64,000 nt of DNA from Gemmatimonadaceae bacterium (GTDB lineage Bacteria; Gemmatimonadota; Gemmatimonadetes; Gemmatimonadales; Gemmatimonadaceae): the NCBI GenBank assembly GCA_019637445.1, contig JAHBVS010000001.1, positions 717,586-781,585 on the forward strand. Reading direction: 5' to 3'. Position numbers and translations under genes: made by a program. Below, one piece after another: positions 1 through 64,000 of the stretch. Below the pieces are notes generated by a model that was given only the letters and a program-made list of their open reading frames with translations, did no database searches and was not told where the DNA came from. Each line of letters opens with the position of its first letter. Positions within the stretch are counted from its first letter, which is position 1.

Positions 1-2
1 CG

Positions 3-650
3 GCCGTGCGCGAGGGCGCGCATATGCTCGTGCACTCCGTCGAGAACGCCGAGGTGGACTCGGCGTTCGTCGCTGACCTGGTGGCCGCGCAGACGGTCTA
101 CGTGCCCACGCTGTTGGTGGGCAACAACGCGCGTCGCGCGCGCTTTGCCGGTGCCGCAGGCCAGGTGCCGGACATCGACGACACGCTGGGCTGCGTGGAC
201 GCGAAGACACGGGCCTTGATCGCCGAGGCCGGCACCCTGCAGGAGTTCTACGCGGACCCGCTGGCCCTGTTGATCGTGCGCGACCAGGCGGAGGCGCGCG
301 CCGCGCGGCGCGACAGCACGATGGCGCACAACCTGCGTCGCCTGTACGCCGCGGGCGCGACGATCGCCGTCGGCACGGACGCGGGCAACCCGCTCACCCT
401 CCACGGCGCGTCGATCCACCCGGAGCTCGAGGCGATGCAGCGCGCGGGCATCCCGCCGGAGACGCTGGTCGTGATGGCGACGCGCAACGGCGCCCGCGCG
501 ATGCGCCGCGAGGACTTCGGGACACTCACGGCCGGCAAGCGCGCCGACCTACTCGTGCTCGCGGAGGATCCCGCACAGGGCGTGGGTGCGTTCCGCAGCC
601 TGCGCGGCGTGATGCTCAACGGCCGTTGGCTCCGGGAGCCGGCGCCGTAA
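3..650 (+). CDS. Amidohydrolase family protein, C-terminal part (cut by window edge)
   Basis: The reading frame is open to the left edge, so the gene starts outside the window. What remains is the back half of an amidohydrolase-fold enzyme of the imidazolonepropionase/prolidase-like group. The metal-binding features visible are a His in the segment MLVHSVE and the Asp of AVGTDAGNP (near residue 125 of the visible part). They are followed by the usual C-terminal stretch, with TRNGARAM and the return strand GTLTAGKRADLLVLAEDP, ending in LNGRWL. These enzymes hydrolyse C-N bonds in cyclic amides or peptides at a one- or two-metal site. The substrate cannot be told from this part. The valine (GTG) at position 6 is unlikely to be the true start because the fold needs an N-terminal half. 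Confidence 0.85.
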   Translation, partial: AVREGAHMLVHSVENAEVDSAFVADLVAAQTVYVPTLLVGNNARRARFAGAAGQVPDIDDTLGCVDAKTRALIAEAGTLQEFYADPLALLIVRDQAEARAARRDSTMAHNLRRLYAAGATIAVGTDAGNPLTLHGASIHPELEAMQRAGIPPETLVVMATRNGARAMRREDFGTLTAGKRADLLVLAEDPAQGVGAFRSLRGVMLNGRWLREPAP

Positions 651-723
651 CAATCGACGCGGCGACACGTAGTGAGGGCACGATAGGACCGCAGCACACG
701 ACCCTCACCGACAGGAGACACCC

Positions 724-1047
724 GTGATCGTCGTCACCACCTCCGAACTCGAAGGCCGCCCCATCAAGAAGTACCTCGGCATCGTCAGCGGCGAGGCCAT
801 CCTTGGCGCGAACATCTTTCGCGACATCTTCGCCAGCATCCGCGACATCGTCGGCGGCCGTTCGGCGGCCTACGAGCAGGAGCTCCGCAAGGCCAAGGAC
901 ATCGCCATCCAGGAGATGATCGAGCAGTGCCAGGCGATGGGCGGCAACGCCATCGTCGGCGTGGACCTCGACTACGAGAACATCCAGGTCGGCCAGAGCG
1001 GCGGGATGCTGATGGTCTGCGCGAACGGGACGGCCGTCTCCGTCTGA
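724..1047 (+). CDS. YbjQ/UPF0145 family protein
   Basis: A 107-residue cytosolic protein of the YbjQ (heavy-metal-binding domain) family, close to the usual 105-110 residues. Family signs are the opening VTTSELEG, the segment [21 protein letters not shown], and the second half [15 protein letters not shown]. These proteins form beta-rich pentamers of unsettled function; the metal-binding name comes from family annotation rather than biochemistry. The start is GTG with AGGAG at 713-717. It appears monocistronic: about 70 bases separate it from the amidohydrolase and a strong hairpin follows its stop. Confidence 0.9.
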
Positions 1048-1068
1048 CGTCGGGCCTGGACGAAACGA

Positions 1069-1102
1069 CCGAGGGCCGCCTTCCGGCGGCCCTCGGTGTT
1101 TC
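1069..1102 (+). terminator. Rho-independent terminator after the YbjQ gene
   Basis: A perfect 12-bp stem (1069-1080 with 1085-1096) closes a TTCC loop and is followed by TGTTTCT. The hairpin lies 22 bases after the YbjQ stop. It also faces the end of the minus-strand chemoreceptor block, so it may stop transcripts from both sides. Confidence 0.85.
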
Positions 1103-1114
1103 TGCCCATGGCGA

Positions 1115-1363
1115 CTAGCGCTCCCAGGGCCCGGCGCTCTCGCGCCCGATGACGCCGAGGCGCCGCAACGCCGTCGGGCCCCGCAAGGCCGCGTGCTCGC
1201 GCGCGCGACGCTCCAACTGGATCTGCCAGACCACGTCGCGGATGTTCAGGCTGTCGGCAACGACTTCCGTGGCCGCAGCGGGACGAGTCTGTTCGGCGGA
1301 GATCCTACTGGCGGCCGCAGCCGCCAGCAGTCCCACCAGCAACCCAGCTGTCGTGATGTGCAT
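1115..1363 (-). CDS. Small exported protein of unknown function
   Basis: An 82-residue protein with an N-terminal signal peptide (hydrophobic run in residues 5-18, likely cleavage after ISA near residue 23). The mature part is short, charged and alpha-helical in character (QIQLERRAREHAAL). I do not recognise a family. The ATG sits 7 bases after the chemoreceptor stop, and that stop (TGAGG) also provides the ribosome binding site, so the two are probably cotranscribed. No homologue evidence is available, so it could still be a chance frame. The clean signal peptide and tight coupling argue for a gene. Confidence 0.5.
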   Translation of the reverse strand: MHITTAGLLVGLLAAAAASRISAEQTRPAAATEVVADSLNIRDVVWQIQLERRAREHAALRGPTALRRLGVIGRESAGPWER

Positions 1364-1370
1364 CGTGACC

Positions 1371-2984
1371 TCAGGCGGCGCGACGGAAGGAACCCGACGG
1401 CACGGACGTCGCGCCGTTCGACGCCACCTTGAAGCGCTGGACCAGCGCCTGCAGCGTGCTCGACATCTGCGCCAGCTCGAGCGCCGCCTGCTTGGCGTTC
1501 TGCACGCCCTGGCTGGTGCTCTGCGCGGCGGTCGCCACGCCGGTGATGTTGCCGGCGATCTCGCCCGAGCCGCGTGCGGCCTGCTCGACGTTGCGGCCGA
1601 TCTCGTCCGTCGTGGCGGCCTGCTCCTCGACCGCCGAGGCGATCGAGCCCGAGATGTCGTTGATCTGGCGGATGACGGCGGCGATCTGGCCGATGGCGGT
1701 CACGGCACCCTGCGAGTCACCCTGGATGGCGTCGATGCGGCGCGCGATGTCCTCCGTCGCCTTCGCCGTCTCCTTGGCCAGCTCCTTCACCTCGTTGGCC
1801 ACGACCGCGAAGCCCTTGCCCGCCTCGCCCGCACGCGCGGCCTCGATCGTCGCGTTCAGCGCCAGCAGGTTCGTCTGCTCCGCGATGCTCGTGATGACCT
1901 TAATGACTGCGCCGATCTCCTGCGAGGAGTTGCCCAGCTGCGCGACGGTGCCGTTGGCCTCGTCGGCCGCCTTCACCGCGCCCATGGCCACCTGCGCCGC
2001 CTGCGAGGCGTTGGAGGCGATCTCCTTGATGGAGGCGCTCATCTGCTCGGTGCCAGCCGCCACCGTGCCAACGTTGCGCGACACCTGCTCCGCCGCCGCG
2101 GACACCACTCCAGCCTGCGTCGAGGTCTCCTCGGCGCCGGCACCCATCTGCGTGGACACCGCCGAGAGCTCCTCGGAGGCGGCGGCCAGCGCGGCCGCCG
2201 AGCCGGCAATCGACACGACGCTGTCGTGCATCGCCGTCGCAGCGCGGTTCATCGCGTCACCCATCTTCGCGATCTCGTCGTTGCCTTCCACTTCCATACG
2301 GACGGTGAGATCGCCGTCGGCAAGGCGGTCGAACAGTGCCACCGCATTCTGCAGCGGGCTGCGGATGCTGCGGTTCACGACGACCAACGCGATCGGAATC
2401 AGCGACACCAGGAAGATGACAATCGTGATGCTGGTGACCGTGGTGACCTTGCGCTGCGACGCGGCGAACTGGGCCAGGCCCACGCCGATCTGCGCAACGG
2501 CCGAGTCCATCAGGGCCGTCGGGGCGCGGTCGATGCCCGACACCGCCTTGTCGGCCTTGGCCTGATCACGGCCGCCGCTGGCGCCGAACTCCGCCATCGC
2601 CGCACGGTACGCGCGGCTCATCTCGCCGTGTGCCTCGGTAAAGCGCTCGACCTGCGCACGGACTTCCGGGGCGGCCACCTTGGCGAGCAGCGTCTTCGCC
2701 TGCTCGGCCACTTCCTCGTCGGTCCGCACGAAGGCCGAGGCGTACTTCTCGAAGCCTTCCTGCGAGCCGCCACGGATCAGCAGGTTCTTCCACTCCTGCA
2801 CCTGGATCTTGAACTGCACCTGAACGACGCGCGCGAGGTCCTGCTCCTCAAGCGCTGCCTGTTAGCCGTTGTGGGCCTGGACGCCCTGGTACGAGAGGAT
2901 GCCGACCGCAACACCGGCCAGGACGAGCGCCGAGCTGACGAGAGCGATGACCTTCGCGGAAATGGTGAATTTTGCAGACGACAT
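1371..2984 (-). pseudogene. Methyl-accepting chemotaxis protein interrupted by an in-frame TAA at codon 41
   Basis: The natural start is the ATG at 2984, with AGGA 8 bases upstream. From there the frame encodes a first membrane segment (residues 12-30) and then hits TAA at 2862-2864, codon 41. The same frame continues without a shift for the rest of a normal receptor: four-helix-bundle ligand domain, second membrane helix (about 181-203), HAMP, and a signalling domain with the highly conserved tip [20 protein letters not shown] (about 366-385). Reading only the open stretch, which begins with GTG at 2819, would lose the first membrane segment. TAA is one base away from CAA or GAA. This could be a genuine nonsense mutation, readthrough, or a sequencing or assembly error. 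Downstream codons look intact, so any inactivation is recent. Confidence 0.85.
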
Positions 2985-3070
2985 CTGTCGATTCCTGGAC
3001 GTGCGTAGAACGCGTGGTGAATTGAAGAGGAACGGGAGGGGGAACAGCGTGGTGAATCAGGTCGGGTGAA

Positions 3071-4309
3071 TCAGAACGTGTAGGCGACGTCGACCTGGAT
3101 CCGGTTGAGCCAAGGCTCGCGGCAGGCGCCGCCACCGACGCAGGTCGTGCGCGTGCCCGCTGGCAGCAGGGACGTCGTGGCGCGCGGATCCAGCAGGCGG
3201 CCGCGCCAAAGGGCGGCATTGAACACAGCGTTGGGCAGGATGCGCAGCGAGGCACCGAAGCGGTGCGTCGCGGCGTTGGTCGATGCGCGCAGGTCCTGCT
3301 CATTGAGCGTGCCGATGACGGCCTCGCGGCCGATATGGAACAGCGCCCAGGTGAACTGCAGGTCCTTGATCTCGCGGAGCTGGCCGGCGCTGACACCCGC
3401 GCGGTAGGCGAAGCCCTCGCCGGACGGCGCGAAGCGGTTGCGCACGGCGTGCGCTTCGAGCGTCACGGGCCAGCCAGCGAAGCCGCTGTAGTCCGCACGA
3501 AGGACGACATCGTCCAGGTGATAGTTGTTGGCGAAGCCGAGCACGGTGTTCGTGCTGTCGCGGCGCAGCGCGTTGGCGGACGGCGCCGAGGGCTTCACGC
3601 TGCCCTTCGCGGCGCCCACGGCAATCGCATCGGCACCCTCGAAGGCCATCGTGCCGACCGAGGCGCGCGCCGACCACTTCGGCGTCAGGCGCCAGCGCGT
3701 CTGCAGCTGTCCGCCGACGGCGTAGCTGTCGTCGCCCGAGGAGACCTCCCAGAAGGGCAGCATGTAGCCGATCACCGCGACGCGCTCGAGACGACCCTTG
3801 CGCACCCAGGTGAAGGACGGCGCAATGCCTTCCGGATTGATGTCGTTGCTCATCGTGAGCGAGGTGCGCTCCCAGGCGTAGGGGAACTTGCCGCCGATCA
3901 CGGCGAAGCCCGTCGCGCCGGCCGGCTTGTACTGGATGAAGAAGCGATCCAGGCCCACCGTCTTGCGGCTGAAGACGTTTGTCTGCGTCTGGTTGGACGA
4001 CTGGTGGTCCACCAGGTCGCCGGAGGCGATGGAGATCCCGCCGCTGAGGCGCTCGCTCACATCACCGGTCAGGTTGAGGCGCGCCCGCGTCCGCTCACGA
4101 TGCCGCGTCACGAAGCCGGCGCCCTGCACCTGCTGCTCATAGCGCACGCGCACGTCGCCGCTCAAGCGGAAGTTGCCGATCCCGGCCAGCGCACGGTCGG
4201 CGCGCTGCTTGGCGGTCGCGGTCTCCGAACGCGAGGTGGCGACCTCGCGACGCATCGAGTCCATCTCGACCTCGACCTTCGACATCGCCGCGGCCAGCTC
4301 TGCCGTCAT
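3071..4309 (-). CDS. Putative porin, barrel part (probably frameshifted from the upstream open frame)
   Basis: A 412-residue frame that starts with a short coiled-coil (EVEMDSMRREVATSRSE) followed by alternating beta strands typical of the 'putative porin' group, opening with FRLSGDVRVRYEQQ and ending with VDVAYTF. The terminal Phe is the usual barrel-assembly signal. It has no signal peptide of its own, although an outer-membrane barrel must be exported. The frame just upstream (4306-4650) has a signal peptide but no barrel. The two overlap by four bases (ATGA). Adding one C to the C run on the coding strand (4316-4319) would join them into a single protein of about 525 residues with signal peptide, helix and barrel. 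It is therefore best viewed as one broken gene, or a translationally coupled pair if the sequence is exact. Confidence 0.7.
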   Translation of the reverse strand: MTAELAAAMSKVEVEMDSMRREVATSRSETATAKQRADRALAGIGNFRLSGDVRVRYEQQVQGAGFVTRHRERTRARLNLTGDVSERLSGGISIASGDLVDHQSSNQTQTNVFSRKTVGLDRFFIQYKPAGATGFAVIGGKFPYAWERTSLTMSNDINPEGIAPSFTWVRKGRLERVAVIGYMLPFWEVSSGDDSYAVGGQLQTRWRLTPKWSARASVGTMAFEGADAIAVGAAKGSVKPSAPSANALRRDSTNTVLGFANNYHLDDVVLRADYSGFAGWPVTLEAHAVRNRFAPSGEGFAYRAGVSAGQLREIKDLQFTWALFHIGREAVIGTLNEQDLRASTNAATHRFGASLRILPNAVFNAALWRGRLLDPRATTSLLPAGTRTTCVGGGACREPWLNRIQVDVAYTF

Positions 4310-4650
4310 CGCCGCGGGGCATCGACGAGCAGTGCGCGCAACATCTCGGCGACTTCCTCCGCCGAGTAGGTCACGACGGCCGGTGCGTCAGCCGCAGGTG
4401 CGGACGCCGAGTCGGCGCCGGCGGGCTTGGCCTCGGCCGCGCTCGAATCGACCCGGGGGTTCACCACCGGGCGCGTGGGAGTCGACACGGCTCGCGTGCG
4501 CCGGACCGTGTCGCGCGCCGGCGTCGTGGCCGGACGCCACAGCGACGACACACCCGAGCGTGTGCTCGACTGGGCGTCGGCGGTTGCGGCGGCCCCGGGG
4601 ACTAGGGCAGCGACCAGAACGAGTGAAAAGAGGCGAGCGGAGATCGACAT
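4306..4650 (-). CDS. Signal-peptide-bearing N-terminal frame of the putative porin
   Basis: This 114-residue frame has a clear signal peptide (residues 1-27, cleavage after ADA), a long low-complexity Ser/Thr/Pro/Ala linker, and a C-terminal amphipathic segment, TYSAEEVAEMLRALLVD. Such linkers often precede the coiled coil of porins in this family. It stops four bases into the next frame, which begins with the coiled coil. It may be an independent short exported protein. The more economical reading is that it is the front of the porin, separated by a one-base loss in a C run. Together with the chemoreceptor it forms a minus-strand block. Confidence 0.55.
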   Translation of the reverse strand: MSISARLFSLVLVAALVPGAAATADAQSSTRSGVSSLWRPATTPARDTVRRTRAVSTPTRPVVNPRVDSSAAEAKPAGADSASAPAADAPAVVTYSAEEVAEMLRALLVDAPRR

Positions 4651-4999
4651 GGCAGGTCACAGTGCGGGGACCCAGCGCAGAACGCCGGGTCCGAGTTGCT
4701 GAAGGCGGATTCGAGTGAGGACTTCCACGAGCCCGTTACCGTACAGTGACGAATGTCGGCCCCCTAGGCCGTCGACTTGCGCCACTGTTACAGAGCCACC
4801 TAACGCTATCTGCAACAACACGTTATGAGCCGCGCCGAGGGTGTCGGCGACGTTGCGGGTGTCTCAAGTCGTGACAGCTGCCGAACGGGCTCGCCGCGGC
4901 GAAAATCTCCTGAAACGGAAGCCGGCCAACATCAGTAGATTGGGCTGGGAGCCAACCCCACTCGCGGGTGGCGTGTCGAATCCGCCGAAGACCAATCCA
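4651..4999. other. Intergenic region between divergent porin and DUF305 genes
   Basis: About 350 bases that must hold two divergent promoters. A short inverted repeat with 5-bp arms (4757-4761 with 4767-4771) lies in the middle. I could not pick convincing -35/-10 boxes and no small gene with a ribosome binding site stands out. The DUF305 frame is open upstream to 4841, but the true start at 5000 is set by its lipoprotein signal. Confidence 0.4.
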
Positions 5000-5692
5000 A
5001 TGCCTAGAATTCCGACCCTTTTCGTTGCCGCCGCCCTCGGCCTTGCCGCCTGCTCGGGCCGATCCGGCCCGTCGACGCCGTCCCCGGCCGAACTCTCAGG
5101 TATCGAGCGCGCGCGTCTCGATTCGCTGCGCTACCCGTACACGATGGCGGACATCTCCTTCATGAGCGGGATGATCCACCACCACGCGCAGGCCATCAAG
5201 ATTTCGCGCTGGGCGCCCACGCACGGGGCGAGCGCTGAGTTGCAGCGGCTCGCGGCGCGGATCATCAACGCGCAGAACGACGAGATCACGCTGATGCGCC
5301 GCTGGCTTGGCGACCGCAATCAGGTGGCACCCAGCGTCGACAGCACCGGCAGCGTGACGATGCCCATGGCCGGAGCGGCTGCTGAGCACGCGGGACACGA
5401 TATGTCCGGCGGACACGCGGGCGACGCCGCGATGCCCGGGATGCTCTCGGCGGAACAGCTCGCGGAGCTGGACGCTGCGCGCGGCGAGAGCTTCGACCTG
5501 CTGTTCCTGCAGCGGATGATCGCGCACCACCGCGGTGCCGTGACGATGGTGCGCGAGTTGCAGGCCTCGCGCGCGGGCGCGCAGGACGAGACGATCTTCA
5601 AGTTTGCAGCGGACGTCGAGGTGGACCAAACCACCGAGATCCGCCGCATGCTGACGATGCTGCTCGAGCGCGGCGGGATTCCGCCGCAGTGA
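5000..5692 (+). CDS. DUF305 family lipoprotein
   Basis: A 230-residue secreted lipoprotein. The start is placed at the ATG giving MPRIPTLFVAAALGLAAC, a type II signal with lipobox Cys18; the longer frame has no signal in front. The two halves carry the paired DUF305 signatures, FMSGMIHHHAQAI (His60-62) and QRMIAHHRGAV (His176-177). These sit in a ferritin-like four-helix arrangement. Between them lies a Met/His-rich linker (about 121-148: MPMAG, EHAGHDMSGGHAGD, AMPGM) resembling copper-binding segments. Some DUF305 proteins bind copper or silver, so periplasmic metal binding is a reasonable inference. The stop overlaps the GTG start of the next gene. Confidence 0.9.
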   Translation: MPRIPTLFVAAALGLAACSGRSGPSTPSPAELSGIERARLDSLRYPYTMADISFMSGMIHHHAQAIKISRWAPTHGASAELQRLAARIINAQNDEITLMRRWLGDRNQVAPSVDSTGSVTMPMAGAAAEHAGHDMSGGHAGDAAMPGMLSAEQLAELDAARGESFDLLFLQRMIAHHRGAVTMVRELQASRAGAQDETIFKFAADVEVDQTTEIRRMLTMLLERGGIPPQ

Positions 5693-6126
5693 GTCCAGCG
5701 CAGACCGCCGCCGGGCACCAGGAACTCGCCATCTCCCAGCGGATCGGGCTTGGCGCGGGCGTCGTGATGGCGGCGGGATGCGTCTACACGGGAATCTCCG
5801 GCGGCCTTCGCGACATCGCGACGGCCGAGACCATCGGCCAGACGGTGCAGAGCTGGGCCCAACTGGGCTACGGCGCGCTTGCTGCGACGCTCATCGCGCT
5901 CCGGCTCGGCCTCCGGCGGCGCGTCAATGCCGTCTCTTGGCTCTGGGTCGGCGTGCTCGCCGTCGCCGCCGGGGTCGCCCCCGTCGCGTGGGGTGACACC
6001 TCAATCCCTATAGGTATCTTCAGTGGGCTGGTGGCGGCCGGCATCGCCTATGGCATCGACCGACTGCTGGCCGTCGGGGCCCCCGCCCCAACCCCCGTTC
6101 GTTCCGTTCCACCCGGCGTGCGGTAG
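5689..6126 (+). CDS. Membrane protein of unknown function
   Basis: A 145-residue protein with four hydrophobic helices (roughly residues 20-38, 58-73, 80-97 and 104-128). I recognise no named family. It starts with GTG inside the stop of the DUF305 gene (GTGA overlap), so the two are translated together, and 36 bases separate it from the LVIVD lipoprotein. The pairing with a possible metal-binding lipoprotein is the only clue to its role. Confidence 0.7.
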   Translation: MSPAQTAAGHQELAISQRIGLGAGVVMAAGCVYTGISGGLRDIATAETIGQTVQSWAQLGYGALAATLIALRLGLRRRVNAVSWLWVGVLAVAAGVAPVAWGDTSIPIGIFSGLVAAGIAYGIDRLLAVGAPAPTPVRSVPPGVR

Positions 6127-6161
6127 CTGCCGGCGCTTTCTTACCCTCAGAGGAGTTGCTG

Positions 6162-8162
6162 ATGTCCCTGCTGAACTCGCGCCGTCGTGCGGCGCTGTCG
6201 CTCGCCGGACTGGCCCTCGTCGCCGCCTGCTCGCAGCAGCCGGCCGCCGACACGCCGGCCCCCGCCAGCGCAATGAACCCGATGAACGACGCACGCGTCG
6301 GCCTCTCGGCCGGCCTCTTCGATGCCGGCAAGGCCGTGTCGAACATGCGCGTGGTGGCCGAGGCGCGCTCGCCCGAGGGATTCCTCGGCATCACGAACTC
6401 GGACCTCGCCTTCACCGGCAACTACGTCATCCAGGGCAACTACAACGGCCCGGTGATCTGGGACATCTCCAACCCGGCGAGCCCCAAGATCGTGAAGGCG
6501 ATGGTGTGCCCGGCCTCGCAGAATGACGTCTCCGTGTACGGCAACCTGCTCTTCCTCTCGGCCGAGGCCTTCAACGGCCGCGTGGACTGCGCACCCGGCG
6601 GCGCGCCGGGCCAGGTGAACAAGGAGCGCTTCCGTGGCGTGCGCGTGTTCGACATCACGAACATCGCCGACCCGAAGCTGGTCGCCAACGTGCAGACCTG
6701 CCGCGGCTCGCACACGCACACGGTGCTGGCCGACCCGAAGGACCGCGAGAACGTCTACATCTACGTCTCCGGCTCGGCCGGCGTGCGCTCCAACGAGGAA
6801 CTCGCGGGCTGCGTGAACGAGAACCCGGCCGAGAACCCGAACTCCTCGCTGCTGCGCATCGAGATCATCAAGGTGCCGCTGGCGAACCCGTCGGCGGCCG
6901 CAATCGTGAACCGGGCGAACATCTTCGCGGGCCTCACGAACCCGCCGAGCCACGGTCCCACCGCCGCCGAGGCGAAGGAGGCCGCGGAGCGTGCGGCCGC
7001 TGCCCGCGCCGCCGGTGGCTTCGTGGTCAAGAACCCGCAGACCGGCGCGGACATCGTGCTCGGCGGGAACTTCGTGCGTAATCAGCTCGACAGCATCGTG
7101 AAGGCGCGTGGTGGCACGGGCGTGGCCCAGGTGACTGGCGCCGACTCCGCCGCCTTCCGTAGCGCCGCCCAAGGCATCGTCAACGGCTTCTTCGGCAACG
7201 CGGCCGGCCCCGGCTCGCCGCTCAGCGCCGGCTCCCAGTGCCACGACATCACGGTGTATCCGGCGCTCGGCCTGGCCGGCGGCGCCTGTGAGGGCCACGG
7301 CCTGCTGCTCGACATCTCCGACCCGGTGCGCCCGGTCCGCCTGGACGCCGTGGCCGACTCGAACTTCGCCTACTGGCACTCGGCCACCTTCAGCAACGAC
7401 GGCTCGAAGATCCTCTTCTCGGACGAGTGGGGCGGCGGCGGCGCGCCGAAGTGCCGCGACACCGACAACTACGAGTGGGGCGCGAACGCCATCTTCACGA
7501 TCGAGAACAAGAAGATGAAGTTCCACTCCTACTACAAGATCCCGACCGTCCAGACCTCGAACGAGAACTGCGTGGCCCATAACGGCTCGCTGATCCCGGT
7601 GCCCGGCCGCGACATCATGGTGCAGGCCTGGTACCAGGGCGGCATCTCGGTGTTTGACTGGTCCAACCCGGCCAAGCCCTTCGAGATCGCCTTCTTCGAC
7701 CGCGGCCCGGTCCGCGGCGACCGCATGGACATGGGCGGCTCCTGGTCCGTGTACTGGTACAACGGCAACATCATCAGCTCGGAGATCGCGCGCGGCATGG
7801 ACATCGCGCAGCTCACGCCGAGCGAGTTCCTCTCGCAGAACGAGATCGACGCGGCCAACACGGTGCGCTGGGACCAGCTGAACGCCCAGGGCCAGCCGCA
7901 GATCGAGTGGCCGACGACGTTCGCACTGGCCAAGGCCTATCTGGACCAGGCCCAGCGCAACAATTGCATGACGGACGCGCGGGTCAACACTGTGCGCACC
8001 GCCATCGGCAACGCCGAGCGCGCCACGGGCGCCGCGCGGGCCCAGCAGCTCCGTCGCCTCGCCGACGAGCTCGCCACGGACGCGCGGAACTCCTGCGACA
8101 ACAACAAGGTCGAGAAGCTCCGCAAGACCATTCAGGACCTGCAGAACGTCGTGATCTCGTAA
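6162..8162 (+). CDS. LVIVD-repeat lipoprotein (beta-propeller)
   Basis: A 666-residue secreted lipoprotein. The ATG at 6162 is chosen over the TTG at 6156 because AGGAG (6151-6155) is correctly spaced from it and the signal LAGLALVAAC follows directly. The body repeats a unit of the type 'GNYVIQGNYNGPVIWDISNPASP', 'GVRVFDITNIADPKLVANV' and 'GISVFDWSNPAKPFEIAFFD', which is the LVIVD repeat and builds a beta-propeller. An inserted helical, Ala-rich stretch (about residues 268-290) and a C-terminal helical tail follow the pattern of large family members. Function is not established; such proteins are usually cell-surface or periplasmic. It may share transcripts with the two genes upstream. A hairpin follows its stop. 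Confidence 0.88.
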   Translation: MSLLNSRRRAALSLAGLALVAACSQQPAADTPAPASAMNPMNDARVGLSAGLFDAGKAVSNMRVVAEARSPEGFLGITNSDLAFTGNYVIQGNYNGPVIWDISNPASPKIVKAMVCPASQNDVSVYGNLLFLSAEAFNGRVDCAPGGAPGQVNKERFRGVRVFDITNIADPKLVANVQTCRGSHTHTVLADPKDRENVYIYVSGSAGVRSNEELAGCVNENPAENPNSSLLRIEIIKVPLANPSAAAIVNRANIFAGLTNPPSHGPTAAEAKEAAERAAAARAAGGFVVKNPQTGADIVLGGNFVRNQLDSIVKARGGTGVAQVTGADSAAFRSAAQGIVNGFFGNAAGPGSPLSAGSQCHDITVYPALGLAGGACEGHGLLLDISDPVRPVRLDAVADSNFAYWHSATFSNDGSKILFSDEWGGGGAPKCRDTDNYEWGANAIFTIENKKMKFHSYYKIPTVQTSNENCVAHNGSLIPVPGRDIMVQAWYQGGISVFDWSNPAKPFEIAFFDRGPVRGDRMDMGGSWSVYWYNGNIISSEIARGMDIAQLTPSEFLSQNEIDAANTVRWDQLNAQGQPQIEWPTTFALAKAYLDQAQRNNCMTDARVNTVRTAIGNAERATGAARAQQLRRLADELATDARNSCDNNKVEKLRKTIQDLQNVVIS

Positions 8163-8185
8163 GCACGACATCCGACGGACAGACG

Positions 8186-8218
8186 CCCCGGTCGCCACGC
8201 AGTGGCGGCCGGGGCGTT
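8186..8218 (+). terminator. Terminator-like hairpin after the LVIVD gene
   Basis: A 14-bp stem with one G-T pair (about 8186-8199 with 8203-8216) closes a three-base loop, 23 bases after the stop. Only a weak T stretch (GTTCTG) follows. It lies between convergent genes. Confidence 0.7.
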
Positions 8219-8296
8219 CTGCATCGGCGCCGCGGTGGGCGCGCTTCGCGGTTTTGCCGCGAGGCGCGCGGGACCCAACTCACCGCGCCTGGCGAA

Positions 8297-10009
8297 TCAA
8301 CAGCCCCGGCAGGGCGGGCCGAGCCGCTGGTCGTCGCCCAGCGCGCGTAGCATGCGCGCATCGCCGGTCAGCTCCCAGTGGATCAACGACACGGGAATCA
8401 TCCCGGCCGCATTCACTTCATCGAAGAAGCGCCGCAGCGAGAAATCGTCGCCAAGCTGCCGAGCGCGCAGCGCCATCGTTTCCTCCATCAGCCGCCCGCC
8501 GGTCACGTAGCTCGGGCCGTATCCCGGCTGCCGTAGATACAGGTGCTGCTCGGAGCCCAACAACGCATCCGGCCGCATCCAGCCACGCGGCGTCCACTGC
8601 ACGTGGATCTCGCCCGCCTCCTGCATCGTGAGTTCGTTGGAGTGCGCGTAGAGGTTGCCCAGCCCACGCGCCGCGCGCGTGATGAGCATGATCCACACGA
8701 CCTCACGCGTGCGCGGGCTCAGGTCGTAGAGCCCGGCGTGCATCATCCACTCTTCCATCGCCGTGGCCATGCCCTCGGCGCGGCTCATCCAGACGTTGTA
8801 GAGCAGCGGCCCGCGGCGGATCGTGCTGGCGTGCGGCTCGTAGCGCATGCGCCCGTTGTCCCACCAGTGGTAGAGGTGCGTCCACAATGGAATCGGGTCG
8901 CGCTGGGTGGCCTGCATGAAGAAATCCCGCGTCTCCGCCGGCGCGTAGGCTGGCATGCGCTCGCGCAGGGCGCGCTCCATCCACGGTTCCATCCGCCAGA
9001 GATCGTGGCCCGTGGCGAACTCCATCCAACGCGGGATGGCGATGGATTGCCGGTACGCGTAGTCCTCCGGCGTGTTGGCCACCGAGAGTTCCGGCAGATA
9101 GCGATTGCGCGACTCCTCCAGCCGCAGCGCCGCGTGCGCCCGCGCGAGCTCGCGCTGCGTGATGGTGACCTCGTCCTGCCAGGTCAGCGGCACCAGCAGC
9201 ACGTGCTTGAGGAACCAGGTGTACTGCTCCACGCCGATGCCCGAGGGGCCACTGCGGTTCGGGGCCTCGTCGCGCAGCCACTGCGCGAAGGCATCGGTCT
9301 CCGCCTTTGCCTCGTCGATGGCGGCGAGGAGGGCGCGGTCGTCCGCGCTGCCTGAGCGCCCCCCGATGAACTCGTTCACGCGCTCTTTGAGCCGCGTCAG
9401 CGCCGTCGACTGATTCTCGAACGCGCGCACGCCACCCACCCAGAGGTCGCGCGCATTGCTCGCCGCAAGGTTCACGCGCGCCTGGGCCAGCAGCGGCTTC
9501 ACGCCGCGCAGCGCGGTGGCCAGTCGTCGTGATTCATCGCGATTGAGTGCGCGCGGTTGGTCCAGCACCGTGCGCGGCCAGATGGGATACTGCCACAGCC
9601 GGATGGCACCGTGGATCGTCGGGCCTTCCTCTGCCGGCGTGTCGCTCTCGGCCGTGCGTACCGACGCGTAGTACGCCGGGTCGCGCGCGAAGGGCTTGAG
9701 CACCGACAGGTGGTACTGCATCCCATTCATCTCGGCGCGCACCAGGTGCCAGTCCACCTGCTCCGGCACGCTCCACCCGGTGGTGTCGAGCGCGCGCAGC
9801 TGGGCCTGCCAGGCCGAGAGTTCCTGCAACCGGCGCGCGTTGGTGGCCGCCGAGTAGTCCGGCGCGCCGTCGACTCGCGGCGGCTGCTCGAAGGCACGCC
9901 ACTCGGCGAACAGTGCCTCAAGCTGCGGATAGGTCCGGCTCGGCCGCGCCGACTGCGCGGGCAGGGCAATCGGCAGGCCGAGGGCGGCCAGCAGGAACAG
10001 ATGGCGCAT
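8297..10009 (-). CDS. DUF885 family protein, exported
   Basis: A roughly 570-residue protein with a signal peptide (MRHLFLLAALGLPIALPAQS). The ATG at 10009 is preferred because AGGAGG lies six bases upstream; earlier in-frame starts (10015, 10024) overlap that site. DUF885 proteins are large helical proteins with metallopeptidase-like features. The matching parts are the EGMATAMEEWMMHAGLYD helix and the tail PGYGPSYVTGG...LGDDFSLRRFFDEVNAAGMIPVSLIHWEL. Relatives are assigned to peptidase-like roles largely by structure. The canonical HExxH-like spacing is not obvious here, so catalysis is unproven. It stands alone, with hairpin and convergent LVIVD gene on one side and the ZIP transporter 28 bases upstream. 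Confidence 0.8.
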   Translation of the reverse strand: MRHLFLLAALGLPIALPAQSARPSRTYPQLEALFAEWRAFEQPPRVDGAPDYSAATNARRLQELSAWQAQLRALDTTGWSVPEQVDWHLVRAEMNGMQYHLSVLKPFARDPAYYASVRTAESDTPAEEGPTIHGAIRLWQYPIWPRTVLDQPRALNRDESRRLATALRGVKPLLAQARVNLAASNARDLWVGGVRAFENQSTALTRLKERVNEFIGGRSGSADDRALLAAIDEAKAETDAFAQWLRDEAPNRSGPSGIGVEQYTWFLKHVLLVPLTWQDEVTITQRELARAHAALRLEESRNRYLPELSVANTPEDYAYRQSIAIPRWMEFATGHDLWRMEPWMERALRERMPAYAPAETRDFFMQATQRDPIPLWTHLYHWWDNGRMRYEPHASTIRRGPLLYNVWMSRAEGMATAMEEWMMHAGLYDLSPRTREVVWIMLITRAARGLGNLYAHSNELTMQEAGEIHVQWTPRGWMRPDALLGSEQHLYLRQPGYGPSYVTGGRLMEETMALRARQLGDDFSLRRFFDEVNAAGMIPVSLIHWELTGDARMLRALGDDQRLGPPCRGC

Positions 10010-10036
10010 CAACATCCTCCTCACGCGAGAGAGGGG

Positions 10037-10813
10037 TCAGTGACCGCCGAACGCGGCGGCGAGGGCGCTGAGGGCGAAACCGGCGGCGCTGGCCGCGAGC
10101 TGCGGCAAGGGAAGATCCCAGGTGCGCTGGGCCTTGAGTTGCGAAATGCTCACGGCGGCGCCGACAAAAAGGAACGAACCGGCAGCGAAGGGCACGAGCA
10201 ACTCGGCGACCGTCGCGGTCGCCGCGCCAAGCCAGAAGGTGAAGCCGGCCCCGAGGAACGCGAGCGCACCCGTCAGCAGCGAGAGAAGCAGTGCCCGGCT
10301 CGGCCGCGTGCCGTAGTGCACGAAGACGCCAAAGGTCCCGATCTCGCGCGGTAGTTCGTGGGCGAGCATCGCGAGGGCGACGGTGAGGCCACTGCCTTCG
10401 CCGGCCAGGAACGCGGCGGCAATCAGCGCACCGTCCACGAAGTTGTGCGCGCCGTCGGCGATGGCACTCACCGCGACCATGGCGGGATCGTCGAACGCCG
10501 AGAGCGATGGTGCGGGCGCCGGCGTCTCGTGAGACGTGTGCTGCAGGCGGTGCAGCAGTCGCTCGAGGATGAAACTTCCGACTGCGCCCGCTACGACTGC
10601 GATCGCGACGAACCGAACGTCAGGATGGCGCTCGTAGGCCTCGGGCAACAGATGAAACACGGCCGCGCCGATCAACGCGCCCGCGCCGAAGGACACCAGC
10701 CACGGCAACACGCGTCCCAACGGACGGGGCGACGTCGCCAACGCAACCAGTACCAGCAGCGGCAGGCCGGTGACGGCGGCGACGGCGAGGTACGCGGCGG
10801 TGGAGGCGCTCAT
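10037..10813 (-). CDS. ZIP family divalent metal transporter
   Basis: A 258-residue inner-membrane protein with about eight helices. The diagnostic metal-path motifs are present: AIADGAHNFVDGALIAAAF in one helix and AMLAHELPREIGTFGVF in the next, the paired His-containing motifs of ZIP transporters that bring zinc or related metals into the cytosol. A His/Asp-bearing loop (HRLQHTSHETPAP) lies between helices, as in the variable metal-binding loop of the family. The start is set at ATG 10813 (MSASTAAYL); the frame extends further upstream but only into the neighbouring gene. It follows the ammonia-lyase-like gene by 38 bases on the same strand. Confidence 0.9.
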   Translation of the reverse strand: MSASTAAYLAVAAVTGLPLLVLVALATSPRPLGRVLPWLVSFGAGALIGAAVFHLLPEAYERHPDVRFVAIAVVAGAVGSFILERLLHRLQHTSHETPAPAPSLSAFDDPAMVAVSAIADGAHNFVDGALIAAAFLAGEGSGLTVALAMLAHELPREIGTFGVFVHYGTRPSRALLLSLLTGALAFLGAGFTFWLGAATATVAELLVPFAAGSFLFVGAAVSISQLKAQRTWDLPLPQLAASAAGFALSALAAAFGGH

Positions 10814-10851
10814 CCTTGGAACGTTAGCGAACGTGGCAAGGGGCCGTGCCT

Positions 10852-11970
10852 CTAGCGCAGCCGCGCGCGGCCGGTGCCGCCCACGATCTCGGCGTACAGC
10901 GCCGGCTCGGTGACGCCTTCCGTGAGCAGGGCCATGGCCCGTGTGCGCGGCGTGATGCCCAATGCGTCGCGAAGCTCCTGTAGCCCTGGCTCTTCGCGCA
11001 GGGCCAGCAGCGCCCCTGCGCCCGCCGCTCCGGACGTTCCCACGGGAATCGCCGGGTCCTCGCCGGGGGGACGCGCGAGCAACCGCATCGCGCGGCGCGC
11101 CCACTCGTCGTCAATGGCCACAAAGGCATCGAATCCCGCCGCGATTGCCGGCCACGCCGCCGACGACGCGGCGCCACAGCGCAGGCCGCCCATCATCGTG
11201 TCGTGAGGTCCGGGAACCGTCGTCAAGGCACCGGCGCGCGCACTCGCCAACAGGCAAGCCGCGCCGAGCGGCTCGACCACCACGAGCCGTGGCCGCGGTC
11301 GCTCGGGGTGCATCGCGTACCAACTCGCCACCGCCGCCGCCAGGCCGCCGACACCACCCTGCACGACCACAAGCTCAGGCGGCTTCTTCTTCCACTGCAC
11401 GCTCGCTTCGTCCATCAGCCGCGTGTAGCCGAGCATGATCAGCCGGGGAATCTCCTCGTAGCCCTCGTACGAGGTGTCGGACACGACCGTGCAGCCATCG
11501 CGGGCCGCGTCGGCGGCGGCGCGCGCGACCGCGTCGTCGTAGCTGCCGTCCACGCGCACAAGCTCCGCGCCTTCGAGTTCAATCGCCTCCGCACGCTCCC
11601 CGCTCACCTGCGCCGCGACGTACACACGCGCCCGGAGCCCAAGCTCGCGCGCCGAGCGCGCCACCGCGCGTCCGTGGTTGCCCTCGCTGGCGCAGACGAC
11701 GGTCGCGCCCGCTGCCAGAAGGCCGCGTCGACGCAACTCCGCCATCGCGAATCCCGCCCCGAGGATTTTGAACGCCGGTAGGTCCTCGCGCGCCGTCTCG
11801 TCCTTGAGCCGCAGCGACTTGAGGCCGAGGCTGCCGGCCAGGCCCTTGGCACGATGCAGCGGCGTCGGCGCCAGCCTGCGCGCCGCCGCGAGCGCGGCAC
11901 GATCCGCCTCCGAGAACAGCGACACGGGCGCTGGGCCGCGCTCGTGCAGGAACCATTGGGACGCTCGCAC
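10852..11970 (-). CDS. Diaminopropionate ammonia-lyase-like PLP enzyme
   Basis: A 372-residue fold-type II PLP enzyme. The PLP lysine is in PAFKILGAGFAM; the substrate loop is CASEGNHGRAVA. The stretch DTSYEGYEEIPRLIMLGY, the segment QGGVGGLAAAV, and TMMGGLRCGAAS follow the diaminopropionate ammonia-lyase pattern rather than threonine dehydratase. That enzyme degrades 2,3-diaminopropionate to pyruvate and ammonia. Substrate identity remains an inference, since family members also act on D-serine and related amino acids. Length is slightly under the usual 390-400. The start is close to the divergent BamA-like gene, leaving about 70 bases for both promoters. Confidence 0.8.
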   Translation of the reverse strand: MRASQWFLHERGPAPVSLFSEADRAALAAARRLAPTPLHRAKGLAGSLGLKSLRLKDETAREDLPAFKILGAGFAMAELRRRGLLAAGATVVCASEGNHGRAVARSARELGLRARVYVAAQVSGERAEAIELEGAELVRVDGSYDDAVARAAADAARDGCTVVSDTSYEGYEEIPRLIMLGYTRLMDEASVQWKKKPPELVVVQGGVGGLAAAVASWYAMHPERPRPRLVVVEPLGAACLLASARAGALTTVPGPHDTMMGGLRCGAASSAAWPAIAAGFDAFVAIDDEWARRAMRLLARPPGEDPAIPVGTSGAAGAGALLALREEPGLQELRDALGITPRTRAMALLTEGVTEPALYAEIVGGTGRARLR

Positions 11971-12038
11971 GCGCGGAATATGGCGCGGCGCACGCGGGCT
12001 GTCTTGCCGGGCCGGAGACGGGCCGCCAAGTTCCGGCC

Positions 12039-13730
12039 GTGTTCGTCGCCGACGCTCCCCCAGCGGCCGTCACGCCTGTCGTCGAGCCGGAGTTCGCGAC
12101 GTGCAACGGCGAGACCATCTCCCGCATCGACGTCTACCGCTACGCACCCGCCGCCCGCGGCCTGCGGGCGGGCGAGCGCCAGGCCACCGACCCCTCTGCC
12201 CGCGGCCGACGCCTCGACAACGCCGACACAGACGTCATCCGGGCCTACCTGCGCATCCGCGAGGACGCGCCCTGCCTCGAGCAGAATCGCGCGGACTCCG
12301 AACGCCTGATCCGCCGCCTGCCCTTCGTGGCCTCGGCAGCCATCACACCCGTGGCGGACGGCAACGGGCGCGTGCGGATTCGCGTGGACGTCGTGAACGA
12401 GTTTCCCCTGGTCGTTGGCGGTGGACTGCGCGGCCTCAAGCTCGATGAGATCCGGCTCGGCACGCTCGACTTCCAGGAGCGTGGGACCACGCTGATTGGC
12501 TCCCTTCAGCGCGGCGACGCCTACCGTGACGGCATCGGGGCGCACTACGGGCAGCCCGGTTTCCTGGGCGGGCCGCGCGACCTCACGGTCTCGGGCGCCT
12601 TCGCCCCACTGGGCGGCCACGCGCGGCTTACGCTGGTGCAGCCCCTGTTGGCCGAGGCACAGGCCAATGCCTTCCTGCTGCAGCTCTCGACGGCGGAGCG
12701 ATACGACAACGTCTATCGCAACACGGCGGAGACGGCCGCCGCGCGTGTGCAGCGCAGCGCCTATCAGTTCGGGGTGCTGCAGCGCATCGGCCGTCCGGGC
12801 CGCGGCCTGATCGGCATCGCGGGACTCGCCATGCTCGGCTCCTACACGGAAGCGGATCGCAACCTGGTATTCGTCACGGATTCGGGGCTGCAGCCCGTGA
12901 CGGATACGACCCTCGACGCGCACTACGGGGTCTTTCAGTCGCACCACGTGGCGGCGCTGGTGGGCCTGCGCGCGCTGCGCTTCCGTCGCGCGGGCCGCTT
13001 CGACGCACTACGGGCGGAACAGGACATTGCGCAGGGCGCCGAGTTGACGCTCGTGTTCGGTCCAGGCATCGGCCCTGACCGCGATGACTTGATCGCCAGC
13101 GGACTCTACCTGGGCGCCGGCACGCCACGCTCGTTCGTCTCGCTGCAGGCGAACTTCGAGGGCCGCATCCGCCAGGCCCTCGGCGACGGCACCTGGCGCT
13201 TCGGCGTCGGCCACGTGCACCTCACCTGGTTCCGCCTGCGCTCGGAGCGTCGCACGAGCACCCTCACGCTGCAGGGCAGCGTGCTCGAGGGGCATCCCCT
13301 GCCCTCACAGCTGACCATGCGCGACGTCGAGGGCGGTCTGCTCGGCTACGGCGAGTCGCAGCGGGCCGGCGGGCAACGCATCGTCGCGCGCGCCGAGGAT
13401 CGTTGGCTAGTGACGGGCAGCGCGGCGCGCTTCGACCTGGCGGTCGGGACCTTTGCAGATGTCGGCCAGCTCTGGGCGCGCGACGTCCCCTTCGGCGTGG
13501 ACTCCCCACTGATGTCGTCCGTGGGCGTCTCGCTGTACGGCGCCTATCCGTCCGGCGGCCGTCGCGTCTACCGCGTGGATCTGGGCGTGCCGCTCTCGCG
13601 CGGTCCGGGCGACCGCGCGCTGGTGCTCCGCTTCTCGACCTTCGACCGGATCATCGGTCGCAGCCGCGAGCCACGCGACGTGCGCACCACGCGCTTCGAG
13701 ACGGGCCCGGCCACCGCCATCCGCTGGTAG
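12039..13730 (+). CDS. BamA/TamA-like outer-membrane protein
   Basis: A 563-residue protein with one POTRA-like unit (about residues 28-118: ISRIDVYRY...RLPFVASAAITPVADGNGRVRIRVDVVNEFPLVVGGG), followed by a barrel of alternating strands ending in RFETGPATAIRW. The terminal Trp is the usual barrel-assembly signal. It belongs to the surface-antigen/BamA-like superfamily in size and layout, but is much shorter than BamA. No signal peptide is visible from the GTG at 12039, and no better start was found in the 60-odd bases up to the divergent PLP gene. The start may be wrong or the N-terminus damaged. Function could be protein insertion or lipid handling at the outer membrane. Confidence 0.7.
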   Translation: MFVADAPPAAVTPVVEPEFATCNGETISRIDVYRYAPAARGLRAGERQATDPSARGRRLDNADTDVIRAYLRIREDAPCLEQNRADSERLIRRLPFVASAAITPVADGNGRVRIRVDVVNEFPLVVGGGLRGLKLDEIRLGTLDFQERGTTLIGSLQRGDAYRDGIGAHYGQPGFLGGPRDLTVSGAFAPLGGHARLTLVQPLLAEAQANAFLLQLSTAERYDNVYRNTAETAAARVQRSAYQFGVLQRIGRPGRGLIGIAGLAMLGSYTEADRNLVFVTDSGLQPVTDTTLDAHYGVFQSHHVAALVGLRALRFRRAGRFDALRAEQDIAQGAELTLVFGPGIGPDRDDLIASGLYLGAGTPRSFVSLQANFEGRIRQALGDGTWRFGVGHVHLTWFRLRSERRTSTLTLQGSVLEGHPLPSQLTMRDVEGGLLGYGESQRAGGQRIVARAEDRWLVTGSAARFDLAVGTFADVGQLWARDVPFGVDSPLMSSVGVSLYGAYPSGGRRVYRVDLGVPLSRGPGDRALVLRFSTFDRIIGRSREPRDVRTTRFETGPATAIRW

Positions 13731-13768
13731 GCATCGGCCCGACACCGAACGCCACGGTCGGACGTTAG

Positions 13769-15178
13769 GTGTCTGGAAGACCCGTGCACACGATTCGAGT
13801 CCTCCTCGCTCTCGGGCCACTGGCCCTCTCGTTCGTCCGCGACTACCGCCGCTGGCTGTGGTTCGGGCGACCGGTGACGCGCACACCGGAGTTTCATCGC
13901 CGACGCGCGCGGCGCCTCGTCGCGCGCGTGGTCGCGCTGGGCCCAACCTTCGTGAAACTCGCGCAGGTGTTCAGCGCGCGGGCCGACCTCATTCCCGAGC
14001 CATACCTCAGCGAACTTGCTTCGCTGACCGATCAGGTGCCGCCCGTTCCCTGGCCCGAGATCGAGCGCCAGATGCGCGAGGCCTACGGCGTCGAACCGTC
14101 GCAGGTGTTTGAGGCGTTGGACACGACGCCGATCGCCGCAGCGTCCCTCGGCCAGGTGCACCGCGCCCGCTGGCGTGGCCGCGATGTCGCCGTGAAGGTG
14201 CTGCGGCCCGGCGTGGAGCAGGCGGTGGCGCGCGACCTCGTCAGCGCGCGAGCGATTGCCTTGCGCTTGGCACGACGCTGGCCCGTGCCACACGTGCTCG
14301 GCGTCCAGGCGCTGGTGGAAGAGTTTGCCACGCGCATCGGCGAAGAAATGGACTTTCGGCTCGAGGCCGAGTACGCGACCGAAGTGCGCGCGAACTTCGC
14401 AACGAACCCACGCGTGGTGATTCCCGAGGTGATGCACGAGCTGACACGGCAGCGTGTGCTGGTGCTGCAGTTCATCGAGGGCCGCCGTGTTGACCGCCTG
14501 CCGCCCGACTCGGCGGACGCCATGCGCCTGGCCGGACTGGTGCTGGAGGTCTACGTGCAGATGATGCTGGTGGACGGCCTGTTCCACGCCGACCCACACG
14601 CCGGCAACCTGCTGCTCTCCACCGACGGCCGGCTTGTCCTGCTCGACTTCGGAATGATGGTGCGGGTGCCGGCGCACCTGCGGCTCGCGCTGATCCGCAC
14701 GGTCTTCGCCTCGATCCGCCGCGACCCGGCGGCGGTCGCCGATGGCTTCCGCCGCCTCGGCCTCATCGCGCCTGGCGCCGACCCCGGCGAGATCCTGCGC
14801 CTGTCCGAGGTGTTGGTGGAGCTGAGCATCAAGCGCAGCACCACGAAGGAACGCATGGAGACGATGCTCGCCGACCAGGTGATGACTTCGCTCTATGACT
14901 TCCCGGTCATCCTCCCGCGCGACCTCGTGTACTTCGCGCGCACGGCAGCGCTGATCGAAGGCATCGGCACGCGCTACGATCCCTACTTCAACGGGATCAC
15001 GGTCGGCACGCCAATCGTGATGCGGATGCGCAGCCGCATCCTGCAGTCGCTGGGTGAGAAGGCCGACCCGAGCCTCGAGGAGCTGGCGGCCCTGGCCGGC
15101 TGGGCGGTGGGCACGGCGTGGCGGCGTGTGCGGGAGTCGCTTGGCCCGTGGATCGAGAGCACGGCCGCGCCGCACTAG
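13769..15178 (+). CDS. ABC1/UbiB family atypical kinase-like protein
   Basis: A 469-residue protein of the ABC1 (AarF/UbiB) family. Seen are the KLAQ motif (63-66; K-x-G-Q in most members), the alanine-rich loop IAAASLGQVHRA (122-133), the lysine of VAVKVL (143), the catalytic-loop segment HADPHAGN (273-280) and LLDFGM (292-296). Members support quinone biosynthesis or lipid homeostasis at the membrane. The menaquinone operon in this window makes a quinone link attractive, but the gene is not next to it. Start is GTG. Convergent with the PilZ gene, 14 bases apart. Confidence 0.88.
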   Translation: MSGRPVHTIRVLLALGPLALSFVRDYRRWLWFGRPVTRTPEFHRRRARRLVARVVALGPTFVKLAQVFSARADLIPEPYLSELASLTDQVPPVPWPEIERQMREAYGVEPSQVFEALDTTPIAAASLGQVHRARWRGRDVAVKVLRPGVEQAVARDLVSARAIALRLARRWPVPHVLGVQALVEEFATRIGEEMDFRLEAEYATEVRANFATNPRVVIPEVMHELTRQRVLVLQFIEGRRVDRLPPDSADAMRLAGLVLEVYVQMMLVDGLFHADPHAGNLLLSTDGRLVLLDFGMMVRVPAHLRLALIRTVFASIRRDPAAVADGFRRLGLIAPGADPGEILRLSEVLVELSIKRSTTKERMETMLADQVMTSLYDFPVILPRDLVYFARTAALIEGIGTRYDPYFNGITVGTPIVMRMRSRILQSLGEKADPSLEELAALAGWAVGTAWRRVRESLGPWIESTAAPH

Positions 15179-15191
15179 GCCGCGGCCCGCG

Positions 15192-15530
15192 TCAGCCGAC
15201 GACGCTGTAGCGCTTGAGGATGGCGCGCTGCTCGGCGAGCACGTTGTTCCACGGCACGACTTGGTCCACCAGTTGCACGCAGATCAAGCCGGGTTGATGG
15301 CGGACCACGCGCCCCTTCACCTCAAGCGGCGTCGAGTGTCGGAAGGCAATGGTGCCCTCAAGCTCGAAGCCGAGCGGGAACACCGGCGTCTCAGGCGTCA
15401 CTACCAGGGCAACGCCACGTTCGGAGAGGTCGGATACCTCAAGCCGCCGCTCCTTCATCACGAAGGACGGACGCTCAATGACCGGATACTCCAGCCGATA
15501 GTACTCGCGGCGCTGCTCGGTTTCAGCCAT
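15192..15530 (-). CDS. PilZ domain protein
   Basis: A 112-residue single-domain PilZ protein. The cyclic-di-GMP motifs are recognisable: RREYYR near residue 7 (RxxxR) and DLSERGVAL around residue 33 (D/NxSxxG). It would act as a small c-di-GMP effector in the cytosol. The next gene upstream on the same strand ends 73 bases away, so shared transcription is possible. No diguanylate cyclase or phosphodiesterase for c-di-GMP is in the window. Confidence 0.85.
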   Translation of the reverse strand: MAETEQRREYYRLEYPVIERPSFVMKERRLEVSDLSERGVALVVTPETPVFPLGFELEGTIAFRHSTPLEVKGRVVRHQPGLICVQLVDQVVPWNNVLAEQRAILKRYSVVG

Positions 15531-15602
15531 TCACGACCACGGGAGGGTTTCCCTCAAGTGTCGGTCGCGCGGCGGCGGTTCTTGAAGCCCGCGCGGGCGC
15601 CA

Positions 15603-16754
15603 CTACCAGTGGTTGAAGCGGACCCAGCGCTCCACCTGCAACGCGCCATCGGCGAGCACCTGGTACTCCCCGAACTGCGCGGCCGTGGCGCAGGCGTGAT
15701 TGGGGAGGATGCGCAGTGGCGTGCCGATGGGGAATCGCGCGAGATCGCAGGCGCCGCCACCACGCGCCGTGACAATTCCGTGCTCCTGATTGGCGCTGTG
15801 CACCACCAGCCCGTCAATCGGCTGGCCAAGCACGTCGCAGACCACCCCATAGCCCTGGTCCACGGCCTGAGTCGCCGTGCCGCGGTCGCGCGAGAGCGCC
15901 ATCCAACCCGCATCCGTGATGAGCCATCCCTTCTTCACCTGGTGTCCAATCACCGTGGCAAGCACCGAGATGGCGATGTCATCCACGTCGCAGACACCGA
16001 TGCCCGCCATCACCAGATCCTGGAAGACGTAAACGCCCGCGCGCACCTCCGTGACGCCATCGAGCCGCTCGGCGAACAACGCGGTTGGGGTCGAGCCCAC
16101 GGAGACCGTGTCACAGCGGAAGCCCGCGTCGCGGAGCCGTTCGGCGGCGAGTACCGCGGCGGCGCGCTCCTGTTCCGCCATCGCACGCTTCGCGTCTGCG
16201 GTCACGCAGCCGTAGGACTCGCCGGCGTGCGTGAGCACCCCTCGCAGGTTGTCGCCGAGCGCGGCCGCGATCTGAAGGAGTTCGGGCGCATCGGGCTTTA
16301 CGCCGGAGCGGTGCCCGTCGCTGTCGATCTCGATCAGCACGGGGACGCTGAGTGCCCGGGATGCAGCGAACTCCGCGACCATCGTAGCCATCGCGACGCT
16401 ATCGAGGATGCAGGTCAGCGACGCACCCCGGGCGCGCAATGCGGCCACGTGTGGGAGCTTCTGCGGCGCGAGGCCCACTGCGTAGAGGAGATCAGGAATG
16501 CCCGCCTGGTAGCAGGCCTCGGCTTCGCGCAGCGTGGAGACGGTGACGCCACCCGGTTGCCCCTCGAGCACGCGTCGGATGATCGGCACGCTCTTGGCGG
16601 TCTTCACGTGAGGGCGCAACGGAACGCCCAGCGCAGCCAAGTGCCCCCCCAGGCGCGCGATGTTGCGGTCGAGGCGCTCGAGGTCGAGCAGCAAGGCGGG
16701 TGTTTCGAGTTGGGCCAGGGCCTCGGCCAGCGACAGAATGTCGGTCATGTCCAT
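15603..16754 (-). CDS. D-threonine aldolase/D-serine dehydratase-like PLP enzyme (DSD1 family)
   Basis: A 383-residue protein with the alanine-racemase-type TIM barrel (PLP lysine at RPHVKTAKS, Lys51) and the C-terminal beta domain of the D-serine dehydratase-like group. The stretch KKGWLITDAGWMALSRDRGT and the metal-site motif NHACATA, with the His and Cys expected for a divalent metal ligand, are typical. Members cleave D-threonine to glycine and acetaldehyde or deaminate D-serine; sequence alone does not decide. Start ATG at 16754 follows AGGAA at about 12 bases; a second ATG six bases later is possible. Confidence 0.82.
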   Translation of the reverse strand: MDMTDILSLAEALAQLETPALLLDLERLDRNIARLGGHLAALGVPLRPHVKTAKSVPIIRRVLEGQPGGVTVSTLREAEACYQAGIPDLLYAVGLAPQKLPHVAALRARGASLTCILDSVAMATMVAEFAASRALSVPVLIEIDSDGHRSGVKPDAPELLQIAAALGDNLRGVLTHAGESYGCVTADAKRAMAEQERAAAVLAAERLRDAGFRCDTVSVGSTPTALFAERLDGVTEVRAGVYVFQDLVMAGIGVCDVDDIAISVLATVIGHQVKKGWLITDAGWMALSRDRGTATQAVDQGYGVVCDVLGQPIDGLVVHSANQEHGIVTARGGGACDLARFPIGTPLRILPNHACATAAQFGEYQVLADGALQVERWVRFNHW

Positions 16755-16920
16755 ACGTTAGCACGTTCCTGGCCCCCTCCGTGATCTCGCATCACAGTGC
16801 CGGCACGACACCGTCGAGCTCCGCACACGCTGCCCGAAGTCCCGGCGCTTGCCCTAGTGGCCGCGGAGCGACGAAGTTCAGGCGCGTCGCCGCACGAACG
16901 CCGGCCTTCTTCCACCACAC

Positions 16921-17451
16921 ATGATTCGAGTCCCAACCCGACGCGGAGCCCTGGCACTCATTGCGTGCAGCTGCATCGCCAGCGCGTGCCTGCCGTCCAC
17001 GGAGCCCGAGATCGAGCTCGTCGCGACCCCTGGGGCATTCTCCGCGGTGGTAAGCGGCGCGGTCGCTGCTTCAGTGAGCGGCTCCGCCGCACTCGAGACC
17101 TCGCCTGGGGCCCTGCTCTGTCCCGACGTCGCACTGGAGCCCACCGAGGGTGACGTTGCCATCAAGTTTGGGTCCACCGCCGACCTCGCGAGTCCCGAGT
17201 GCGCGCTGCTCACGGGATCCATCGTCTACGGCGCGCTGGCCTTTCAGCCACCACTCGTGCCGACGGTCAGGGTTCCCGCATCTGGGAATCCGCTGCTCGC
17301 CGAGTACTACCTGGTGCGGGCCGGCGAACTTGAGATCCTCGAGTCCACCCCGTCCAAGCTGTTCGGGCGCTTTGACTTCGAGGCCGCAACAACCGACGGG
17401 ACGACCATCAAGGCGATTCGGGTTCGCGGGAGCTTCTGGGTCGTACCGTGA
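16921..17451 (+). CDS. Lipoprotein of unknown function
   Basis: A 176-residue protein with a type II signal peptide (lipobox IASAC, Cys23). The mature part is acidic to neutral and beta-rich in character (LVATPGAFSAVVSGAVAASVSGSAAL...), suggesting a small periplasmic or outer-membrane lipoprotein. Two further cysteines (LLCPDV and SPECALL) might form a disulfide. No recognised domain. It stands alone between the D-threonine aldolase-like gene and the trans-sulfuration gene. Confidence 0.72.
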   Translation: MIRVPTRRGALALIACSCIASACLPSTEPEIELVATPGAFSAVVSGAVAASVSGSAALETSPGALLCPDVALEPTEGDVAIKFGSTADLASPECALLTGSIVYGALAFQPPLVPTVRVPASGNPLLAEYYLVRAGELEILESTPSKLFGRFDFEAATTDGTTIKAIRVRGSFWVVP

Positions 17452-17520
17452 CCGAGCGCGGGGCGTAGTGGGCCGCGACAGCTCACGACCAGCCTTCGTG
17501 ATTCCAGCTAGATTGTGGCA

Positions 17521-18690
17521 ATGACCAAGATCTTCCCCGAAGACCTCGCCGCGCGACTCGCCACCCGCGCCATCCACGCCGGCCAACGCCCCGACGCTAC
17601 CTCGGGCGCCATCATGCCCCCGATCTACCAGACCTCCACCTACGCGCAGGAAGCGCTGGGGGTCAACAAGGGCTACGAGTACGCGCGCGGCAAGAACCCA
17701 ACCCGCGAGGCGCTCGAGCGCAACGTCGCCGCACTCGAAGGCGCGCAGCACGGCTTCGCGTTCTCGTCGGGGATGGGCTGCCTCAACTCCCTGATGATGC
17801 TGTTCAAGACGGGCGACCACATCGTCATCGGCGCCAACGTCTACGGCGGCACCTTCCGGCTCTTCGACAAGCTGCTGCAGCACTTCGGGCTGTCGTTCAC
17901 CTGGGTGGACATGCGCGACCCGCAGCACATCGCCGACGCGATGACCAAGAAGACGGTCGCGGTGATGCTGGAGACGCCGACCAACCCGCTGATGCAGCTG
18001 GCCGACATCAAGGCCGCCGCCGAGATCGCCAAGAAGGCCGGCGCGCTCACCATCGTCGACAACACCTTCGCCACGCCAATCTTCCAGTCGCCGCTCCTGC
18101 TCGGCGCCGACATCGTCTGGCATTCGAGCACGAAGTACCTCAACGGCCACTCGGATCTCATCGGTGGCGTCGCCGTCACGAACAACGACGAACTCGCGGC
18201 GAAGATCCAGTTCATCGCAAACTCTGCAGGGGCAGTACCCGGCCCTATGGATGCCTGGCTCACCCTGCGCGGCACCAAGACGCTGGCGCTCCGCATGCGG
18301 GCCCACGATGCCAACGGCCGGCAGGTCGCCGATTGGCTGGCCAAGCGCGTCGGCGCCGAGCAGGTGTTCTATCCTGGGCTGGCCTCGCACCCGCAGCACG
18401 AACTGGCCAAGCGCCAGATGAGCGGCTTCGGCGGCATGGTCTCCGTCGAGACCGGCTCCAAGGCCAATGCCAACACGATCGTCACCCGCCTCAAGGTCTT
18501 CACGCTGGCCGAATCTTTGGGCGGTGTGGAATCGTTGGTATGTCAGCCGGCGGGGATGACACACGCCTCGGTGGACCCGGCGCGCCGCGCGGAGATCGGC
18601 ATCACGGACGGCCTGCTCCGCTTCTCATGCGGCGTTGAGGACCCGCAGGACCTGCTCGAGGACCTCGAGCAGGCTTTCAAGGGGCTCTGA
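17521..18690 (+). CDS. Cystathionine gamma-synthase/lyase family PLP enzyme
   Basis: A 389-residue enzyme of the Cys/Met metabolism PLP family, the usual size. The PLP lysine lies in HSSTKYLNGHSD (Lys205). Other hallmarks are GYEYARGKNPTREALE, SSGMGCLNS, ETPTNPLMQL and VDNTFATP. It could act as cystathionine gamma-synthase, gamma-lyase or O-acetylhomoserine sulfhydrylase. The Arg/Tyr residues and AESLGGVESLV fit gamma-lyase/synthase equally. Start is taken at ATG 17521; a GTG two codons earlier is possible. No clear Shine-Dalgarno site precedes either. The next gene follows after 17 bases. Confidence 0.88.
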   Translation: MTKIFPEDLAARLATRAIHAGQRPDATSGAIMPPIYQTSTYAQEALGVNKGYEYARGKNPTREALERNVAALEGAQHGFAFSSGMGCLNSLMMLFKTGDHIVIGANVYGGTFRLFDKLLQHFGLSFTWVDMRDPQHIADAMTKKTVAVMLETPTNPLMQLADIKAAAEIAKKAGALTIVDNTFATPIFQSPLLLGADIVWHSSTKYLNGHSDLIGGVAVTNNDELAAKIQFIANSAGAVPGPMDAWLTLRGTKTLALRMRAHDANGRQVADWLAKRVGAEQVFYPGLASHPQHELAKRQMSGFGGMVSVETGSKANANTIVTRLKVFTLAESLGGVESLVCQPAGMTHASVDPARRAEIGITDGLLRFSCGVEDPQDLLEDLEQAFKGL

Positions 18691-18707
18691 CCCCGAAGGA
18701 GACTCCG

Positions 18708-19685
18708 ATGGCCCGCACCATCCTGACCGACATCGCGTCCAAGACCTGGGAGCATCCCGCGGACCGCGCCGCCCTCTCGGCGATGCGCGCCCTCCCTGGC
18801 TTCGACACCGCCGTCAACGCCTTCGCCAAGGCCTTCGGCGAGCGCGGCGTGCGCCATCTGTTCACTGCCAGCGCCGTGCGCGTGGGCCCCACGCAGCGTC
18901 CGCAGCTCGACGCGATGTGGACCGAGGTCCTGCAGACACTCGATTGGCCCACGCGGCCGCAGCTCTTCGTCACCGCCTCGCCCAACGTGAATGCGGGTGC
19001 GGTCGGCTTCGGCGAGCCCTTCGTCGTCATCAACTCGGCGGCCATCGAACACCTCACAGCCGACGAGCTGCGTTCGATCCTCGCGCACGAACTCGGCCAC
19101 GTGATGAGCGGGCACGTCACGTATCGCACGATCGCGCAGATCATCCTGATGCTGGGCATCGGCAATCTGCCCTTCCTTGCCGGCGTGGCCATCCTGCCCT
19201 TCCAGCTCGCCATCCTCGAGTGGTACCGCAAGAGCGAGCTCTCCTGCGACCGCGCCGCGCTGCTCGGCGTGCAGGATCCCGACTTGGTGCTCACCACGCT
19301 GATGAAGCTGGCCGGCGGGCGCGAGTTCGGGGACACGCTCAATCTCGACGCTTTCAAGGAGCAGAGCCGCGAGTACGAGTACGACGACTCCGCCTGGGAC
19401 ACGGTGCTCAAGGCCATCAACACGGCCTTCCAGACGCATCCGTTCGCCACCATTCGCGCCGGTGAGTTGCAGCGCTGGACGGCGAGCGGCGAGTACGCGC
19501 GCATCCTCGCGGGCGAGTACACGCGCCGCGCCGACGTGAAGCGTGGCGAGGGCCTCGGCGACGACATCAAGCAGGGCGCCAACTACTACGCCGACCAGGC
19601 GAAGGCCGCCGCCGAGAAGGTTGGTGACACGGTCAAGCGCGCCCGCGATGCCTTCACCGACGCCGTGCGAGGCGCCAGCCGTTGA
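18708..19685 (+). CDS. M48-family metalloprotease
   Basis: A 325-residue zinc protease of the M48 group. The zinc motif is HELGH (127-131) in ILAHELGHVMSGH, and the third ligand Glu is in YRKSELSCDRAAL. A hydrophobic pair of segments (about 142-165) after the motif suggests membrane association, as in HtpX-like members. No N-terminal signal peptide is present. The C-terminal 45 residues form a charged helix (NYYADQAKAAAEKVGDTVKRARDAF). The stop overlaps the TTG start of purD. AGGAG precedes the ATG. Confidence 0.88.
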   Translation: MARTILTDIASKTWEHPADRAALSAMRALPGFDTAVNAFAKAFGERGVRHLFTASAVRVGPTQRPQLDAMWTEVLQTLDWPTRPQLFVTASPNVNAGAVGFGEPFVVINSAAIEHLTADELRSILAHELGHVMSGHVTYRTIAQIILMLGIGNLPFLAGVAILPFQLAILEWYRKSELSCDRAALLGVQDPDLVLTTLMKLAGGREFGDTLNLDAFKEQSREYEYDDSAWDTVLKAINTAFQTHPFATIRAGELQRWTASGEYARILAGEYTRRADVKRGEGLGDDIKQGANYYADQAKAAAEKVGDTVKRARDAFTDAVRGASR

Positions 19686-20962
19686 AGATCCTGATCGTCG
19701 GCGGCGGGGGTCGCGAACACGCCCTCGCTTGGAAGCTCAAGCAGGACGCTCCCGCCGCCGAGATCATCGCGGCTCCTGGCAATCCCGGCATCGCCGAACT
19801 CGGGCGATGCGAGGCTGTCTCAGCGACTGACATCGCAGGCCTCCTCGCGCTGGCGCAGCGCGAAGCCGTGGCGTTTACCGTGGTCGGGCCGGAGGCGCCA
19901 CTCGCGCTCGGCATCGTGGATCGCTTCCGCGCCGCCGGCCTCGCCGTGTTTGGCCCCACGCAGGACGCTGCGCGCATCGAGACCTCCAAGCGCTTCGCCA
20001 AGGAGTTGATGCTAAAGGCCGGCGTTCCCACGGCCTCCGCGCGCACGTTCACCACGATTCCCGAAGCAAAGGCCGAGGTCCGCCGACTCGGCGCACCCGT
20101 GGTCGTGAAGGCCAGCGGCATCGCCGCGGGCAAGGGCGTGATTGTTGCGCAGACGCCGGCCGAGGCTGAGGCAGCCATCGACGACATGCTCGACGCCAAG
20201 GTGTTCGGCGATGCGGGCGCCGAGGTGCTGGTCGAGGAGTTTATGGAGGGCGAGGAACTCTCGCTCTTTGCGCTCACCGACGGCACGCACGTCCTACCGA
20301 TGCTCGCGGCGCAGGATCACAAGCGGATTGGCGAGGGCGATACTGGACCGAACACGGGCGGGATGGGCGCCTACACGCCAGTGTCGCTTGCGACGCCGGC
20401 ACTGCTTGCGAAGGTGACAGAACAGATTCTGTTGCCCACACTCCGCGCCATGCGCGACGCGGGCTGTCCGTTCACCGGGCTGCTCTACGCCGGGCTGATG
20501 CTCACCAAGGACGGCCCCAAGGTCGTTGAGTTCAACTGCCGGTTCGGCGATCCCGAAACGCAGGCCATCCTGCCGATGCTCAAGTCGTCGCTGCTGGCGC
20601 CGATGCAGGCGATTGCAGAGGGGCGCAGCGTCGAGAGCTTCCAACCGTTCGCGTGGCATCCAGGGGCAGCGGTCACCACCGTCGTGGCCGCCGAGGGATA
20701 TCCGGGTAGCGTGCGCTCGGGCGACGTGATCGCGCTGCCCGCTCCATGCGCCGGCGTGACCGTCTTCCACGCCGGCACGAAGCGCGACGCGAAGAGCCAC
20801 GAGCTACTCACCGCTGGCGGACGCGTCGTGGCCGTGACCGCGGTCGCCGAGTCCCTGGAGAAGGCGCAGTCCCTGAGCGGCCGCAGTGCGGCGGATGTGC
20901 GCTTCGAGGGCCGGCAGTACCGCCGTGATATCGGCTGGCGCGAACTCGCACGGATGCAGTAG
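19682..20962 (+). CDS. purD: Phosphoribosylamine-glycine ligase
   Basis: PurD is the second enzyme of purine synthesis, joining phosphoribosylamine and glycine using ATP. The protein of 426 residues opens with MKILIVGGGGREHALAWKL and has the ATP-grasp segments VVKASGIAAGKGVIVA, EEFMEGEELS, GPNTGGMGAYTP and VEFNCRFGDPETQ. Length is normal. The start is TTG, overlapping the preceding stop (TTGA), which implies translational coupling to the protease. No other purine gene is adjacent; guaB is 24 kb away. Confidence 0.95.
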   Translation: MKILIVGGGGREHALAWKLKQDAPAAEIIAAPGNPGIAELGRCEAVSATDIAGLLALAQREAVAFTVVGPEAPLALGIVDRFRAAGLAVFGPTQDAARIETSKRFAKELMLKAGVPTASARTFTTIPEAKAEVRRLGAPVVVKASGIAAGKGVIVAQTPAEAEAAIDDMLDAKVFGDAGAEVLVEEFMEGEELSLFALTDGTHVLPMLAAQDHKRIGEGDTGPNTGGMGAYTPVSLATPALLAKVTEQILLPTLRAMRDAGCPFTGLLYAGLMLTKDGPKVVEFNCRFGDPETQAILPMLKSSLLAPMQAIAEGRSVESFQPFAWHPGAAVTTVVAAEGYPGSVRSGDVIALPAPCAGVTVFHAGTKRDAKSHELLTAGGRVVAVTAVAESLEKAQSLSGRSAADVRFEGRQYRRDIGWRELARMQ

Positions 20963-20981
20963 GCGCACGCGTCTCATCGCC

Positions 20982-21902
20982 GTGCCCGAACTCCCAGAGA
21001 CCGAAACCATTGCCCGCGACCTCGACGGCGCCCTCCGCGGCGCCGTTGTGCGTTCGGTCGAGGTGCTGCGAGCGGACGTGCTGCGCGACCCGACGCGGGG
21101 AGGACGCGCGTTGCGCGGAGCGGCAGCCGCGCGCGAGGCCGCGTCATTTGAAGGCGCACTGACCGGTACGACGATCGTGCGGGTCTGGCGGCGCGCGAAG
21201 TCGATTGTGCTTGGCCTCGGCGAGCGCGGCAGCGTCGTGGTCACCCCACGCTTCACCGGCGCGCTCTTGCTGCGCGACGCGGAGCGCCCGCGCACCCTCA
21301 GCTCGCGAGACCACGGGCCGCGAGCGGCCGCCGCGACGGGCGCCGAGGGTGACCCGTACTCCTGCATCCTCGTGTCACTCGACGATGGCCGTCGACTCGC
21401 CTACCGCGATGTCCGCCGCCTCGGCACGGTCGCCTTGCTCAGTCCGGCGCAGTTCACCGCATGGGACCAGAGCCTCGGCCCCGAGCCGCTTGACCCAGCC
21501 CTCACCGCCGAGCGATTTTCGGGAATCCTTCGGGGGTCGCGTCGCGCCGTGAAGTCCGTGTTGATGGATCAAGCTCGTCTAGCAGGCGTGGGCAACATCT
21601 ACGCCAACGAGTCGCTGTTCGCGGCGGGACTGCGTCCCACGCGCGCCGCGGCCCGCGTGTCGCGCGCACAGGGAGCAGCGCTGCTCGCCGCGCTACGCGA
21701 GATCCTCCGCGCCAGCATCGCCGCCCGCGGCACGACATTTCGCGACTATCAGGACGCGTACGGTGGCCGTGGCGGCTTCGCCGCACAGCTGCAGGTCTAC
21801 GGCCGCGGTGGACTGCCCTGCCCGCGCTGCGGCGAACCGCTGCGCGAGACGCATCGGCTGGAAGGCCGGAGCACCGTGTGGTGCGGGAGCTGCCAGCGAT
21901 GA
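20982..21902 (+). CDS. Formamidopyrimidine-DNA glycosylase (Fpg/MutM family)
   Basis: A 306-residue base-excision repair enzyme. The start must be the GTG at 20982 because maturation exposes Pro2-Glu3 (MPELPETETIARDL), the catalytic nucleophile and helper. The central Lys of the family appears in RRAKSIVLGL rather than the usual RRGKYLLL, and the following loop reads VVTPRFTGALLL instead of the HLGMSG of classical Fpg, so the specificity may differ. The C-terminal zinc finger is intact (CPRCGEPL...VWCGSCQR). The helix-two-turn-helix region with VLMDQARLAGVGNIYANESLFAAGL is also clear. Its stop overlaps the ATG of the UvrC-like gene (ATGA). Confidence 0.9.
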   Translation: MPELPETETIARDLDGALRGAVVRSVEVLRADVLRDPTRGGRALRGAAAAREAASFEGALTGTTIVRVWRRAKSIVLGLGERGSVVVTPRFTGALLLRDAERPRTLSSRDHGPRAAAATGAEGDPYSCILVSLDDGRRLAYRDVRRLGTVALLSPAQFTAWDQSLGPEPLDPALTAERFSGILRGSRRAVKSVLMDQARLAGVGNIYANESLFAAGLRPTRAAARVSRAQGAALLAALREILRASIAARGTTFRDYQDAYGGRGGFAAQLQVYGRGGLPCPRCGEPLRETHRLEGRSTVWCGSCQR

Positions 21903-23041
21903 GCCCCCGCCGTCGTCGCCGCCGCGGTCCGCTCGCCCCGCCCAAGGATGTCGAGATGCGCATCGACAACCTGCTCGCGGTGGTGAAGGACACCGCGCGC
22001 AACGTCCCCGGGGTGTATCGCATGACCTCCGCGGAAGGCGAGGTCATCTACGTCGGAAAGGCCAAGGCGCTTCGCACCCGACTACTCAGCTACTTCCGCG
22101 CGCAGTATCCCAAGGACAAGGGCGCGCGGATCCTGCGCGAGGCCGCGACGGTCACCTGGGAACAGCAGCCCAGTGAGTTCGCCGCGCTCCTACGCGAGTT
22201 GCGCCTCATCAAGCAGCTCAAGCCACGCTACAACGTCGCGATGAAACGCGACGCGCGGTACCACGCCTTCGTGCGCATCTCGCGCGGGCCGGCCCCGCGG
22301 CTGCAGGTGGTGCGCGCGGCGGGACAGGACGAGCACGGCACCTACTACGGCCCCTTCCGCGGCGCCCTGCAACTTGGCGACGCCATCCGCGAGCTCAACG
22401 ACGCGTTGGGACTCCGCGACTGTGCCCTCGGCACGCCGATGTTCTTCGCGGACCAGGTCGAGTTTCCCAACGTTGCCCCGCGCACACCCGGTTGCATCCG
22501 CCACGAGATCGGCCGCTGCCTCGGGCCCTGCGTGGCCGCCGTGAAGGAGCGCGAGTATGACGCCGCGTTTGCCGCGGCCCGCGCCTTCCTTGAAGGGGCC
22601 GACGACGCCCCGATGCATCTCCTGCGCGGCCGCATGGAATCCGCCAGCGACTCGCTCGATTTCGAACGCGCCGCCTTCTGGCGCGACAAGCTCCAGCGGC
22701 TCGAGGGCCTGCGCGAACAGTTCGTGCGTCTGCGATTCGCACTGGAGTCGCTGTCGTTCACCTACGACCTGCCGGGCGTGGACGGCAATGACCGCACCTA
22801 CATCGTGCGTCGCGGCTGCATCCGCGACGAGCTGCCCACCCCGCGCGACGCGGCGGGACGCGCCCTGCTCGCACGGCGCATCGCCGAGCTGACCCGGGGT
22901 GGCCGCTTCGTTGAGCGCACGGTGCCGGGCCACGAAGTCGACGAAGTGCTGCTCGTTGCCGGCTGGTTCCGGAAGTTTCCCAAGGAGTTGGACCGTACCA
23001 CCCCCTTCCCGACCCAAGCGGTAGCGGGCCAGAGCGCCTGA
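21899..23041 (+). CDS. UvrC N-terminal-like GIY-YIG nuclease (Cho-like)
   Basis: A 380-residue protein with a GIY-YIG nuclease (PGVYRMT at 37-43 and YVGKAKALRTRLLSYF at 51-66), a cysteine-rich middle (GCIRHEIGRCLGPC) and a UVR-like helix pair (about 240-280: SASDSLDFERAAFWRDKLQRLEGL). It lacks the RNase H-like and helix-hairpin-helix halves of full UvrC. Its layout resembles the UvrC homologue Cho, which cuts 3' of lesions. The ATG at 21899 overlaps the Fpg stop, so it is translated together with a base-excision glycosylase. It ends with about 100 residues not shared with Cho that I do not recognise. Confidence 0.85.
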   Translation: MSPRRRRRRGPLAPPKDVEMRIDNLLAVVKDTARNVPGVYRMTSAEGEVIYVGKAKALRTRLLSYFRAQYPKDKGARILREAATVTWEQQPSEFAALLRELRLIKQLKPRYNVAMKRDARYHAFVRISRGPAPRLQVVRAAGQDEHGTYYGPFRGALQLGDAIRELNDALGLRDCALGTPMFFADQVEFPNVAPRTPGCIRHEIGRCLGPCVAAVKEREYDAAFAAARAFLEGADDAPMHLLRGRMESASDSLDFERAAFWRDKLQRLEGLREQFVRLRFALESLSFTYDLPGVDGNDRTYIVRRGCIRDELPTPRDAAGRALLARRIAELTRGGRFVERTVPGHEVDEVLLVAGWFRKFPKELDRTTPFPTQAVAGQSA

Positions 23042-23097
23042 GCCGATCGGACCACCGACTCGGCAACGGGACGGCCAGATCCTGCGTAGGTTCCAGC

Positions 23098-25122
23098 GTG
23101 ACCACTCGTCAATCCTGCCTCATTCTCGCGCTGCTCGCCCTGGGCGGCGCCGCCGTGGACGCCCAGGCCCGTCCAGACTCCACCGCGCGAGACAGTGCCC
23201 AGGCCGTCGAAGCCCTTCGCGTCCGCGCCGCATACGCGCCACGCGTCATCGGCAGCGCCGCCGCCGTCACCATCGCGCCGGACGCGATGCCCGGTGCCGT
23301 CGTCGCCCCGTCGATGAGCGAGGTGATGCGCCGCCTGCCTTTCGTCTATATCCGCCAGAACTCGCGCGGCGAGAACGAGATCTCCGTCCGCGGCTCCGAG
23401 TCGCGGCAGGCCGCCGTGCTCTTCGAGGGCGTCCCCCTCTCGTTGACTTGGGACGCGCGCGCCGACGTCTCGGCCATCCCGCTCACCGGGGCTCAGAGTG
23501 TCGACTACGTGCGCGGCCTCTCGTCGCTGCTTGCCGGCCCGAACGCCATTGGTGGCGTGGTCAGCGCGCGGCTCTGGGAGCAGCACGATGCGTTCCGCGC
23601 CCCCGCCCGCGTCACGCGCGCGGACCTTCAGATCGACCAGTTCGGCGCGGCCCGCACGGCACTGACCGCCGGCGGCGCGCTCAAGCACTCGGCAACCAGC
23701 ACGCTGCAGGCACGGGTCGGCGCTGGCTGGCGCGACACGCCCGGGATGGTGCGCCCGGGATCGCTCGACGAAGCGGGCACGACCGATGCCCTGCGGCTCA
23801 ACACCGACAACCGCTCGCTCGACGCCTTCGCCGGCCTTCGCTATGAGCACGCCCAGGGCCGCTATCTCTCGGGCTTCGTGAGCATGCTCGACGGCGAGCG
23901 CGGCGTCGCCCCTGAGATGCACGTCGCATCGCCGCGCCTTTGGCGGAATCCTGAGGTCAACCGGCGCATCGGCGCCATCTCGGCTGGCACCGGCGCCATC
24001 AGGAGCCGCCTCGGCATCGGCGACGCCGAGCTCTCGGTCGGCCTCACGGAGGGCACGATCGCCATCAACAGTTACGGCGACCGGACCTACTCCAGCGTGA
24101 CGGGCACCGAGCGCGGCGAGGACCGCACGCTTTCGCTGCGCGGCACCTTCGACCAGCAGCTCGGCGAGCGCTTCGTGCTGCGCGGCAGCTTCACGGATGC
24201 CCAGGTTCGGTATCTGGAGACGGTCAATACGAATCCGACCGCGACGTATCGCCAGCGGCTCACAAGCTTGGCCTCCGAGCTCGACTATCGCCCAATGGAC
24301 AGGCTGACGCTCACCGCCGGCCTCTCGCAGGACGCCGCCACGACCACCGAAGCCGGCGGCCGCACGCCCCTGGGTCGCAAGTCCGGACTCGGCTGGCGCG
24401 GCGGCGCCACGTGGCTGCTGCCGCAGCGGGGACTGCGCCTCCACGCCTCACTCAGCGAGCGCAAGCGATTCCCCGCGCTGCGCGAGCTCTACTCCGGCGC
24501 GCTCAATCGCTTCGAACCGAACCCGGCGCTCCGCCCCGAGACGGCCCGCAGTGGCGAGGTCGGCGCAAGCTTCGTCCGCGGCCTGATGGACGTGCAGGTC
24601 GTCGCCTTCACGCAGCAGATCGACGACGCCGTCGTGCGCATCACCCTGCCGAGCACGCAGTTCCAACGCGTGAATCGCGACCGCTTCAAGAGCACCGGCG
24701 TCGAGCTCACCGCCGGCACGATGCTCTGGGGCGCCAGCCTTCGCGGCGACCTCACGCTGCAGCGCGCCCGCATCGAGGACGCCACGATCTCCGACCCCAC
24801 GCAGCGCATGCCGGAGGATGTGCCGGAGCGTTTCGGCTCGCTGTTCCTCACCGCGCCGCTCTTCGCCGGGCTCGAGGGCGAGGCGCGCGCGCGCTTCATC
24901 GGCGCCACGCAGTGCTCAAATCCCTCATCGCCATCGCTCAGTGAGCAGTCGGGCGCCGAGGCGCTGGACCTCGGGCTCACCCGTCGCTGGTCGGCATCGC
25001 GCGCCTGGCGTGCCATCCGCGCCACCCTGCAGATGGACAACGTCTTTGACCGGGCGATGTACGACAAGTGCGGACTGCCGCAGATGGGGCGAACGCTGCG
25101 ACTGGGGCTGACCATCGGCTAG
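23098..25122 (+). CDS. TonB-dependent outer-membrane receptor
   Basis: A 674-residue receptor with signal peptide (MTTRQSCLILALLALGGAAVDAQA), plug domain (PSMSEVMRRLPFVYIRQNSRGENEISVRG, DYVRGLSSLLAGPNAIGGVV) and a beta-barrel ending in GRTLRLGLTIG. The plug carries the usual SEVMRRLPFV entry and VRGSESRQAAVLFEGVPL. No TonB box is obvious. The ligand cannot be told; many such receptors take up siderophores or vitamin B12. GTG start at 23098. The AraC-type regulator starts about 20 bases downstream on the same strand. Confidence 0.88.
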   Translation: MTTRQSCLILALLALGGAAVDAQARPDSTARDSAQAVEALRVRAAYAPRVIGSAAAVTIAPDAMPGAVVAPSMSEVMRRLPFVYIRQNSRGENEISVRGSESRQAAVLFEGVPLSLTWDARADVSAIPLTGAQSVDYVRGLSSLLAGPNAIGGVVSARLWEQHDAFRAPARVTRADLQIDQFGAARTALTAGGALKHSATSTLQARVGAGWRDTPGMVRPGSLDEAGTTDALRLNTDNRSLDAFAGLRYEHAQGRYLSGFVSMLDGERGVAPEMHVASPRLWRNPEVNRRIGAISAGTGAIRSRLGIGDAELSVGLTEGTIAINSYGDRTYSSVTGTERGEDRTLSLRGTFDQQLGERFVLRGSFTDAQVRYLETVNTNPTATYRQRLTSLASELDYRPMDRLTLTAGLSQDAATTTEAGGRTPLGRKSGLGWRGGATWLLPQRGLRLHASLSERKRFPALRELYSGALNRFEPNPALRPETARSGEVGASFVRGLMDVQVVAFTQQIDDAVVRITLPSTQFQRVNRDRFKSTGVELTAGTMLWGASLRGDLTLQRARIEDATISDPTQRMPEDVPERFGSLFLTAPLFAGLEGEARARFIGATQCSNPSSPSLSEQSGAEALDLGLTRRWSASRAWRAIRATLQMDNVFDRAMYDKCGLPQMGRTLRLGLTIG

Positions 25123-25143
25123 CGCCGCGATGTATGCTTGGGC

Positions 25144-25962
25144 GTGACCGCCACAGCCTTCCAATACTCGGAATACTCACCCACTGACGCCACGCGTCAG
25201 TGGGTGATGTCGTATTGGAGCTTTCGCGCGGAGCGTGCGCCGGATCCATCGCAACCGTACACCGTGTGGCCGGATGGCTGCCTCAGCTTGGCCTTGCCCA
25301 TCGCGGCCGGCGCGGTGCGCGGCCCCCTGCTCTGCACGGGCCCGCGCATCGTCGCCTTTCAGCCGCCGATCACGCCGGGCGTGACGCTGCTGGGCCTGCG
25401 CTTCTGGCCCGATGCGACCGGCCGCCTCTTTGGTGTGCCGGCTCGGGAGCTCCGAGACAAGCTCGGTCCAGCGCCAATCGCGCTCGCTCGGTGGGCCGAC
25501 GGGCTTCGCGAGTCGCTTCGCGTCCCGCAAGACGCGCTCTCGGAGTCCGCGATGCGCGGCTGTGTCGCCTCGCTTGACGCGTGGGCCTCTACGAGACTCG
25601 CGGACGCGGACGAACCCGACGCGATCGTGCGCGCGGCCATCCAACGGATTGCCGCCGAGGGCGGTGAGCTGCGCATGGGCCGGCTCGCCGAGGATCTCGG
25701 CGTCGGGCTGCGCCAGCTGCAGCGACGCTTCCCCACGGCAACCGGCCTCACGCTGCGCGAGTGGGCGCGCGTGCGCCGCCTGCGGAGCGCGCTGGCGCAG
25801 CGACTCGAACGCCAGGACGGCACCTGGTCGCGCATCGCGGCGGAGACGGGGTTCGTGGACCACGCCCACCTCACGCGCGAGTTCGTGCAGCTCACGGGGC
25901 TTCCACCCTCGCACGTGGCGCACAGCCTCGGACGCACGGATCACCGCGGCGTGCGCCCCTGA
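25144..25962 (+). CDS. AraC-family transcriptional regulator
   Basis: A roughly 272-residue regulator. The N-terminal 150 residues form a DUF6597-like ligand/effector domain (SYWSFRAERAP...VWPDGCLSLAL). The C-terminal part (about 165-260) is the AraC/XylS helix-turn-helix pair, with RMGRLAEDLGVGLRQLQRRFPTATGLTLREWARVRRL and TWSRIAAETGFVDHAHLTREFVQLTGLPPSHV. Start is taken at GTG 25144; a TTG two codons earlier is possible. Its position after the TonB receptor suggests it may control that gene, but this is an inference. Confidence 0.88.
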   Translation: MTATAFQYSEYSPTDATRQWVMSYWSFRAERAPDPSQPYTVWPDGCLSLALPIAAGAVRGPLLCTGPRIVAFQPPITPGVTLLGLRFWPDATGRLFGVPARELRDKLGPAPIALARWADGLRESLRVPQDALSESAMRGCVASLDAWASTRLADADEPDAIVRAAIQRIAAEGGELRMGRLAEDLGVGLRQLQRRFPTATGLTLREWARVRRLRSALAQRLERQDGTWSRIAAETGFVDHAHLTREFVQLTGLPPSHVAHSLGRTDHRGVRP

Positions 25963-26051
25963 GCCTGGCGCGCCAAGCGGGATGTCGCGCAGATACAAGC
26001 GCCCCGACTTGCCGCGAGTGTAGCCTGCACCGTCCCCGACCTGAGGATCCA

Positions 26052-26609
26052 ATGCCGCATCGCCTGACCGTCGTCCTGCGCCAGCTGTTGGCCATCACCT
26101 TCTGCACGCTGGCGGCCGCCGCATCCGTGCAGGCCCAGGACCCCGCCGCCGCGCAGGCCATCGCCAAGGCGAACACCGCGCTTGCCGCCGTCGATTGGAT
26201 GGTCGGCCAATGGGAGGGCGACGCGCGCGTGGTCTCCGGTCCCGGACAGCCCATCGCCGTGCGCCAGCACGAGGACGTCGTGCGCGGGGCCAGCGGGACG
26301 GTGCTGATCATCCGTGGAACGGGCCGGGACCCGCAGACTGGCACGATCAACTTCGAGGCCGCCGCCACGCTGTGGCTGGACGAGTCGGGCGCGCTGGCGA
26401 TGCGCACGCACCGCGACGGACGCAGTGTGGTCCCTAGCGTCGAAATGCGCGGCGACAGTCTCGTGTGGGGCTTCCCCGTGCCCGGCGGACGCGTGCGCTA
26501 CACCATCTGGCGCGGTGCGAGCGACACCTGGGAGGAGATCGGCGAGTTCCTGCGCGAGGGCGCGGCGCCGATGCGAATCATCACGATGTCGCTGCGGCGC
26601 TTGCCGTAG
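26052..26609 (+). CDS. Exported protein of unknown function
   Basis: A 185-residue protein with a signal peptide (residues 1-29, cleavage after VQA). The mature part starts with a helical linker, then a beta-rich domain containing WMVGQWEGDARV and ending in MRIITMSLRRLP. The W-x-x-G-x-W opening resembles DUF1579/lipocalin-like domains, but the match is loose and I would not assign it. ATG at 26052; the frame is open far upstream but only overlapping the AraC gene. Confidence 0.7.
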   Translation: MPHRLTVVLRQLLAITFCTLAAAASVQAQDPAAAQAIAKANTALAAVDWMVGQWEGDARVVSGPGQPIAVRQHEDVVRGASGTVLIIRGTGRDPQTGTINFEAAATLWLDESGALAMRTHRDGRSVVPSVEMRGDSLVWGFPVPGGRVRYTIWRGASDTWEEIGEFLREGAAPMRIITMSLRRLP

Positions 26610-26676
26610 CTGCGACACCGCACCCCTCCAGCGGTCGGCTCTTGCGAGCGGACGGCGGCCCGGGAATCTTCCTCGG

Positions 26677-27045
26677 ATGCGCATTCTCGTGGCCGACGAC
26701 GACCGACAGCTCTCCACCCTGCTGTGCGAGGTCCTCCGATCGGGAGGCCACACCGCAGTCCCCGCATTCGATGGCGCCAGCACGATGATGGCGGCGATGC
26801 GCAGTCCCGCACCCGACCTGATCGTGCTCGACCTCCAAATGCCCGCCGGCGATGGACACGCGACACTCAGCAAGCTGAAGCAGTCCTCAAAAACGACCGC
26901 GATTCCGGTCCTCGTGCTCACGGCGACCGCCGATCCCGCTGCACACGAGCGCGTCCGCAAACACGGTGCAGCCGCGTTCCTGCAGAAGCCCGTGGACCCC
27001 GCGGCGTTCCTTGATGCCGTGAAGGCGTTCGGCCCCAAGAAATAG
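26677..27045 (+). CDS. Single-domain response regulator receiver
   Basis: A 122-residue receiver domain with no output part. Asp7-9 (VADDDRQ) form the acidic pocket, Asp52 (VLDLQMP) is the phosphorylation site, Thr82 and Lys104 (FLQKPVD) complete the conserved switch. Such stand-alone receivers relay signals to other proteins. No histidine kinase is adjacent; the disrupted chemoreceptor lies far away. The ATG at 26677 is set by the domain start. Confidence 0.9.
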   Translation: MRILVADDDRQLSTLLCEVLRSGGHTAVPAFDGASTMMAAMRSPAPDLIVLDLQMPAGDGHATLSKLKQSSKTTAIPVLVLTATADPAAHERVRKHGAAAFLQKPVDPAAFLDAVKAFGPKK

Positions 27046-27093
27046 GTTCCATCGCGCGCAAGCCAGCGCGGCCAGCGCGTTCACTCGGGCGAC

Positions 27094-27576
27094 CTACATT
27101 TCGGCCAGCGGAACCAGCTCGGCCTCAGCCTTGCCGTGGGCAATCGTCAGGATAGCCACGCAGGCCTCGAGGTCGAACCGCCGCGGCCCCGCCGCACCAG
27201 GATTCACAATCAGACGCCCATCGACGCGCTCAATCACCTGCGCGTGCGTGTGGCCATACACGCAAACGTCGGCGTCGTAGGCGGCCGCGACCTTGGCGGG
27301 CTTCGGGCGCCCCAGCTCGTGCCCGTGCTGCACGTGAATGCGGAGGCCGCCAATCGAGACGTCCAGCGACTCCCGCAACGCCGGGTCCCACGGGCTATCG
27401 CAGTTCCCCCACACGGCCTGCACGGGTGCGATCAGGGCTAGCTCGTCGAGAATCGTGTCGGAACAGACATCGCCCGCGTGCAGGATCTGCGAGACGCCGG
27501 CAAAGACCTCGTGGACATCGGGTCGCAGCAGGCCGTGCGTGTCAGAAATGAGTCCCACGCGGATCGGTGGACTCAC
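27094..27576 (-). CDS. YfcE/MJ0936-type metallophosphoesterase
   Basis: A 160-residue calcineurin-fold phosphodiesterase. The metal ligands are in GLISDTHG (about 8-15), HAGDVCSD, GNCDSP, HGHELG and YGHTHAQV, the full set of the small phosphodiesterase group that includes YfcE. It starts with GTG at 27576 inside the ubiX stop (GTGA overlap), so it ends the menaquinone-type operon. Its role there is not known. The next gene, on the other strand, converges 49 bases away. Confidence 0.88.
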   Translation of the reverse strand: MSPPIRVGLISDTHGLLRPDVHEVFAGVSQILHAGDVCSDTILDELALIAPVQAVWGNCDSPWDPALRESLDVSIGGLRIHVQHGHELGRPKPAKVAAAYDADVCVYGHTHAQVIERVDGRLIVNPGAAGPRRFDLEACVAILTIAHGKAEAELVPLAEM

Positions 27577-28193
27577 GCCTCGTCCGCGTGCGCGCCCCAG
27601 CGCGGGGCCAGTGAGTTCTCGACGCCCAAGTGGTCGAGTGCGCGTGCCACGATGAAATCCACCAGCTCCGACACCTGCGTCGGCCGGTGGTAGAAGCCCG
27701 GCGCGGCGGGCATCACGGTGGCGCCAGCCATCGTGAGCCGGCGCATGTTCTCGAGGTGGATCAGCGACAAGGGCGTCTCGCGGGTCACGAGCAAGAGAGG
27801 ACGCCGCTCCTTGAGCGCCACGTCCGCCGAACGCTCCACCAACGAGCGCGATGTCCCCGCCGCGATGCTCGCCAGCGTGCCCATCGAGCAAGGACAGATG
27901 ACCATCCCACCTGCGAGATGCGATCCCGACGCCGGCGCCGCGCCGCGGTCGCCATCGTCATAGACGGTGACGCAGCGGTCGAAGCGCTCCGCGCCCACGA
28001 CGGAGCGCAGCGCATCAAGATCCGCCACATCGCTTTCCGTCTTGAGCAGCCGGAACCCGTGCGAGCTGACGATCAGCGAGACCTGTCGCTTGGCCACGAG
28101 TAGCTGCTCGAGCAGGCGGATGCCGTAGGGCGCACCGGAGGCCCCAGTCATCGCCATCACGATTGGCGCGTGGCCCGCAGCAGCGCGCGACAT
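27573..28193 (-). CDS. ubiX: Flavin prenyltransferase UbiX
   Basis: A 206-residue flavin prenyltransferase. It makes the prenylated FMN cofactor used by UbiD decarboxylases, and the UbiD gene lies two genes upstream. Features are the flavin-binding GASGAPYG (17-24), SSHGFRLL, the segment CPCSMGTLASIAAGTSRSL, and the C-terminal RRPLLLVTRETPLSLIHLENM. The ATG at 28193 shares its A with the UbiA stop (TGATG). In futalosine-type menaquinone synthesis the equivalent gene is named mqnM; the sequence alone does not separate the two names. Confidence 0.93.
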   Translation of the reverse strand: MSRAAAGHAPIVMAMTGASGAPYGIRLLEQLLVAKRQVSLIVSSHGFRLLKTESDVADLDALRSVVGAERFDRCVTVYDDGDRGAAPASGSHLAGGMVICPCSMGTLASIAAGTSRSLVERSADVALKERRPLLLVTRETPLSLIHLENMRRLTMAGATVMPAAPGFYHRPTQVSELVDFIVARALDHLGVENSLAPRWGAHADEA

Positions 28194-29113
28194 CAACCGA
28201 AGATCCGGTCGAGGAGCATCCACGCGAAGAACGTCATGGAGATCACACCGTTCATGGTGAAGAACGCCGCATCCAGCTTGCTGAGATCGTCGGACTTCAC
28301 CAGCGAGTGCTCGTAGCCGAGCAACACGGCGGCCGTAGCGACGCCAGCCCAGGCGAACCACCCGCCTCCCGTGACCCACACGGTCGCCGCGAGCGCGAGC
28401 ACCGTGGTCACATGCAGCAAGCGCGCGATCGCAACGGCGCGCGGGACACCCACTGCCGCCGGAATCGAGTGCAGTCCCTGTGAGCGATCAAACTCGACGT
28501 CCGGCAACGCATACAGGACGTCGAAGCCGCCGGACCAAGTCATCACCGCCACCGTGAGGGCGATCAACATCCACCACGGTTCGCTCCACAGGCCGGTCAC
28601 GGCGAGGAAGCCGCCCACCGGGGCAATCGCGAGGCCAAGGCCGAGCACAAGGTGCGCGTAGCGCGTGAAGCGCTTGGTGAAGGAGTAGAAGCACACCCAG
28701 GCCAGTGCGACAGGCGAGAGGTAGAGACAGAGCGGATTCAGCTGCGCCGCCGCCCACACGAATAGCGCCGCCGCCACCACCACCGTGAGCCAGGCATCGC
28801 GCACCCGAATCGCCCCGCGCGGGATCTCGCGCTGCGCGGTGCGCGGATTCTGCGCGTCGAACTCGCGGTCCACGATGCGATTCACCGCCATCGCCACCCA
28901 ACGCGCACTGGTGAACGCCAGCACCACCCAGCCAAGCATCCCCAGTGAGATCGGCGCGAGCTTCGAGGCCAGCGTCACACCCACCAAGGCAAACGGCAGC
29001 GCAAACACCGTATGCGGCAGCTTCACAAAGCTCATCCAGCGCGCGAACGTGGACTCCCCCGAGAAGGTCTGGCCCTCGCGTGCCTTCGCGCCTACTGCCG
29101 AGGCGTTGCTCAC
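28193..29113 (-). CDS. UbiA-family prenyltransferase (quinone biosynthesis)
   Basis: A 306-residue integral membrane prenyltransferase. Two Asp-rich prenyl-diphosphate/Mg motifs are present: NRIVDREFDAQNPRT (78-92) and DVEFDRSQGLHSIP (about 204-217). About eight membrane helices are visible. It would attach the isoprenoid tail to the aromatic precursor of menaquinone. Start is GTG at 29113 within the UbiD stop (GTGA overlap); the frame is open further upstream but only as overlap with ubiD. In Gemmatimonadota-type clusters it most likely acts as MqnP, but it is close to 4-hydroxybenzoate prenyltransferase UbiA as well. Confidence 0.88.
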   Translation of the reverse strand: MSNASAVGAKAREGQTFSGESTFARWMSFVKLPHTVFALPFALVGVTLASKLAPISLGMLGWVVLAFTSARWVAMAVNRIVDREFDAQNPRTAQREIPRGAIRVRDAWLTVVVAAALFVWAAAQLNPLCLYLSPVALAWVCFYSFTKRFTRYAHLVLGLGLAIAPVGGFLAVTGLWSEPWWMLIALTVAVMTWSGGFDVLYALPDVEFDRSQGLHSIPAAVGVPRAVAIARLLHVTTVLALAATVWVTGGGWFAWAGVATAAVLLGYEHSLVKSDDLSKLDAAFFTMNGVISMTFFAWMLLDRIFG

Positions 29114-30594
29114 TTCGCGTTCCCCAGTCCCAGCGACGGCCACATCGCATCCACCTTGGCCTTCGTCTCGGCATCCATCTCGATCACCTTTGGCCAGTCG
29201 CGCGTGAAGCCCTCCTCGGGCCACTTCTTCGTGCCGTCGATGCCCATCTTCGACCCGTAGGTGAACGCACGGCTCGAATGGTCGAGCACATCGATTGGCC
29301 CCATGGTGAAACGTGTGTCGCGCTCGGGATCGATGTTGTTCAGCGCCACCCACCAGGCTTCCTGCGGGTTACGCACGTCCACCCAATCGTCCACCACCAC
29401 CAGCACCTTGGCCAGCGACATCAGCCCCGCACCCCAGAGCGCGTTCATCACCTTGTAGGCCTGACCGGGATAGTGCTTCTTGATGCTCACGAACACGAGG
29501 TTGTGAAAGATCCCTTCGGCCGGCATGTGGTAGTCCACGATCTCCGGCGTCGTGAGCTTGAGCAGCGGCAGGAAGATTCGCTCGGTGGCGTGGCCGAGGT
29601 AGAAATCCTCCATCGGCGGGCGCCCGACGATGGTCGCGCAATACACGGCGTTCTTGCGCATCGTCACGGCGGTCACGTGCACGCGCGGATACAGGTCGGC
29701 CTCTGAGTAGTAGCCCGTGTGGTCGCCAAACGGGCCCTCGACCACCAGCGCTTCCTTGGGATCGATGTAGCCCTCGATCACGATCTCCGCGTCGGCCGGC
29801 ACCTCGAGGTCGCAGGTCACGGCCTTCGTGAGCTGCACCGGGGCACGACGGAGGAATCCCGCGAAAATAAACTCATCGATGTTCGGCGGCAGCGGCGCCG
29901 ACGCCGAATACATCGAGGCCGGGTCGGAACCGATGACGATGCACACCGGCATCTTCTCGCCCTTCTCCGCCATCTCGCGCCAATGCGCAGCGCCCGTCTT
30001 GTGGCGCTGCCAGTGCATCGCGACGTGCCGCTTGCCCATCTGCTGCACGCGGTACATCCCCACGTTGCGGATGCCGCGCTGCGGATCCTTGCTCACCACC
30101 GCCGTCATCGTGAGGAACGGACCGCCGTCCTCGGGCCAGGTCGTGAGCACCGGCAGCTTGTCGAGGTCGATGTCGTCGCCTTGCCAGACGATCTCCTGAC
30201 AGGCCGGCGTGCCGGACGCCATCCTCGGCGGGAACTTGGCGACCTCCATCAGGCGCGGCAGCAGCTGCAGCTTGCCGAGGAATCCCTCGGGCACCTTGAG
30301 GTCCAGCAGCTTCGTGATGCGGTCGCCGTGCTCGTCGAGCCGCTCGACACCGAGCGCCATCGCCATGCGGGTCATGGACCCAAAGAGGTTGATGCCGACG
30401 GGATACTGCGAGATGGAACCGTCGCGCAGCACCGGCTTCTCGAACAGCAGGGCCGGCCCGCCGCCCGGCATCTTCATCACGCGGTCGGTGATCTCGCACA
30501 TCTCGAGATGCACGTTCACGGGCTGCGTGATGCGGCGCAGTTCGCCGCGCGCCTCGATGGCGGCGATGAACTGCTGCAGGGTGTCGAGCGTCAC
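29110..30594 (-). CDS. UbiD-family decarboxylase (menaquinone biosynthesis)
   Basis: A 494-residue prenyl-FMN-dependent decarboxylase, normal for UbiD. The conserved cofactor segments RGIRNVGMYRVQ (173-184) and VVEGPFGDHTGYYS (about 284-297, with catalytic Glu286) are intact. The partner UbiX is downstream in the same operon. It decarboxylates the prenylated aromatic acid before methylation; MqnL is the equivalent in the futalosine route. One base separates its ATG from the menG stop, so the four genes menG-ubiD-ubiA-ubiX are translated as a chain. Confidence 0.9.
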   Translation of the reverse strand: MTLDTLQQFIAAIEARGELRRITQPVNVHLEMCEITDRVMKMPGGGPALLFEKPVLRDGSISQYPVGINLFGSMTRMAMALGVERLDEHGDRITKLLDLKVPEGFLGKLQLLPRLMEVAKFPPRMASGTPACQEIVWQGDDIDLDKLPVLTTWPEDGGPFLTMTAVVSKDPQRGIRNVGMYRVQQMGKRHVAMHWQRHKTGAAHWREMAEKGEKMPVCIVIGSDPASMYSASAPLPPNIDEFIFAGFLRRAPVQLTKAVTCDLEVPADAEIVIEGYIDPKEALVVEGPFGDHTGYYSEADLYPRVHVTAVTMRKNAVYCATIVGRPPMEDFYLGHATERIFLPLLKLTTPEIVDYHMPAEGIFHNLVFVSIKKHYPGQAYKVMNALWGAGLMSLAKVLVVVDDWVDVRNPQEAWWVALNNIDPERDTRFTMGPIDVLDHSSRAFTYGSKMGIDGTKKWPEEGFTRDWPKVIEMDAETKAKVDAMWPSLGLGNAK

Positions 30595-30595
30595 G

Positions 30596-31351
30596 TTACT
30601 TGGTCCCCACGTGCACGGCCGCGATCCCGAAGGTCAGCGTCTCCCAGCTGACGTCGCGGAAGCCGGCGCGCGTCATCGCCTCGGCCAGCTTACCCGTCTC
30701 TGGGAAGTTCGCCACGGAGCGCGGCAGGTAGGTGTAAGCGGTCTTGTGCCCGCTGATCAGTCGCCCGATGAGCGGTAGGATGCGATGGAAGTAGAACAGG
30801 TACGCCGCGCGCACCATCGGCACGCGTGGCGTCGAGAACTCCAGGATGATGAACCGCGCACCGGGCTTCAGGGTTCGCAGCACTTCCGCGAGGCCCTTGT
30901 CCAGGTCCGCGACGTTGCGGATGCCGAAGGCCACGATGGCGCCGTCGAAGGCGTTGTCGCGCAGCGGGAGGGACAGCGCGTCGGCCACCACCGGCTGCAG
31001 CACCGCGCGGGGAGCCTTTCCTGATCCCGCCACCAGCATGGGCTGCGCGAAGTCGGCGCCGACGATGTGGCCGCCGAATCCCTCGCGCGTGGCGAGCGTG
31101 GCGCCAACGTCCAGAGTGCCCGCGCAGAGGTCGAGGTAGGTCCCAGTCGGAGCGGCCGTCCACGCCAGCCGCTTGAGCGCCCGCGCGCGCCAGCGGCGGT
31201 CGATCCCAAGCGACAGCAGGCGGTTGAGCAGATCGTAGCGCGGCGCGATCTCGGAGAAGATCCGCTGCACGTACGTGCGCTTCCCCGTCGCCGAGGCGTT
31301 CGAGGCGGCGACTTCGGCCTCCCGCGTCTCGCGGTCTAGCGCTGTCGTCAT
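30596..31351 (-). CDS. Demethylmenaquinone/ubiquinone methyltransferase (UbiE/MenG family)
   Basis: A 251-residue class I methyltransferase of the UbiE/MenG family, carrying RIFSEIAPRYDLLNRLLSLGIDRRWR, the SAM-binding LDLCAGTLDVG (about 73-83), and AFGIRNVADLDKGLAEVLRTLKPG. It does the last carbon methylation of the quinone ring. It is first in the operon; its ATG is only about 50 bases from the divergent sigma-factor gene, across an inverted repeat at 31358-31393. Confidence 0.92.
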   Translation of the reverse strand: MTTALDRETREAEVAASNASATGKRTYVQRIFSEIAPRYDLLNRLLSLGIDRRWRARALKRLAWTAAPTGTYLDLCAGTLDVGATLATREGFGGHIVGADFAQPMLVAGSGKAPRAVLQPVVADALSLPLRDNAFDGAIVAFGIRNVADLDKGLAEVLRTLKPGARFIILEFSTPRVPMVRAAYLFYFHRILPLIGRLISGHKTAYTYLPRSVANFPETGKLAEAMTRAGFRDVSWETLTFGIAAVHVGTK

Positions 31352-31357
31352 AGCCTC

Positions 31358-31393
31358 GAAAGTTGCCCGACGACTTTCACGCGGGCAAGTTTC
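31358..31393. promoter_or_regulatory. Operator-like inverted repeat between menG and the sigma-factor gene
   Basis: Two 12-base arms (GAAAGTTGCCCG at 31358-31369 and its complement with one mismatch at 31382-31393) are separated by 12 bases. A smaller nested pair (GAAAGT at 31358-31363 with ACTTTC at 31373-31378) lies within it. It is 7 bases upstream of the menG start and 10 bases before the sigma-factor ATG. It could be a dimer-binding site for a repressor or an autoregulatory site of the sigma factor. No regulator is shown by the sequence. Confidence 0.5.
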
Positions 31394-31403
31394 CCCAGAG
31401 CGA

Positions 31404-32009
31404 ATGCCCCGTCCTGCACTCGACCTTCCGAATCTTCCCGACGCCGACGTCGTGGTGCTGGCGCAGCAGGGACGCGAACCCGCGTTCCGTGAGCTGATCC
31501 GGCGCTACGAGCGCCCCGTCTATTCGCTCATCTACCGGATGGTGCGCGACACCGCGGCCTCCGAGGACCTCGCGCAGGACGCGTTCATCAAGGTCCTCAA
31601 CCACCTCGACAAGTACCGGCCCGAGTTCAAGTTCTCGAGCTGGCTGTTCAAGATCGCCAACAACGTCGCCATCGATCACCTGCGGCGTCGGCAGCTGGAG
31701 ACGGTCTCGATGGACGGCTCCCCGCACGCCGCCACCTCCACCGAGGTGGAGTCCACCTCGTTTGAGCTGGCCGACCAGGGCGAGTCCCCTCTCGACGAAC
31801 TGGCCTCCCGGGAGCTGGGCGCCATCATCGAGCAGGCCATCGGCAAGCTGCGACCCGAATACCGCAACTGCATCATGCTCCGCCACGTCGAGGGCCGGAG
31901 TTACGAGGAAATCGCCGCCACGCTGGACCTCCCCCTGGGCACGGTGAAGACCTACATCCACCGGGCACGCCACGAGTTACGGGAGGCGTTGGAGCACCTC
32001 AGGGAATGA
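31404..32009 (+). CDS. ECF-type RNA polymerase sigma factor
   Basis: A 201-residue sigma-70 family factor of the extracytoplasmic-function type. Region 2 is visible (SLIYRMVRDTAASEDLAQDAFIKVLNHLDKY) and region 4 (QAIGKLRPEYRNCIMLRHVEGRSYEEIAATLDLPLGTVKTYIHRARHELREAL). The start is the ATG at 31404; a longer frame upstream overlaps the inverted repeat and is not needed. A zinc-finger anti-sigma-like gene follows after 142 bases, with a possible hairpin between them. Confidence 0.93.
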   Translation: MPRPALDLPNLPDADVVVLAQQGREPAFRELIRRYERPVYSLIYRMVRDTAASEDLAQDAFIKVLNHLDKYRPEFKFSSWLFKIANNVAIDHLRRRQLETVSMDGSPHAATSTEVESTSFELADQGESPLDELASRELGAIIEQAIGKLRPEYRNCIMLRHVEGRSYEEIAATLDLPLGTVKTYIHRARHELREALEHLRE

Positions 32010-32097
32010 CAGAGGACGAAGGTGATAGGACGAAGGTGAATTCGGCTTTTGTTCGGGTTTCTCTTCCGTCCTCCGTCTTCCGTCCTTCGTCCCTGTC
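32008..32097. repeat. Intergenic inverted repeat (family shared with 62718-62773)
   Basis: Starting at the sigma-factor stop, the arm at 32008-32022 (GACAGAGGACGAAGG) pairs with 32084-32097 (CCTTCGTCCCTGTC) with a one-base bulge. Words of the type GACGAAGG and TCCGTCCTCCGTC are repeated inside. Similar words form the long hairpin at 62718-62773. It lies between the sigma factor and its likely anti-sigma partner and could lower readthrough to the latter. Confidence 0.6.
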
Positions 32098-32151
32098 CAA
32101 GCCCTGAAACCAAGCTGTCCCCCACCCCGTAGTCTCCCGCAGGAGAACCTT

Positions 32152-32721
32152 ATGCAGCACCGCCATCTACTTCCCCAAGAGCTCGACCTGCTGGTCGACG
32201 GCGACGTCGGTTTCGGCGTCGCACCCCTGCGTGCGCACCTCGAGACCTGCGACGACTGCCGCCTGCGGCTCGTCGAACTCGAGGCCGTCACGGGCCGACT
32301 CGACACCCTGCCACACTTCGCGCCGCGCATCGGATTCTCCGATCGCGTGATGGCGCAGGTGCAGGTCATCGAGCCCTGGCACGTCGCACTCGCGAACCAG
32401 GCCCGTGCGCTCGTCCCACAGACCGCGCCGATGCGCGTGCTCGCGGCGGTCGGCGCCGGCCTCGCCGCCACGACGATCTCGGGGAGCGCCCTCTGGCTCG
32501 CCTTCCGTGCCGACCTCTTCGCCTTCTCGTATGGCGTCGGGCTCGAGCGCGGCACGCGCGGGATCTGGGCTGGGCTGGTCGAGACGGCGCGTGAGCTCGT
32601 CACCGGCGGCGCCGATACCGGCGCGCTGCTCGTGGCGACTGGCGCGCTGGCCGCGACGGCCGTGGGCGCGGTGCTGGCCTTCCGCCGCCTCGCCGCCGCC
32701 GCCCGTACGAACAGGAGCTGA
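32152..32721 (+). CDS. Anti-sigma factor-like protein with zinc-finger motif
   Basis: A 189-residue protein whose N-terminus has LRAHLETCDDCR, the H-x3-C-x2-C zinc-finger signature (His29, Cys33, Cys36) of anti-sigma domains, followed by a linker and two hydrophobic segments (about 94-118 and 156-178). This matches a membrane-anchored anti-sigma factor holding the adjacent ECF sigma factor. The pairing is inferred from position. Length is below many anti-sigma proteins. The stop is two bases from the start of the next gene. Confidence 0.82.
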   Translation: MQHRHLLPQELDLLVDGDVGFGVAPLRAHLETCDDCRLRLVELEAVTGRLDTLPHFAPRIGFSDRVMAQVQVIEPWHVALANQARALVPQTAPMRVLAAVGAGLAATTISGSALWLAFRADLFAFSYGVGLERGTRGIWAGLVETARELVTGGADTGALLVATGALAATAVGAVLAFRRLAAAARTNRS

Positions 32722-32723
32722 CC

Positions 32724-33788
32724 ATGCGTCGGCTCCTGTTTTGCGTGGCGGCGCTGCTCCTGGCCGCCCCGGCCGCGCAGGCGCAGGTCTCGCGCGTCGC
32801 CGCCCAGGGTGACAGCGCCAGCGAGGCCCTGCGCGCCCTCGATCTCGTCGAGGGCGAACTCGAGATCAACGGCCGCTACGTACGCGGCAATGCCACCGTG
32901 CCCGCCGGCGACACCGTCCGCGGACCACTCGTCGTGATGGGCGGCAGCGCCGACATCAGCGGTGTCGTGCTGGGCAACGTCACGGCAATCTTCGGCGACG
33001 TCACCATTCGCGATGGCGCGGATGTCCGCGGTGGGGCGACCGCCTGGCGGGGGCGCGTGCTCGTCGAAGGCGGACGTGTGCGCGGCGCGCTGCGCTCGAC
33101 GATGCAGACCGCCGCTGCCGCCATCGCGCCGATGACGCGCGGCCAGGCCCTGCAGCTCTCACTCGGCTGGACCGCGATGCTGCTCGTCATCGCCCTCGCG
33201 GCGATGCTGCTGCTCGGCAAGAACGTCGATGCCACCGCGCGCGTGCTGGCCGACGACTTTGGCCGCTCGTTCCTGCTCGGCGTGGTCGGCGAACTCGGCT
33301 TCCTGCCGCTCCTGCTCTTCGCCGTCGTCGCGCTCGCTGTGACAATCATTGGGCTGCTGCTGGTGCCCTTCGTGCTCGCGGCCGCCCCGGTGGCACTGGC
33401 TGGCGTCGCGACACTCGGCTGGCTGGGTGTCGCGCTGATGGTCGGCCGTGGACTGACCGGCGGACCGCGCGACGACCGCGCCGCCACGCTTCGTGCGCTT
33501 GGCGTCGGTGTGCTCGTGCTGATGGTCCCGTGGTTCATCGCGGCCGCGATGACCGGCGGAACCGGCGCGCTGATCTCTCGGGTGTTTGCCATCGGAGTCA
33601 CCTGGGTGGCAGGCACCGCCGGACTCGGCGCAGCGCTTCTCTCGCGTGCCGGCACGGGGCGACGCTCCCGCGCCAAGCAGGCCACAGCGCAGCCGGCCGC
33701 AGCCGGCTGGCAGACTCCGACGCCGGTGGCCGGTGTCGCCGCGGCGCGCCGCCCGGTGCCCGCACGGCCCGGCGCAGAGCCGAAGTAG
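32724..33788 (+). CDS. Membrane protein with bactofilin-like beta domain
   Basis: A 354-residue protein: signal peptide (1-20), then a short polymer-forming beta repeat (GRYVRGNATVPAGDTVRGPLVVMGGSADISGVVLGNVTAIFGDVTI, about residues 51-96) of the bactofilin-like type. About six membrane helices follow (about 149-311), then a Pro/Ala-rich tail. It follows the anti-sigma gene by two bases. This order - sigma, anti-sigma, bactofilin-like membrane protein - suggests an envelope-stress unit, but that is an inference. Confidence 0.75.
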   Translation: MRRLLFCVAALLLAAPAAQAQVSRVAAQGDSASEALRALDLVEGELEINGRYVRGNATVPAGDTVRGPLVVMGGSADISGVVLGNVTAIFGDVTIRDGADVRGGATAWRGRVLVEGGRVRGALRSTMQTAAAAIAPMTRGQALQLSLGWTAMLLVIALAAMLLLGKNVDATARVLADDFGRSFLLGVVGELGFLPLLLFAVVALAVTIIGLLLVPFVLAAAPVALAGVATLGWLGVALMVGRGLTGGPRDDRAATLRALGVGVLVLMVPWFIAAAMTGGTGALISRVFAIGVTWVAGTAGLGAALLSRAGTGRRSRAKQATAQPAAAGWQTPTPVAGVAAARRPVPARPGAEPK

Positions 33789-33797
33789 TCGGGTCGG

Positions 33798-34481
33798 CTA
33801 CCAGGCAGGCACCGCGGCCAGCTCGGCCGCGGTCGCCACTTGGGGATTCAGCCACTCAATCACCGCCGCCCAGCCCATCGACTCGGGGTCGTGGCGCAGG
33901 TAGCTCTCCACCACGGCCAGCACGTGGAAGCCGCGGTTGAGCTGGAACGACAGCGTCGGATCACGATACGACCCGCGCACCACGCCACGCAGGTATTCCT
34001 CGGCGCTCATCCGCTCGGCGTACTTGTGGTAGCCGCGGAGGCGCGCGCCGGCCCGGATGCGCAGCAAGCCCAGCCGCTCCGTGAGCTCCCGACGCGCCTG
34101 GTAGAGCTTTCCGCCGATCCCGCTGCCCCGGATCTCTGGATGCACCATCACCTCGGCGCCATAGAGCGTGCGCCCCATCGCCGGGTCGTGGTTGGTGAAG
34201 CGCCCGTGATCCGTGAAGTCGCGCCAGTTGGCGCCCATATGGTAGTCGTCCCAGTAGACGATCAGGCTCGCCGCGTAGCCGACCACCTCGCGGCCGCGGT
34301 CCACGGCCACCAGCTGGCCCTCGGGGAAGATCTCCAGGTGCTTCGAGAGCTGCTCTTCCGACCAGGGAATCGCGCCCGGGTAGGTCCGCTCGCACAGCTC
34401 GATGATCCCCGGGAAGTCCCGGGGCTGCATCGGGCGCACTTTGACATAGCGCCGGCGGGGCGGGACGCTCGGATCGATCAC
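33798..34481 (-). CDS. GNAT-family N-acetyltransferase
   Basis: A 227-residue acetyltransferase of the GNAT superfamily. The acetyl-CoA segment is recognisable in VMVHPEIRGSGIGGKLYQARREL, and the start RYVKVRPMQPRDFPGIIELCERTYPG is typical. The ATG lies inside the end of the nitrilase gene (34478-34481 overlap). In several bacteria the same two domains are fused, with the acetyltransferase first (YhcX-like). Here they are separate and the hydrolase is first, so the pair may act on the same substrate. Confidence 0.85.
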   Translation of the reverse strand: MIDPSVPPRRRYVKVRPMQPRDFPGIIELCERTYPGAIPWSEEQLSKHLEIFPEGQLVAVDRGREVVGYAASLIVYWDDYHMGANWRDFTDHGRFTNHDPAMGRTLYGAEVMVHPEIRGSGIGGKLYQARRELTERLGLLRIRAGARLRGYHKYAERMSAEEYLRGVVRGSYRDPTLSFQLNRGFHVLAVVESYLRHDPESMGWAAVIEWLNPQVATAAELAAVPAW

Positions 34482-35362
34482 AGCGTGACCTCATCGACGT
34501 CCGCCACCAAGCCTGCCGTCCGCTCCGAATCCAGCAACGGCAGCACGGTGCCGGACGAGCGCGCGCGCTGGATCGAGTTCATCTCCAGCTCGGCGATGAC
34601 CATCGTCTCCTGATTCGGGATTCCCTCGGCGAGGATGCCGTCGCGGGCGAAGGGAAAGTCCGAGGGCGTGAGGATGGCCGCCTGTCCGTAGTTGAGCGAG
34701 ACGGCAGGCACCATTGGCAGCGAGCCCACCGTGTGCGCCGTGATGACGAACATCTGGTTCTCGATGGCCCGCGCCTGCGCGCAGTAGCGCACGCGGAGCA
34801 TGCCCTGGCGGTCATCAGTGCAGCTGGGGACGAGAAGGATCTTGGCGCCGCGCCGTGCCGCTGCGCGCGCGATCTCAGGAAACTGCACGTCATAGCAGAT
34901 GGCGATGGCCATCTTGCCCAGCGCCGTGTCGATGAGCTTGAGCCGATTCCGCGGCTTGACGATCCACTCCTCGGACTCGAAGCGCGTCATATGCAGCTTG
35001 GGCTGCACCACGTGCTTGCCGTCGGGCCCGAAGAAGAAGCACTCGTTGTACACGTCGCCGTTGTCCGCCACCGGGATCGTGCCCGCGCAGATATACAGCT
35101 TGTGCTTCAGCGCGAGCTCGCGGAACAGGGCAATGTACTGATCGACAAAGCCCGTGAGGCGACGCACCTGGTCCTGGATGTCGGCCCGCACGTCGCCGAG
35201 CGTGAGCAGCTGCAGCGTGAAGTACTCGGGGAAGAGCACCAGCTTGCACTTGTAGTCCGCCGCCGTCTCGACGAGGCCGGTGACCTGCGCGGCGAAGTCC
35301 TCGAAGGTGTCGACGCGACGGATGTGGTACTGCAGGCTGGCCACGCGAATCCGTTCTTCCAT
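34478..35362 (-). CDS. Carbon-nitrogen hydrolase (nitrilase superfamily)
   Basis: A 294-residue nitrilase-superfamily amidase. The catalytic triad is complete: Glu46 (VLFPEYF), Lys122 (QPKLHMTRFE) and Cys156 (ICYDVQFPE), with the supporting Glu130. Members hydrolyse linear amides or nitriles; the substrate is unknown. It overlaps the GNAT gene by four bases. The Mrp ATPase ends about 50 bases upstream on the same strand. Confidence 0.92.
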   Translation of the reverse strand: MEERIRVASLQYHIRRVDTFEDFAAQVTGLVETAADYKCKLVLFPEYFTLQLLTLGDVRADIQDQVRRLTGFVDQYIALFRELALKHKLYICAGTIPVADNGDVYNECFFFGPDGKHVVQPKLHMTRFESEEWIVKPRNRLKLIDTALGKMAIAICYDVQFPEIARAAARRGAKILLVPSCTDDRQGMLRVRYCAQARAIENQMFVITAHTVGSLPMVPAVSLNYGQAAILTPSDFPFARDGILAEGIPNQETMVIAELEMNSIQRARSSGTVLPLLDSERTAGLVADVDEVTL

Positions 35363-35413
35363 TCGTGCTCCGGCTACGGGTTTAGGCTCCCGCCCACTCT
35401 GCAGGCGCGGGCG

Positions 35414-36565
35414 TTACGCCCCGGTGGGCGCGCCCACCCCAAGCGCTGCAGTGAGGCGTCCCGCGATGTCCGTCAACTTGCGAGCTGCGGAGCAGTCGGC
35501 ATCTGACACAACAATCGGCGCGCCACGGTCGGCGCCCTCGAGCACCGGCGGGTACAGCGGCACCTCCCCTAGCAGCGGCACACCGATCTCGTCGGAGAGG
35601 CGCTTGCCGCCGCCACTACCGAAGATCGCCATCGGCTTGCCGGTCTCCGGCGACTCGAAGTAGCTCATGTTCTCCACCACGCCAAGCACGGGCACGCCGA
35701 CGCGCTGGAACATCTTGGCGCCGCGCAGCGCATCACCGACCGCGACCTCTTGCGGCGTGGTGACGATCACCGCGCCCGCCACCTGCGTGGCCTGCACCAG
35801 CGAGAGCTGCGCGTCGCCGGTGCCCGGCGGCATGTCCACCAAGAGGAAGTCGAGCCGGCCCCAGGCCACGTCGCGCAGAAACTGCGTGATGATCTTCATC
35901 ACGATCGGCCCGCGCCAGATGGCGGGCTGGTCGCGCTCAATCAGGAAGCCGAGCGAGATGACCTTCACGCCGTGCGCCTCGAGCGGCTGGATCTTGTCGT
36001 CCTTGACCGGCGGCGCCTCGTCCACGCCCATCATCCGCGGGATGTTGGGACCATAGATGTCCGCGTCCATCAGGCCCACGTGGTAGCCCTGCTTGGCGAG
36101 AGCGATCGCCAGGTTCGTGGTCACGGTGGACTTGCCCACGCCGCCCTTGCCCGACGACACGGCGATGATCTTGCCAAGCTGCGGGTAGGCGACCGGCTGC
36201 GGGGCTGGCGGCGTGCGCGGGGCCTGGCGCTCCTCACCCATCACGGGCAGGGCGCGGGACTTGGGCGCGGCCACGTTCCCAGGCTTGCCCTGCGGCGCGT
36301 ACTGGCCGTCCTGCGGCTCGCCCGCGTCCTTCACATCCACGCGCACCTCGGCCACACCATCGACCTTTTCCAGCGCTTGTCGGACCTGTCGGGCCAGTGT
36401 GGGGTCATCGGCCGCGGCGAGCAGCAGCGTCACGCGCACCTTGCCGTCGCGGGTGGCGGCGATGTCACGGACCTGCTGCGACCGGTACAAGGAGGCGCCG
36501 GTGCGTGGGTTGGCGAGCGGGGCCAACGCCTCGGCGAGGCGGCCCTGAAGCGTGTCAGCCGTCAC
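35414..36565 (-). CDS. Mrp/NBP35-family P-loop ATPase lacking the Fe-S cysteines
   Basis: A 383-residue ATPase: N-terminal MIP18-like domain (about 1-85), Pro-rich linker, then the MRP/MinD ATPase with SSGKGGVGKST (about 137-147), LMDADIYGPNIPRMMG, DMPPGTGD and NMSYF. Classical members carry an iron-sulfur-binding CxxC after NMSxF. Here that stretch is ESPETGKPMAIFGSGGGKRL with no cysteine, and the only Cys noticed is elsewhere (DADCSAARK). It is therefore likely an Mrp-type protein with altered or no cluster binding, as seen in some lineages. Start is GTG 36565; a TTG at 36574 is possible. Confidence 0.88.
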   Translation of the reverse strand: MTADTLQGRLAEALAPLANPRTGASLYRSQQVRDIAATRDGKVRVTLLLAAADDPTLARQVRQALEKVDGVAEVRVDVKDAGEPQDGQYAPQGKPGNVAAPKSRALPVMGEERQAPRTPPAPQPVAYPQLGKIIAVSSGKGGVGKSTVTTNLAIALAKQGYHVGLMDADIYGPNIPRMMGVDEAPPVKDDKIQPLEAHGVKVISLGFLIERDQPAIWRGPIVMKIITQFLRDVAWGRLDFLLVDMPPGTGDAQLSLVQATQVAGAVIVTTPQEVAVGDALRGAKMFQRVGVPVLGVVENMSYFESPETGKPMAIFGSGGGKRLSDEIGVPLLGEVPLYPPVLEGADRGAPIVVSDADCSAARKLTDIAGRLTAALGVGAPTGA

Positions 36566-36617
36566 AGCGAGCAATCACGGATGGGGTTAGCGAGGGAGGC
36601 GTGCAATCGCCTGATAC

Positions 36618-36623
36618 TATAAT
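36618..36623 (+). promoter_or_regulatory. Possible -10 element for the minor-pilin operon
   Basis: A perfect TATAAT stands in an otherwise GC-rich gap of about 220 bases, 172 bases before the pilin ATG. No good -35 is seen at 17 bases, so it is only a candidate. The opposite strand (TATAGT) could serve the Mrp gene instead. Confidence 0.3.
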
Positions 36624-36794
36624 GTAACGAGGGTCGTCTTCCTGTCGTCCGGTCGGCTGACATCCGGGTCTGCCACACTGTGATAGCACCTCGTTGCCGC
36701 GACCGTGGCCCACTCGTACACTGTCCATCGAAGCGTGGATGCTGCCGTTCTTGGCGGCAGCCCCACGGGTCGATCTGGAAGGAGGGATTGTCAG

Positions 36795-37379
36795 ATGCAG
36801 CAACGAATCGGATCCGAACGCGGCGCTCGCGCCGGCTTCACCCTGATGGAAATGGTGACCGTGGTTGCCATCATCGGGATTGTCGCGGCGTTCGCCCTGC
36901 CCCGCATCGACATTGCCGCATACCGTGTGAATTCGTCGTTCCAGATCCTGGGATCCACGATGCTGACGGCCCAACGCCAGGCGCTCACGCAGCAGCACGA
37001 CGTGCAGGTGCGCTTCGACCGGGACGGGCGGCGCGTGATCCTGCTCGAGGATCGCAACAACAACGGCTCCCAGGATTCCGGCGAGCGGCTTCGGTCGGTC
37101 ACCTTGGGCGAGTCGGTGCTCTTCGGTATCGGTGACGCCCCTGCCCGTGGCGCGCTCTCGAGTGACATCTCGTTCACGAGGCAGGTCTCGGGCGTGCCGG
37201 TGGTGACGTTCCACCGCGACGGCTCGGCAAGCGAGGGCGGCGGCTTCTATATCACCAGCGTACGCGCAGCCAGCGCGGCCAGCTATCCGCAGCACAGCCG
37301 GCTGATCCTCGTCGAGCGCTCGACTGGGCGCGCGACGACGTACAAGTACCTGGATGGCGCGTGGAGAAAGGGGTACTGA
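36795..37379 (+). CDS. Minor pilin/pseudopilin, GspH-type
   Basis: A 194-residue prepilin. The cleavage and assembly motif is RAGFTLMEMVTVVAIIGIVAAFALP: Gly before Phe+1 and Glu+5, the standard type IV prepilin leader, followed by a hydrophobic helix. The globular part (LLEDRNNNGSQDSGERLRSV) fits GspH-like minor pseudopilins. ATG 36795 has a GGAGG about ten bases upstream (36781-36785). It leads a four-gene run. No pilus motor or secretin is in the window. Confidence 0.88.
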   Translation: MQQRIGSERGARAGFTLMEMVTVVAIIGIVAAFALPRIDIAAYRVNSSFQILGSTMLTAQRQALTQQHDVQVRFDRDGRRVILLEDRNNNGSQDSGERLRSVTLGESVLFGIGDAPARGALSSDISFTRQVSGVPVVTFHRDGSASEGGGFYITSVRAASAASYPQHSRLILVERSTGRATTYKYLDGAWRKGY

Positions 37380-37750
37380 TGTCTCGTCGCGGCTTCACCC
37401 TCGTCGAGGTCGTGGTGGCCCTGAGCATCCTCACCGTGGTGATGCTCGCGCTGATCACACTCACCCTGCGCACGATGCATACCTCGATCATCTTCGACCG
37501 GGAGCAGGCGGCGCTGCAGCTGGTGACGGACCGGACCGACCAGATCCTGTTCGATCCGCGCTATGACGTGCTGGACTCCATCTATGTCGGGACGGAAAAC
37601 AACTTCCCGACGCTGGACGGCCTCTCGCGCGTCACGACGTTCCGGCACGTCGTCGACTCCATCAACGACTACAAGAAGTTCACCGTGACCGTGTCGGGTT
37701 CGGGAATGGCGAATCCCATCGCCCGCACCATTACCGTGGCGGCCCCATGA
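37379..37750 (+). CDS. Minor pilin/pseudopilin, GspI/PilV-type
   Basis: A 123-residue prepilin starting MSRRGFTLVEVVVALSILTVV, with the Gly/Phe cleavage site and Glu+5, followed by a small globular domain. ATG at 37379 shares its A with the preceding stop (TGATG), showing translational coupling. The size and leader fit the GspI/PilV group. Confidence 0.88.
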   Translation: MSRRGFTLVEVVVALSILTVVMLALITLTLRTMHTSIIFDREQAALQLVTDRTDQILFDPRYDVLDSIYVGTENNFPTLDGLSRVTTFRHVVDSINDYKKFTVTVSGSGMANPIARTITVAAP

Positions 37751-38925
37751 CCACCGCTCCGCGACTTCGGGCGCGGCCCGGCCTGACCTTGGTCGAGCTC
37801 ACCGTCTCCCTGCTGATCTTCTCGCTGGTGATGGCCGGCGCGCTGTCGATGCTCAAGAGCGAGAGCCGCCGCTTCCAGTTGGGCGGCGAGCGCTCCGCCA
37901 TCTACCAGAACGGCCGCTTCGCGCTCAACGAACTCGAGAAGGACCTCCGGACCTCCGGCGCGGGCGCGCCGGACATCCAGCCGCAGATGGTCTATCTCTC
38001 CGACTCGGTGTTGGTGTTCAACGCCAACTACTGGACGAACACGGCGGGCGACGTCGAGGCCGTGTACTACTCGGCCGATGCGCCGGACAGCGCCGTCGCG
38101 GCAATGCGCACCAACAGCAAGATCACGATTCCATACACGGCCATCCAGTACCCGGACACGAACTACCTCGTCGCGGGACTGAACTCCTCGGCCGAGACGA
38201 TGACGTTCTACTTCCGGGCAGACTCCTCGACGGCCCGTACGGACGACTACATCCTGTGGCGGCGCATCAATAACCTCACGCCCGAGGTTGTGTCGTCGAA
38301 CATCCTGCGGAGCTCGAACGAGCCGTTCTTCCGCTACTTCCGACTGTTTGCGACCTCGTCCGCGCAGTGGATCGACACAGTGCCGCGCAACCAGCTGCCG
38401 ATGCGCCACCAGCGGCCGATCCATCTGGCCAACAACGACACGGGGACGCTTGCCCGGATCGACAGCATCCGCGGCATCCGCGTCAGCTTCACGGTTACCA
38501 ACGGTCGCGTGGGTGATGCGGCCGGCGAGCAGACGCGCGCCCTCACGCGCCTCATCCGCCTGCCAAACGTCGGCCTGACGAACACCAAGACCTGCGGCGA
38601 CGAGCCGCTGTTCACCAGCAACGTCACGGGTGTCGCCGGCGTCATGCCGGACAGCGTGACCCGCTTCGTCCGGATCAACTTCCTCCGCTCCGTGGACGAG
38701 TTGACGGGCGAGAAGGACGTGGAGCGCTACGTCATCTGGCGCCGCGGCCTGCTCGCCACCGACTGGGGCGACCCGCTCGTCACGATCCCGGGTGGCGACT
38801 CGCTGTACACCTACATCGACCAGACCGTCGAGGCCGGGCAGTCGTACCGCTACGCCGTCTCCGCCCAGGACTGCACGCCTTCCCTGTCCTCGCAACGCAC
38901 CTCTTCCATCATCCTCGTCCTATGA
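37747..38925 (+). CDS. Minor pilin/pseudopilin, GspJ/PilW-type
   Basis: A 392-residue prepilin with leader RARPGLTLVELTVSLLIFSLVM. Leu rather than Phe occupies the +1 position, but Gly-1 and Glu+5 are kept. The long extracellular part is Thr/Ser/Asp-rich with many aromatic residues, as in PilW-like proteins. ATG overlaps the previous stop by four bases. Confidence 0.85.
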   Translation: MTTAPRLRARPGLTLVELTVSLLIFSLVMAGALSMLKSESRRFQLGGERSAIYQNGRFALNELEKDLRTSGAGAPDIQPQMVYLSDSVLVFNANYWTNTAGDVEAVYYSADAPDSAVAAMRTNSKITIPYTAIQYPDTNYLVAGLNSSAETMTFYFRADSSTARTDDYILWRRINNLTPEVVSSNILRSSNEPFFRYFRLFATSSAQWIDTVPRNQLPMRHQRPIHLANNDTGTLARIDSIRGIRVSFTVTNGRVGDAAGEQTRALTRLIRLPNVGLTNTKTCGDEPLFTSNVTGVAGVMPDSVTRFVRINFLRSVDELTGEKDVERYVIWRRGLLATDWGDPLVTIPGGDSLYTYIDQTVEAGQSYRYAVSAQDCTPSLSSQRTSSIILVL

Positions 38926-40772
38926 GCCTCCGCGTCCATTTCCATCGACGCCGCGCCCTCCGCGCCCGCCGCGGAATGGCGCTGGCGCTCGTCCTGATGG
39001 TCTTCATGGCCGTCGCCGCCATCGCGGCCGGCGCGTCGTACCTCGGCCTCAACACCACGTTGATCCGGGCCTTCCACACGCGACTCTCGCTGATGGAAAG
39101 TGTCGCCGACGCCGGACTCGAGCAGGCGCGCTCCGCGCTGAACGGCAACGCGAACCTCTATCCCGATACCGGATATGTGGTCTACGAGAACGCCGTCGCG
39201 GTCACGGACGCGGCGGGCAACGCCATCCCCGGCGTCCGCCGCACCACCTATGTGGGTCCCTCCGGTATCACGTCGGGACAGTACGGCGTGTTCGGCAGTG
39301 CCGTCTCTGTGGTCACCGACCAGTTCGGCAACCGACTCGTGCGCCGCATGGAAGTGATGCAGGAAAGTTTCGCCAAGTACGCCTACTTCACGGACGTCGA
39401 GGGCAATATCGTCTTCGGCGCCAACGACGTGTTGTACGGGCCGGTCCACTCGAACGACCGCATCCGCATCCAGACGGCCAACCCCGGCGCGACGTTCTGG
39501 GGCAAGCTCAAGACGGCGCGGGACATCGTGAATCGCAATTGGGGCAATTACAATGCGGGCTACGAGGAGAATGCGCCCGAGATCCCGTTCCCGGAGACGC
39601 AGGACCTCAACAAGCTCCTCGCGCAGGCAACCCTCGGCGGCACGAACTTCACCAGCTCCACCGCAGGCGGCGCCGGCCAGGCCACGATGCGCATTGAGTT
39701 TGTCGCGCTGGATCTCAATGCAGACGGCGATTCCACCGACGCGGACGAGGGCTTCTTCAAAGTCTACCGCGTGGCGAACAACAACAACGCGTGGTTTGTC
39801 GTGGCCGACACCACGGGAAATTTCGGCTCCAACGGATTGCGCGATTCCCGCAATTGCGGCCACACGCTCTCCAGCGGCACGGGCAACCACTCGGCGTTCA
39901 AGACCTTCCGGCACCACAGCGGCAACTCGAACTCCTCCGACCAGAAGCCCTGGGCCATCAACAACGGCCAGAACCGCCATTGCTATCTCGGCGGGTCGGA
40001 CGTCCTGAACGACTGGACGTCGCCGGCAGGCCGCTTCCTGGCCACCGATTCACTCGGCAGCTGGATCCAGTGGACCGGCACGGTCGATGCCCGTGTGTCC
40101 GCCGTCCGACCGCAGGATGCCGCCTACCTCTGGCCATTGTCCCGCGCCCTCAATCCGAACTTCAAGGGCGTGATCCACGTGACCGGCAAGGTCGCGGTCA
40201 GCGGCAAGCTGCGCGGCTCCCTCACGTTAGCAGCCACTGGCAACATCATCATCGTCGACCACCTGACCTACGTTACGAACCCAGGCGGCACGACGCCCTG
40301 CAACTCGGCTGAGCGCGACATCCTGGGCCTGTTCAGCGGCAACGACATCTATATGGCGCACAATCTCCTGAACTCGCCGTGGCGCGCGGGTCCTGGGACG
40401 ACCGGATCGCATCGAACCTGGGCGAATCGCAGCTCGGATGAGTACGTGCACGCCGTGGTTCTGGCGCTGGGCCAGTTTGGCGCCTACGCATACGACGAGG
40501 GCCCGACCAACGTCGAGGACTGCTCGGGCACGAACAACGAGCGCGGCTGTCTCTACCTCACGGGCGGCATCATCCAGTACTCGCGCGGTCCGGTGGGCAT
40601 CACGGACGGTCGCGGCTACACCAAGCGCTACCAGTACGACGCCTGCGCGGGTGCCAACCCGCCGCCCTACTTCCCCACCACCGGGCACTTCGTACGAGGA
40701 CACTACTACGAAGTCGAGCCCTCCAACTTCAACATCGCCACCTACTGGGCGAGCCTGGTCCCGGCCCCGTAG
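38922..40772 (+). CDS. PilX-like/DUF4900 pilus-associated protein
   Basis: A 616-residue protein opening with a positively charged stretch and RRGMALALVLMVFMAVAAIAAGASYL. This resembles a PilX-type leader without Glu+5. Its large outside domain includes VLYGPVHSNDRIRI, a feature of DUF4900 proteins, and repeated aromatic/Asn-rich segments. ATG overlaps the previous stop by four bases. It ends the operon. It may cap or modify the pilus tip, as PilX-like proteins with pilins do, but this is an inference. Confidence 0.8.
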   Translation: MSLRVHFHRRRALRARRGMALALVLMVFMAVAAIAAGASYLGLNTTLIRAFHTRLSLMESVADAGLEQARSALNGNANLYPDTGYVVYENAVAVTDAAGNAIPGVRRTTYVGPSGITSGQYGVFGSAVSVVTDQFGNRLVRRMEVMQESFAKYAYFTDVEGNIVFGANDVLYGPVHSNDRIRIQTANPGATFWGKLKTARDIVNRNWGNYNAGYEENAPEIPFPETQDLNKLLAQATLGGTNFTSSTAGGAGQATMRIEFVALDLNADGDSTDADEGFFKVYRVANNNNAWFVVADTTGNFGSNGLRDSRNCGHTLSSGTGNHSAFKTFRHHSGNSNSSDQKPWAINNGQNRHCYLGGSDVLNDWTSPAGRFLATDSLGSWIQWTGTVDARVSAVRPQDAAYLWPLSRALNPNFKGVIHVTGKVAVSGKLRGSLTLAATGNIIIVDHLTYVTNPGGTTPCNSAERDILGLFSGNDIYMAHNLLNSPWRAGPGTTGSHRTWANRSSDEYVHAVVLALGQFGAYAYDEGPTNVEDCSGTNNERGCLYLTGGIIQYSRGPVGITDGRGYTKRYQYDACAGANPPPYFPTTGHFVRGHYYEVEPSNFNIATYWASLVPAP

Positions 40773-40781
40773 TCCTGTGCG

Positions 40782-41816
40782 CTAGCTGAGTTCGCCCTCG
40801 CCCCGAGGGCGCATTGCAAGTCGCGAAGCCTCGAGGATCCGGTCACGGACCGCCTCGAGGCTTCCGGCTATCAGGGCACCGGAAGCCCGTGCGTGCCCAC
40901 CGCCGCCGAACTGTCGGGCCAGCGCGTTGACGTCCACGCCGGCGACGCTCCGGAAGGACACCTTCACCTTCCCGTGGCCGAGGTCCCGGAACAGCAGCGC
41001 CAGCCGCACGCCAGCAATGCTTCGCGGATACTCGGCCACGCCATCGAGGTCCTCGCTGTTCACGCCGTGCTTTTCCAGCGCACCGGCGACGAGGCTCACC
41101 CACGCGAGTCCGTACTCTAGGTCCACCTGCAGCGAATCGAGGGCATCGCGCAGCAAGTAGAGGCGGCCCACCGGCACACTGCCATAGATGCGCTTGTACA
41201 TCTCCTCGGGGTCCACGCCGACAGCCAGCAGGTCAGCGGCGATGGCCAGCGCCCGCGGCGACGTGTTGGCGAAGCGGAAGCCCCCCGTGTCCGTCACCAG
41301 CGACGTGTACAGCGACTTCGCGATGGAGGGCGAAATCTGCAGCTGCTGCTCCTTCGCGAAGTCATAGACCAACTCCGCCGTCGCACAGGCCGCGGTGTCG
41401 CTGAGCAGGATTCGACCCGGCGGTTCCTCGCCCGGCAGGTGGTGGTCGATGACCAGCGCGTCCTGCGGCATCGCCCGCACCGCGTCCGCGAGGTTGCCCA
41501 GGCGCCCGAGGTCGCTGATATCGAGCACGATGAGCCGATCTGCGTCGGCCAGCGCCGCCGCGCCGTCCAGCGAACGGTCCTCGACGTCATCGCCCAGCAA
41601 CCAGCGAAACAGCTCGGGCCACGGCGTCGGGTTCACCACGTAGGCGCGTACGCCCAGCTGGCCGAGCAGCCGAGCCAACGCGGTCTGCGAGCCACAGCCA
41701 TCCCCATCGGCATTGATGTGCGTGCTCAGCGCAACGGTCATCCCGGGCCGGAGCTCGGCCACGATCTTCCGAATGGCCGCGCGCCGCGGCGGCGGCACCT
41801 GCAGCAACTCACTCAC
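40782..41816 (-). CDS. DHH/DHHA1 phosphoesterase (NrnA-like)
   Basis: A 344-residue phosphoesterase of the DHH family: STHINADGDGCGSQ (31-44), the DHH motif VIDHHLPG (122-129), and the C-terminal DHHA1 motif FGGGGHARASGALI. NrnA-type enzymes hydrolyse oligoribonucleotides and 3'-phosphoadenosine-5'-phosphate. The GTG at 41816 overlaps the permease end by 8 bases. The frame is open further upstream only inside the permease gene. Confidence 0.9.
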   Translation of the reverse strand: MSELLQVPPPRRAAIRKIVAELRPGMTVALSTHINADGDGCGSQTALARLLGQLGVRAYVVNPTPWPELFRWLLGDDVEDRSLDGAAALADADRLIVLDISDLGRLGNLADAVRAMPQDALVIDHHLPGEEPPGRILLSDTAACATAELVYDFAKEQQLQISPSIAKSLYTSLVTDTGGFRFANTSPRALAIAADLLAVGVDPEEMYKRIYGSVPVGRLYLLRDALDSLQVDLEYGLAWVSLVAGALEKHGVNSEDLDGVAEYPRSIAGVRLALLFRDLGHGKVKVSFRSVAGVDVNALARQFGGGGHARASGALIAGSLEAVRDRILEASRLAMRPRGEGELS

Positions 41817-43284
41817 TGGACGTCGCGAGCCGTGAATTGAAGCGGCCGTACACGAAGTAGATGACCAGGCCAATCGCCATCCAGACGCCAAGCCGCGCCC
41901 AGGTGTCGGGCGGCAGGCTGTACATCAGGTAGCCGCAGACGATGATGCCGCCCAGCGGCACGAAGGGCACCAGCGGCGTGCGGAACGGCCGCTCGATGTC
42001 GGGCCGACGGCGGCGAAGGATCAACACACCCGCGCAGACGATCATGAACGCGAACAGCGTGCCGATCGAGACCAAGTGCCCGAGGATGCCGATCGGGAAG
42101 AGGCCGGCGAACACCGCGGCGAACACGCCCGTGATGATCGTGGCCAGCCACGGCGTCTGGAACTTTGGGTGCACCTTGCCGAAGACGGGCGGCAGCAGCC
42201 CGTCGCGGGACATCGCGTAGAAGATGCGCGGCTGGCCCATCAGCATCACGAGCACCACCGAGGCCAGGCCGGCAATCGCGCCGATGGTCGCGGCGTACTT
42301 GAGCCAGGACAGCGCCGGGCCGGCCGCGTCGAGTGCCACGTACACTGGCTCCGCCACATCCAGCTGCGGGTACGGCACCATGCCCGTCATCACCAGCGCC
42401 ATCAGGATGTAGAGCAGCGTGCAGATGGCCAGCGAGGCGAGGATGCCGATCGGCAGGTCGCGCTGCGGATTCCTCGCCTCCTGCGCCGCCGTGGAGACCG
42501 CGTCGAATCCGATGTAGGCGAAGAAGATCACGCCGGCGCCGGCAAAGATGCCGCTCCAGCCGAACTTGCCCGGGATCGCCGCGCCCGTCACGGCGTCCGT
42601 CAGCGCCGGCGGGATGAACGGGCTCCAGTTCGCCGCATCCACATAGAAGAAGCCGAATGCGATCACCAACAGCACGATGCCGACCTTCACGTACACGATC
42701 AGGTTGTTGAGCCGCGCCGACTCCTTGATGCCGAGCACCAGCAGCGTGGTCATCAGCAGCACCAGCGCTACCGCCGGCAAGTTGATGATCGCGCCCGTGC
42801 GCACCAGCGTGTGGGTGCCTTCGATTGAGAATGGCGCATTCACGAGCGCCGACGGCAGATTGATGCCCAAGTCGCTCAGGAACTGCACGAAGTAGCCGGA
42901 CCAGCCCACCGCCACGGTGGAGGCCGCGAACAGGTACTCGAGGATGAGGTCCCAGCCGATGATCCAGGCAAAGAGCTCGCCGAGCGTCGCGTAGCCATAC
43001 GTGTACGCCGACCCCGCGATCGGAATCATCGACGCGAACTCGGCGTAGCAGAGGCCCGCGAAGGCGCAGCCGAGTCCGGCAATCATGAACGAGATGACGA
43101 TGGCCGGCCCCGCGTGCTGCGCGGCCGCCGTGCCCGTCAACACGAAGATGCCGGCGCCGATGATGGCGCCGACGCCGAGCAGGGTGAGGTTCGTCGCGGT
43201 GAGCGACCGCTTGAGCGTGTGCTCACCCTCGCCGCTGGCCTCCTGGGTCAGGACGGCGAGTGACTTCGTGGACCAGAGTCCCAT
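41809..43284 (-). CDS. Amino-acid permease (APC superfamily)
   Basis: A 491-residue transporter with about twelve membrane helices. The family motif of the first helix (GVGAIIGAGIFVLTGTAAAQHAGPAI) and segments such as CAFAGLCYAEFASMIPIAGSAYTYGYATLGE fit the cationic amino-acid transporter group of the APC family. The substrate is unknown. It begins one base after the guaB stop, so the genes are probably cotranscribed. Confidence 0.88.
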   Translation of the reverse strand: MGLWSTKSLAVLTQEASGEGEHTLKRSLTATNLTLLGVGAIIGAGIFVLTGTAAAQHAGPAIVISFMIAGLGCAFAGLCYAEFASMIPIAGSAYTYGYATLGELFAWIIGWDLILEYLFAASTVAVGWSGYFVQFLSDLGINLPSALVNAPFSIEGTHTLVRTGAIINLPAVALVLLMTTLLVLGIKESARLNNLIVYVKVGIVLLVIAFGFFYVDAANWSPFIPPALTDAVTGAAIPGKFGWSGIFAGAGVIFFAYIGFDAVSTAAQEARNPQRDLPIGILASLAICTLLYILMALVMTGMVPYPQLDVAEPVYVALDAAGPALSWLKYAATIGAIAGLASVVLVMLMGQPRIFYAMSRDGLLPPVFGKVHPKFQTPWLATIITGVFAAVFAGLFPIGILGHLVSIGTLFAFMIVCAGVLILRRRRPDIERPFRTPLVPFVPLGGIIVCGYLMYSLPPDTWARLGVWMAIGLVIYFVYGRFNSRLATSSE

Positions 43285-45166
<1,882 letters not shown>

Positions 45167-45199
45167 GACAGTGAACCTTCGTCGTGGGTCTGCCGAATA

Positions 45200-46180
45200 C
45201 TACGGCGGTCCCCAGCGGGCGGTGACACCGCGGGTGTCCACGTGCACGAAGGGGCTGCGGCCGTTGGAGCCTGCGTACAGGCCGATGCCACCCGTGAGTT
45301 CGGGGAACCAGCGCTCGACCTGCCGCACCACGCCGGCGAGCACTTGGGCGTCAGCCAGGGTCACGCGGCCATCGCCGTTGAGGTCGTCCATCCGGCCATC
45401 GCCGTTCCCGTCCACGAAGATGTCGGCGGCGTCGCCGTACTGGTGTCTCGAGTCTGGCGTCTGGGCCGAACGCACGCCGCGCGCGTTCGTCTGGGGGGTG
45501 CGGAAGCCGGAATTGAGGACCAGCCGCGCCCGCGAGTGGCCAGCAGCCCGCAGGGCATCGGTAATCAGCTCCAGCTTGTCCACCAGGCGGAGGTCGAGCA
45601 CTAGGGCCTTGGGCCACACCTCCTCTTGGCTGTGATCAAGGAAGTCCCGGAGCCGGAACTGGCGCGACAGCCGCAGTTCCGCGTTCTCCTCCGTGACCTC
45701 AATGAAGCCGTCCGGCAGGCGATAGGCGTCCTCGCGAGGCTCGCGCCCCTCGTACGGCCAGCGCCCGACCCGGTAGACCCCGACCCGCCCTTCCTGCTTC
45801 TCGGCGAATGGCCGCAGGGTGATGAAGGCGAAGGGGACACCGGAGAGTGAGTCCCGCACGCGCCAGACGGCGGGTCGGCGGATCGATTCCGGGCCAAAGA
45901 GCCGCGCGACGGGCCGAGCGGCCTCGTCGGCGGTGGGCGGCACGATGCGCGCAAACAACCGCCCGCTGCGCCCCCAGAGCGAGTCCGGGATGGCGAGGCT
46001 TGGCAGGTCGGGGTCGAGCCGTGGATCGGGTGGGGTGCTGCGTCCGCCGAGGGTCACTGCGGCAGCCGCGAGTAGGAAGGCGGCGCGCACGGACCAGGCG
46101 AGACTTGGTAGCAGAGGTCGCACACAGTCGGGTTGGGGTCCCACCGGTCCCAGGAGGAACGGCCGGCGGTTCTTCAACAA
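45200..46180 (-). CDS. M15-like peptidase with EF-hand/dockerin-like insert
   Basis: A 326-residue exported protein. A membrane or signal segment is near residues 31-44 after a basic N-terminus. The C-terminal half has the metal-site pattern of M15/DUF882 peptidases: LVLNSGFRTPQTN, DSRHQYGDAADI and SPFVHVDTRGV. Between them lies DGNGDGRMDDLNGDGRVTLADAQVL, two calcium-loop motifs of the dockerin/EF-hand type. Such enzymes cut peptidoglycan stem peptides at the cell wall. The insert may bind calcium and anchor the protein or gate activity, but this is an inference. Confidence 0.78.
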   Translation of the reverse strand: MLKNRRPFLLGPVGPQPDCVRPLLPSLAWSVRAAFLLAAAAVTLGGRSTPPDPRLDPDLPSLAIPDSLWGRSGRLFARIVPPTADEAARPVARLFGPESIRRPAVWRVRDSLSGVPFAFITLRPFAEKQEGRVGVYRVGRWPYEGREPREDAYRLPDGFIEVTEENAELRLSRQFRLRDFLDHSQEEVWPKALVLDLRLVDKLELITDALRAAGHSRARLVLNSGFRTPQTNARGVRSAQTPDSRHQYGDAADIFVDGNGDGRMDDLNGDGRVTLADAQVLAGVVRQVERWFPELTGGIGLYAGSNGRSPFVHVDTRGVTARWGPP

Positions 46181-46310
46181 TCCGACGTCAAGCTAGGTTG
46201 CTTGGATTCACAGCGGGAGTGGCCTGACGCGAACCGTTCGGTCAGCTCCAATGCTTGTCCGATAGGCCAGATTCTTATTTCCCGTCCGCCGGAATTCGCT
46301 GCCTAAAAGG

Positions 46311-47387
46311 TCAGTCTCTGCTTATCGAAAGTAGATCGAGTACCGGAGTCCCTGTCGGTCTTGATCTTCCGTTCCTTACCCGAGCGGTCAGCGAGACAGT
46401 GGACATCGGCGGGATGGCCTTTGCCTGTTCGATCAGCGATGGCGGAATCGCGAAGTAGAGGATGGCTTCTTCGCCCCGTGGTCCGACGGCCAGAAGGAAG
46501 GGTTCGCCGTCCGCGAGGTCGCGCCGGAGCGGATCCGCGTACTGCAGCCCCACGACCTGGACCTCCCAGCGGACCACCCGGCCGCGGTACTCATCCGGCT
46601 TGAGCCGCAGGTCTGCCGCCGACAGCGAACCGACGAAGCCGGAATCGGTGGGAAGCAGCATCGAGTCGAGCACCCAGGCCTCGACCTGCACCTTCACCCA
46701 GCCGCGCTCGCGGGCGAGGGGGGTCGCGACCGCCCCGGAGTTCACGGAGCCAAGTGTTTCCCCTCCCGGTCCGGCGAGCAATGGCGTTGTGGCGGTCACC
46801 CGGAGCGGCCCGGCGCCCCCCCCGGAGGACGCCGCCGGGTCTTGGCTAGCCGCAGTCGGCGCGGAGGTCGCCGGGGTCGTCCCGCGAGTCGAGGTGGCCG
46901 GAGTGGGGGTCCCCCGAGGTGGCGCGGTGCTGGCGGCCGGAGCCGTCGCGGCGTTCGCGCTCGCCTGGACACGCGCGAGCAGTGAGCTCTGCACCCAGAC
47001 CTCCCGCCGGATGCGAGCCCAGTTGCCGCGGCGCTCGGCCACGTGCAGCCCTGCCCCGCCCTTGAACTCCCCGAGAATACGCCCATTCAGCGACGGCTCC
47101 TCGCGGATCCGCCAGCCGTCCGTGTCCTCGTTGATGCTCTGCGGAAAGCTCTCCCGCGGACCCGCGAAGCGAGACGTCTCCACCCAGCCCGAGATCGTGA
47201 GCTCCGTCCAGCCCCCGCGCGCCGACCCGGTCGTCCACGCCGTGCCGTTCCGCAGGGTGGCCACGACGTTCCCCGTGGGCGCCGCACGCACCTCCGCGTC
47301 CGCGGTCAGGCGCTGCTGCGCCGAGAGCCCGTCCGACATGGGGGCGGCGAGCAGGAGCGCAGAGAGGACAAATGGATTCAGCCGCAT
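46311..47387 (-). CDS. Exported protein with SH3-like repeats
   Basis: A 358-residue secreted protein. Start is the ATG 47387 (MRLNPFVLSALLLAAPMSDGLSA, a clean signal peptide); the frame is open further upstream but overlaps the divergent gpmI region. Three bacterial SH3-like segments are seen (about 28-75, 90-138 and 191-240: LTADAEVRAAPTGNVVATLRNG..., WRIREEPSLNGRILGEF..., VTATTPLLAGPGGETLGSV...). A Ser/Thr/Pro/Ala linker joins the last two. SH3 repeats bind cell-wall material or partner peptides. The C-terminal 100 residues have no recognised motif. Confidence 0.75.
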   Translation of the reverse strand: MRLNPFVLSALLLAAPMSDGLSAQQRLTADAEVRAAPTGNVVATLRNGTAWTTGSARGGWTELTISGWVETSRFAGPRESFPQSINEDTDGWRIREEPSLNGRILGEFKGGAGLHVAERRGNWARIRREVWVQSSLLARVQASANAATAPAASTAPPRGTPTPATSTRGTTPATSAPTAASQDPAASSGGGAGPLRVTATTPLLAGPGGETLGSVNSGAVATPLARERGWVKVQVEAWVLDSMLLPTDSGFVGSLSAADLRLKPDEYRGRVVRWEVQVVGLQYADPLRRDLADGEPFLLAVGPRGEEAILYFAIPPSLIEQAKAIPPMSTVSLTARVRNGRSRPTGTPVLDLLSISRD

Positions 47388-47499
47388 CGCTAGAAGGGGG
47401 GCGTGAGCGAGAATAGATTTCTTCCGCGTCAGTCGGGCCGCGCCGTCGCGCGTGATCCGACTTCCGAAGCTATCACCTCCTACACGGACCGGCCAAGAG

Positions 47500-49050
47500 A
47501 TGGCATCCGGCGTGGATCGCCCTGTCGTGCTCGTCGTACTCGACGGATGGGGCCACCGCGAGAGCAGCGAAGGCAACGCGATCAAGATGGCGCGCACCCC
47601 GACCTGGGACCGCCTCTGGGCGCGCGCGCCGCGCACCCTGCTCGAGGCCAGCGGCCTGGCCGTGGGCCTGCCGGCCGGCCAGATGGGCAACTCGGAGGTC
47701 GGGCATCTCAACCTCGGCGCCGGCCGCAAGGTGATGCAGGACTTGGTACGCATCGGCGAGAGCATCGCGTCCGGCAACTTCTATCAGATCGACGCGTTCC
47801 GCCGCGCCTGCGCGTCGCTGCGCGAGGATGGCGGCACACTGCACCTGATCGGCCTCGTGGGCGACGGCGGCGTGCACGCGCACGACGACCACCTCGTGGC
47901 TCTCGTCGAGCTGGCCGAACGGGAGCGCGTGCCCAAGGTCGCCCTGCACCTCTTCCTCGACGGCCGCGACACACTGCCCCGCTCCGCCCACGGCTACGTG
48001 CGCGCACTGGCCGAGCGCATTGGCGACCGCGCGCGCATCGCCAGTATCGGTGGGCGCTATTTCGGGATGGACCGCGACAAGCGCTGGCAGCGCACGCAGA
48101 AGGCCTACGACGCGGCCGTCCGCGGAAGCGGCCCGAGCACGACCGACGCGCTCGGCTTCATCACCGGCAACTACGACCGCGACGTCACCGACGAGTTTAT
48201 GGAACCGGCGGTGGTCGTCCGCAACGGCGAGCCCGTGGCGCCGATGCGCGACGGAGACGCCGTCATCGCCTGGAACTTCCGCTCGGACCGCATGCGCCAG
48301 ATCGTCTCGGCGCTATCGCAGCCGGGCTTCGATGGCTTCGACGTGAAGGACCGCCCGAAGCTGCGTGTTGTGACGATGACGCAGTACGACCAGACCTTTG
48401 GCCTGCCCGTGGCCTTCGAGCCCTTCTCGATGGCCAAGATCGTCGCCGAGGTGCTGGAGGACGTCGGGATGTCCACGCTGCGCACGGCAGAGACGGAGAA
48501 GTACCCGCACGTGACGTACTTCTTCAACGGCGGCAACGAGGTGCCCTACAAGGGCGAGGAACGTCGCCTCGTGCCCAGTCAGAAGGTGGCCACCTACGAC
48601 CTGATGCCGGAGATGAGTGCGCCGGGTATCAGCGACGTGCTCTGCGCCGCCATCGAGGCCAAGTCCCACCACTTCACGCTCTGCAACTACGCCAATGGCG
48701 ACATGGTCGGCCACAGCGGCAACATGGCCGCGACCATCCGCGCCTGCGAAGTGGTGGACGAACAGCTCGCCCGCGTCGTGGCCTCGGCGGAGAGGGCGGG
48801 CGCGCGGCTGCTCATCACGGCCGACCACGGCAACTGCGAGATGATGATCGACCCGGAGACTGGCGGGCCGCACACAGCCCACACCACGAACCTGGTCCCT
48901 TTCCTCCTCGTCGAGGACGGCCAGCCGGTGCCCCTGCGCACCGGCGGCGCGCTCTCGGACGTCGGCCCCACCGTGCTCGGCATGCTCGGCGTCGAGCAGC
49001 CTGCGGAGATGACGGGCCAAGACCTACGACTCATTGGAGTGCCTGCGTGA
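47500..49050 (+). CDS. gpmI: 2,3-bisphosphoglycerate-independent phosphoglycerate mutase
   Basis: A 516-residue glycolytic mutase of the two-metal alkaline-phosphatase superfamily. The entry motif VVLVVLDGWG, the nucleophile Ser65 in MGNSEVGH, and HDDHL, ADHGNCE and HTTN metal ligands are present. The ATG at 47500 gives the right N-terminus; a longer in-frame start adds 16 unconserved residues. It overlaps the next gene by four bases (GTGA), an unusual lead for a cofactor gene run. Confidence 0.95.
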   Translation: MASGVDRPVVLVVLDGWGHRESSEGNAIKMARTPTWDRLWARAPRTLLEASGLAVGLPAGQMGNSEVGHLNLGAGRKVMQDLVRIGESIASGNFYQIDAFRRACASLREDGGTLHLIGLVGDGGVHAHDDHLVALVELAERERVPKVALHLFLDGRDTLPRSAHGYVRALAERIGDRARIASIGGRYFGMDRDKRWQRTQKAYDAAVRGSGPSTTDALGFITGNYDRDVTDEFMEPAVVVRNGEPVAPMRDGDAVIAWNFRSDRMRQIVSALSQPGFDGFDVKDRPKLRVVTMTQYDQTFGLPVAFEPFSMAKIVAEVLEDVGMSTLRTAETEKYPHVTYFFNGGNEVPYKGEERRLVPSQKVATYDLMPEMSAPGISDVLCAAIEAKSHHFTLCNYANGDMVGHSGNMAATIRACEVVDEQLARVVASAERAGARLLITADHGNCEMMIDPETGGPHTAHTTNLVPFLLVEDGQPVPLRTGGALSDVGPTVLGMLGVEQPAEMTGQDLRLIGVPA

Positions 49051-49754
49051 TCCGTCGGACCTTCGGAGCGGCCTTTTTCCTTCCGCTCCTGCTCACCACG
49101 TCCATTGCCGGCGCCCAGGTCGTTGGGCATCTCCCTGCGGAGAGCCCGTACACCGACGCCACGGGACGGCACATGGCCGCCCTGCACCTCGGCTGGTTCA
49201 TCGGCGACAACGACAAGGCCGGCGTCGCGCCGAAGTCTGGCCTCGCCCTGATGGGCCGCTACGAGTACGACGTGCCCGGGCCGCTCTGGCTGTCGCTGCG
49301 CGGGGGCTTGGTGCCTGGCATTGAACGCGACATCAAGGATCCACTGTTCGCCGGGCCGCTGCGCAACGCCGGCACGCGCAGCGAGACGCTGGGCTTCTTC
49401 GACGGTGGCCTGGTGCTCAGTCTCACGGGCGACAAGGCGTGGAAGGGGCTGGCGCCACGCGCGCACGGCAACCTTGGCGCGATCACGTCGTTCACCAGCG
49501 ACTTCGACATCGGCGGCTATCGCTTCGGCCCAAAGCTGATGCTCTCGTGGGGCCTGGGCGTCCGCACCGTAAACGCCGGCAAGTGGGAGTGGTCGGTGGA
49601 CCTCACGCACGCCCTCTACCGCTTGAACTATCCGGCCAGCTTTCAGGACCAGGTCACGTCGGCCTCGCCGTCGATCCTTGGCACGGGCCGCACGAATCCG
49701 TGGAGCGGCAATCTCATCCTCAGCGCAAGCCTGACCCGTGTCTGGGGAAAGTGA
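49047..49754 (+). CDS. Outer-membrane beta-barrel-like protein, unknown function
   Basis: A 235-residue protein starting with GTG at 49047 (MIRRTFGAAFFLPLLLTTSIAGAQ, signal peptide). The mature part alternates polar and hydrophobic residues in strands (ALHLGWFIGD, GLALMGRYEYD, LWLSLRGGLVP) and ends in ILSASLTRVWGK. It looks like a small eight-strand barrel. No named family. It overlaps gpmI and the PTPS gene. Confidence 0.75.
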   Translation: MIRRTFGAAFFLPLLLTTSIAGAQVVGHLPAESPYTDATGRHMAALHLGWFIGDNDKAGVAPKSGLALMGRYEYDVPGPLWLSLRGGLVPGIERDIKDPLFAGPLRNAGTRSETLGFFDGGLVLSLTGDKAWKGLAPRAHGNLGAITSFTSDFDIGGYRFGPKLMLSWGLGVRTVNAGKWEWSVDLTHALYRLNYPASFQDQVTSASPSILGTGRTNPWSGNLILSASLTRVWGK

Positions 49755-50175
49755 GCCCCCGCGCGTCGCGCTGCTGACGCGCAGCGTGAGCTTCTCCGCA
49801 GCGCATCGCTATCGCCGGCCGGAGTGGGACGACGCGAAGAACCTCGAGGTGTTCGGCGCCTGCGCGCATCCCAACTGGCACGGGCACACGTACACCTGCG
49901 AGGTGACGGTCGGCGGCAAGATCGATCCCCTCACCGGATTCTGCGCCGACCTCACCCTGCTCGATGCCGCGTTGCGCAGCGAAGTGGTGGACAAGCTGGA
50001 TCATCGCAATCTCGTGCTTGACGTACCCGAGTTTGCCGAGGGCAAGCTGATTCCCACGAGCGAGAATCTGGCGTGGTGGATCGCCGAGAAGCTGCACGGG
50101 GCGCTGTCGCCGCAGATTCGCATCTTCCGCGTACGGGTCTCTGAGGAGCCGGGACTCTGGGCTGAGGTGAGCTAG
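49738..50175 (+). CDS. 6-pyruvoyl-tetrahydropterin synthase/QueD family protein
   Basis: A 145-residue zinc enzyme. The Zn-binding His23 (FSAAHRY), His48 and His50 (HPNWHGHTY), and Cys42 (GACAHP), the probable nucleophile, are seen. Members are 6-pyruvoyl-tetrahydropterin synthases or 6-carboxytetrahydropterin synthase QueD in queuosine synthesis. Pterin chemistry suits a molybdenum-cofactor neighbourhood, but the true cofactor route uses MoaA-MoaC rather than this enzyme. It overlaps the preceding gene by 17 bases and precedes fdhD by two. Confidence 0.88.
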   Translation: MSGESEPPRVALLTRSVSFSAAHRYRRPEWDDAKNLEVFGACAHPNWHGHTYTCEVTVGGKIDPLTGFCADLTLLDAALRSEVVDKLDHRNLVLDVPEFAEGKLIPTSENLAWWIAEKLHGALSPQIRIFRVRVSEEPGLWAEVS

Positions 50176-50177
50176 CC

Positions 50178-50909
50178 GTGGCGACCCCGCCGGACGGCCA
50201 GGTCCCGCTCGACGCGGTGGACGAGGTTCCGGTCTGGCTCGAAGTGAACGGCGAGCCCGCCGTCACGTGGATGTGTACGCCGGACCAGTTGCCCGAACTC
50301 GTCGTCGGCTGGTGCTTCGGCGAGGGCTACATCGATGCCAAGGCTGACCTGTTGTCGATGCGGCCTTGCGCGAAGGAGCCCGGCTTCTGGGTCACGGTGC
50401 CTGAGCAGCGCTATGCGACGGTCGAGGGACAGGAGCGGCGGCGCGTACTGGCTTCGGGCTGCGGGGCCGTCACGACGATTCTTGGATCGCTCTCCTCGGT
50501 GCCGCGACGCGACACGAAGCCTTCGATTCCCGACCTCGCCACGACGCGCGCGTTGTTCAAGGAGCTTTTTGCGCGCGGCGAGCGCTACAAGGACACCGGC
50601 GGCATCCACGCAGCCGCACTCACCGACGGCAGTACACTGCTCTGCCACGCCGAGGACATCGGTCGTCACAACGCGGTGGACAAGGTGATGGGTTCGCGCA
50701 TCCTGGCTGGCGAGCGCCCCGATGACTTGATCCTGCTTGTGACGGGTCGCATTTCCGGCGAACTCGCGTTCAAGGCGGCGCGGGCACGCGTTGCGGTAGT
50801 GGCCACGCCGAGCGTACCGAGCACAATGGCCGTGGAGATCGCGCAGGCCGCGGGGATGGTGTTGGTCGGGCGCGCGGTGTCCGGACAGCCGCAGGTGTGG
50901 TCCGCGTGA
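50178..50909 (+). CDS. fdhD: FdhD-family sulfurtransferase
   Basis: A 243-residue protein of the FdhD family, which in E. coli delivers sulfur from IscS to formate dehydrogenase cofactor. Family signs include PDQLPELVVGWCFGEGYI and the C-terminal EDIGRHNAVDKVMG and VTGRISGELAFKAARA. The active-site motif has one cysteine (Cys95, ASGCGAVT) where many have CxxC. No formate dehydrogenase subunit is in the window, so the acceptor may be another molybdoenzyme. The GTG start of the next gene overlaps its stop. Confidence 0.9.
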   Translation: MATPPDGQVPLDAVDEVPVWLEVNGEPAVTWMCTPDQLPELVVGWCFGEGYIDAKADLLSMRPCAKEPGFWVTVPEQRYATVEGQERRRVLASGCGAVTTILGSLSSVPRRDTKPSIPDLATTRALFKELFARGERYKDTGGIHAAALTDGSTLLCHAEDIGRHNAVDKVMGSRILAGERPDDLILLVTGRISGELAFKAARARVAVVATPSVPSTMAVEIAQAAGMVLVGRAVSGQPQVWSA

Positions 50910-51577
50910 CTTGCACGGGCGTCATTCTCGCCGGCGGTGGTGCCACGCGCTTTGGTGGCGAGCCCAAGGGACTGGAACGCGTCGCCGGGCGGCGGATCAT
51001 CGATCGCGTGGCGGCGGCGCTGCGTGAGGTCACGGACGAGCTGCTGCTCGTGGCGAACGCCGAGGATGCGGCATCGTGGCTGCCTGGCGTTCGCGTCGCG
51101 CGTGATGTGCGCGAGGGCGCCGGGGCGCTGGGCGGGTTGCACGCGGCACTGACGCACGCGGGAACCGAGGTCCTCCTCGTTGCCTGGGACATGCCGTTCG
51201 TGAGCGCATCCCTGCTTGGCGAGCTCCGCCGCGTCGGTGAAGGCGGCGCGTTGGCGGAGAGCGTGGAGGGCGGCCGCCCCGGTGGGATAGCCGCCGATGA
51301 CGCTGCGCGCGCAGTCCCTCGCGACGCCGTGCTGCCCGAAAGTGAAGGGTCTCGCCGCGGCGTCGAACCGCTCTGCGCCTGGTACTCGCCACGCTGTCTC
51401 CCTGCCATTGATGCGGCGCTGACCGCGGGCGATCTACGGGTGATCGGTTTCCACGCGGCCGTGACGGTGCAGCGGCTGCCGCTGGAGCGCGTGCAACTGT
51501 TTGGCGACCCGCGGCGGCTCTTCGCCAACGTCAATACCCGCGACGAGCTTGTTGCCCTGGATCCGTCCCGTGGCTGA
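50906..51577 (+). CDS. mobA: Molybdenum cofactor guanylyltransferase MobA
   Basis: A 223-residue nucleotidyltransferase. The nucleotide-binding motif VILAGGGATRFGGEPKGLERV (about 6-26) is that of MobA, which adds GMP to molybdopterin. The metal-binding LLVAWDMPF and the C-terminal VQLFGDPRRLFANVNTRDEL follow the family. A roughly 25-residue insertion, GGIAADDAARAV...SEGSRRGVEP, is not typical. GTG at 50906 overlaps the fdhD stop; an in-frame GTG nine bases earlier is possible. Confidence 0.9.
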   Translation: MTCTGVILAGGGATRFGGEPKGLERVAGRRIIDRVAAALREVTDELLLVANAEDAASWLPGVRVARDVREGAGALGGLHAALTHAGTEVLLVAWDMPFVSASLLGELRRVGEGGALAESVEGGRPGGIAADDAARAVPRDAVLPESEGSRRGVEPLCAWYSPRCLPAIDAALTAGDLRVIGFHAAVTVQRLPLERVQLFGDPRRLFANVNTRDELVALDPSRG

Positions 51578-52100
51578 GCGCCGCCCGCCGATGCTCGCCG
51601 TGGTCGGCCGCAAGCACGCCGGCAAGACCACGCTGGTCACCAAGCTTAGCGCCGAACTCACGCGGCGCGGCCGGCGTGTGATGATCCTCAAGCACGGCTC
51701 CCACACCTTCAATCTCGACCCGTCGGGCACGGACACCTACCGCCACTACCACGAGGGCAACGCGGCGCGCGTGGCGATGGTGTCGCCGGACAAGTTCGCG
51801 TTCGTCTCACGCACGGCGGAGGAGCTCTCGCCAGAGGCGGTGGTGGATCGCTACCTCGCCGATGCCGACCTCGTGCTCTGCGAGGGCTTCAAGCGTTCGG
51901 CCATGCCCAAGTTGGAGATTTTCCGGACGGCGGCGCACGCCACGGCCCTGTATCCTGATGATGCGCCGACGCCGGTGACCTGGCGCGCGATGGTCTCGGA
52001 TGTCCCGGTGGCTGGGTTTGGGGGACGACAGTTCGCGATCGCCGACGGCGACCGGCATATCGGCGAGCTCTGCAATTGGATCGAGGAGGAGTTTCTGTGA
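51570..52100 (+). CDS. mobB: Molybdopterin-guanine dinucleotide biosynthesis protein B
   Basis: A 176-residue GTPase-like protein with P-loop GRKHAGKTT (13-21), ILKHGSHTFNLDPSGTDTYRHYHEGNAARV and LVLCEGFKRSAMPKLEIFR, the MobB core. It assists MobA in cofactor synthesis. GTG at 51570 overlaps mobA by 8 bases. Gene order mobA-mobB is normal for this pathway. Confidence 0.9.
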   Translation: MAERRPPMLAVVGRKHAGKTTLVTKLSAELTRRGRRVMILKHGSHTFNLDPSGTDTYRHYHEGNAARVAMVSPDKFAFVSRTAEELSPEAVVDRYLADADLVLCEGFKRSAMPKLEIFRTAAHATALYPDDAPTPVTWRAMVSDVPVAGFGGRQFAIADGDRHIGELCNWIEEEFL

Positions 52101-53623
52101 GGGATACTCAGCGTGCGCTCGCCGTAGCCTCTTTGGCACTTGCCGCCGCAACGGCGCCGCTCGCCGGCCAGCAGGCCGAACTCAAGCCGAGCGTCCTCAC
52201 GGAAAACTTCCAGCCGCGCACGCGCTCCGAGCTCGGCGGCTTCGTGGACTCGCTCATCGCCGACCCGATGTGGCGCACGGCGCATTGGGGCGTGCTCATC
52301 GTAGACCCCGAGCGCGGCGACACGCTCTACTCGGCGAACGCCGGCAAGCTCTTCCTCCCCGCGTCGAACGTAAAGCTGGTCACGGCCGCCGTCGCGCTGG
52401 CCCAGCTCGGTGGCGAGTATCGCACGAGCACGGCGGTGTTCGGTCGCCGGCCAGGGCGCGACGGCGCGATGCCGGGTGATCTCGTGATCGTCGGCCGCGG
52501 CGATCCTTCGGTGAGCGACTCCTTGGCCGGTGACGCGATGGCGCCGCTGCGCGCCATCGCCGACTCGCTGGCCGCGCGGGGCATCAAGAGCATCGCCGGA
52601 CGTCTCCGCCGCGCCGGCGACGCGTTTCCCGGCGACACGCTCGGCCTTGGCTGGGCCTGGGACGACCTCGACGAAGGGTACGCGGCGCCCGTTGACGAGC
52701 TGTTGTTCAATGAAGGCTTCGCGCGCATCACGGTCTACGGCGCGGAGCGTCCCGGCGGCCCGGTCCGCGTGCGCACGCATCCCGCGCGTTCTCTGCCGCG
52801 CATCCTGCGCGTCAACGTCGAGACTTCGCGCAACTGCTGCATGCTTCGCTCGCGCGTGCGCGCGCGAAGCATCGCGGACGGTGGCGGCCTCGCATTTGAG
52901 TTGACCGGCAGCGTGCGCGCGGGGGACTCGACGAGCGTCAACGTCGCTCTGCGCAATCCCTCGCGTGCGTTTCTGACGGCGCTCGAGGAGGCCCTGGCCT
53001 CGAAGGGCATCCGGGTCGACGGCGGCGTCGATGCGGACTCGCTCGCCGACACCACGGGGATGGCCCGTCTCGCGACGCTGCCGTCGCCACCGCTGACCGC
53101 GATGCTCGGCGCCTTCCAGAAGCCGTCGCAGAACCAACTCGGGGAGATGCTGCTCCGCCTCGTGGGGCTCGAGCGCACCGGCGTGGGCACGGCGGACAGC
53201 GGGCTTGTCGTGGTGCGTCGCCAGCTGGCCGAGTGGGGTGTGGACTCCAGCGGCGCCGCGCTGCGGGACGGCAGCGGGCTATCGCGGCACAACTTTCTCA
53301 CACCGGAGTCGATTGTTCGGCTCCTGCACGTGATGCGTACACGCGCTGACTTTGACGCCTACTACCAGGCGCTGCCGGTCGGCGGTGTGGACGGCACGAT
53401 CCGCGAGCGAATGGTCGGCACGCCCGCGATGGCCAATGTGCGCGCCAAGACCGGCACGCTGGACAAGGCGCGCAACCTCTCCGGCTACGTGACCACGGCG
53501 GATGGACGCGTGCTGCTCTTCTCGTTGATGGCCAACAACCATACCGTGCCGACGCGCGAGGTCGAGCGCGTGCAGGACGCGATTCTCGTCTACTTGGCGT
53601 CGATGGACGGCGGACTGCGCTGA
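52097..53623 (+). CDS. dacB: D-alanyl-D-alanine carboxypeptidase/endopeptidase (PBP4 family)
   Basis: A 508-residue exported penicillin-binding protein. The signal peptide starts at GTG 52097 (MRDTQRALAVASLALAAATAPLAG). SxxK (LPASNVKLVT, Ser90/Lys93), SxN (PSQNQLGEML) and KTG (RAKTGTLD) are all present. It removes terminal D-Ala and cuts cross-links in peptidoglycan. It sits inside a molybdenum-cofactor gene run, overlapping mobB by four bases and moeA by one, which is functionally unexplained. Confidence 0.9.
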   Translation: MRDTQRALAVASLALAAATAPLAGQQAELKPSVLTENFQPRTRSELGGFVDSLIADPMWRTAHWGVLIVDPERGDTLYSANAGKLFLPASNVKLVTAAVALAQLGGEYRTSTAVFGRRPGRDGAMPGDLVIVGRGDPSVSDSLAGDAMAPLRAIADSLAARGIKSIAGRLRRAGDAFPGDTLGLGWAWDDLDEGYAAPVDELLFNEGFARITVYGAERPGGPVRVRTHPARSLPRILRVNVETSRNCCMLRSRVRARSIADGGGLAFELTGSVRAGDSTSVNVALRNPSRAFLTALEEALASKGIRVDGGVDADSLADTTGMARLATLPSPPLTAMLGAFQKPSQNQLGEMLLRLVGLERTGVGTADSGLVVVRRQLAEWGVDSSGAALRDGSGLSRHNFLTPESIVRLLHVMRTRADFDAYYQALPVGGVDGTIRERMVGTPAMANVRAKTGTLDKARNLSGYVTTADGRVLLFSLMANNHTVPTREVERVQDAILVYLASMDGGLR

Positions 53624-54879
53624 TGCTCTCCGTCCTCGAAGCGGCAACTCGGATTGCGGCGTCGGTGGCGCCGCTGGGGGTGCTTCGGGCGCCGCTGAAC
53701 TCCGCGCTGGGTGCGGTGCTCGCCGAAGACGCCGTCTCACCGATCACGCTGCCGCACTGGGACAATTCGGCGATGGACGGCTACGCGGTCCTCGCGGCCG
53801 ACATTGCAGGCGCGTCGGAGTCCTCGCCGCGCGAGCTGCCCGTGGTTGGGAGCATTGCCGCCGGCGCGCGCGCGGAGCGGGCGCTGGTGCCTGGGGAGGC
53901 GATGCAGATCATGACGGGTGCACCACTGCCGGCCGGTGCCGATACCGTGGTGCGCGTTGAGGACACGGACGGCGGCACGGCGCGCGTGCGGGTGCTCAAG
54001 GACCGGGACGCGGGCAAGAACATTCGTCGCGCCGGTGAGGACGTGCACGCGGGTGCCGTGGCCATCCCCGCGGGCACGCCGATTGGTGCGGCGCAGATCG
54101 GTGTGCTGGCGAGCATCGGGTTCAGCGAGGTGCCCATCCATCGTCGACCGCGCGTGGCGATCCTCGGCTCCGGCGACGAACTGGTTGACCTGGATCGTTT
54201 CGACGAGGTGCGCGCGGGCAATCGCATCGTCAGCTCCAACCGGCACACGCTCGAGGCGCTGGTTCGACTGAACGGTGGCGAGCCGCTCTCGCTTGGGCAC
54301 GCCGCCGACACGCTGGAGGCGGTGACGGCGTTGCTCGAGCGCGCCGCGGCGCTCAAGCCAGATCTCATCATCACGACCGCCGGCGTGAGCGTCGGCGAGC
54401 ACGACCACACGAGAACGGCTGTCGAGGCGCTCGGGACGAAGCTCGACTTCTGGCGCGTCCGCATGCGGCCGGGCGCGCCTCTCGGCTTCGGCCGCGTGCG
54501 CGACATCCCGTGGATCGGACTTCCCGGAAACCCCGTGTCGGCAATGGTGACCTTCGAGCTCTACGTGCGGCCGGCGATCCGTCGCATGCTTGGCCACCGG
54601 CGGGTGCATCGACAGCCCGTGCGGGTGGTGCTCGAGGAACCGGTGAGCATCGGGGCCAAGCTCACGCACTTCTACCGTGCCATTGTCGCGCCGCGCGCGG
54701 ACGGGACACTCGGCGCGCGGCTCACCGGCCCGCAGGGATCGGGCATCCTGACCTCGATGTCGTTGGCCAACGCGCTGCTGATCGTTCCGGAAGACTCGGG
54801 TACCGTCCCGGCGGGCGAGACGCTGTCGGCCTTCCTGCTCGGCGACGATGCCGGCCTGCGCGAGGACTTCTCGCTGTGA
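53623..54879 (+). CDS. moeA: Molybdopterin molybdenumtransferase MoeA
   Basis: A 418-residue protein of the MoeA family, which inserts molybdate into adenylylated molybdopterin. The motifs LPHWDNSAMDGYAV, IMTGAPLPAGADTVV, ILGSGDELVD, TTAGVSVGEHD and FGRVRDIPWIGLPGNPVSA are all present. The ATG shares its A with the dacB stop (TGATG). Confidence 0.94.
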   Translation: MLSVLEAATRIAASVAPLGVLRAPLNSALGAVLAEDAVSPITLPHWDNSAMDGYAVLAADIAGASESSPRELPVVGSIAAGARAERALVPGEAMQIMTGAPLPAGADTVVRVEDTDGGTARVRVLKDRDAGKNIRRAGEDVHAGAVAIPAGTPIGAAQIGVLASIGFSEVPIHRRPRVAILGSGDELVDLDRFDEVRAGNRIVSSNRHTLEALVRLNGGEPLSLGHAADTLEAVTALLERAAALKPDLIITTAGVSVGEHDHTRTAVEALGTKLDFWRVRMRPGAPLGFGRVRDIPWIGLPGNPVSAMVTFELYVRPAIRRMLGHRRVHRQPVRVVLEEPVSIGAKLTHFYRAIVAPRADGTLGARLTGPQGSGILTSMSLANALLIVPEDSGTVPAGETLSAFLLGDDAGLREDFSL

Positions 54880-54892
54880 GCGCCACCTGAGC

Positions 54893-55615
54893 GTGCCGGC
54901 AGCGGATGATGGCGAGGCACACGCGGCCAGCGACGCCGCCGAGATCGCGCGTCGCTTTACGCTGTCCGAGCAGACGGTGGTGCTGCCCGACTGGTCGCTG
55001 GCGCTCGAGAAGCCGCGCAACTCCGACGACCTCATCTCAGAGGCGGACTACGCCAAGGACGAGCGGCTCCCGTACTGGGCGGACCTCTGGCGCTCGGCGG
55101 AGATTCTCAGTTCGTATCTCATCACGCACCGCTCGCAGCTGCTCGCGGCGTTCGGAGGTGCGGGCAGGCCTCGTTCGCTGGAGCTCGGCTGCGGGCTCGG
55201 CTTGGTGTCCATCGTGGCGCAGCGGGTGGGCTTCGATGCACTGGCGACGGACTACTACGATGATGCGTTGCTCTTCGTGCGGCACAACGCGAGGCGCGCG
55301 CTCGGGGCGCCGATCGCAACGCGACTTGTGGACTGGAATGCGATCCCCGCCGACCTCGGGCAGTTCGAACTGCTGCTTGGGGCGGACCTCTTGTACGAGA
55401 TGCGGTATGCAGGCCTCCTGGCCGACGTCGTGGCGCGGACCTTGGCTCCCGAGGGCGTGATGTTGCTGGGAGATCAGGGACGCATCGGGCTGCAGGCCTT
55501 CCTTGGCGAATGCGAGGCGCGCGGGCTCAGGCACGAGGTGCTGCATCGTGAGGCGGCGCCGGTGGGGGAACAGCGACCGAGCATTACGCTCTACGCGCTG
55601 CGGTGGCGGCGGTAG
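54893..55615 (+). CDS. Class I SAM-dependent methyltransferase
   Basis: A 240-residue methyltransferase. SAM motif I is SLELGCGLGLVSIVA; the following acidic segment is ALATDYYDDAL. The preceding WADLWRSAEILSSYLI and the overall shape resemble lysine/protein methyltransferases of the METTL21-type (Methyltransf_16). Its substrate is unknown. GTG at 54893 lies 13 bases after moeA. The last 21 bases and stop are repeated directly downstream. Confidence 0.8.
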   Translation: MPAADDGEAHAASDAAEIARRFTLSEQTVVLPDWSLALEKPRNSDDLISEADYAKDERLPYWADLWRSAEILSSYLITHRSQLLAAFGGAGRPRSLELGCGLGLVSIVAQRVGFDALATDYYDDALLFVRHNARRALGAPIATRLVDWNAIPADLGQFELLLGADLLYEMRYAGLLADVVARTLAPEGVMLLGDQGRIGLQAFLGECEARGLRHEVLHREAAPVGEQRPSITLYALRWRR

Positions 55616-55642
55616 CGCGCCGCGGTGGCGGCGGTAGCGCGC
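55600..55642. repeat. Tandem 21-base repeat at methyltransferase 3' end
   Basis: The 21 bases at 55600-55620 recur exactly at 55622-55642 with one base between. The first copy contains the last codons and stop of the methyltransferase. It is probably a recent slippage or duplication event. Confidence 0.85.
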
Positions 55643-55703
55643 GGCGCCGTCAAGCGGGTGGCGCTCGTCTCGCGAATCGTGCAGTTGCGGGCCTCGGAGC
55701 GAC

Positions 55704-56195
55704 CTAGAGCCAGCGCCGCACCTCGGTGAGATACCGCTCGTAAAGCTCACCGAACTTCCGCGCGAGATACGCTTCCTCCCGCGCAATCACCCAGCGGTTG
55801 GTCGCCGCTACGGCGGGAATCACCATCAACACCAGGGCGAGGCTGTCCTGCCAGAGCCCCGCGCCCAGCTGCATCAGCGCGAACGCGAGATAGATCGGAT
55901 TGCGCGTCAGCGCGTACGGTCCGGTGGTGACGATGGCGGTGGTCGGCTTCCAAGGACGTACATCTGTCTCGTGCCGCCGCAGCGTGAGCGCGGCCCAGCT
56001 CGCGAGTGCGGCGGCCAACGCCATGAACACGAACCCCAGCGCCCCCCAACGATCTGGCCGCACCGATACGGGCCGAATCACGTGCACGACCACGGCGATC
56101 GCGATCGCCCACAGGAACACGAAGGGCGGCTTGATAGGCAGGTTCGGATGATCGGGCGGCAGCTCGATCAACGACTCCTTCGGGTGCTCGGACAC
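55704..56195 (-). CDS. Isoprenylcysteine carboxyl methyltransferase/PEMT-like membrane protein
   Basis: A 163-residue membrane protein with four to five helices. The signature TTGPYALTRNPIYLAFAL and the ending EEAYLARKFGELYERYLTEVRRWL are those of the ICMT/phospholipid methyltransferase family. Such bacterial proteins methylate small lipids or membrane groups with SAM; the substrate is unknown. It starts about 10 bases after the Fe-S protein stop on the same strand. Confidence 0.85.
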   Translation of the reverse strand: MSEHPKESLIELPPDHPNLPIKPPFVFLWAIAIAVVVHVIRPVSVRPDRWGALGFVFMALAAALASWAALTLRRHETDVRPWKPTTAIVTTGPYALTRNPIYLAFALMQLGAGLWQDSLALVLMVIPAVAATNRWVIAREEAYLARKFGELYERYLTEVRRWL

Positions 56196-56203
56196 GGACC
56201 GAC

Positions 56204-58264
56204 CTACGCCAGCCGCTCCGCCACTACCTCGGCGATGTCGTACACGGGCACCTCGGAACCCTGTGCCTTCACACCGTCGGCCATCATCGTCATGCAGAAG
56301 GGACAGGCGACTGCCACGGCGTCGGCCTTGGTCGCCAAGGCCTCCTCGGCGCGGTCCACGTTGATGCGTTTGCCGACGGTCTCCTCCATGAACATCCGGC
56401 CGCCGCCGGCGCCGCAGCAGAAGCCGCGATCCTTCGTGCGGCCCATCTCGACCAGGTTCACCACCGGCAACGCCTTCCGCAGCGTCTCGCGCGGCGCCTC
56501 GTAGACGTCGTTGTAGCGACCGAGATAGCAGGAGTCGTGGTAAGTGAAGGTGCGCACGGGGCCGTGCAGCTCCTCGCGGATTGGTACGCGGCCCTGGTCC
56601 ATCAGGTGCTCGATGTAGGTCGAGTGGTGGATGACCTCGTACTCACCCCCGAACTGCGGATACTCGTTGCCGAGTTGGTGGAAGCAGTGCGGGCAGGCGG
56701 TGACGACGGTCTTCACGCCGTACTTGCCCAGCGTCTCCACGTTCTCCTTGGCGAGCATCTGGTAGAGGTACTCGTTGCCCATACGGCGCGCGGGGTCGCC
56801 GTTGCACTTCTCTTCCTGCCCGAGGATGGCAAACTTGACGCCCGCCGCCTGCAGAATCTTCGCAAACGCCACCGTGGTCTTCTTGGCGCGGTCATCGAAC
56901 GAGCCCATGCAGCCCACCCAGTACAGCACCTCGGGCCGTTCGCCGCGCTCCGTCATCTCGGCCATCGTCGGGATGTTCATCCCCTCGGCCCACTTGGCGC
57001 GGTCACCGGGATCAAAGGCCCAGGGCGAGCCGCTGGTCTCCATGGACTCGAAGGCCGGCATCATCTCTTCCGGGAATCGCGACTCGGCGAGCACGAGGTT
57101 GCGCCTCAGCTCATTGATGACGCTGAGCTGGTCGATCGAGACCGGGCACTCGTAGACGCAGGCGCGGCAGGAGGTGCAGGCCCAGAGCTCCTCGTCGGTG
57201 ATGTAGCCGCCGAGGAGGAGCTTCTCCGAGAGGTCGGAGGGCGCGTCAGCCGTGAGGGTTGCGACGCCGCCCTCACCGGACGCCATCCACGGCGCCTTGG
57301 CCTCCAGCCGTTCGCGCACGTTGACCATGATCTTGCGCGGCGAGAGCAGCTTGCCCGTGCTTGCCGCCGGGCAGACGGCGGTGCAGCGCCCGCACTCCGT
57401 GCAGGCGAAGCCATCGAGCAGCGACTTCCAGCTCAGGTGCTCGACATCGCTGGCGCCGAACTGTTCGGCGTCCGCACCCTCGAAGTCCATCGCGCGCATC
57501 GTGCCGACCGTGCCCGGACCGCTGGTGTTCGAGAGGAAGGTGTTGGGCAGCGAGACGACGACGTGCAGGTGTTTCGAGTACGGCAGGTAGTTGAGGAAGC
57601 CGAGCACGAGCAGGGCGTGCGACCACCAGAACAGCTCGTGCATCAGGATCGGCGCGGGCATTCCGGGCTGGAAGCCAAAGCGCACGAGGATCTGCGCCAG
57701 CGGATAGCTCACGGGGAACGCACTGGCCAGCGGATCCGGCGCGGAGGCAAAGTGGAAGGCCTCCGAGAGAAACATGGTGACCATCAGCGCGCCGATCCAG
57801 CTGAGGATCAGGAGCGGATCGTTCGGGTGCGTCTCGGGGCCCTCAAGGCGCGGCACGCGATGCGTGAGTCGGCGCCACAGCGCCATCGAGACCATCGCCA
57901 GCACGATGAGCGCGAAGCCCTCCTGGCTGGCCACGTACAGGCGGTAGATCGGCTCCGGCAGGAAGTGCTCGTAGCCGAAGCTCGGGAGCACCCCGGCAAT
58001 CAACATCTCCGTGGTGCTCGCACCCAGCACGAGGAAGCCCCAGAAGATGAGCGCGTGCATGGGGCCGGCGACGCCATCGCGGAAGATCTTCCGCTGGAAG
58101 ATGCCGATGGTCAGCAGGTTGCCGACGCGGGTCGGGATCTCGGTCCAGCGCACGTCGTCGAGCCGGCCGACGCGCAGGTAGCCGACGAGGCGCTGGACGT
58201 TGTAGGCGAAGGACCCCAGCGATAGGACGAGGATCAGGGCGAAGCCGATGTGCTCTGCGGACAC
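56204..58264 (-). CDS. Membrane Fe-S/CCG-domain oxidoreductase, probable ETF:menaquinone electron-transfer protein
   Basis: A large protein with about five to six N-terminal membrane helices carrying several His residues ([29 protein letters not shown]), as in heme-b-type membrane subunits. Two 4Fe-4S motifs ([12 protein letters not shown] and [12 protein letters not shown]) follow, then two CCG-type cysteine domains ([11 protein letters not shown]..., [37 protein letters not shown]). This matches the DUF224-type membrane Fe-S protein that takes electrons from ETF to menaquinone in several bacteria. etfA and etfB lie upstream on the same strand, now separated by an inserted block. Start is GTG 58264 ([12 protein letters not shown]); a GTG at 58300 is also open. 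Neither has a ribosome binding site, and an IS relic ends about 40 bases upstream. Confidence 0.85.
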
Positions 58265-58301
58265 GGGGATAAGGTATGCCACGGTCACTGGTCCCACCAC
58301 G

Positions 58302-58486
58302 TCAGCGGGAATCGGCGAGGGCGGCCCAGCCGCCGCTGGCGAAGCGCCGCAGCCACTCGTACGCCGTGTTGGTGCTGATGCGGAGCGCAGCGGCGACAGC
58401 CGCCACCGATTCGCCGTCGACGACGACCCGGCGAACGCGCCCGGCTCGCCCGCAGACGGTCAATCGCGCGCTGTGTGGATGTTCAC
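58302..58486 (-). pseudogene. IS481-family transposase fragment, N-terminal part
   Basis: Read on the minus strand from 58486, the fragment gives N-I-H-T-A-R and, after a one-base loss, [39 protein letters not shown], the helix-turn-helix start of an IS481-type transposase. It stops at a TGA at 58302-58304 after ALADSR. The DDE domain is absent. The upstream flank (58487-58571) matches the other relic at 60846-60930. It is a dead end fragment. Confidence 0.8.
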
Positions 58487-58575
58487 TGAGGCCTCTGGCT
58501 GAAGGTTAGGTGGCTCGCACCTCCGGCTTTCTCGGTTATTCCTCGGTGAACAACCTTTTTGGAACCGACATCTAG
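58439..58575 (-). mobile_element. Left IS481-family relic end
   Basis: This block is nearly the same as 60797-60934 over about 137 bases, covering the transposase start and the terminal repeat. The terminal inverted repeat (about 58546-58571 on the plus strand) is followed by CTAG at 58572-58575, the target sequence known for Bordetella IS481. The inner end of the element is lost; its 3' side stops near the start of the Fe-S protein gene. Confidence 0.75.
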
Positions 58576-58658
58576 GCCAGAAATCGTAACGCCCTAGGCC
58601 TATTGACTTCTTCTGCGCCATCCACGACAGTTTCGTGCGAACCTCATCCGGGTCTACC

Positions 58659-59747
58659 ATGTCGTTCTCGCACACCATGCCTGCGATGCTGCTGCTCGCG
58701 GTTGCCACAGCCGCCGCTGGGGCGCAGCCGACGCTGGACCTCTCGCCCTCCTGCTCAACCTGCCGCCTTCGGTTCGAGGAAGTGGTGGCGTTTCAGGCGG
58801 ACTGGGGGTCGGGCGGCCTGCCGACGCGGCCCATGGCGGTGCATCGCTTTGCCCGGTCCCACTGGATCGTCCTCGACGCGGAGGCTGCCACGGTCTACCG
58901 CTTCGACGAGCGAGGTCGCTACGTCGGGCTGATTGCTCGGCGCGGTGCCGGCCCGACCGAGATGCAGTCGCCAACACTGTTGCTCGATTGGGGTGCCGAC
59001 TCCGTCGCGGTGTTCGACTCGGGGAACGCGAAGGCCCTCATCTTTGGACCGTCGGGGCGCCTGGAGCGAGAGGAGCGCGTTGATGTTGTGCCGACGATCC
59101 GTGCCTCTCGGCTGGCGAGCGGCGGTTTCCTCGTGGCCGGGATGATCGGTACCCATGCAGGCTTCGGGATGCCCTTCCACGAGTACTCGCGGCAAGGCGC
59201 ACTCGTGCGATCGTTCGGCTCGCCGGCGGACGCCCGCGTCGTACGGCCGAGCCAGGTGCCTACGTATCGGACGCCGATGCGGATCGCGGCATCCGGAACG
59301 TTTTGGGCTGTCGACGCGAGATCGCCAGTCATTCGACAGTTCGCGCTCGGCAACACGCAGAGGTCCGAGTGGCAGCTCCCCATGAGCGGTTTCGAGAACT
59401 TCACCACCCGACGTCCAGGTGGGGCGCACGGCGCCGAGTTCTTCACCATCGAGGAGCGATCCGACGGACTATTGATGGTGGGCATGATCTTACCAGATCC
59501 GCGCTCACTGGAAGCCGTCGGCGAGGCACGCATCGTCGATGGGCATCGCGTAACTGTCGTCGACGACTGGGGCCGCTACGTGAATACCCGGTTCTTCGTG
59601 CTCGACCCGGCGAATCGGCGATTGATCGCGACCGCCGACGAGGACGCGTACGTGTCTGGATCCCTCGGCGACGGGATGTATTGGGGCATTCGCCCCGGAG
59701 GAGATGGGGGACGGCTCGTTGTCTTGCGGGCAACCTTTTCTCGGTGA
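58659..59747 (+). CDS. Exported 6-bladed beta-propeller protein
   Basis: A protein of about 362 residues with a signal peptide (MSFSHTMPAMLLLAVATAAAGAQ). The strands such as WIVLDAEAATVYRFDERGRYVGLIARRGAGPTEM and SVAVFDSGNAKALIFGPSGRL follow the 6-bladed beta-propeller pattern (DUF5128-like). A CSTC pair lies near the mature N-terminus. It is on the opposite strand to the surrounding etf genes and lies between two IS481 relics, so it may have been acquired. Function unknown; secreted propellers of this type may bind ligands or peptides. Confidence 0.72.
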   Translation: MSFSHTMPAMLLLAVATAAAGAQPTLDLSPSCSTCRLRFEEVVAFQADWGSGGLPTRPMAVHRFARSHWIVLDAEAATVYRFDERGRYVGLIARRGAGPTEMQSPTLLLDWGADSVAVFDSGNAKALIFGPSGRLEREERVDVVPTIRASRLASGGFLVAGMIGTHAGFGMPFHEYSRQGALVRSFGSPADARVVRPSQVPTYRTPMRIAASGTFWAVDARSPVIRQFALGNTQRSEWQLPMSGFENFTTRRPGGAHGAEFFTIEERSDGLLMVGMILPDPRSLEAVGEARIVDGHRVTVVDDWGRYVNTRFFVLDPANRRLIATADEDAYVSGSLGDGMYWGIRPGGDGGRLVVLRATFSR

Positions 59748-59759
59748 GCACACCGGGAG

Positions 59760-60233
59760 ATCAGCAGCCGAGTCTTTAGGTACTTAGCAGGAGGCGTTCT
59801 GTGTGGAGTCGTCGCGGTCATGTTATCCGCGTTCTCGACACCACAGCAGCTCGATTCGGCGAACGGCGACGTCTCGCCCATCTCGATTCGCGACTGCTTG
59901 GCGACGTGCAGTTCACTGCCGTGCGGCACGACGGTCGAGCACCAGAACGTGACTGGGGGGCCGGGAGGGTTCGGGCTCGGGCGACACAGCTGTTACGAGG
60001 TGGAGCTCGGATGCGACTATCACGCATGTGCGGTGACGGGCGCGCCACCGAAGGCGGATCTTGAAGGACTCATCGAACGGTCAAACCTTGACGAGCTGCT
60101 GCGCGTCGTTCCGCGCCAGAACGTGGCGTATGTGCCAGAGCGCGGTGTCGTGCAGCTGATGGCCGACTGCGGTTCAGTCATCGCACAGCTACCAGCCACC
60201 CCAGCGGCGATGGCGCTGCTGAGCACGGAGTAG
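59760..60233 (+). CDS. Small cysteine-rich exported protein (start damaged?)
   Basis: The open part encoding MLSAFSTPQQ starts at ATG 59820 (137 residues). The frame extends up to the propeller stop, and the upstream residues RYLAGGVLCGVVAVMLSAFS look like a signal peptide without a start codon; an ATC at 59760 sits where a start would be expected. The mature part has clustered cysteines (CLATCSSLPCG, HSCYEVELGCDYHACAV, LMADCGSV). I recognise no family. It follows the beta-propeller gene by 12 bases in the same direction and may be functionally linked. Confidence 0.55.
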   Translation: MSSRVFRYLAGGVLCGVVAVMLSAFSTPQQLDSANGDVSPISIRDCLATCSSLPCGTTVEHQNVTGGPGGFGLGRHSCYEVELGCDYHACAVTGAPPKADLEGLIERSNLDELLRVVPRQNVAYVPERGVVQLMADCGSVIAQLPATPAAMALLSTE

Positions 60234-60273
60234 TTACGCAGCAACAATAGGAGTTCGAGCGAGCCCCGCCCCG

Positions 60274-60302
60274 GGGGCCACGGCTACCCGCGCCGTGGCC
60301 CC
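60274..60302 (+). terminator. Hairpin after the cysteine-rich gene
   Basis: A perfect 11-bp stem (60274-60284 with 60292-60302) closes a seven-base loop. No T stretch follows, but it sits about 40 bases after the stop of the gene pair and 88 bases before the second IS relic. Confidence 0.6.
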
Positions 60303-60393
60303 GCTGGGCGTTCGCGATCAGACACGACCTCACTCAGGAGTGTGACACCGTGGCATCCGACGTTCGCGTGACCTGCATCCAGCGTGACACTAG

Positions 60394-60930
60394 CAGTCGG
60401 TTCTAAGGACGTTGTTCACGCTGCATTGGGAAGTGCAGCAGCGGCGGGACGCGACCGAGCGACCGATGGGGCCGTTCGACGTTGTAGCAGTCTAGGCAGT
60501 CGGGCAGTGCCGCGTCGCGGTGCGCGGAGGTCCGGTACGGCTTCTAGTGGGCCCAGCGGCGGAGCGCGGCCTGCATGAAGCGCTCCGCCTTGCCGTTCGT
60601 CTCTTGTCGATAGGGCCGAGTGCGGAAGTGCCGGCAGCAGCTCCGCGTACGCGAGGCGCATGGCGTCGTCGACCGCGACGTGGAGGTGGTCCTGCCCGAG
60701 GCCGCCGCGGCGCGCGACCTTCGAGCGGTTGCCGTGCGCGCGGTGTCCGGCGGCCGCAAAGCGGTCGAGCGCCTTGGTGCCGACGTGCTCCAGTTCGCCC
60801 GGCTCGCCCGCAGACGGTCAATCGCGCGTTATTGTGGATGTTCACTGAGACCTCTGGCCGAAGGTTGGGTGGCTCGCACCTCCAGCTTTCTCGGATATGC
60901 CTCGGTGAACAACCTCTTTGGAACCGACAC
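60394..60930 (-). mobile_element. Second IS481-family relic with paired terminal repeats
   Basis: Terminal inverted repeats of about 24 bases (60396-60419 and 60905-60928, 21 of 24 matching) bracket about 537 bases. Flanking four-base sequences are CTAG (60390-60393) and CTAC (60931-60934), consistent with a slightly changed CTAG target duplication at the etfA stop. Inside is a shrunken transposase (60416-60845). It has the layout of a non-autonomous derivative. Confidence 0.8.
60416..60845 (-). pseudogene. IS481-family transposase, internally deleted and frameshifted
   Basis: Read on the minus strand from GTG 60845, it begins [16 protein letters not shown] and jumps to ELEHVGTKALDRFAAAGHRA...DHLHVAVDDAMRLAYAELLP, then, after loss of the middle of the catalytic domain, HFRTRPYRQETNGKAERFMQAAL, and finally YNVERPHRSLGRVPP. 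The usual HxD motif reads HVGTK, with the first catalytic Asp changed, and the region with the second Asp (TDNG) is missing. Frames differ between pieces. It cannot encode an active transposase. Confidence 0.85.
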
Positions 60931-61908
60931 CTACGCCTTCGCCTTCTTCACCGCCTCCGTCAGTACGGGCAACACCGCCAGCACGTCACCCACGATGCCG
61001 TAGTCGGCAATCTTGAAGATGGGCGCGTCCTTGTCCTTGTTGATCGCCACGATGGTCTTGGACGTGCGCATGCCGGCGAGGTGCTGGATGGCGCCGGAGA
61101 TGCCGCAGGCCACGTAGAGGTCCGGCGACACAAGGCGGCCCGTCTGCCCGATCTGATCGGCGTGCGGGCGCCAGCCGTCGTCGGTGACGGCGCGCGTGGC
61201 GCCAACGGCCGCATTGCCGAAGGCTGCGGCGAGATCCTCGACGAGCTTGAAGTTCGCGGCTTCCTTGAGCCCGCGACCACCGGAGATGATCACCGGCGCC
61301 TCGCCGAGGTCGAGCTTGGCGGCGTTGCCAACCGCAGTCTCCGTGACCTTCACGCGGCTGGTGGAGGGATCGCCGCTCGGCGCGAGGGTCTCCACCGTGC
61401 CGGCCTTGGCGTTCTCCTTGGGCAGGATGGCACCGGGGCGCACGCTCACCACTGCGGGTGACGCCGTCAGCGTGACTGTCTGCAGCACCTTGCCCGTGTA
61501 GCCGGGATGCGTCGCGGTGATGGCATCAGCCTTCACCTCGAACGCAGTGACGTCCGACGCCATCGGCACACCGAGCTTGGCAGCCACGCGCGGCGCGAGG
61601 TCCTTGCCCGTGGCGCTCGCCGCGCAGACGAAGCCTGCGTAGCCGCCCTTCACCTTCTCGGCGATGGTGGCCGCAACCGCCTCGGGATTGTTGTGCGTGA
61701 AGCCCGCGTGCTCGACGACGAGCACGACATCGGCCCCGTGCTTGCCCAGCGCCTCGGCGTGCTTGCCGATGCCTGGCGCACCGAAAAGAATCGCGTGCAC
61801 CTGTCCGCCCTTGGCGTCGGCGATCGTGCGGGCGGCGGTAACGGCTTCGAGCCCAGCGCGGCGGAGGTCACCACTGCGCGACTCGGCAAATGCAAGAATG
61901 TTCGACAT
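60931..61908 (-). CDS. etfA: Electron transfer flavoprotein alpha subunit
   Basis: A 325-residue ETF alpha subunit. The N-terminal domain opens with [15 protein letters not shown]. The FAD-binding C-terminal domain carries [48 protein letters not shown] and [10 protein letters not shown]. It binds FAD and shuttles electrons from acyl-CoA and other dehydrogenases. Its ATG shares one base with the etfB stop (TAATG). Its own stop codon overlaps the CTA(C/G) at the edge of the IS relic. Confidence 0.95.
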
Positions 61909-62660
61909 TAGAGAACCTTGGCCTCTTCCTTGAGGAGGCGCACGAGCTCCGGCACGGCGTCCGGACCCTCACCGATGATCTTGCCGGCCGAGCGCTCCGG
62001 CGGCAGCGCCATCGCATCGAGCGAGAGCCGCTCGGCGGGCAGTTGCGCGGGCTTGGTCTCCAGCGGCTTCTTCTTCGCAGCCATGATACCCTTGAGCGAG
62101 GGGTAGCGCGGCCGCGCAATGCCCTCGTCGATGGTGACCACCGCGGGCAGGGCGCACTCGACGAGCTCGTAGGCACCCTCAAGCTCGCGTCGCATCTTCG
62201 CCGTCGTGCCATCGAACTCCAGCTTGGAGATCGCGGTGACGCAGGGCAGCCCGAGCAGTTCGGCGGTGATGGCACCGACCGCGCCGTGTGCGGTGTCGAT
62301 GCTCATGCGCCCGAACATGATCAGGTCGTAGCCGCCATCCTTGAGCTCGGCGGCCAGCGCGCTGGCAATCGCGAACGAATCGGCCGGCACGTGGTCGGCC
62401 TTGAGCTGCACGGCGCGGTCGGCACCCATCGACATCGCCTTACGCAGGGTCTCCTGCACGACGTCGGGGCCGAGGGAGATCACGACGACCTCTCCGGCGT
62501 TGTCCTTCTCCTTGATCTGCAGGGCGGCCTCGACGGCGTAGCCATCGAAGTCGGAGACATCGAATTTGAGCCCCGATTCGTCCACGGCCTTGCCGGACGG
62601 GGCAATCTTGAAGCGGACGTCCATGTCGGGGACGCGCTTTGTGAGCACGGCGATTTTCAC
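61908..62660 (-). CDS. etfB: Electron transfer flavoprotein beta subunit
   Basis: A 250-residue ETF beta subunit starting MKIAVLTKRVPDMDVRF, with the conserved SLGPDVVQETLRKAMSMGADRAVQL, IMFGRMSIDTAHGAVGAITAELLGLPCVT and the AMP/recognition segment PRYPSLKGIMAAKKKP. With etfA it forms the soluble electron carrier that likely hands electrons to the membrane Fe-S protein downstream. Confidence 0.95.
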   Translation of the reverse strand: MKIAVLTKRVPDMDVRFKIAPSGKAVDESGLKFDVSDFDGYAVEAALQIKEKDNAGEVVVISLGPDVVQETLRKAMSMGADRAVQLKADHVPADSFAIASALAAELKDGGYDLIMFGRMSIDTAHGAVGAITAELLGLPCVTAISKLEFDGTTAKMRRELEGAYELVECALPAVVTIDEGIARPRYPSLKGIMAAKKKPLETKPAQLPAERLSLDAMALPPERSAGKIIGEGPDAVPELVRLLKEEAKVL

Positions 62661-62717
62661 GGCGGTCTTCGGGGTTGAGTACCCCGGGGAATTTAGCCGC
62701 GGTCACAGAGCGACGAA

Positions 62718-62773
62718 AGACGAAGGACGGAGGGGGCGAGGCCGTACGGCCTCGCCTCTTTCGTCCTCCGTCT
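62718..62773. repeat. Long hairpin at desaturase stop (family shared with 32008-32097)
   Basis: A stem of about 28 bp with one mismatch and three G-T pairs, centred on a perfect 20-base palindrome at 62736-62755. Outer parts use GACGAAGG and CCTCCGTC words as at 32008-32097. It begins at the sterol-desaturase stop and may end its transcript, or be a small interspersed repeat. Confidence 0.75.
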
Positions 62774-64000
62774 ACATGATCGGCGCCAGTTCGGTCTGCG
62801 TCAGGGCGCTCCGATAGCGGATCAGCACCCCCAGCGAGAGGGCGCTGAACGCCAGCCCGGCGACTGCCAACGCGGCCGGTCCTAGACCCGTCCACAACAG
62901 CGCCGCAAAGGCGGTCATCGCCGTGATTTGGCGCGCCGTCTCGAGGGCTGCGGCCCACTTGGCGCTCTCGAAGACACCGCCGACACCGGCGAGGGCAATC
63001 GCGATGAAGAACGCTGCCGCGGCCGCCTGCGCCATCGGAATCGTGTCGACGCGCTGCAGGAGCACGAAGGCCGCCACCAGTGCGGCGGCGAACTGCGCGA
63101 ACGCGTACCACGCCAGCGGCGCCGGCACCGGCGGGTCAAAGGTCTCGAAAGTCTCGCGACTCACTTCCTTCGGCCGCTCGATCTCCCCAAGCTCAGCCGG
63201 CCGCCAACCCGGCCGCCCAAACACGATCCGCCACTTGTCACGCCAGCGCCTGGCCGCCCACGCGTCGCGCGCGATCTGCACGAACACGTGCACGTTTGCC
63301 CACAGCGGATTCCAGCTGCGCAGCGGCTTGGTGATCCCATAGACCGGCTCCTCCTCCTCGACCTGGAAGCTGCCGAACCAACGGTCGAAGACGATGAACA
63401 CGCCCGCGTAGTTCTTGTCCTGGTACTTGGGGTTCACGCCGTGATGCACGCGATGGTGCGAGGGGGTGTTGAGAATCAGCTCGCCGAGCGGCGACAGGCG
63501 CCCGACGGCTCGCGTGTGGATCCAGAACTGGTAGACGAGATTGAGCGCGTTACAGGCCACGAACATGCGCCACGGCACGCCGATGAAGGCCAGCGGCATG
63601 TAGAACACCCACGACATCAGCCCGTGCAGCGCACTCTGCCGCAGCGCCACCGGCAGGTTGTACTCCTCGCTGCTGTGGTGCACCACGTGGCCGGCCCACA
63701 GCACGTTGATCTCGTGCGCGTAGCGATGGCTCCAGTAATAGCAGAAATCCACGAGTACGAAAACCGCGGCCCAGCTCAGCAGCGCCGCGCCATCGACGGC
63801 GAGCCACGGGAACGCGTCCAGCGCAGCGAACGGCGCACGCTCCGGCCAGGCCGGCACCACGCGTGAGAGATGCTGCAGCGTCCAGCGCTCCCCCACCCAG
63901 ATGAAGATCCCGATGCTGAAGAGCTTGGTGAAGATGCCCGAGAGCTGGCTCAGGATCCCACAGCTCAGATCGCTCAGCGAGTCGTTCAATCGCAGCACTC
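62772..64000 (-). CDS. Sterol desaturase/fatty acid hydroxylase family protein, N-terminus cut by window edge
   Basis: At least 408 residues of a membrane di-iron oxygenase. The His clusters HRYAHE, HVVHHSSEEYNLP and HRVHHG are all present. They bind the di-iron site for hydroxylation or desaturation of lipids or sterol-like molecules. The C-terminal 150 residues add four more membrane helices. The visible frame runs to the right edge. The segment LRLNDSLSDLSCGILSQL at the edge normally follows an N-terminal membrane helix, so the start probably lies outside. Confidence 0.87.
   Translation of the reverse strand, partial: VLRLNDSLSDLSCGILSQLSGIFTKLFSIGIFIWVGERWTLQHLSRVVPAWPERAPFAALDAFPWLAVDGAALLSWAAVFVLVDFCYYWSHRYAHEINVLWAGHVVHHSSEEYNLPVALRQSALHGLMSWVFYMPLAFIGVPWRMFVACNALNLVYQFWIHTRAVGRLSPLGELILNTPSHHRVHHGVNPKYQDKNYAGVFIVFDRWFGSFQVEEEEPVYGITKPLRSWNPLWANVHVFVQIARDAWAARRWRDKWRIVFGRPGWRPAELGEIERPKEVSRETFETFDPPVPAPLAWYAFAQFAAALVAAFVLLQRVDTIPMAQAAAAAFFIAIALAGVGGVFESAKWAAALETARQITAMTAFAALLWTGLGPAALAVAGLAFSALSLGVLIRYRSALTQTELAPIM

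Follow-up and report, generated by a model that had tools for sequence, protein, structure and literature searches.

Introduction

NVEALA peptides (PF14055) are small, cysteine-bearing and exported, and they adjoin six-bladed propellers in Bacteroidota. In methylamine dehydrogenase, a periplasmic propeller is combined with a small cysteine-rich subunit carrying a tryptophan-derived cofactor, and apisimin is the small secreted partner of Major royal jelly protein 1. The latter is a secreted six-bladed propeller of insects (PMC6105727). Exported propellers are also represented by PF17170 (DUF5128), the Bacteroides protein BF0058 (4raa) and DUF4221 (3s9j).

We have analysed two adjacent genes in a stretch of 64,000 nucleotides (hereafter, the window) from a Gemmatimonadaceae genome of 3.35 Mb (G000), one for a six-bladed propeller predicted to be exported and the other for a small Cys/His-rich protein. 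The window propeller has its fold in common with the exported propellers mentioned above, PF17170 matching it over the cutoff, and differs from PF17170 and the Bacteroides propellers in having an N-terminal CxxC and a Cys/His-rich partner gene. Its structure model is matched by Major royal jelly protein 1 with Z 17.6; this protein and apisimin are insect proteins, and the likeness is that of a propeller with a small partner, the sequence of apisimin lying outside the comparison. The small-protein family resembles NVEALA peptides in being small, cysteine-bearing, exported and located beside a six-bladed propeller, but it is longer and has a motif of its own. Membership in PF14055 was rejected, with no match among 24 family members up to E 0.1 and none in 21 related genomes, the window's included. 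The original prediction for this locus drew on short peptides beside propellers in other phyla; we regard this likeness, for which the NVEALA peptides of Bacteroidota are the example, as an analogy only. Methylamine dehydrogenase likewise pairs a propeller with a small cysteine-rich protein, whereas the window protein contains no tryptophan and can therefore have no tryptophan-derived cofactor; a dehydrogenase of this type was thus ruled out.

No paper mentioning NVEALA or DUF5128, or 6-bladed beta-propeller together with Gemmatimonad, was found in the open-access literature searched, and print beyond open access may differ. An unnamed conserved family whose neighbouring gene is almost constant provides a handle on function in a little-studied phylum, and the window copy appears to catch the module after transfer, with the small gene apparently losing its start.

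Propeller and small gene of the window

The propeller gene (58659..59747, plus strand) runs from ATG 58659 to TGA 59745-59747 and encodes 362 aa, which were assigned to PF17170/DUF5128 with 28.4 bits against a curated cutoff of 22.9. An AlphaFold2 model based on a 4-row alignment (pLDDT 69.8, pTM 0.74) indicates a six-bladed beta-propeller with an NHL-type fold; NHL propellers were the best matches among solved structures with Z about 21, including the NHL domain of Brat (Z 21.3, rmsd 3.5, 261 residues aligned), and exported Bacteroides propellers also match the model structurally. The N-terminus is a signal peptide as judged by eye, followed immediately by the CSTC motif (58752..58763, plus strand; alignment A2). 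This CxxC, consisting of C32 and C35, is invariant in 13 of 13 rows of A2, which represents the window's propeller group, and the N-terminal CxxC varies in other lineages. According to a rough count, 28 of 39 propellers contain two cysteines. Seven further PF17170 places were found in the window genome (C1-C4; L062, L064-L069), and the small gene is absent from the flanks examined there.

Directly after the propeller TGA and in the propeller's frame, an open frame (59748..60233, plus strand) encodes the small protein, in which what reads as a signal peptide is followed by a core rich in Cys and His and then by a conserved motif towards the C-terminus. When read from ATC 59760, the signal-peptide-like segment ISSRVFRYLAGGVLCGVVAVMLSAFS occupies 59760..59837 on the plus strand and has a hydropathy of 2.6 over 12 residues; for both proteins, signal peptides were called by eye and hydropathy. 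The core, CLATC..C..H..HSC..C..HAC, lies at 59895..60029 (plus strand; alignments A1 and A3), and the C-terminal motif RGVVQLMADCGSVIAQLP, the window form of RxALQVxGCxGxVVAxLP in the alignments, lies at 60141..60194 (plus strand). The mature part contains seven cysteines and the signal segment one more; the C-terminal cysteine is one column off the family position (ADCG versus GCxG). None of the conserved Cys, His, Arg and Gln residues is missing, and the protein matches the family model A3 with E 1.7e-23, the window being one of the 24 rows of this model. The structure model of the small protein (pLDDT 51, from a 4-row alignment poorly aligned in the Cys region) was too poor for a fold call, and a structure search with it gave no match.

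Distribution of the family and its pairing with propellers

The original prediction proposed to search for the pair elsewhere. When 179 genomes of Gemmatimonadaceae were searched with the window small protein, a single other match was obtained (E 8.2e-8, 30% identity), in a genome of another genus (G048) and again beside a propeller. The window propeller found 17 places in 12 of the 179 genomes; the small gene adjoins 11 of these places, the window included, and is absent within the flanks examined at the other six, two of which are near contig ends. Extending the search to 395 Gemmatimonadota genomes, we detected the family in 38 genomes with profile A1 (nine small proteins; E 0.01) and in 39 with profile A3 (24 small proteins; E 0.001). 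Because a homologous pair occurs in G048 and the family occurs in many genomes of the phylum, the window pair is not a product of chance.

Of the 69 family genes, 63 have a propeller on their own strand at a distance of at most 600 bp, or 40 of 46 when the A3 training rows are left out, and the pairing is seen across several families of Gemmatimonadota. These counts derive from 71 distinct frames, 65 of them with a propeller; as two of the genes are broken up into a pair of frames each, the count by gene is 63 of 69. Identical tails were counted once (two copies in G267), and the weakest propeller match accepted had E 6e-10. Chance pairing was ruled out by this adjacency together with the frequency of the propeller model, which only 1 of 610 frames in the window matches. 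The view that an exported propeller and a small Cys-rich protein form a real pair, which hinged on the small gene accompanying homologous propellers, is thus borne out, though some propellers stand without the small gene. Among 39 pairs the propeller comes first in 26 and the small gene in 13. One single-contig genome (G192) has ten family genes, all ten beside propellers; three of these small genes stand there in tandem, with propellers, at C1:3315000-3331000 (L075). The six unpaired genes are the second small gene of a tandem in G223, adjacent to the first, one at a contig end (G417), one in G383 that by eye is a fragment within a transposase-like frame, and those of G341, G356 and G406, which are described below. 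In G223 (L083/L038), one propeller is followed by two different small genes in tandem. The contigs of G048 (L003) and G050 (L014) appear syntenic by eye, the former having the pair and the latter a lone propeller.

A strict pattern scan of genome contigs, other phyla included, with a 5-row profile matched 8 stretches and gave three loci, all three being those of the query rows themselves (G400, G290, G083), and such a strict pattern may miss distant members; a plasmid search with one family member gave no match.

This distribution may recall a bacteriocin-like toxin-immunity pair, in which the small protein would attack related cells and the propeller would protect the producer. It is seldom that a small gene lacks a propeller next to it, and propellers are found on their own, as orphan immunity genes are; the distribution is sporadic (39 of 395 genomes), copies reach ten per genome with tandem arrays, and the window pair has mobile-element flanks. 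We nevertheless consider such a role unlikely, in view of the fixed set of positions with conserved residues kept family-wide and of the propeller, which to our knowledge would be unusual as an immunity protein; a linked secretion system may still lie among the neighbouring genes.

The trees of the two partners correlate with r 0.45 over 35 pairs, none of 5000 permutations being as high, with species history uncontrolled; 6 of the 41 loci had been dropped by hand, three without a propeller and three incomplete or unclear. The correlation supports co-inheritance of the two genes but may also reflect shared species history. Correlated trees, signal-peptide-like N-termini on both proteins and multiplication of the pair in some genomes would also suit a receptor and its ligand, the small protein being a secreted signal that is read by the propeller, as the original prediction had suggested. 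This appears quite improbable to us, however, because the small protein has the look of a conserved domain, about 120 residues long and bearing residues of metal or thiol type, and because no constant third gene was seen by eye among the 20 neighbourhoods listed, whose genes are unannotated and were called with a home-made gene caller.

Conserved residues and cysteine parity of the small protein

The family pattern is CxxC-H-H-C-H-C, followed after about 40 residues by RxxxQ and a C-terminal Cys, and the conserved stretch spans about 120 residues. In the 71 frames, some of which are fragments, the C-terminal Cys is conserved in 68, the Arg in 62, the Gln in 60, and the His residues in 54, 64 and 63. 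From its sequence, the small partner looks like a domain of this length with conserved Cys, His, Arg and Gln rather than a short peptide. When 24 members were compared with Pfam and NCBIfam, seven and nine families were hit (best E 0.001 and 0.0044, respectively), every one of them by a single member of the 24 and none consistently, and the best E in a PDB sequence search with the small protein was 0.32. By these searches, it belongs to an undescribed family without a consistent Pfam, NCBIfam or PDB match.

The number of cysteines between the signal peptide and the motif is odd in 35 of 35 sequences, with seven in 25, five in 6 and nine in 4; these were taken from 36 sequences (one is without the motif by pattern; that of G189 is cut short). 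A second, automated pass gave odd numbers in 51 of 53 counted frames, the two even counts of six being, by eye, slips of the anchor in proteins that really have seven; 18 of the 71 frames, including the window's, were set aside in this pass, their anchor cysteine being unplaced by the alignment. The third and fourth cysteines also tend to occur jointly: of 28 rows, 18 have both, 6 neither and 4 an even number in a single segment (Fisher P 0.0006, kinship uncontrolled), 8 of the 36 sequences having resisted parsing. In these four rows the cysteines, two or four in number, are confined to one of the two segments, which we read as a slipped histidine anchor. From the odd counts and the joint presence or absence we infer that cysteines have been gained and lost as bonded pairs, with one always unpaired among the three histidines. 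The protein is thus predicted to contain disulphides and one unpaired cysteine, a candidate thiol or metal site, and this rule, by which every mature small protein should carry one thiol that is free or one ligand of a metal, can be tested on a single purified protein. Since propellers mostly have two cysteines, the parity gives no hint that a mixed disulphide links the two proteins. For an example of an odd cysteine number, trefoil peptide TFF1, of an unrelated animal family, has seven cysteines forming three disulphides with one left over (PMC7177788).

A putative two-subunit complex and a different partner in family f6

The reading we prefer, with a probability of roughly 0.5, is that the pair constitutes a co-exported two-subunit complex. 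Both proteins would be exported by Sec to the periplasm, where the small protein may fold around disulphide pairs while one cysteine stays unpaired near three conserved histidines, forming a thiol or metal site. It would then dock as second subunit on the propeller, which may be the scaffold or the ligand-binding part. Such a putative complex is based on the adjacency and the tree correlation. Under this reading, the two genes represent one copy of a module belonging to Gemmatimonadota.

The partner is different in the family designated f6. In three of three genomes of this family (G341, G356, G406), the gene after the small one encodes a lipoprotein of some 150 residues instead of a propeller (L089 5470-5931; L190 2480-2929; L191 3424-3897). 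The matches of the three lipoproteins to ExbD/TolR are weak and all under the curated cutoff (E 0.12, 0.033 and 0.00012), and for the second lipoprotein DUF7374 is slightly better (E 0.015). Because an ExbD-like lipoprotein replaces the propeller in f6, it is suggestive that the small domain, rather than the propeller, is the constant part. This different partner and the propellers occurring on their own would agree with two independent exported proteins joined by duplication and mobile elements with no joint function. We think this very unlikely, for adjacency in 63 of 69 genes, in either order and across several families, would be hard to keep without a joint function.

Returning to the two-subunit complex, a broader and more doubtful generalization would be that such exported heterodimers form an undescribed class. 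The small domain borne by the propeller would have its reactive or metal centre in one free cysteine and three histidines, and it would be a portable active module, able to switch partners and movable by IS elements.

Insertion between IS481 remnants

The two genes are located between remnants of IS481-family elements, assigned on the basis of Pfam PF13011, PF13683 and PF00665. The left one (58312..58575, minus strand) is a fragment with one end present and is 84.5% identical to an element in G149, a genome of the same genus; the right one (60390..60933, minus strand) is an internally deleted copy with both ends present. Judged from its matched ends, the full element in G149 is about 1044 bp, and one end of the element has 13 strong matches in that genome. 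The cargo between the IS ends (58576..60389) consists of the propeller and the small gene, and the insertion is flanked on the left by an iron-sulphur (CCG domain) oxidoreductase (56204..58300, minus strand) and on the right by the ETF alpha subunit (60931..61908, minus strand). Of the 15 other genomes of the genus in which ETF alpha is present, 11 have the oxidoreductase directly beside it; in the remaining four, no oxidoreductase was detected in an ETF alpha flank of up to 1.5 kb. The cargo has a GC content of 0.65 and the window as a whole one of 0.684, with lower values than the cargo's in 5 of 208 segments of 1.8 kb, and GC3 is 0.74-0.78 in the cargo genes and 0.87-0.91 in the flank genes. 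The window copy therefore looks imported, as a cargo between IS481 remnants that was inserted into an ETF operon. As part of the two-subunit reading, the module would have entered this genome as cargo of a mobile element, the small gene losing its standard start after arrival.

Missing standard start codon

The hydrophobic signal segment extends upstream of ATG 59820 without any ATG, GTG or TTG. The distance of 12 bases originally given between the two genes holds for ATC 59760, counted from the propeller stop; ATG 59820, which is the first in-frame start of a regular kind, is 72 bases past this stop and cuts the hydrophobic segment. In the family, 34 of 39 genes (the window counted) have an ATG no more than 30 residues ahead of their signal segment, two of the remainder having GTG and one only TTG (G154), so that an ATG, GTG or TTG start is found in 37 of 39. 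The window gene is the only one of the 39 that keeps its signal segment without any of these codons, and the lost start noted in the prediction is therefore real and unusual.

Three local features may bear on initiation. A GGGAG abuts ATC 59760 with zero spacing, and for this reason the arrangement is not a normal ribosome-binding one. An AGGAGG (59789-59794) is followed in frame, with a 4-base spacing, by CTG 59799 (59789..59801, plus strand), and GTG 59801, also downstream of it, is out of frame. A GTGA overlap at the propeller stop (59744..59747, plus strand) opens another frame, which is closed by TAG 59777-59779; four relatives start at the equivalent place, where ATGA overlaps the stop of the propeller, and others begin within a few bases.

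It is possible, with somewhat less than an even chance in our judgement, that only the start is abnormal and the gene is fully functional, being initiated at a non-standard codon (ATC 59760 or CTG 59799) or through a frame change from the GTGA overlap. Retention of the conserved Cys, His, Arg and Gln, the AGGAGG upstream of CTG and the overlap starts known within the family speak for this possibility. On the other hand, ATC is without a spaced ribosome-binding site, a signal peptide from CTG would have no charged start, nearly all family genes have a regular start, and decay also occurs in G189 (L033), where a truncated propeller is alongside a small-gene core without a signal peptide. The window start may accordingly reflect rare initiation, a frame change or a newly broken gene, an assembly error being possible as well, and the lost start suggests either recent decay or rare initiation. 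Because the conserved residues are intact, any decay of the window gene would be recent. Under the two-subunit reading, the small gene is now probably silent or poorly made, unless rescued by rare initiation at ATC 59760 or CTG 59799 or by coupling to the propeller stop. Another small gene without ATG, that of G154 (L024 1460-1520), is preceded by GAAGGAGG.
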